Virus record (IMG/VR): IMGVR_UViG_3300032331_000893
Span: 1 to 20,057 of that record
Origin: a virus
Reading direction: 5' to 3' (one strand)
Length of the DNA: 20,057 nucleotides
The translations under genes were made by a program, and so were the position numbers. A model generated the notes under the pieces. It was not told the DNA's origin, ran no database searches, and was given only the letters and a program-made list of their open reading frames with translations. Shown here one piece after another: positions 1 to 20,057 of this stretch (the first letter of the stretch is position 1; every line of letters begins with the position of its first letter).

Positions 1-1
1 A

Positions 2-1258
2 TTGGCTAGAATGGCGGCCCAAGCTGCGGGACTCAGAATTAACATGAGTGAAACTTTTGAATTTGCGGGAAAAGTATTTGACCCTGAAGGTGCTATTGAT
101 ATGGTTGCGACTTTCCAAAGATTGGGGGTTGCCGCTGGTGATTTAGCAGACCCATTTAGATTAATGTATTTAGCTTCGGAAGACGTTGAAGAATTACAAA
201 ATCAAGTTGTAAACATGACTGAAAAGTTTGTACAATTTGATGAAAAAAATGGTAAGTTTAAAGTTTTACCAAACGCCAAACGTGATTTAATAGAGTTACA
301 AAAAGCTACAGGATATCAATATGATGAATTGGTTAAAATGGGTGAGGGTGCTGCTAAATTACAACTTTTACAAAAAGATTTTAAAGTAGGTGGATTTGAC
401 AAAGAATCACAACAGTTTATTGCAAATGTTGCTCAGTATAGTAAAGAAAAAGGTGGTTTTACTGTTAAATTAGGTGTTGGTGATGAAAAATTAATTTCAG
501 AACTTAATGTTGATGATTTTTCAAAAATAGAGGAATATAATAAACCTAAAAAATTAGAAGACTTAGCTAGAGACCAACTCAGCACAACACAATCTATTGA
601 GTCCATGGTAAGACAATTTGTGTTTGGTGCGGCTGCTCCAATTGCGGGCTCAAGGTTTCCTAGTGATGTTAAAGATATGGAAAGAGCCATAAGTCTTGCG
701 GGAAAAGCGGAAATTGATAAACTTATGGGAAATCCTCGTAATACAATCAAAACCATTGACTCAGGATATAAAAATTTATCCGGTGCCGCGATTGGCGCTT
801 TTGAAGGAAAATTTTCATTTTCAGATGCTAAAAAAATGTTTGATGAAAGTACCAAAACAATATATGGTAATTTAGAAAAATTTGGACAAACTTTGGAAAG
901 TATGTCTCTTTCTGACATTAAACCATTTATATCTGACAGCAATTTATTGGCAAAATCATTGGGCGCTGGTGCCGATGCTGTAGGTAGATTTACTGACAAA
1001 CTTGATAATGCTTTTGCAACAGGTAAACCAATAAAAAATAATCCTTTAAATTCAAACACACCCAATCCAACCCCACAAAATTATACTTTAAATGGTGGTG
1101 TAAAAGTGGATGTGGATGTAAACGGTCTTGATAAAAATATTTCACCTGATTTATATCAAAAAATGATGGACGCAATTTCAAAAGCCGTGAAAGAGGCGAT
1201 TGAAAAAGCATTACCACAAGGACAATACGGAAATGTACCTTCGTCAGTTCCACGATAA
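2..1258 (+). CDS. C-terminal part of a tape-measure-like tail protein (5' end cut by window)
   Basis: The frame is open at the left edge, so the apparent TTG start is not trusted and the true protein begins upstream. The visible 418 residues are helix-rich and hydrophilic with Ala/Gly-rich stretches (for example GAAAPIAG, GAADAVG-like patches). They include a conserved-looking block, DLADPFRLMYLASEDVE, near residues 48-64. A Pro/Asn-rich linker (about residues 345-362) is followed by a short beta-type segment (GGVKVDVDVNGLD) and a final amphipathic helix. This helical body with a small C-terminal cap is typical of tape measure proteins, which set tail length and sit in the tail tube lumen. 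Position supports it: the next gene encodes a tube-initiator-like baseplate protein, as gp29 precedes gp48 in T4. Another long internal virion protein is possible. Confidence 0.55.
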   Translation: MARMAAQAAGLRINMSETFEFAGKVFDPEGAIDMVATFQRLGVAAGDLADPFRLMYLASEDVEELQNQVVNMTEKFVQFDEKNGKFKVLPNAKRDLIELQKATGYQYDELVKMGEGAAKLQLLQKDFKVGGFDKESQQFIANVAQYSKEKGGFTVKLGVGDEKLISELNVDDFSKIEEYNKPKKLEDLARDQLSTTQSIESMVRQFVFGAAAPIAGSRFPSDVKDMERAISLAGKAEIDKLMGNPRNTIKTIDSGYKNLSGAAIGAFEGKFSFSDAKKMFDESTKTIYGNLEKFGQTLESMSLSDIKPFISDSNLLAKSLGAGADAVGRFTDKLDNAFATGKPIKNNPLNSNTPNPTPQNYTLNGGVKVDVDVNGLDKNISPDLYQKMMDAISKAVKEAIEKALPQGQYGNVPSSVPR

Positions 1259-1295
1259 AAAATACAAAAGTTTCTATTTATTATAAAAACTAAAC

Positions 1296-4200
1296 ATGCC
1301 AAGCTATTTAACTCTCGCAGCAACTGAATTTGATAGGAGAAGAAATTTATTAAGAAATTTAAAACCCTATAGAAAACCTGGTGTTTTTACACCTTTGGGG
1401 CAACCTGCGGGAATTGATGAATATATTGAAAATGATTATGCGGTTGTAAATTCACCCGATAATTTAATTGATAATAGTCCATTTTCAGACCTTCTTTATC
1501 CAAGAAATAAATTTGGTCCTAATGGTGGTTATAATAAAGACATTAATGGTTTAGTTAATACTTTTCAAACTAAAAGTAATGTTGGTCCTTATGGTCCAAC
1601 ACCACCATTTACAGACGCATTACAATTATATTCAACAAGTTTTATTGGAAAGGCTTACATTAAAAACGCTTATGGTCCTGGTAGTGGTTCATATTCTTAT
1701 TTTGAACTTTCAAACATAATTAAAACGCAATTGAATAGAACTTATTGGGAGCCAATGAGTTTTGTTCCTTCTTCTTATTCACCTTACGCAGTTCTATTAC
1801 AAGCTGACCCTGCTGGTGATAATGGATTGGCATCCCAAGATTCTAAATTAGCTCAAATAGGTGTTAAAGGAGCAAAAGATTCGTTTCAACAAAGAGTTAA
1901 TCAGAATATAAGAACTCAAACATTAGGGCGAATTAATATATTAGGGGGAATAAAAGACCCTATTCAATTAGCTTTATTAGTTGCGGGAAAAAGACCTTTA
2001 ATTGCTCGTAATTTTAAAATTACTGTTGGCGGACAAAATATTTTATCACAAGGTCAAGATATTGTTGAAAGAATTGTTGGTTTTACGCTTCCAATTTCAC
2101 CTATACCTGGAGATTATTTTCAAAGAAAAGATTACAATTCATCGCAATCGGCCACACGAGCTTTTAGTAACGGAAAAAGAGGAGGTCTATTTGGTTTACG
2201 AGGAAACAGACCAACAAACCCATCTCAATTATTTTTGGGATATACTGGTTCAGGTCAAAGAGAACAATTAACTAATAGTTTAGCAAACAACAAATATAGA
2301 CCATATTATAATACGGGTGGTTCTGGTATTTTATCGGCTTTAGGTAATGCAATAACGGGTGCTTTTGCAAGAGACGAATCAGAAGGTAATTTTTATGTTG
2401 GAACCGCAGAAAGAGACCCGACATTTATTGCCTCACCAGCAGGACAAATTCCAATTGACCAATATGGTAATCAAGTTTTGGCCCCTGTTTATGGTCCTGA
2501 CTTATTAGCCAAAGATTTTGAAGGTGAGGTAAATAATTTTATAACACCTTTTGCAAGAACAAGTAACTTTGCTGAAACAGGTGATTTATCTGGTGGTTTT
2601 TCTTGGGTAAGTGGTAAGTGGGCACCAAACTCAGGTAAACGAATGACCCCTAAGGGTGATTACGGGAGTGAAAGTCCTGATTGGAATCAAATATCGGGTT
2701 CATTTATTAAAGGTGAGTCAGATACAAAGACATTCAGACCGGGTTCAATATTAGATAACACTCAAAGATTAATTGATTCACAACCAAACAATGGGGGAAG
2801 ATTTGCTCACGTTGGTAACGCCATACAACAAACATCAAAGATATTCAATGATGGTTACAAACAAATTACCAAGGGTTCACAAGTTATTAAATATTCTGAC
2901 GGACAAACTAATGTTGGTATTGAATATTGTCGTATCTTCACAAAAGACACACCTTACTATACTTTTAATGATTTACAGAAAAAAGAAGGAAACATTAGAA
3001 AGTTTACATATTCTATTTTAGATTCAACATTTAATTTAAATATTGCACCTGAAAAGGGTGGTGATAGTTTAATTACTACAGGTTCAATCAATGGTATTAC
3101 ACAAGGAAGAGTTAAAAAATATATGTTTTCATTGGAGAACTTGGCGTGGAGAACAGGTTATAGACCGGGATATCGTGTTAGTGACCTTCCAGCGTGTGAA
3201 CAAGGACCTAACGGTGGAAGAATCATGTGGTTCCCCCCATATGACTTATCATTCAATGAGGACGCAAGACCAGCCTTTAACGAAACCGCTTTTTTAGGAA
3301 GACCCGAACCAATTTATACATACAAAAATACATCTCGTACAGGTACATTAAAATGGAAGATTATTGTTGACCATCCATCTATCTTAGATTTGATTGTAAA
3401 CAAAGTATTGGCTAATGAGGGTGATAGAGAAAAGGTTGATTCAATTGTTGATTCATTTTTTGCTGGATGTAAGAAATATGACTTGTATGAATTGGCAAAA
3501 ATTTATAACACAGTTCCATTAACAGAATTACAAGCGTGGCAAGAATTACTTAACAACCCACAACTTACCAACGAACAATACACGGACGCTTTTAATAGTA
3601 TTAATCCCGATGAAGGAACTGGTGGTGTAACAGGGGGTGCAACCACTGCTGGAACACCACAACTTACACTTGATGCATACAAATATTTAGGATTTTATTT
3701 TGATAATGATATTCCTGGCACAGACCCACAAGATACTACATCAACTAATTTCCAAACTGCGTATAACGCCTATACATCAATTACTAATAAACAATTATAT
3801 AGTAGTATTTCTGGAACATCGGCAACAACATCAACATTTTTTACTGATATTGTTCAAGACAACTTTACACAAGTTTTGAAATTAATGGGTGAAATGTATA
3901 ACGCATTAAAACAAAATCAAGTTGCACAAATTATTTTACAATTACAAGGTAGTGCTTCGTCACCACAAAAAAAGGTATACAACAAACATCTTTCATTAAG
4001 AAGAATTGATTCTGTTACACAATTTTTAAAAACATATCCGTTTGATGGAACAAACACATTGGGTGATTATGTTGGAACCAAAATATTAATATCTCCAAAT
4101 GCGGTTGGGGAAGAAGTGACAATTAATACTCCAAAAGGAAAGACTGGAACATTTGGTTCGGTTAATTGTACGGAAGATTTTCCGCCAGGTTCACCATTGA

Positions 4201-6191
4201 GAGTTTATTCAACAAATGCTATGGCTTGTAGAGCGGTATTAATTACCGATATTACCGTAATATCACCTGAAACAAATCCATCACCATCTAACCCGGCACC
4301 AAATGTTGTTAATGTTAACAACCCACAACCTATTAAACCAAAACCACCAGTACCACAACCTACTCAAGATTTGTATAAAGGTGCATCTAAAAAGTTATTA
4401 AGATATCTTTTAAATGAGTGTGATTATTTTGAGGTGATGAAGTCTACGGACCCGTTCATTTATAGTTCAATTAAAGAAAAATTAAAATATTTCCAACCAT
4501 CATTTCATTCAATGACACCAGAAGGATTAAACGCTCGTTTAACTTTCTTACAACAATGTACAAGACCTGGTGATACAATTCCAACCATAGGTCCAAAAGG
4601 TGAAAAATTATATAATGATTCTTTAAATACATCATTTGGGGCACCACCAGTCTTAGTATTAAGAGTGGGTGATTTTTATAACTCTAAGATAATACCAACA
4701 GGTGTTAATTTTGATTATGAAAAAACATGGGACATGAACCCTGAAGGCATTGGTTTCCAACCGATGTTGGTGAATGTTACATTATCATTTAACTTTGTTG
4801 GTGGTATGGGTCTTAAAAACCCAATTGATACCTTACAGAACGCTTTGACGTTTAACTATTATGCCAATACAGAAATGTATGATGAAAGAGCTGAGGCTAC
4901 TGAAGACACAAGTAAACTTGATAAAGAAATTGTTAATGCGTTACAAAGACAACAACCAACAGTTGGTTTAACTAATCTTGATGACCAATTAAATACTGAT
5001 GGTGGAAATACTATTGGTATACAAACAATTACAGGAACAACAGCAAGTGGAAATACTGGTACTTTAAAGTATGGACCATTTATGAATAAGTTTGTATCGC
5101 AAACACAAACTTATTATAACACAACCGTTAACACATTTGAAAATGTATTAACAAAGTATAACTATGGAATGTTATCTATGATAAATTCAAGTTCCGATAA
5201 TAATCAATCTTATAATACTGGAAAATTTGAAAATATATTAGTAAATGTTTCTATTTGGGGTAAACCACAACGAACCCAACAATTAACTAACACCGCCTTT
5301 ACAGCATTAATACAAGATGTTGAAGACCAATCGCTATCCATATTTTCATCAAAATATTTTACAAATCCGAGTATTACGGATGCACAAAAAAGATTATTTA
5401 AAAAGAATTATACTGATTATGTTAATACATATAAAAATTCGTTTTTGAATGATTTAACTGTTGATGTAAATACTTTAGTGACTTTACAACAAACGTATGT
5501 TTATAATGTGGATAGAATGAATTTTGTTACTCGCAGTAGTAGAAATGATGGAAAATTAGACAAACAAAATATTGCAATAATATACTCAATATCTGGAACA
5601 CCTGAAACAGCACCAAATGGTACAGTTGTTGACAGTTTGAATTATTTGACGAGTAATTATAATGACATTGGTGATGATAATTCTTTATTTTTAAATGATG
5701 CATTACCGGCAGCTCAATTATATGTTACAAACGCATATAAAATAAATGTACCGGGGACTTGGACAATACCATCTAATTTTCCACAAATACAATTATTAAA
5801 TCAATCTGTACAAAGAGAATATACAATGATGAGTAAAGCCTTATTATTTGATAGAGTAAACTTCATTTCAGGTTTAACACAAGGTTTAGATAGAGTTACT
5901 TCTAATGCTGTTGAATTTTATTACTCAACAGGAAGTGATTCTTTATTTAATCAATGGACAAATTTAAACAAGTTAGGTAAAGATTTAATTGTGAATTATA
6001 GAGCAAGTGTTTCGGGTCTTAAATATGAAAAATATACACCACCATTTGGAACTACTCTTAATAGAATTGCAATATTTGAAGAAAATCCAACCGCGACTAA
6101 TGACATAAAGAACACATTGCAAAATATATATAGTAATAAAAATGATTCAGTCGCAACAAATCCTTTTAACTTTAAACGTAAATTCTTGTAA
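1296..6191 (+). CDS. Giant baseplate / tail-tube-initiator-like structural protein with a nested OmpA-like domain
   Basis: This 1631-aa protein is very large for a baseplate component; T4 gp48 and gp54 are about 320-365 aa. Two separated segments look like halves of one barrel domain of the gp48/gp54 type. The first, residues about 659-695, carries FLGRPEPIYTY, then TSRTGTLKWKIIVDHPS. The second, residues about 1065-1175, carries LNARLTFLQQCTRPG, APPVLVLRVGDFYN and a closing VNVTLSFNF strand. Between them lie an OmpA-like fold (about 799-986) and a Pro/Asn-rich linker (about 993-1025). The N-terminal 650 residues are Gly/Asn/Pro-rich and the C-terminal 450 residues have no recognisable motif. 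No signal peptide or membrane segment is seen. The leader before the ATG is A/T-rich with no Shine-Dalgarno motif. The domain assignment is pattern recognition and the exact baseplate role is inferred. Confidence 0.6.
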   Translation: MPSYLTLAATEFDRRRNLLRNLKPYRKPGVFTPLGQPAGIDEYIENDYAVVNSPDNLIDNSPFSDLLYPRNKFGPNGGYNKDINGLVNTFQTKSNVGPYGPTPPFTDALQLYSTSFIGKAYIKNAYGPGSGSYSYFELSNIIKTQLNRTYWEPMSFVPSSYSPYAVLLQADPAGDNGLASQDSKLAQIGVKGAKDSFQQRVNQNIRTQTLGRINILGGIKDPIQLALLVAGKRPLIARNFKITVGGQNILSQGQDIVERIVGFTLPISPIPGDYFQRKDYNSSQSATRAFSNGKRGGLFGLRGNRPTNPSQLFLGYTGSGQREQLTNSLANNKYRPYYNTGGSGILSALGNAITGAFARDESEGNFYVGTAERDPTFIASPAGQIPIDQYGNQVLAPVYGPDLLAKDFEGEVNNFITPFARTSNFAETGDLSGGFSWVSGKWAPNSGKRMTPKGDYGSESPDWNQISGSFIKGESDTKTFRPGSILDNTQRLIDSQPNNGGRFAHVGNAIQQTSKIFNDGYKQITKGSQVIKYSDGQTNVGIEYCRIFTKDTPYYTFNDLQKKEGNIRKFTYSILDSTFNLNIAPEKGGDSLITTGSINGITQGRVKKYMFSLENLAWRTGYRPGYRVSDLPACEQGPNGGRIMWFPPYDLSFNEDARPAFNETAFLGRPEPIYTYKNTSRTGTLKWKIIVDHPSILDLIVNKVLANEGDREKVDSIVDSFFAGCKKYDLYELAKIYNTVPLTELQAWQELLNNPQLTNEQYTDAFNSINPDEGTGGVTGGATTAGTPQLTLDAYKYLGFYFDNDIPGTDPQDTTSTNFQTAYNAYTSITNKQLYSSISGTSATTSTFFTDIVQDNFTQVLKLMGEMYNALKQNQVAQIILQLQGSASSPQKKVYNKHLSLRRIDSVTQFLKTYPFDGTNTLGDYVGTKILISPNAVGEEVTINTPKGKTGTFGSVNCTEDFPPGSPLRVYSTNAMACRAVLITDITVISPETNPSPSNPAPNVVNVNNPQPIKPKPPVPQPTQDLYKGASKKLLRYLLNECDYFEVMKSTDPFIYSSIKEKLKYFQPSFHSMTPEGLNARLTFLQQCTRPGDTIPTIGPKGEKLYNDSLNTSFGAPPVLVLRVGDFYNSKIIPTGVNFDYEKTWDMNPEGIGFQPMLVNVTLSFNFVGGMGLKNPIDTLQNALTFNYYANTEMYDERAEATEDTSKLDKEIVNALQRQQPTVGLTNLDDQLNTDGGNTIGIQTITGTTASGNTGTLKYGPFMNKFVSQTQTYYNTTVNTFENVLTKYNYGMLSMINSSSDNNQSYNTGKFENILVNVSIWGKPQRTQQLTNTAFTALIQDVEDQSLSIFSSKYFTNPSITDAQKRLFKKNYTDYVNTYKNSFLNDLTVDVNTLVTLQQTYVYNVDRMNFVTRSSRNDGKLDKQNIAIIYSISGTPETAPNGTVVDSLNYLTSNYNDIGDDNSLFLNDALPAAQLYVTNAYKINVPGTWTIPSNFPQIQLLNQSVQREYTMMSKALLFDRVNFISGLTQGLDRVTSNAVEFYYSTGSDSLFNQWTNLNKLGKDLIVNYRASVSGLKYEKYTPPFGTTLNRIAIFEENPTATNDIKNTLQNIYSNKNDSVATNPFNFKRKFL
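3690..4253 (+). other. OmpA-like (peptidoglycan-associated fold) domain inside the 1631-aa baseplate protein
   Basis: Residues about 799-986 follow the OmpA C-terminal layout. A first strand reads GFYFDNDIP. A helix leads to a second strand ending in LQLQGSASSP (G885-P890), which sits where the GHTD motif lies in OmpA. YNKHLSLRRIDSVTQFL (L899, S900, R902/R903) matches the NxxLSxxRAxxV helix. The domain ends with VYSTNAMACRAVLI (970-983), in the place of the NRRVxI strand. The Asp of GHTD is replaced, while the Arg of LSxxR is kept. In OmpA these two residues bind diaminopimelate, so peptidoglycan binding may be weakened or lost. The domain could hold the baseplate to the cell wall or be a purely structural reuse of the fold. 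Confidence 0.55.
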
Positions 6192-6511
6192 TGGATACAT
6201 ATTATAACCGATACCAACAATTCTTAATAAATGGAGAACAAACTGTTGTTCCATTTACACCGTTGCCATCCAAAACATCAGACCAAAGATATGTTTATAG
6301 AACAGGTTTTAGTAGATTGGACAAAGTTTCACAAGAATATTATGGTACACCATTCTTTGGTTGGTTAATATTACAAGCAAATCCACAATATGGTGGTTTA
6401 GAATGGAATATACCTAACAATTCCATATTGACTATACCATATCCGCTTATATCTTCATTACAAGACTATAAAAATGGTTTAGACAATTATTTCTATTATT
6501 ATGGCAGATAA
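6191..6511 (+). CDS. LysM-like baseplate wedge protein, gp53-like
   Basis: This 106-aa protein has one LysM-like module at about residues 35-85: YRTGFSRLDKVSQEYYG, then FFGWLILQANP, then IPNNSILTIPYP. The pattern (enter helix with D/K, YYG, W-I-L-ANP, and a final x-LxIP strand) is the usual one for phage baseplate LysM proteins such as T4 gp53 or P2 gpX. In T4, gp53 joins wedges into the hexagonal baseplate around the hub. Here the gene lies between a tube-initiator-like gene and a hub-like gene, which fits. Its ATG overlaps the upstream TAA by one base (TAATG) and its own stop lies 11 bp inside the next gene, so translation of the three genes is probably coupled. T4 gp53 is longer (196 aa), so this is a minimal version. 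Confidence 0.7.
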   Translation: MDTYYNRYQQFLINGEQTVVPFTPLPSKTSDQRYVYRTGFSRLDKVSQEYYGTPFFGWLILQANPQYGGLEWNIPNNSILTIPYPLISSLQDYKNGLDNYFYYYGR

Positions 6512-9500
6512 CATACAAGTTAACGACAATATATTAGTTGAATTAGATTATCAGAACATATGCTTAATTGACCCAAACAAAGTTGTTAATTTAGACGGAA
6601 CTGTTCGTGAAAGACAAATTCATCCTGAAAATTTGGTAATGTATGCCAATTTGGAAGCAAAAATGATTCCAAGAAGTAAACTTGTTGTTGGTGCGGGATT
6701 TAATGATGCGGTTCAAACAACGCCAATAGCATCTATTAACTTCCTTAGACCAAATGGTGATACTATGTTATCTAATAAGTATCTTGACCAAATAACTGGT
6801 TTAAACAGTGTTAGTGGTAAGGGAACAAACCAACCACAATTAAATAATATAAGCCAACAAAACAAAACTGAGGACTTTTATGTTAAACAAAACACATCAA
6901 ATAGGGTTGACACTGGTCTTTTAGGTATTGAATCAATTAAGATAAAGAACACTAGAAGTTTAACACCTACAGTTGATATTACTCTTGTTGATGTACAAGG
7001 AAGGGCTCTATTTGAAAAAGGTGAAAATTCTGAATATGCGGCATTCTTTAACCTACCCTACCCAACGTTTTATTTAACTTTAAAAGGGTATTATGGTAAG
7101 GCGGTTAAGTACCAACTTATAATGACAAATTTTTCAACTTCTTTTGATAGTAATACAGGAAACTATAGAGTTGATTTAAAATTTTATTCATACAAATATA
7201 CTATTTTAGCCGAACTACAAATGGGAGCATTGTTTGCACTACCATTTATGTATACAACCGATTATAGAATTTCAACAACAACACCACAAACAGGTTCTGT
7301 AAACGCAGCAATTGATAGTAATAATTCAAATGGTAATCCTAATTTAAATCTAACACAATCAATAAGAAGTACAAAAGGTCAAGAAGAAATAACTAAAGTT
7401 TATAAGTTGTATAAAGCCCAAGGTTTAATTGACCAAAATTTACCCGAGTTGTCATTTCCTGAATTAAGAAATAGGTTATTTAGACTTGAAGAAAATATAA
7501 ATAAAAGTTATGGTGAAGCGGATTTTACACCATTAACAAACATTAATACATATAGCTCTTATTTAACATCATTAAGAGATGATGTTCTTTCATCTGATGT
7601 TAATTCTTGGTTTGGACAGTATATTGACCAAGACAAAATATTTGTTTTAAATACTCAAAATACTGGTGGTGAGTCAAATATTATTACATACATTTATAAA
7701 CCAAATATTATAAATGATAAACAATTATCACTTAACGCATACAATCAACTAAAAAAGATTGTTAGTGGGTATAAAGCAGAATTGGCTAGTAATGCAACTT
7801 TAGGTAAAAACGGTAGTTATATTATAGACGGAAAAACAACCCAATCTCAAATAAATACGTTATCAAGCTTAGAAATTGCTGTAGGAACAACCACATTAAA
7901 TGTTGCCGATAGTGTTAGAAAAAGTTTATCAGTATTAGATATTGATTGGAATCAAACTTTTTTAGTAAGAGAGAAAAGAGAACCTTTACCCGGTGAAGTT
8001 CAAGCATTAATTTCAAAAGAATCACAATTCTTTATACCAATTGTTCTTTCTAATGCATCAACCACTAATTTCCCAACTTATAATTTTGTGTTTGATGGTA
8101 CTTTTAGAGGTAAATCAACATTCAATAAAATTATTGATTTGACATATGCTGAAATTTCTAAAGTTAAAGAACAAGTAATAATTGAATTAGGTTTATTTTT
8201 GGAGAAAAAAATTGAAGGTGATAGTAATTTAGGTTTTAAACCAACTCTAAGAAACATTATGGCCATGATATTTGCATCCGCCGAAGCGTTTATTAGATTA
8301 TTAGATAATGTTCATACTGAAGCTTGGAAACAAAGATTAAATCCAATACGACAAAGAGTTGTTGTAGATGGTGCAAAATCAAGTACTACAACTGAAAGTA
8401 AAAATTATGTCCAACAAAACAATAATAATACTGTTGCGACTGAACCAATATTTCCTTGGCCTCTTTATTTTGTTGAAACAAATTCACCAACAGGTGAACA
8501 ATTTGAAATAAGATATTTGGGTGACTCTCGTGAAGTGGCGTTTACACGAGGAAATAATTTTGACATTTGGCCCGAAGTACAATTTGTTGAAGAATATATT
8601 AAAGGTTTGGCTCAAAGAATAACACCAACAATTACCCCAACGGGTTCACAAGATACTGGAAGAAGTATACAAAGGATATCAATAAACGCTGTTGATTTTC
8701 CGATGACAAATATACCATATTCTAACTATCAAACTGTTAAATTTTTATATGAAATATATGAGAGAGTTTTAATTGCGGTATATTATGATGGTATTGCGAA
8801 GAACTCATCAAAACAATTATCGGTTTATAAAACGTTGTCAGATATTGAAGTAACAAATATTACAACGTCATTAGCAAGTACAAGTCCATCTCTTACAAAG
8901 GTTCTAAAAAATCTTAATTTTAATTCAACGGATTATTTGGCAATACTTAGGAACATTTCAAATGATGGTACAGGTCCAAGTTGGCAACAATTTATTAGAG
9001 GTGAGTTCACATCTGAATATATGAGGACTATAACAACACAAGATTATAGTTTATTAAATGGTGGTGCTTTATACCAAAGTCAAAGTAGCCTAAGCACATC
9101 AAAAAATGTAAAATCTCTTGAAAACGTTGTACAATATTTGGATAGTAGTACGTCTAACGATACTACAAGTTTATTAGCTTTATATCCGTTTGTAAGTAAT
9201 ACTTGGTCGGCAGAAAATTTGTCTAATTCAAAACAAAACTTAGCAACAAGATATAGTACAACAAATAGTATTTTTATTAATGATAATAAAAAATTTATTA
9301 CAAATTACCAACCAAATTTTGACCAAAACACAAATAGACCATTTGTGTCTTTCAACTTCTTATCTTCAAAAACGCCTGAAGTTGAAAATTCAAATTTTAA
9401 ATTATTTTATGATAGTAGAAATATTACTAAAAATTATTTGGTGACAGAATCAATTGTTCAGTATAGTGGAAAAACTGGTAATATTGATGTGAATCAAACA

Positions 9501-12500
9501 ACATCTATGTTGAATACACCATTTTTTACAAATGCGTTATTACAAAGTATTAACTATGATAGATTAAATACGACACAGTATCCTTATGTTGCACCAGCTT
9601 ATTTGTTATTAAATTCATTACCATTATCAACACTTAGAGAACAGTATAAAAATGTTGGTAAAGCTCTTTCAGAAATTACTAATGTTAATGATTTAAATAC
9701 AGATTTAGATTATTTATTTGCTGCATTTACACAATATGGTGCAATACATAAAATACCATACGCATGGGTATTAAAATATGGTTCAATATGGCACCGTTAT
9801 AAAAAATATATTACAGATAATATTGATATATTAGACTCAAATGTTTGGACAAATGTAAATATACCATCACTTTATGACCCAAATGGTTCCAACTTACAAA
9901 AACAATATACATTTTTAAATCAAGACAATGTTTCTGTTGAAATTGTTGCTCAAAAATCGGTAACATCTACATCAACATTTGGTGTTAACAATACAATCTC
10001 AACTGTTAATATTGGGTTCTATCCAAAAGTTGTTAATGAACTTTACTATATGATGACAGGAACAGATTTGTTTACAACATATAGTGATGCTGAAATGCAA
10101 AGTGCTGTAAATTCAGGAATGAATGTGGATTATATTACTAAGTCACAGATTGTATTACCATTTGGTTTTGATAATAATAATTTATCAAGAGCCCTTAATT
10201 ATAATACTTGGTATGTAAGTTTTGACACAAAAGAATCACCAGCATTTCAAAATGTTGGAACAAACAAAACTGTTGTTATTCCTTCATTTGGTAGTAATTA
10301 CAACCAAGTAAGTCGCGAATGTTTTGTACCTTCATCTACAGGTCTTATTATGACCCAAGAAATAGATAATAATAGTGCAATCTTTAATGGTTCTGTTAGA
10401 ACATTTTGGAATGCTCCAAATTATGGGTATTTTGAACTATCAAGTATTACCAAACCAAACTATGATGAATATTTTAAATTTGTTAATAGTACTAATGTAC
10501 AAAATTCATTTGAATTAAGTCAGAAATATTCAAACATTGAAGAAATTTTCGGGGTTTTTAAAACAGAAATTTTAGATACGTTTGAGCAAGAATTTTTGAA
10601 TTTCAGTAAATCTGTGAGAGATTTAAGTGCGGATGATATAATAGGTAATGCGTTAATTGCTGGAGTATCAAACACAAACTTTCAAACTTTATTGACAAAA
10701 CTTTTAACAATTGATGTTGTTGATAATACAATAAATCAAACTGATTATGTAACTAAAGTTGCTAATGTTCAAATGAACAATATGACAACTATTTTAAATG
10801 ATTTTATAAATGCTGACATATGTTTCAAATATGGTAATCCTGGTAATTTTAATAGAAAAGTGTTTGGAACATTTACAACTTTACCAACACCATATAAAGT
10901 TGTTGACCCATACACATACAACGCATATGTTCAAGATACATTACCAACAGATGGTGGTAATGTGACTTTGGTGCAGTCTAAAGCAAATAACCCAACAGCG
11001 TGGAACGCCATGTATCTTAATGTTGGATTTGCTGATGAGGCGGGCATGGCATATAGTAATAATGGAAGTTATTATACTGACTTTTTCCCAACAATGAACG
11101 TTGAATTTACAGAAACAAATGTTAAAACGTTTGCTCCTTTAATAAAAATATTTGGAACCCAAAAATACAACCTTAGGAGTCAGTTTCCTGTTGATACTTA
11201 CAGTAAAGCCGATTTTACGGACTCGTTAAATAATTTTTATTTACAACGTAATGGATATCTAAATGATGTGATTAACCAAGTATTCTCTTCATTACAAAAA
11301 GATTTACCAAATGTTAGCGAGACCGTAGAAAAACCAATTTTTTCGGCAATAGATGGTCTACAACCAAAAGTTGAATTGTATGAAAGTTTTAAAGCCTTTA
11401 ATGATAAATGGATTGCAGGACTTGAAATAACAGAAAGAACTTTATATCAAGACGTTATGTTCTTAGATAGAGCAAACAATGATATTGGTGATAAAGTTTT
11501 AGTTGATGTTTTTAAATTAATTGATTTCTTCTCGGGAACCACATCGGTTAATACAAGAGTTATTGATTTTATTTCACAAATTGTTGCCGATAATAAATTT
11601 ATTATGATGCCACTACCAGCTTATGTTAATTTTTGGGGTGTGGGTGAAGTAAAACAAGGGGTAACACCAAACGCCGAATCAAGTGAGTCTTTAGCAAATT
11701 CAATGTTTGGAACTTATTTAGATGTTGATACAAGATATTCAGAACCAAAATTTGTTTGTTATTACGCAGGTAAACCAAGTGAACACTTGGACATGAGAGA
11801 AGCTAAAGATTATAGATGGAGAACAGATGCATTTGATATCGCAAGTCCGGCATCAAACCCAATTATAGTAAATCTAATTAACAAAAAAGATTGGGGAATC
11901 TCCAATAAAATTGTTGGTTTTAATGTTGATTTTGGAACAAGAAACCAAACAATATTTTCAAGTATTCAACTTGACCAAAATCCAGCTGCGGCAACAACCG
12001 AATCAAATAAAGTTATCGCTGATATGGCAAACGCGGCTGCGGGAAGAAGAACAAATACCCAAAGTGTCAGCCTTTATAATTTATATAAAAATAGAAGTTA
12101 TGAATGTAGAGTTGAAGCTATGGGTAACATGATGATTCAACCAACACAATATTTTAACCTTAGATATGTTCCAATGTTTAGAGGACCATACATGGTTCAA
12201 TCGGTAGAACACATTATAGAACCCGGTACATTTAAAACTTTTTTTAGTGGTATAAGAATGCCAATATATTCATTACCATTAATAACACAACAAATCATGT
12301 CAATAAATCAAAATTTATTGAGTGAACTTGCACAAAGTGTGTTTAGATTAAAAGAAACTTCGGTTACAACGGCACAACCGGCGGTTAACATAATTACAAT
12401 TGGAAATAATATCCAAGTTAATACAAAATATAACACAGCACCATTTATTAAATGTTATAAAGATATTACTGTCGCTGATGTTGCATACCAACAATTTACA

Positions 12501-13067
12501 GGTATTGAAAATCAATCATTTAACATATCTATTTCAGACTTTGCTAAATTATTAAGAACCCGTGTGAATAATCCAATTGCTAGACTTATGGTATTTTATA
12601 CCGCATATCTTAATGGTCATGATGATAAAATTTTATATACTTATAATCATGATTTAGGTAACACCCCTTTGGGTGGAGTCCCACATCCACAAATAAATTA
12701 TGCTGGTAGAAAAGTTTATTTTACAACAAATTATGCTTGTAAAACAAATCAAAATGGTTATACAACGCCACACGCTGTTTTTGAATCGTTTGAGAAGTCT
12801 ATAGATTTTATTTATAACTACTTTTATAACCCAACAAAACCAGTCAATAGTTTATTGTATACGTTATATCCAAATTGGGATATTAAGGATGAAGTAAATA
12901 CTCCAATTCAAATGGCTTATACTTGGGTCTATTATTGGCCAACTCAAAATTATACGTCAGAAAAAGAATTGGGTACATTCTTGAGTCAAAATGAAAGTAC
13001 AAGAGCTAAATTGTTTGATTCTGCGTCTAAAGTTATTCAACTTTGTAAAACATATAACCTTATTTAA
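6501..13067 (+). CDS. Giant baseplate hub-like structural protein (2188 aa)
   Basis: Two regions resemble the barrel parts of phage hub proteins (T4 gp27 / VgrG-like). Residues about 140-242 contain LLGIESIKIKNTRSLTPTVD, VDVQGRALFEKG, NLPYPTFYLTLKGYYGKA and a YRVDLKFYSYKYTIL strand. Residues about 1867-1923 contain YECRVEAMGNMMIQPTQYF, MFRGPYMVQSVEHII and GTFKTFFSGIR, which matches the late hub barrel pattern of a ligand-free strand, GxY and VxH. The long middle part carries repeated aromatic and Asn-rich beta segments with no named motif. The last 190 residues look like a separate domain with TPHAVFESFEKSIDF. T4 gp27 is 391 aa, so this protein is more than five times larger. It probably forms the central hub with added peripheral domains. 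The ATG overlaps the previous gene by 11 bp. No membrane segment is seen. Codon use is strongly AT-biased: among the first 13 Arg codons only one is CGT. Confidence 0.6.
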   Translation: MADNIQVNDNILVELDYQNICLIDPNKVVNLDGTVRERQIHPENLVMYANLEAKMIPRSKLVVGAGFNDAVQTTPIASINFLRPNGDTMLSNKYLDQITGLNSVSGKGTNQPQLNNISQQNKTEDFYVKQNTSNRVDTGLLGIESIKIKNTRSLTPTVDITLVDVQGRALFEKGENSEYAAFFNLPYPTFYLTLKGYYGKAVKYQLIMTNFSTSFDSNTGNYRVDLKFYSYKYTILAELQMGALFALPFMYTTDYRISTTTPQTGSVNAAIDSNNSNGNPNLNLTQSIRSTKGQEEITKVYKLYKAQGLIDQNLPELSFPELRNRLFRLEENINKSYGEADFTPLTNINTYSSYLTSLRDDVLSSDVNSWFGQYIDQDKIFVLNTQNTGGESNIITYIYKPNIINDKQLSLNAYNQLKKIVSGYKAELASNATLGKNGSYIIDGKTTQSQINTLSSLEIAVGTTTLNVADSVRKSLSVLDIDWNQTFLVREKREPLPGEVQALISKESQFFIPIVLSNASTTNFPTYNFVFDGTFRGKSTFNKIIDLTYAEISKVKEQVIIELGLFLEKKIEGDSNLGFKPTLRNIMAMIFASAEAFIRLLDNVHTEAWKQRLNPIRQRVVVDGAKSSTTTESKNYVQQNNNNTVATEPIFPWPLYFVETNSPTGEQFEIRYLGDSREVAFTRGNNFDIWPEVQFVEEYIKGLAQRITPTITPTGSQDTGRSIQRISINAVDFPMTNIPYSNYQTVKFLYEIYERVLIAVYYDGIAKNSSKQLSVYKTLSDIEVTNITTSLASTSPSLTKVLKNLNFNSTDYLAILRNISNDGTGPSWQQFIRGEFTSEYMRTITTQDYSLLNGGALYQSQSSLSTSKNVKSLENVVQYLDSSTSNDTTSLLALYPFVSNTWSAENLSNSKQNLATRYSTTNSIFINDNKKFITNYQPNFDQNTNRPFVSFNFLSSKTPEVENSNFKLFYDSRNITKNYLVTESIVQYSGKTGNIDVNQTTSMLNTPFFTNALLQSINYDRLNTTQYPYVAPAYLLLNSLPLSTLREQYKNVGKALSEITNVNDLNTDLDYLFAAFTQYGAIHKIPYAWVLKYGSIWHRYKKYITDNIDILDSNVWTNVNIPSLYDPNGSNLQKQYTFLNQDNVSVEIVAQKSVTSTSTFGVNNTISTVNIGFYPKVVNELYYMMTGTDLFTTYSDAEMQSAVNSGMNVDYITKSQIVLPFGFDNNNLSRALNYNTWYVSFDTKESPAFQNVGTNKTVVIPSFGSNYNQVSRECFVPSSTGLIMTQEIDNNSAIFNGSVRTFWNAPNYGYFELSSITKPNYDEYFKFVNSTNVQNSFELSQKYSNIEEIFGVFKTEILDTFEQEFLNFSKSVRDLSADDIIGNALIAGVSNTNFQTLLTKLLTIDVVDNTINQTDYVTKVANVQMNNMTTILNDFINADICFKYGNPGNFNRKVFGTFTTLPTPYKVVDPYTYNAYVQDTLPTDGGNVTLVQSKANNPTAWNAMYLNVGFADEAGMAYSNNGSYYTDFFPTMNVEFTETNVKTFAPLIKIFGTQKYNLRSQFPVDTYSKADFTDSLNNFYLQRNGYLNDVINQVFSSLQKDLPNVSETVEKPIFSAIDGLQPKVELYESFKAFNDKWIAGLEITERTLYQDVMFLDRANNDIGDKVLVDVFKLIDFFSGTTSVNTRVIDFISQIVADNKFIMMPLPAYVNFWGVGEVKQGVTPNAESSESLANSMFGTYLDVDTRYSEPKFVCYYAGKPSEHLDMREAKDYRWRTDAFDIASPASNPIIVNLINKKDWGISNKIVGFNVDFGTRNQTIFSSIQLDQNPAAATTESNKVIADMANAAAGRRTNTQSVSLYNLYKNRSYECRVEAMGNMMIQPTQYFNLRYVPMFRGPYMVQSVEHIIEPGTFKTFFSGIRMPIYSLPLITQQIMSINQNLLSELAQSVFRLKETSVTTAQPAVNIITIGNNIQVNTKYNTAPFIKCYKDITVADVAYQQFTGIENQSFNISISDFAKLLRTRVNNPIARLMVFYTAYLNGHDDKILYTYNHDLGNTPLGGVPHPQINYAGRKVYFTTNYACKTNQNGYTTPHAVFESFEKSIDFIYNYFYNPTKPVNSLLYTLYPNWDIKDEVNTPIQMAYTWVYYWPTQNYTSEKELGTFLSQNESTRAKLFDSASKVIQLCKTYNLI

Positions 13068-13097
13068 AATAAATGATATTTATAAAGAAAGAATGTT

Positions 13098-13322
13098 ATG
13101 GATATTAAAACACATTTAGACAATTATCTTGGAAGAAACTCAAGATACACAGAAAAAAATACAGAAAATGGTGTCACTGAAGTTTGTGATTTAAACAGTG
13201 GTGAGTGTTATACTGTAAGACAAAAAGATGGTCTTATAGAGAGAGTTGACAACACAATGAAAACAAATAGAAAAGTCCAAGTTGAAACACCACAAGGATT
13301 TAAACAATTATTAAACGGTTAA
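13098..13322 (+). CDS. Small protein of unknown function (74 aa)
   Basis: I do not recognise this gene. It encodes a charged 74-aa protein with a short central beta-hairpin-like stretch, VTEVCDLNSGECYTVRQKDG, containing two Cys (residues 30 and 37) seven residues apart. A hydrophilic C-terminus ends in GFKQLLNG. It has no signal peptide or membrane segment. It lies 30 bp after the hub-like gene and 3 bp before the next gene, so it is probably co-transcribed with the structural block. The leader has AAAGAAAGAATG-like purine-rich sequence, the nearest thing to a ribosome site among the clear starts. That it is a real gene is supported by the tight spacing and by the absence of a competing frame. 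Confidence 0.6.
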   Translation: MDIKTHLDNYLGRNSRYTEKNTENGVTEVCDLNSGECYTVRQKDGLIERVDNTMKTNRKVQVETPQGFKQLLNG

Positions 13323-13325
13323 ACA

Positions 13326-13988
13326 ATGGCTATAGATAGAAAAATTATTGAAGAAATTAAAAGACACAATAAAATAAATTCTTACATTATGGAACAAGAT
13401 GCTATTCCAGCACCTGGTGATGTTCCAGCTCCGATTGACGCTCCAACACCTGCAGGACCAGAATCAGACCCGACAATTGCCGAGCCAATCCCAACACCTG
13501 AAGTGATTGATGTTGACCAAGATTCTGAGGTAGAAAAAATTGATAATGATGGTAAATCTGAAACAACTAATGATGAGTCAGGAAGTGAAGAGTTAGATAT
13601 TACTGACTTAGTTACTAGTCAAAAGAATATTGAAAACAAACAACAAGAATATTTTGACATGATGTTTAAACAAATTGAAGACATGCAAGGTAAGTTAAAT
13701 TCTATGGACCAAGTTTTTGAGAAATTAAATTCAATGGAAGAAAAGATTGAAAAATACAGACCAAAAACCGCTCAAGAAAAATTAGAATTAAGAAGTCTTG
13801 ATAGTGGACCATTTAATCAAAAACTTTCAAATTTCTTTGATGACAAACAAGATGATATGGAAAAATCGGGTAAAAATGAATATGTTTTAACATCTGATGA
13901 AGTAGAACAAATTGTTCCATCTGAAGTTAAAAAAACATTTGACAATTACGGAGACGAACCAACCCAAACATCTTTTAGAGTGGGTTGA
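13326..13988 (+). CDS. Acidic Pro-rich / coiled-coil protein of unknown function (220 aa)
   Basis: No family is recognised. Residues 1-24 form a charged helix. Residues 25-60 are a Pro/Ala-rich, probably disordered stretch (AIPAPGDVPAPIDAPTP). Residues 61-92 are strongly acidic. Residues about 98-145 have heptad-like spacing with a repeated KLNSM (123-127 and 133-137), suggesting a coiled coil. The C-terminal 75 residues are charged and include a basic patch (VKKTF). It is the last gene before the terminator, so it belongs to the virion block. A low-complexity acidic protein here could be an assembly or scaffold-type factor or a minor virion protein, but nothing in the sequence decides this. 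Confidence 0.6.
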   Translation: MAIDRKIIEEIKRHNKINSYIMEQDAIPAPGDVPAPIDAPTPAGPESDPTIAEPIPTPEVIDVDQDSEVEKIDNDGKSETTNDESGSEELDITDLVTSQKNIENKQQEYFDMMFKQIEDMQGKLNSMDQVFEKLNSMEEKIEKYRPKTAQEKLELRSLDSGPFNQKLSNFFDDKQDDMEKSGKNEYVLTSDEVEQIVPSEVKKTFDNYGDEPTQTSFRVG

Positions 13989-14014
13989 TTTTAAAAAAAA
14001 TTTTACTATACTTT

Positions 14015-14039
14015 AGGGGTCATATTGTGACCCTTTTTT
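14015..14039 (+). terminator. Intrinsic terminator closing the structural gene block
   Basis: A perfect 6-bp stem (GGGTCA / TGACCC, extendable by a G-T pair and an A-T pair) encloses a 5-base loop TATTG and is followed by six Ts. It begins 26 bases after the stop of the 220-aa gene. It is the only GC-rich stem plus T-tract seen in the window's intergenic gaps. Confidence 0.85.
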
Positions 14040-14052
14040 ATTTGGTAAACAA

Positions 14053-14084
14053 TTTGACGAACACTAAAAATTAACCTATACTTA
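14053..14084 (+). promoter_or_regulatory. Promoter for the replication block
   Basis: TTGACG (14054-14059) and TATACT (14077-14082) are separated by exactly 17 bp, a near-consensus sigma70 pair. Read as a Bacteroidetes promoter, TTTG (14053-14056) lies 20 bp before TATACTTA, matching TTTG-N19-21-TAnnTTTG at the -33 element and in part at -7. Transcription would start near 14089-14091, giving a short A-rich leader before the ATG at 14105. Its place just after the terminator supports it. Confidence 0.6.
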
Positions 14085-14104
14085 AATAACTAAAAAACAA
14101 AATT

Positions 14105-14953
14105 ATGATGAGTTCACTTGACGCAGTACTTTCACAGTACGAAAAAAACACACAATCTTTCGGAGACGCAAACAAAATGTCTCAAGAGGAAAGAATGAAA
14201 AAGTATTTCGCTTGTATCCTTCCACAAGGCCAAGCTCAAGGACAACGTAGAGTACGTATCCTCCCTACACCCGATGGTTCTTCACCTTTCAAAGAGGTTT
14301 GGTACCATGAATTACAAGTGGGTGGTAAATGGCAAAAATTCTATGACCCAGGTAAGAACGACAATGAACGTTCACCGTTGAATGAAGTTCATGAAGAACT
14401 TATGTCAACAGGAAAAGAATCTGACAAAGAATTGGCTAAACAATACAAATCACGTAAATTTTACATCGTGAAAGTTATTGACCGTGATGCTGAAGAAGAA
14501 GGAGTAAAATTCTGGCGTTTCAAACACAATTACAAGAACGATGGTATCTTAGACAAAATTATTCCAATTTGGAGACAAAAGGGTGATATTACTGACTCCG
14601 ATAAAGGTAGAGACCTTATTGTACAGTTGGTTAAATCTAAAACACCTGGTGGAAAAGATTACACATCAATTCAGACAATCATGCACGATGACCCAACATC
14701 ACTTCATGAAAATGCGGCAACTAAAGAAGAGTGGTTGAAAGACGCTTTGACTTGGGCTGACGTTTATTCTAAAAAACCTGTTGAATATTTGGAAGCACTT
14801 TCTCGTGGAGAAGAACCACGTTGGGATTCTGAAACAGGTAAATACTTGTATGGTGATTCAGGAGATATGATGATGGGTGGTTCTAAATCAGCACCTGCAA
14901 CTCCTGCGGACCCACAATTATTTGACGAACCTGCTGAGGACTTACCGTTCTAA
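14105..14953 (+). CDS. 32: gp32-like single-stranded DNA-binding protein
   Basis: This 282-aa protein has the size and layout of T4 gp32 (301 aa). It has an N-terminal helical segment with Lys/Arg (about 1-35), an OB-type core starting with KKYFACILPQ and RVRILPTPDG, and a basic-aromatic segment KFWRFKHNYKNDG (about 135-150). The C-terminal tail is Gly/Ala/Pro-rich and ends in the acidic tip DEPAEDLPF, the usual protein-recruitment tail of SSBs. The gene would coat single-stranded DNA at forks and during recombination and recruit the recombinase and helicase. It heads the replication block behind its own promoter. Arg codons are CGT 8 times and AGA 4 times, unlike the virion genes, which fits high expression. 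It has only one Cys (C37), so the zinc site of T4 gp32 is absent. Two adjacent ATGs (14105 and 14108) are possible starts, and two stop codons stand in tandem. Confidence 0.85.
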   Translation: MMSSLDAVLSQYEKNTQSFGDANKMSQEERMKKYFACILPQGQAQGQRRVRILPTPDGSSPFKEVWYHELQVGGKWQKFYDPGKNDNERSPLNEVHEELMSTGKESDKELAKQYKSRKFYIVKVIDRDAEEEGVKFWRFKHNYKNDGILDKIIPIWRQKGDITDSDKGRDLIVQLVKSKTPGGKDYTSIQTIMHDDPTSLHENAATKEEWLKDALTWADVYSKKPVEYLEALSRGEEPRWDSETGKYLYGDSGDMMMGGSKSAPATPADPQLFDEPAEDLPF

Positions 14954-14964
14954 TAAAACAAAAC

Positions 14965-15000
14965 ATCATGTATGGTATCATGTACGGTACCATACATGAT
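14965..15000 (+). repeat. Three 12-mer array: two direct copies and one inverted copy
   Basis: ATCATGTATGGT (14965-14976) is followed directly by ATCATGTACGGT (14977-14988, one mismatch) and then by ACCATACATGAT (14989-15000), the exact reverse complement of the first. Copies 1 and 3 can form a perfect 13-bp stem with a 10-base loop. Copies 2 and 3 form a loopless 24-bp palindrome with one mismatch. No T-tract follows, so a simple intrinsic terminator is unlikely. The array lies 12 bp after the gp32-like stop and 15 bp before the uvsX-like ATG. Confidence 0.9.
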
Positions 15001-15015
15001 TAATTTACAACACAT

Positions 15016-16026
15016 ATGGCAATCAAGAAAAACGATTTTAATTCAGTAAAGAAGAAATTCTCAACTTCGGCGAAGTATAAACCACAAAGATACTTTGACT
15101 TGGGTAAAGATTTCTTGGACGCTGTAGGACTACCAGGACCCGCTATAGGACACTTAAACATGTTCTTGGGTCACTCTGATACAGGTAAGACAACAGCTCT
15201 TGTAAAAGCGGCCGTATCAGCTCAGAAACAAAATATTCTTCCTGTTTTTATTATTACCGAACAGAAATGGAGTTTTGAACACGCAAGACTTATGGGTTTT
15301 GATTGTGACGAAGTAGTTGACCCCGAAACAGGAGAGTTAGATTGGGATGGATTCTTTATCTTCAATAACAACTTCTCTTACATTGAACAAATCACAGATT
15401 ATATTAATAGTTTGTTGGATGCTCAAGAAAAAGGTGAATTGGAATATGATTTATTGTTCCTTTGGGATTCAGTAGGTTCGGTTCCTTGTAAGATGACTTA
15501 CGAAGGTAAAGGTGGTAAACAACACAACGCTGCGGTTCTTGCCGACAAGATTGGAATGGGTATCAACCAACGTATTTCAGGTTCTCGTAAATCCGATTCA
15601 AAATATGAAAACACATTGGTTATTGTTAATCAACCTTGGGTTGAACTTCCTGACAATCCATTTGGACAACCAAAGATTAAGGCAAAAGGGGGTGAAGCGA
15701 TTTGGTTAAACTCATCTTTGGTATTCTTATTTGGTAATCAAAAAGGTGCGGGAACAAACAAAATTTCTGCAACAAAAGACAAAAGAACTGTTAAATTTGC
15801 AATCCGTACAAAAGTTTCTGTTATGAAAAACCACATCAATGGTTTGGGATATGAGGATGGAAAAATCATCGTAACACCACACGGATTCTTGGCAGGAAAA
15901 GATGCGGCTGAAGAGAAAGTATCTATTGAACAATACAAGAAAGAAAACGCTGAGTATTGGAAAGAGATTATTGGTGCTGATGGAGATTTCAGCTTGTTTG
16001 AGGAAAAAGAAAGTGAAACAGTATAA
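15016..16026 (+). CDS. uvsX: UvsX/RecA-like recombinase
   Basis: This 336-aa RecA-fold ATPase (T4 UvsX is 391 aa) forms filaments on single-stranded DNA and drives strand exchange for recombination-dependent replication and repair. Walker A is GHSDTGKTT (52-60, K58). A Glu in the ITEQ strand (E82) matches the catalytic Glu region. Walker B is LLFLWDS (D151). The NQPWV segment (Q206) matches the RecA Gln switch. Loops at about 155-170 (basic, Gly-rich) and 211-228 (NPFGQPKIKAKGGE) are in the DNA-binding loop positions. The C-terminus is acidic. It follows the gp32-like gene, its expected partner, across the 12-mer array. The leader has no Shine-Dalgarno motif. Compared with T4 UvsX it is about 55 residues shorter. 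Confidence 0.9.
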   Translation: MAIKKNDFNSVKKKFSTSAKYKPQRYFDLGKDFLDAVGLPGPAIGHLNMFLGHSDTGKTTALVKAAVSAQKQNILPVFIITEQKWSFEHARLMGFDCDEVVDPETGELDWDGFFIFNNNFSYIEQITDYINSLLDAQEKGELEYDLLFLWDSVGSVPCKMTYEGKGGKQHNAAVLADKIGMGINQRISGSRKSDSKYENTLVIVNQPWVELPDNPFGQPKIKAKGGEAIWLNSSLVFLFGNQKGAGTNKISATKDKRTVKFAIRTKVSVMKNHINGLGYEDGKIIVTPHGFLAGKDAAEEKVSIEQYKKENAEYWKEIIGADGDFSLFEEKESETV

Positions 16027-16036
16027 ACAATAAATT
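16025..16036 (+). promoter_or_regulatory. A-rich translation leader before a GTG start
   Basis: AAACAATAAATT ends directly at the GTG of the 5' nuclease gene. The identical 12-mer ends directly at the ATG of the helicase gene (17534-17545). Neither has a Shine-Dalgarno motif. The match supports the GTG as the true start, because the reading frame from it gives the conserved VDGDN strand at residues 6-10. Confidence 0.6.
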
Positions 16037-17041
16037 GTGAAGACACTCTTAGTAGATGGTGATAACCTATTTAAAATTGGATTCCACGGGGTTAGAGACC
16101 TCTTTGTAGAAGGAAACCATATTGGGGGTGTCTTCCACTTTGTTAATACATTACGTAAACAAATTGATGAACACAACTACGACAAAGTCTTGGTATTTTG
16201 GGACGGTGACGACAACGCATCCGTGCGTCGTCAGATATATCCTAATTACAAATTAAATAGACGACAAGGTATGAACGAGTATAAACTTGAATCATACCAT
16301 AGCCAAAAATCACGAGTAAAAGAATACATTGAAGAATGTTTTATTCGTCAAATAAAAGTAGATATGAACGAGTCTGATGACTTAATTGCATACTACTGTA
16401 AAATAGCTACAGAAGAAAAGAAAACTATCTTATCAGCTGATAAAGATTTACTTCAGTTGGTTGATGAAAATACAACCATCTATTCTCCAATCGCAAAAGT
16501 ACATTACACTCACGGTAAGAAAGTAAAAATTGGTACATATGAGATGCCAGCTTGTAACATTTTACCATATAAAATTGTTACAGGAGATAAGTCCGATAAT
16601 ATAAATGGAATATATTATTTCGGAGAGAAAACATTAATCAAATATTTTCCCGAGTTCCTTGACAAACCTGTTAATATTAATGATATTTTAACAAAGGCAA
16701 GAGAATTGCTGAAAGAAGACGAAAAGAACACGGCACTCAAAAACTTAATAAGTGGAAAAACAAAAGACGGAATTTACGGAGAAGAATTTTTTCAAATCAA
16801 TGAAAAAATCGTGGACTTACAGAACCCACTTATTTCTGATGATGGTAAAGGAATTGTTGAACAATATTATGCCGACACTTTAGACCCCGAAGGTAGGGGT
16901 TACAAAAATCTAATACGTATGATGACTGACGATGGGTTCTTCAAGTACCTTGGAACAAGTGACGATGAATTTTTAAGATTCATTCAACCATTTATGAAAT
17001 TAACGAGAAAAGAAAAAAGAAAATTTAGAGAAGAAAAATAA
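16037..17041 (+). CDS. rnh: T4 RNase H-like 5'-3' nuclease (FEN/PIN family)
   Basis: This 334-aa flap-nuclease family protein is close to T4 RNase H (305 aa), which removes RNA primers from lagging-strand fragments. Acidic metal-binding motifs appear in the family order: LLVDGDN (D7, D9), VFWDGDD (D56, D58, D59), NESDDLIAY (E112, D114, D115), LSADKDLLQL (D135, D137) and VTGDKSDNI (D184, D187). YPNYKLNRR (68-76) is the basic arch segment. The helix-hairpin-helix-like region follows TGDKSDN, and a Lys/Arg-rich tail ends the protein. Translation starts at GTG; an ATG start in frame would lose the first catalytic Asp pair. It lies 10 bp after the uvsX-like stop, inside the replication block. Confidence 0.9.
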   Translation: MKTLLVDGDNLFKIGFHGVRDLFVEGNHIGGVFHFVNTLRKQIDEHNYDKVLVFWDGDDNASVRRQIYPNYKLNRRQGMNEYKLESYHSQKSRVKEYIEECFIRQIKVDMNESDDLIAYYCKIATEEKKTILSADKDLLQLVDENTTIYSPIAKVHYTHGKKVKIGTYEMPACNILPYKIVTGDKSDNINGIYYFGEKTLIKYFPEFLDKPVNINDILTKARELLKEDEKNTALKNLISGKTKDGIYGEEFFQINEKIVDLQNPLISDDGKGIVEQYYADTLDPEGRGYKNLIRMMTDDGFFKYLGTSDDEFLRFIQPFMKLTRKEKRKFREEK

Positions 17042-17061
17042 CACAATATAATAATAAAAAA

Positions 17062-17511
17062 ATGAAAGAAACAGATGTAATTAAAATGGAATTCCTAATC
17101 ACATTGAACGACAACATTGTTATTCAAAGGTATTTCAATGTTCGTGGGTATAACCCAATGGCTAAAAACTCATTGGATATGTCCTACTACTTAAAAGATT
17201 TCGTATCCACCTTTGAATACGAACAAAAAATGCGTTCAGTAGTCTATCTTTTGGAAAACCAAGAACAAATTTTTGAGGACGCAAATGTACTTGATACTTC
17301 AAATACTAACGGTCCTGAAATTTTTAATTTCTATATTAAACTTGGTGAACAGACAATTTGTCATAGAATATTAAATGCCAAAATTTTACCACCTAAGATA
17401 AGATACACCGTAGACATACGCCAGCAAGTAAAAAGTGTATTAAGGGACTTAACTGACATTTTTTCAGGTGAAAGTTTTGTTACTACTTACATGGATTATA
17501 GCTTAGTATAA
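17062..17511 (+). CDS. Protein of unknown function between the 5' nuclease and helicase genes (149 aa)
   Basis: No known family is recognised. The protein starts with a strand-like segment (MEFLITLNDNIVIQRYFNVRGYNP), has a helical, charged middle (about 38-75), and ends with FYIKLGEQTICHRILNAK, PPKIRYTVDIRQQVKSVLRDL and a C-terminal DIFSG segment. It has no membrane segment or signal. It is embedded in the replication operon, 20 bp after the nuclease gene and 34 bp before the helicase gene. Its position invites the idea of a helicase loader or recombination mediator (roles of gp59 and UvsY in T4), but it shows no visible likeness to either. That idea is guilt by association only. Confidence 0.65.
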   Translation: MKETDVIKMEFLITLNDNIVIQRYFNVRGYNPMAKNSLDMSYYLKDFVSTFEYEQKMRSVVYLLENQEQIFEDANVLDTSNTNGPEIFNFYIKLGEQTICHRILNAKILPPKIRYTVDIRQQVKSVLRDLTDIFSGESFVTTYMDYSLV

Positions 17512-17533
17512 TAGTATTTATCACTACCAGTAA

Positions 17534-17545
17534 AAACAATAAATT
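17534..17545 (+). promoter_or_regulatory. A-rich translation leader before the helicase ATG
   Basis: AAACAATAAATT is identical to the 12 bases before the GTG of the 5' nuclease gene and ends directly at the start codon. No Shine-Dalgarno motif is present. The shared sequence suggests an initiation signal suited to an A-rich-leader host. Confidence 0.5.
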
Positions 17546-18931
17546 ATGTCAAACAAGAATTTTGAATATCTAGGTAATACCTTCCAACTCCAGCTACTAA
17601 ATCAAATAATTTTAGACAAAGATTTCGCACATTCTATCATTGACGTAATTGAACCATCACATTTTGAGAACAGATACTTTAAAACATTACTCCAACTTAT
17701 TAAGGAGTATTATATAAAGTATGATTGTACTCCTTCTTTTGAGACACTTTCACAAATGGTGAAGAGTGAATTCCCTCAAGAGTTAATGTTAAAAATTCTT
17801 AACGACACCATTAAACAAGTAAAAGATGCACCTACTGATGGAGCGTCTTTCGTACAAGAGAAATCTCTTAAGTTCTGTAAACAACAAGAGTTACAGAAGG
17901 CGATTACAAAATCACAAAAAATTCTTGACAATGGCGAATTTGAAAACTATGACAAACTTGAGGAATTGGTAAGAACCGCTCTACAAGTGGGGGAGAACAA
18001 TAACAAAATTGAAGACGTGTTTACAAACTTGGAGGACGTGTTAAATGAAGATTTCCGTCACCCAATTCCTATGGGAATTACAGGAATTGATAAACTACTT
18101 AAGGGTGGTTTAGCAAAAGGAGAACTCGGTGTAATCTTAGCACCAACTGGGGTAGGTAAAACTACGGTTCTTTCCAAAATTGCTAATTCCGCATTTAACA
18201 ACGGATACGATGTATTACAATTGTTTTTTGAGGACAACCCAAAAGTAATTCAAAGAAAACACTTCACTATGTGGACAGGTATCGCTCCTGATTTATTACC
18301 ACTACATAGAGAAGAGGTTTTAGAAAAAGCACGTGTGGTAAGAGAAGAAATGACTAATAAGTTGTTTCTTAAAAAATTACCTTCAGACCAACACACTATG
18401 ACCCAAATCAAAAACATGATTCGTAAGATGATTGCTGATGGTCACAATATTGACATGATAGTCTTGGACTATATTGACTGTATTGTACCAGATAAAAACA
18501 TGGGTGATGAGTGGAAAAGTGAAGGTTCAGTTATGAGAGGATTTGAGGCATTATGTCACGAATTGTCTGTTGTGGGTTGGACCGCAACACAGGGTAACAG
18601 AAGCTCTATATCTTCTGAGGTTGTTACCACCGACCAAATGGGTGGTTCTATTAAAAAGGCACAAGTTGGACACGTTATCATTTCCGTGGCTAAAACTTTA
18701 CAACAAAAAGAAATGAACTTAGCAACCATCGCTATTACCAAATCACGTTTGGGCAAAGACGGGGTCATATTTGAGAACTGTAAGTTTGATAATGAACTTC
18801 TTGAAATTGATACTGAAAGTTCAGTAACATTCTTAGGATTTGAAGAAAAGAAAGAAGAACAAAAACGAGACCGAATTAAAGAATTGATGGAAAAAAGAAA
18901 ACAAAAGGAGCAAGAAACTAACTTGAATTAA
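17546..18931 (+). CDS. 41: DnaB/gp41-like replicative DNA helicase
   Basis: At 461 aa it matches T4 gp41 (475 aa), the hexameric 5'-3' helicase that unwinds the fork and partners with primase. An N-terminal helical domain (about 1-150) is followed by a linker and the RecA-like motor. The motor begins with IPMGITGIDKLLKGGLAKGE (174-193). Walker A is APTGVGKTT (199-207, K205). Walker B is MIVLDYID (304-311, D308). A DnaB H3-type ATQGNR (347-352, Q349) follows, and KSRLGKDG (399-406) carries the likely arginine finger/C-terminal motif. The tail is Lys/Glu-rich and probably exposed. No primase gene is in the window. The start is the only ATG that keeps the full N-terminal domain. The 27-bp gap to the next gene suggests one operon. 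Confidence 0.9.
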   Translation: MSNKNFEYLGNTFQLQLLNQIILDKDFAHSIIDVIEPSHFENRYFKTLLQLIKEYYIKYDCTPSFETLSQMVKSEFPQELMLKILNDTIKQVKDAPTDGASFVQEKSLKFCKQQELQKAITKSQKILDNGEFENYDKLEELVRTALQVGENNNKIEDVFTNLEDVLNEDFRHPIPMGITGIDKLLKGGLAKGELGVILAPTGVGKTTVLSKIANSAFNNGYDVLQLFFEDNPKVIQRKHFTMWTGIAPDLLPLHREEVLEKARVVREEMTNKLFLKKLPSDQHTMTQIKNMIRKMIADGHNIDMIVLDYIDCIVPDKNMGDEWKSEGSVMRGFEALCHELSVVGWTATQGNRSSISSEVVTTDQMGGSIKKAQVGHVIISVAKTLQQKEMNLATIAITKSRLGKDGVIFENCKFDNELLEIDTESSVTFLGFEEKKEEQKRDRIKELMEKRKQKEQETNLN

Positions 18932-18958
18932 CAAACAAAAACAATTATAATTAACAAA

Positions 18959-20057
18959 ATGGACGCATCACAAAAGATATTGTCAGACCTAACTGTCTAC
19001 ATGAAGTACGCAAAATTCATCCCCGAGTTAGAAAGAAGAGAAACTTGGGAAGAACTTGTAACAAGAAACATGAACATGCATATTAAGAAATACCCACAAA
19101 TCGCAGGTGAGATTGTGGACGTATATCAATATGTGTATAATAAAAAAGTATTACCTTCAATGAGGTCAATGCAATTTGGTGGTAAACCAATTGAGATTTC
19201 TCCAAACAGAATCTACAACTGTGCTTACTTACCTATTGACCACTTGGACGCTTTTTCAGAATCAATGTTCTTATTATTGGGTGGAACTGGAGTAGGATAC
19301 TCAGTTCAAAAACACCACGTAGAAAAACTTCCTGAAATTAGAAAACCTAACCCGAATAGAACACGAAGATTCTTGGTTGGGGATTCTATTGAAGGTTGGG
19401 CTGACGCAATTAAAGTATTAATGAAGTCTTACTTTGGTGAACACTTATCAACACCTGAGTTTGATTTCTCAGACGTTAGACCAAAAGGAGCACAACTTGT
19501 AACATCAGGTGGTAAAGCACCTGGTCCTCAACCATTGAAGGACTGTATTCATAAACTAAAAGGTATGTTGGACGCTAAAGAAGATGGTGAAAAAATGACA
19601 CCGATTGAAGTTCACGATATGGTATGTCACATTGCAGACGCAGTTCTTGCAGGTGGAATTCGTAGAGCGGCTCTGATTTCTTTATTCAGTGCTGATGACC
19701 ACGAGATGATTGCTTGTAAAGCAGGAGCTTGGTGGGAAACAAATCCACAAAGAGGAAGAGCAAACAATTCTGCGGCTTTGGTTAGACACAAAATTACAAA
19801 AGAATTCTTTATGGATTTATGGAAACGTGTTGAAGCATCGGGAGCTGGTGAACCTGGTATTTATTTCACAAACGATAAAGATTGGGGAACCAACCCATGT
19901 TGTGAAATTGCTTTGAGACCAAACCAATTCTGTAACTTATGTGAGGTAAATGTTTCTGACATTGAATCACAAGAAGATTTGAATAACCGTGTTAAAGCGG
20001 CGGCTTTCATTGGAACACTTCAAGCAGGTTATACTGATTTTCATTACTTAAGAGATG
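18959..20057 (+). CDS. Monomeric class II (adenosylcobalamin-dependent) ribonucleoside-triphosphate reductase, 3' end cut by window
   Basis: Translation from ATG 18959 stays open to the window end (366 codons); the family is usually around 740 aa, so about half is visible. It reduces NTPs to dNTPs using coenzyme B12. RIYNCAY (C88) corresponds to one redox Cys (C119 in Lactobacillus leichmannii). GTNPCCEIAL (N312, C314, E316) is the active-site loop with the thiyl Cys. RPNQFCNLCEVN places C325 eleven residues after C314, the same spacing as C408 and C419 in L. leichmannii. GGTGVGYSVQ (108-117) and AGGIRRAALISLF (231-243) are family segments. No ATP-cone is present at the N-terminus, as expected for the monomeric form. 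It closes the visible replication block by supplying dNTPs. The leader is A/T-rich (AATTATAATTAACAAA). Confidence 0.88.
   Translation, partial: MDASQKILSDLTVYMKYAKFIPELERRETWEELVTRNMNMHIKKYPQIAGEIVDVYQYVYNKKVLPSMRSMQFGGKPIEISPNRIYNCAYLPIDHLDAFSESMFLLLGGTGVGYSVQKHHVEKLPEIRKPNPNRTRRFLVGDSIEGWADAIKVLMKSYFGEHLSTPEFDFSDVRPKGAQLVTSGGKAPGPQPLKDCIHKLKGMLDAKEDGEKMTPIEVHDMVCHIADAVLAGGIRRAALISLFSADDHEMIACKAGAWWETNPQRGRANNSAALVRHKITKEFFMDLWKRVEASGAGEPGIYFTNDKDWGTNPCCEIALRPNQFCNLCEVNVSDIESQEDLNNRVKAAAFIGTLQAGYTDFHYLRD

Follow-up and report, generated by a model that had tools for sequence, protein, structure and literature searches.

The window analysed here is a 20,057-base IMG/VR virus record in which the gene order is a tape measure (assigned by position), an open reading frame of 1631 residues, and genes for proteins of 106 and 2188 residues. 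The first three genes are as follows.

2..1258, + strand: probable tape-measure protein, C-terminal part (positioned as immuto gp037, from position only)
1296..6191, + strand: 1631-residue open reading frame, probable tail-tube initiator or central baseplate protein with an insert (ATG start; full-length IMG/VR homologs; operon position of immuto gp035)
6191..6511, + strand: 106-residue gp53/LysM-like baseplate protein (phrog_7145 'baseplate wedge subunit', homologs 33/33, best 1.4e-6; LysM by sequence reading)

A family search with the probable tape-measure protein gave no match. The 2188-residue protein (6501-13067) stands at the immuto hub/carboxypeptidase position; it had no Pfam match, and BLASTP against immuto gp033, whose C-terminal end is a VanY carboxypeptidase (6.6e-10), gave no significant match. 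Genes further downstream encode gp32-like and RecA/UvsX-like proteins, a 5'-3' exonuclease and a DnaB-like helicase, the last assigned by sequence reading.

The sole match of the UvsX-like protein in the phage collection was to Flavobacterium phage immuto (44%), and cultured relatives were reached solely via this gene; tblastn of the full 1631-residue protein against INPHARED phages gave no match. In immuto, the order is gp037 (tape measure), gp036, gp035 (716 residues), gp034 (101 residues), gp033 (carboxypeptidase-bearing) and gp032, while the genes for DNA polymerase, gp32-like protein, recombinase, exonuclease and helicase come from the opposite end of the linear record. The two gene orders agree, and the 1631-residue protein therefore occupies the gp035 position, between the tape measure (by position) and the gp53/hub genes. 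A Bacteroidota host is likely from these sequence relationships, and the carriers are T4-like phages that form a large group without cultured members, probably with such hosts.

Very many relatives, full-length ones included, were found in IMG/VR among the matches listed. We aligned the region in 66 non-redundant full-length relatives among the matches listed (alignment A1), and a wider set of 128 distinct domains was obtained by adding finds from a divergent query to these 66. Neither PHROG nor Pfam has an entry for the family. Longer versions of the protein, with 1935-2127 residues (L297, L298, L300, L301, L302, L307, L308, L312 and L316), carry ~200-500 additional residues preceding the barrel-like part described below.

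The original prediction had placed an OmpA-like domain at residues 799-986 of the 1631-residue protein, and translation of 3690-4253 returned exactly the motifs that it quoted. The domain is real, with slightly adjusted limits.

3684..4265, + strand: OmpA C-terminal-type domain, residues ~797-990 (family profile, AlphaFold, Foldseek, E. coli OmpA alignment)

Taken singly, the window sequence scored below the curated cut-off for Pfam OmpA (E=0.012, 16.4 bits; cut-off 27.2), which would be compatible with a non-OmpA alpha/beta domain that carries LSxRR-like motifs by chance. At the family level, however, PF00691 was matched individually by 57 of the 66 homologs at E<=0.1 (best 6.3e-6), whereas the next family was matched by 3 members. 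The family profile built from the 66 rows of A1 matched PDB chains of OmpA, Pal and PorE with values of 2.1e-6 to 1e-4, with YfiB and OprF structures also listed. The wider-family profile aligned with E. coli K-12 OmpA from helix 1 through RRVEI (P 2.5e-6), sharing the landmarks YN..LSxRR, GE, P, Cys and RRVEI.

AlphaFold, run on the 66-row alignment, gave a confident model (pLDDT 93.7, pTM 0.90) with the beta-alpha-beta-alpha-beta-beta order that the original prediction had named as a check. The elements are strand 799-801, helix 842-872, strand 878-886, helix 893-913, strand 930-938 and strand 980-989, and strand 1 is separated from the long helix 1 by an insertion of ~40 residues with two extra helices. 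When this model was compared with the PDB using Foldseek, the top 28 matches were all of the OmpA/Pal/TagL/PorE/YfiB type, as were nearly all of the top 50; they included OmpA of Salmonella, Klebsiella and A. baumannii, as well as TagL, PorE, Pal and YfiB. The best E-value (1.8e-3) was modest and TM-scores normalised by target did not exceed 0.58, indicating a distant relation to OmpA. While these modest values could be read in favour of a chance resemblance, the family matches, the PDB profile, the nearly uniform fold matches and the E. coli OmpA alignment led us to reject it as highly improbable. We consider it confirmed that residues ~797-990 adopt the OmpA C-terminal fold, as a distant member. 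When GTDB genomes were scanned with the domain alignment, there were 21 pattern matches, of which 0 were confirmed, so that no cellular or prophage copy was close enough to indicate a donor.

The domain had been proposed to lie between two halves of a barrel. We therefore compared the regions on either side with a 58-sequence profile of the immuto gp035 C-terminal domain.

3138..3431, + strand: left half of a split barrel-like domain, residues 615-712, with the GRPEPIYTYKNTSR motif (hhalign to the immuto gp035 family, alone E 9.8e-10)
4629..4850, + strand: right half of the split barrel-like domain, residues 1112-1185 (alone E 2.6e-5; joined to the left half 5.5e-13)
3432..4628, + strand: whole insertion, residues 713-1111, consisting of conserved helices, linker, OmpA-fold domain, linker and conserved helices (absent from immuto-type relatives)

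With residues 713-1111 excised, residues 615-712 and 1112-1185 were colinear with the immuto gp035 C-terminal domain over 133 columns (hhalign, prob 97.9, E 5.5e-13). Among the controls, 51 decoy windows taken singly reached 0.042 at best, the best combination of the left half with a decoy 1.2e-9, and the two halves in swapped order 1.1e-8. An earlier, smaller template profile gave an identical ranking. In the first profile comparison, made without excising the insert, only the left half had been found (prob 8.7-27.6), and excision together with the deeper template resolved this. A GRAE-x3-TY-x4-R motif is common to the immuto gp035 C-terminal domain and the window protein, which thus carries the C-terminal GRxE..YTY..R..(S)F.I barrel-like domain of the immuto gp035 family. 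The loop at the insertion point is short in the immuto-type family (~17 residues in immuto) and ~400 residues long in the window protein; the insert was present in none of the immuto-type domains. At the level of profile comparison, these results confirm that the OmpA-type domain is nested inside one split domain homologous to the C-terminal domain of immuto gp035.

The label 'gp48/gp54-type', which the original prediction had given to the barrel, drew support from gene position and from weak structural matches, and was left without a significant sequence match: comparison of the barrel by sequence with the PDB and PHROGs revealed no homology. Low-score matches of OspA to A4 were repeat artefacts. 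Foldseek with a flanked AlphaFold model (residues 476-1220, pLDDT 59 overall) returned tube-initiator-type baseplate chains at weak E-values of 0.03-0.3, namely AFP 6rao_G (prob 0.93), PVC 6j0n_b (0.87) and 9qgl (0.84), and the 'baseplate-initiators' of A-1(L) in 8kea (0.72-0.85). Baseplate chains of AlgoCIS, the Anabaena CIS and R2 pyocin were on the same weak list, besides OmpA domains. In this model the OmpA part alone was confident, and its placement relative to the barrel was therefore left out of account. Together with the gene order, the Foldseek list makes 'tube initiator' the best identification, short of proof; these weak matches suggest that the 1631-residue protein may be a tail-tube initiator, and it would then presumably hold a central position in the baseplate.

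The insert is built, in order, of a conserved helical stalk, a low-complexity linker, the OmpA-type domain, a proline-rich linker and a second, very conserved helical stalk.

3585..3683, + strand: N-terminal low-complexity linker, residues ~764-796 (27-60 residues in the 66 homologs, median 37; 73% G/P/S/T/N/Q/D/E/K)
4266..4373, + strand: C-terminal proline-rich linker, residues ~991-1026 (34-69 residues in the 66 homologs, median 44; 17% Pro)

Low-complexity linkers flanked the OmpA-type domain on both sides in 66/66 homologs, and two such tethers suggest, as far as sequence can tell, that it is a mobile binding module on flexible linkers. Mean per-column conservation was highest (~0.8) in the right stalk and the flanking barrel-like parts, followed by the left stalk (~0.7), and lowest, at 0.32-0.55, in the OmpA-type domain and linkers. 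Within the second stalk, the stretch FHSMTPEGLNxRLTFLQQCxRPGxTIP (window 4510-4590, residues ~1072-1098) is extremely conserved and is a good marker for the phage group.

We then examined the residues that line the ligand-binding crevice in OmpA-type domains.

3945..4007, + strand: crevice motif G885-S-A-S888 ... Y895-N896-x-x-L899-S900-x-R902-R903-I-D-S, equivalent of GHTDxxGSxxYNxxLSxRRAxS (column counts in 66 and 128 domains; E. coli OmpA alignment)
4167..4232, + strand: invariant Cys958 and Cys978-Arg979 (each 128/128; E. coli OmpA Cys pair in the same region)

In TagL, DAP is contacted by Asp486, Asn494, Leu497 and Arg501, and wall binding requires Asn494, Leu497, Ser498, Arg501 and Ala502 (PMC8253398). 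Across the 128 distinct domains, the equivalents Asn896, Leu899, Ser900 and Arg903 were kept in 127, 122, 119 and 128, respectively, so that three of the four DAP contacts are retained. The position of the GHTD Asp (Ser888) was Ser in 123 domains, Asn in 4 and Asp in 1, and the equivalent of Ala502 is mostly Ile. Loss of this Asp and retention of the LSxxR Arg, as originally read from the window sequence, thus hold family-wide, in the 66 as well as the 128 domains. The one relative with Asp (L265) has a classical G-x-T-D-N motif (G-Q-T-D-N), which suggests that the domain either descends from an OmpA domain of the canonical, peptidoglycan-binding kind or has reverted.

A degenerate domain (residues ~757-986 in the homologous proteins) is found in a subclade of three distinct relatives (L296, L318/L319 and L320), where the profile no longer finds it. 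Inspection by eye showed that strand 1 (QFYFDY/QFFFDY), SR or ER at the Arg903 position and the C...GCRRVVIQDI end are kept, and that YN..LS is gone. This subclade constitutes a natural test of the binding hypothesis.

The two functional options raised at the outset, a cell-wall anchor and structural reuse, remain the right pair to consider. For the first, the OmpA C-terminal-type domain would hang, by two flexible linkers and two helical stalks, in the loop between the barrel halves of the probable tube initiator. Tube initiators would form a hexameric ring at the tail-tube tip beside the hub and wedges; that of Mu is a hexameric 24-stranded barrel, with a helix-rich part containing LysM that reaches the wedges (PMC11915804), and by analogy six OmpA-type domains would be arranged around the tube base of each virion. 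In the resting baseplate, these domains would surround the tube tip. The tube tip of contractile tails crosses the outer membrane upon contraction, and its entry into the periplasm would put the OmpA-type domains within reach of the wall. Peptidoglycan would then be bound in the Asn-Leu-Arg crevice, through the stem peptide or a variant contact, and this grip would steady the tube tip through wall passage and DNA release. Since the Asp that holds DAP is replaced by Ser, affinity or specificity is expected to differ from that of OmpA or Pal.

That the tube tip carries OmpA-type domains into the periplasm for such a grip of altered chemistry is the most likely of the readings considered, which we hold tentatively. 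On sequence grounds, the conserved crevice Asn, Leu and Arg and the flexible tethers favour a binding module, and the crevice residues are near-invariant although the domain is less conserved (0.32-0.55) than its flanks (~0.8). The fixed change of Asp to Ser, on the other hand, argues against ordinary DAP binding, and the mostly Ile equivalent of Ala502 and the subclade lacking YN..LS also count against an anchor. In addition, LysM is likewise a cell-wall-binding fold, yet in the Mu tube initiator it is considered structural (PMC11915804).

The main alternative is that the domain does not bind the wall at all but connects the tube initiator to the wedge ring, with the crevice Arg and Asn holding a partner segment of the baseplate. 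The fixed Ser, the extra helices and the precedent of Mu favour this structural role, and the two helices between strand 1 and helix 1 might, in the model, cover the crevice. The precedent is Mu gp43, where a wall-binding fold serves as a structural part; Milano, A-1(L) and R2 pyocin share its topology (PMC11915804). Residues that are not ligand contacts are equally invariant (Cys958, Cys978 and Arg979 in 128/128, Pro807 in 66/66), and the degenerate subclade retains the fold without its YN..LS motif. Long, variable linkers of low complexity on both sides would nevertheless be unusual for a rigid connector, and near-invariance of three of the four DAP-contact residues in a domain less conserved than its flanks also speaks against it. 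We regard structural reuse as possible, if somewhat doubtful.

The fixed Ser, the conserved Arg and the tethers could also belong to a module that serves adsorption or triggering by recognising something besides peptidoglycan, for example a host protein of the outer membrane or periplasm, or a surface polymer. Pal binds TolB through its OmpA fold (2hqs, which is among the PDB matches). This explanation comes without a candidate ligand, however, and a central protein beside the tube would be less exposed than fibres before contraction; we consider it decidedly unlikely.

OmpA domains are known as wall anchors of large machines, such as TagL and evolved TssL of type VI systems, PorE of type IX systems and MotB. 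Like these, the window protein places an OmpA-fold domain with conserved equivalents of the crevice Asn, Leu and Arg on a large assembly; unlike it, they anchor the cell's own machine from inside, retain the Asp and lie outside any tail-tube barrel. The fullest version of the anchor reading is a ring of tethered OmpA-type domains, ultimately bacterial in origin, that sits at the tube tip throughout a widespread T4-like group and grips host peptidoglycan during injection, much as TagL anchors the type VI machine, but in a phage and on the wall of the target cell. Taken as a whole, it is rather unlikely.

Among phage proteins, immuto gp035 (716 residues) and its relatives share with the window protein the operon position and a C-terminal domain homologous to the joined flanks (E 5.5e-13), but have no OmpA domain and a short loop at the insertion point. 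The initiators Mu gp43, Milano gp25 and those of A-1(L) and R2 pyocin resemble it in combining a tube-initiator-type barrel (putative in the window protein) with a helix-rich part that bears a peptidoglycan-binding-type fold, at a central baseplate position that would also be that of the window protein, but the fold in them is LysM rather than OmpA (PMC11915804). In contrast to Mu gp43-type initiators, the window locus has a separate gp53/LysM-like protein next door and carries its OmpA domain on long linkers; the protein is also ~6-8 times larger than the tube-initiator chains of 224-281 residues matched by Foldseek. The LysM-like reading of the neighbouring 106-residue protein (6191-6511) comes from DKVSQEYYGTPFFGWLILQANP...ILTIP, and two different peptidoglycan-binding-type folds, OmpA and LysM-like, may occur in one baseplate.

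OmpA-like proteins encoded in phage genomes were seen among the BFVD matches. They include the 'OmpA domain' protein of Cellulophaga phage phi17:2 (R9ZWT8), which likewise belongs to a phage of a Bacteroidota host but is a protein of 327 residues with a weak fold match (E 0.23). The best viral fold match was A0A6J5L6C4 of an uncultured Caudovirales phage (E 9.7e-8, 21% identity over 186 columns), inside a long protein that is represented in BFVD by an unannotated section of 786 residues; it is probably a member of the same phage group. In the open-access literature that we searched, no phage baseplate with an OmpA domain was described, the papers retrieved being on T6SS only. LysM is known in tube initiators (PMC11915804), and relative to these an OmpA-fold domain in an apparent tube initiator would be new.

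Contractile tails must cross the cell wall, and whether LysM in several tube initiators has a structural or a wall-binding role is unsettled. That an unrelated peptidoglycan-binding fold, OmpA, is nested in apparently the same baseplate protein and keeps most of its crevice residues suggests that such folds were recruited convergently. The question of wall binding thereby becomes directly testable with one purified domain, and a very common, unannotated baseplate protein of uncultured phages (size given as 1.6-2.1 kDa x1000) gains an annotation.
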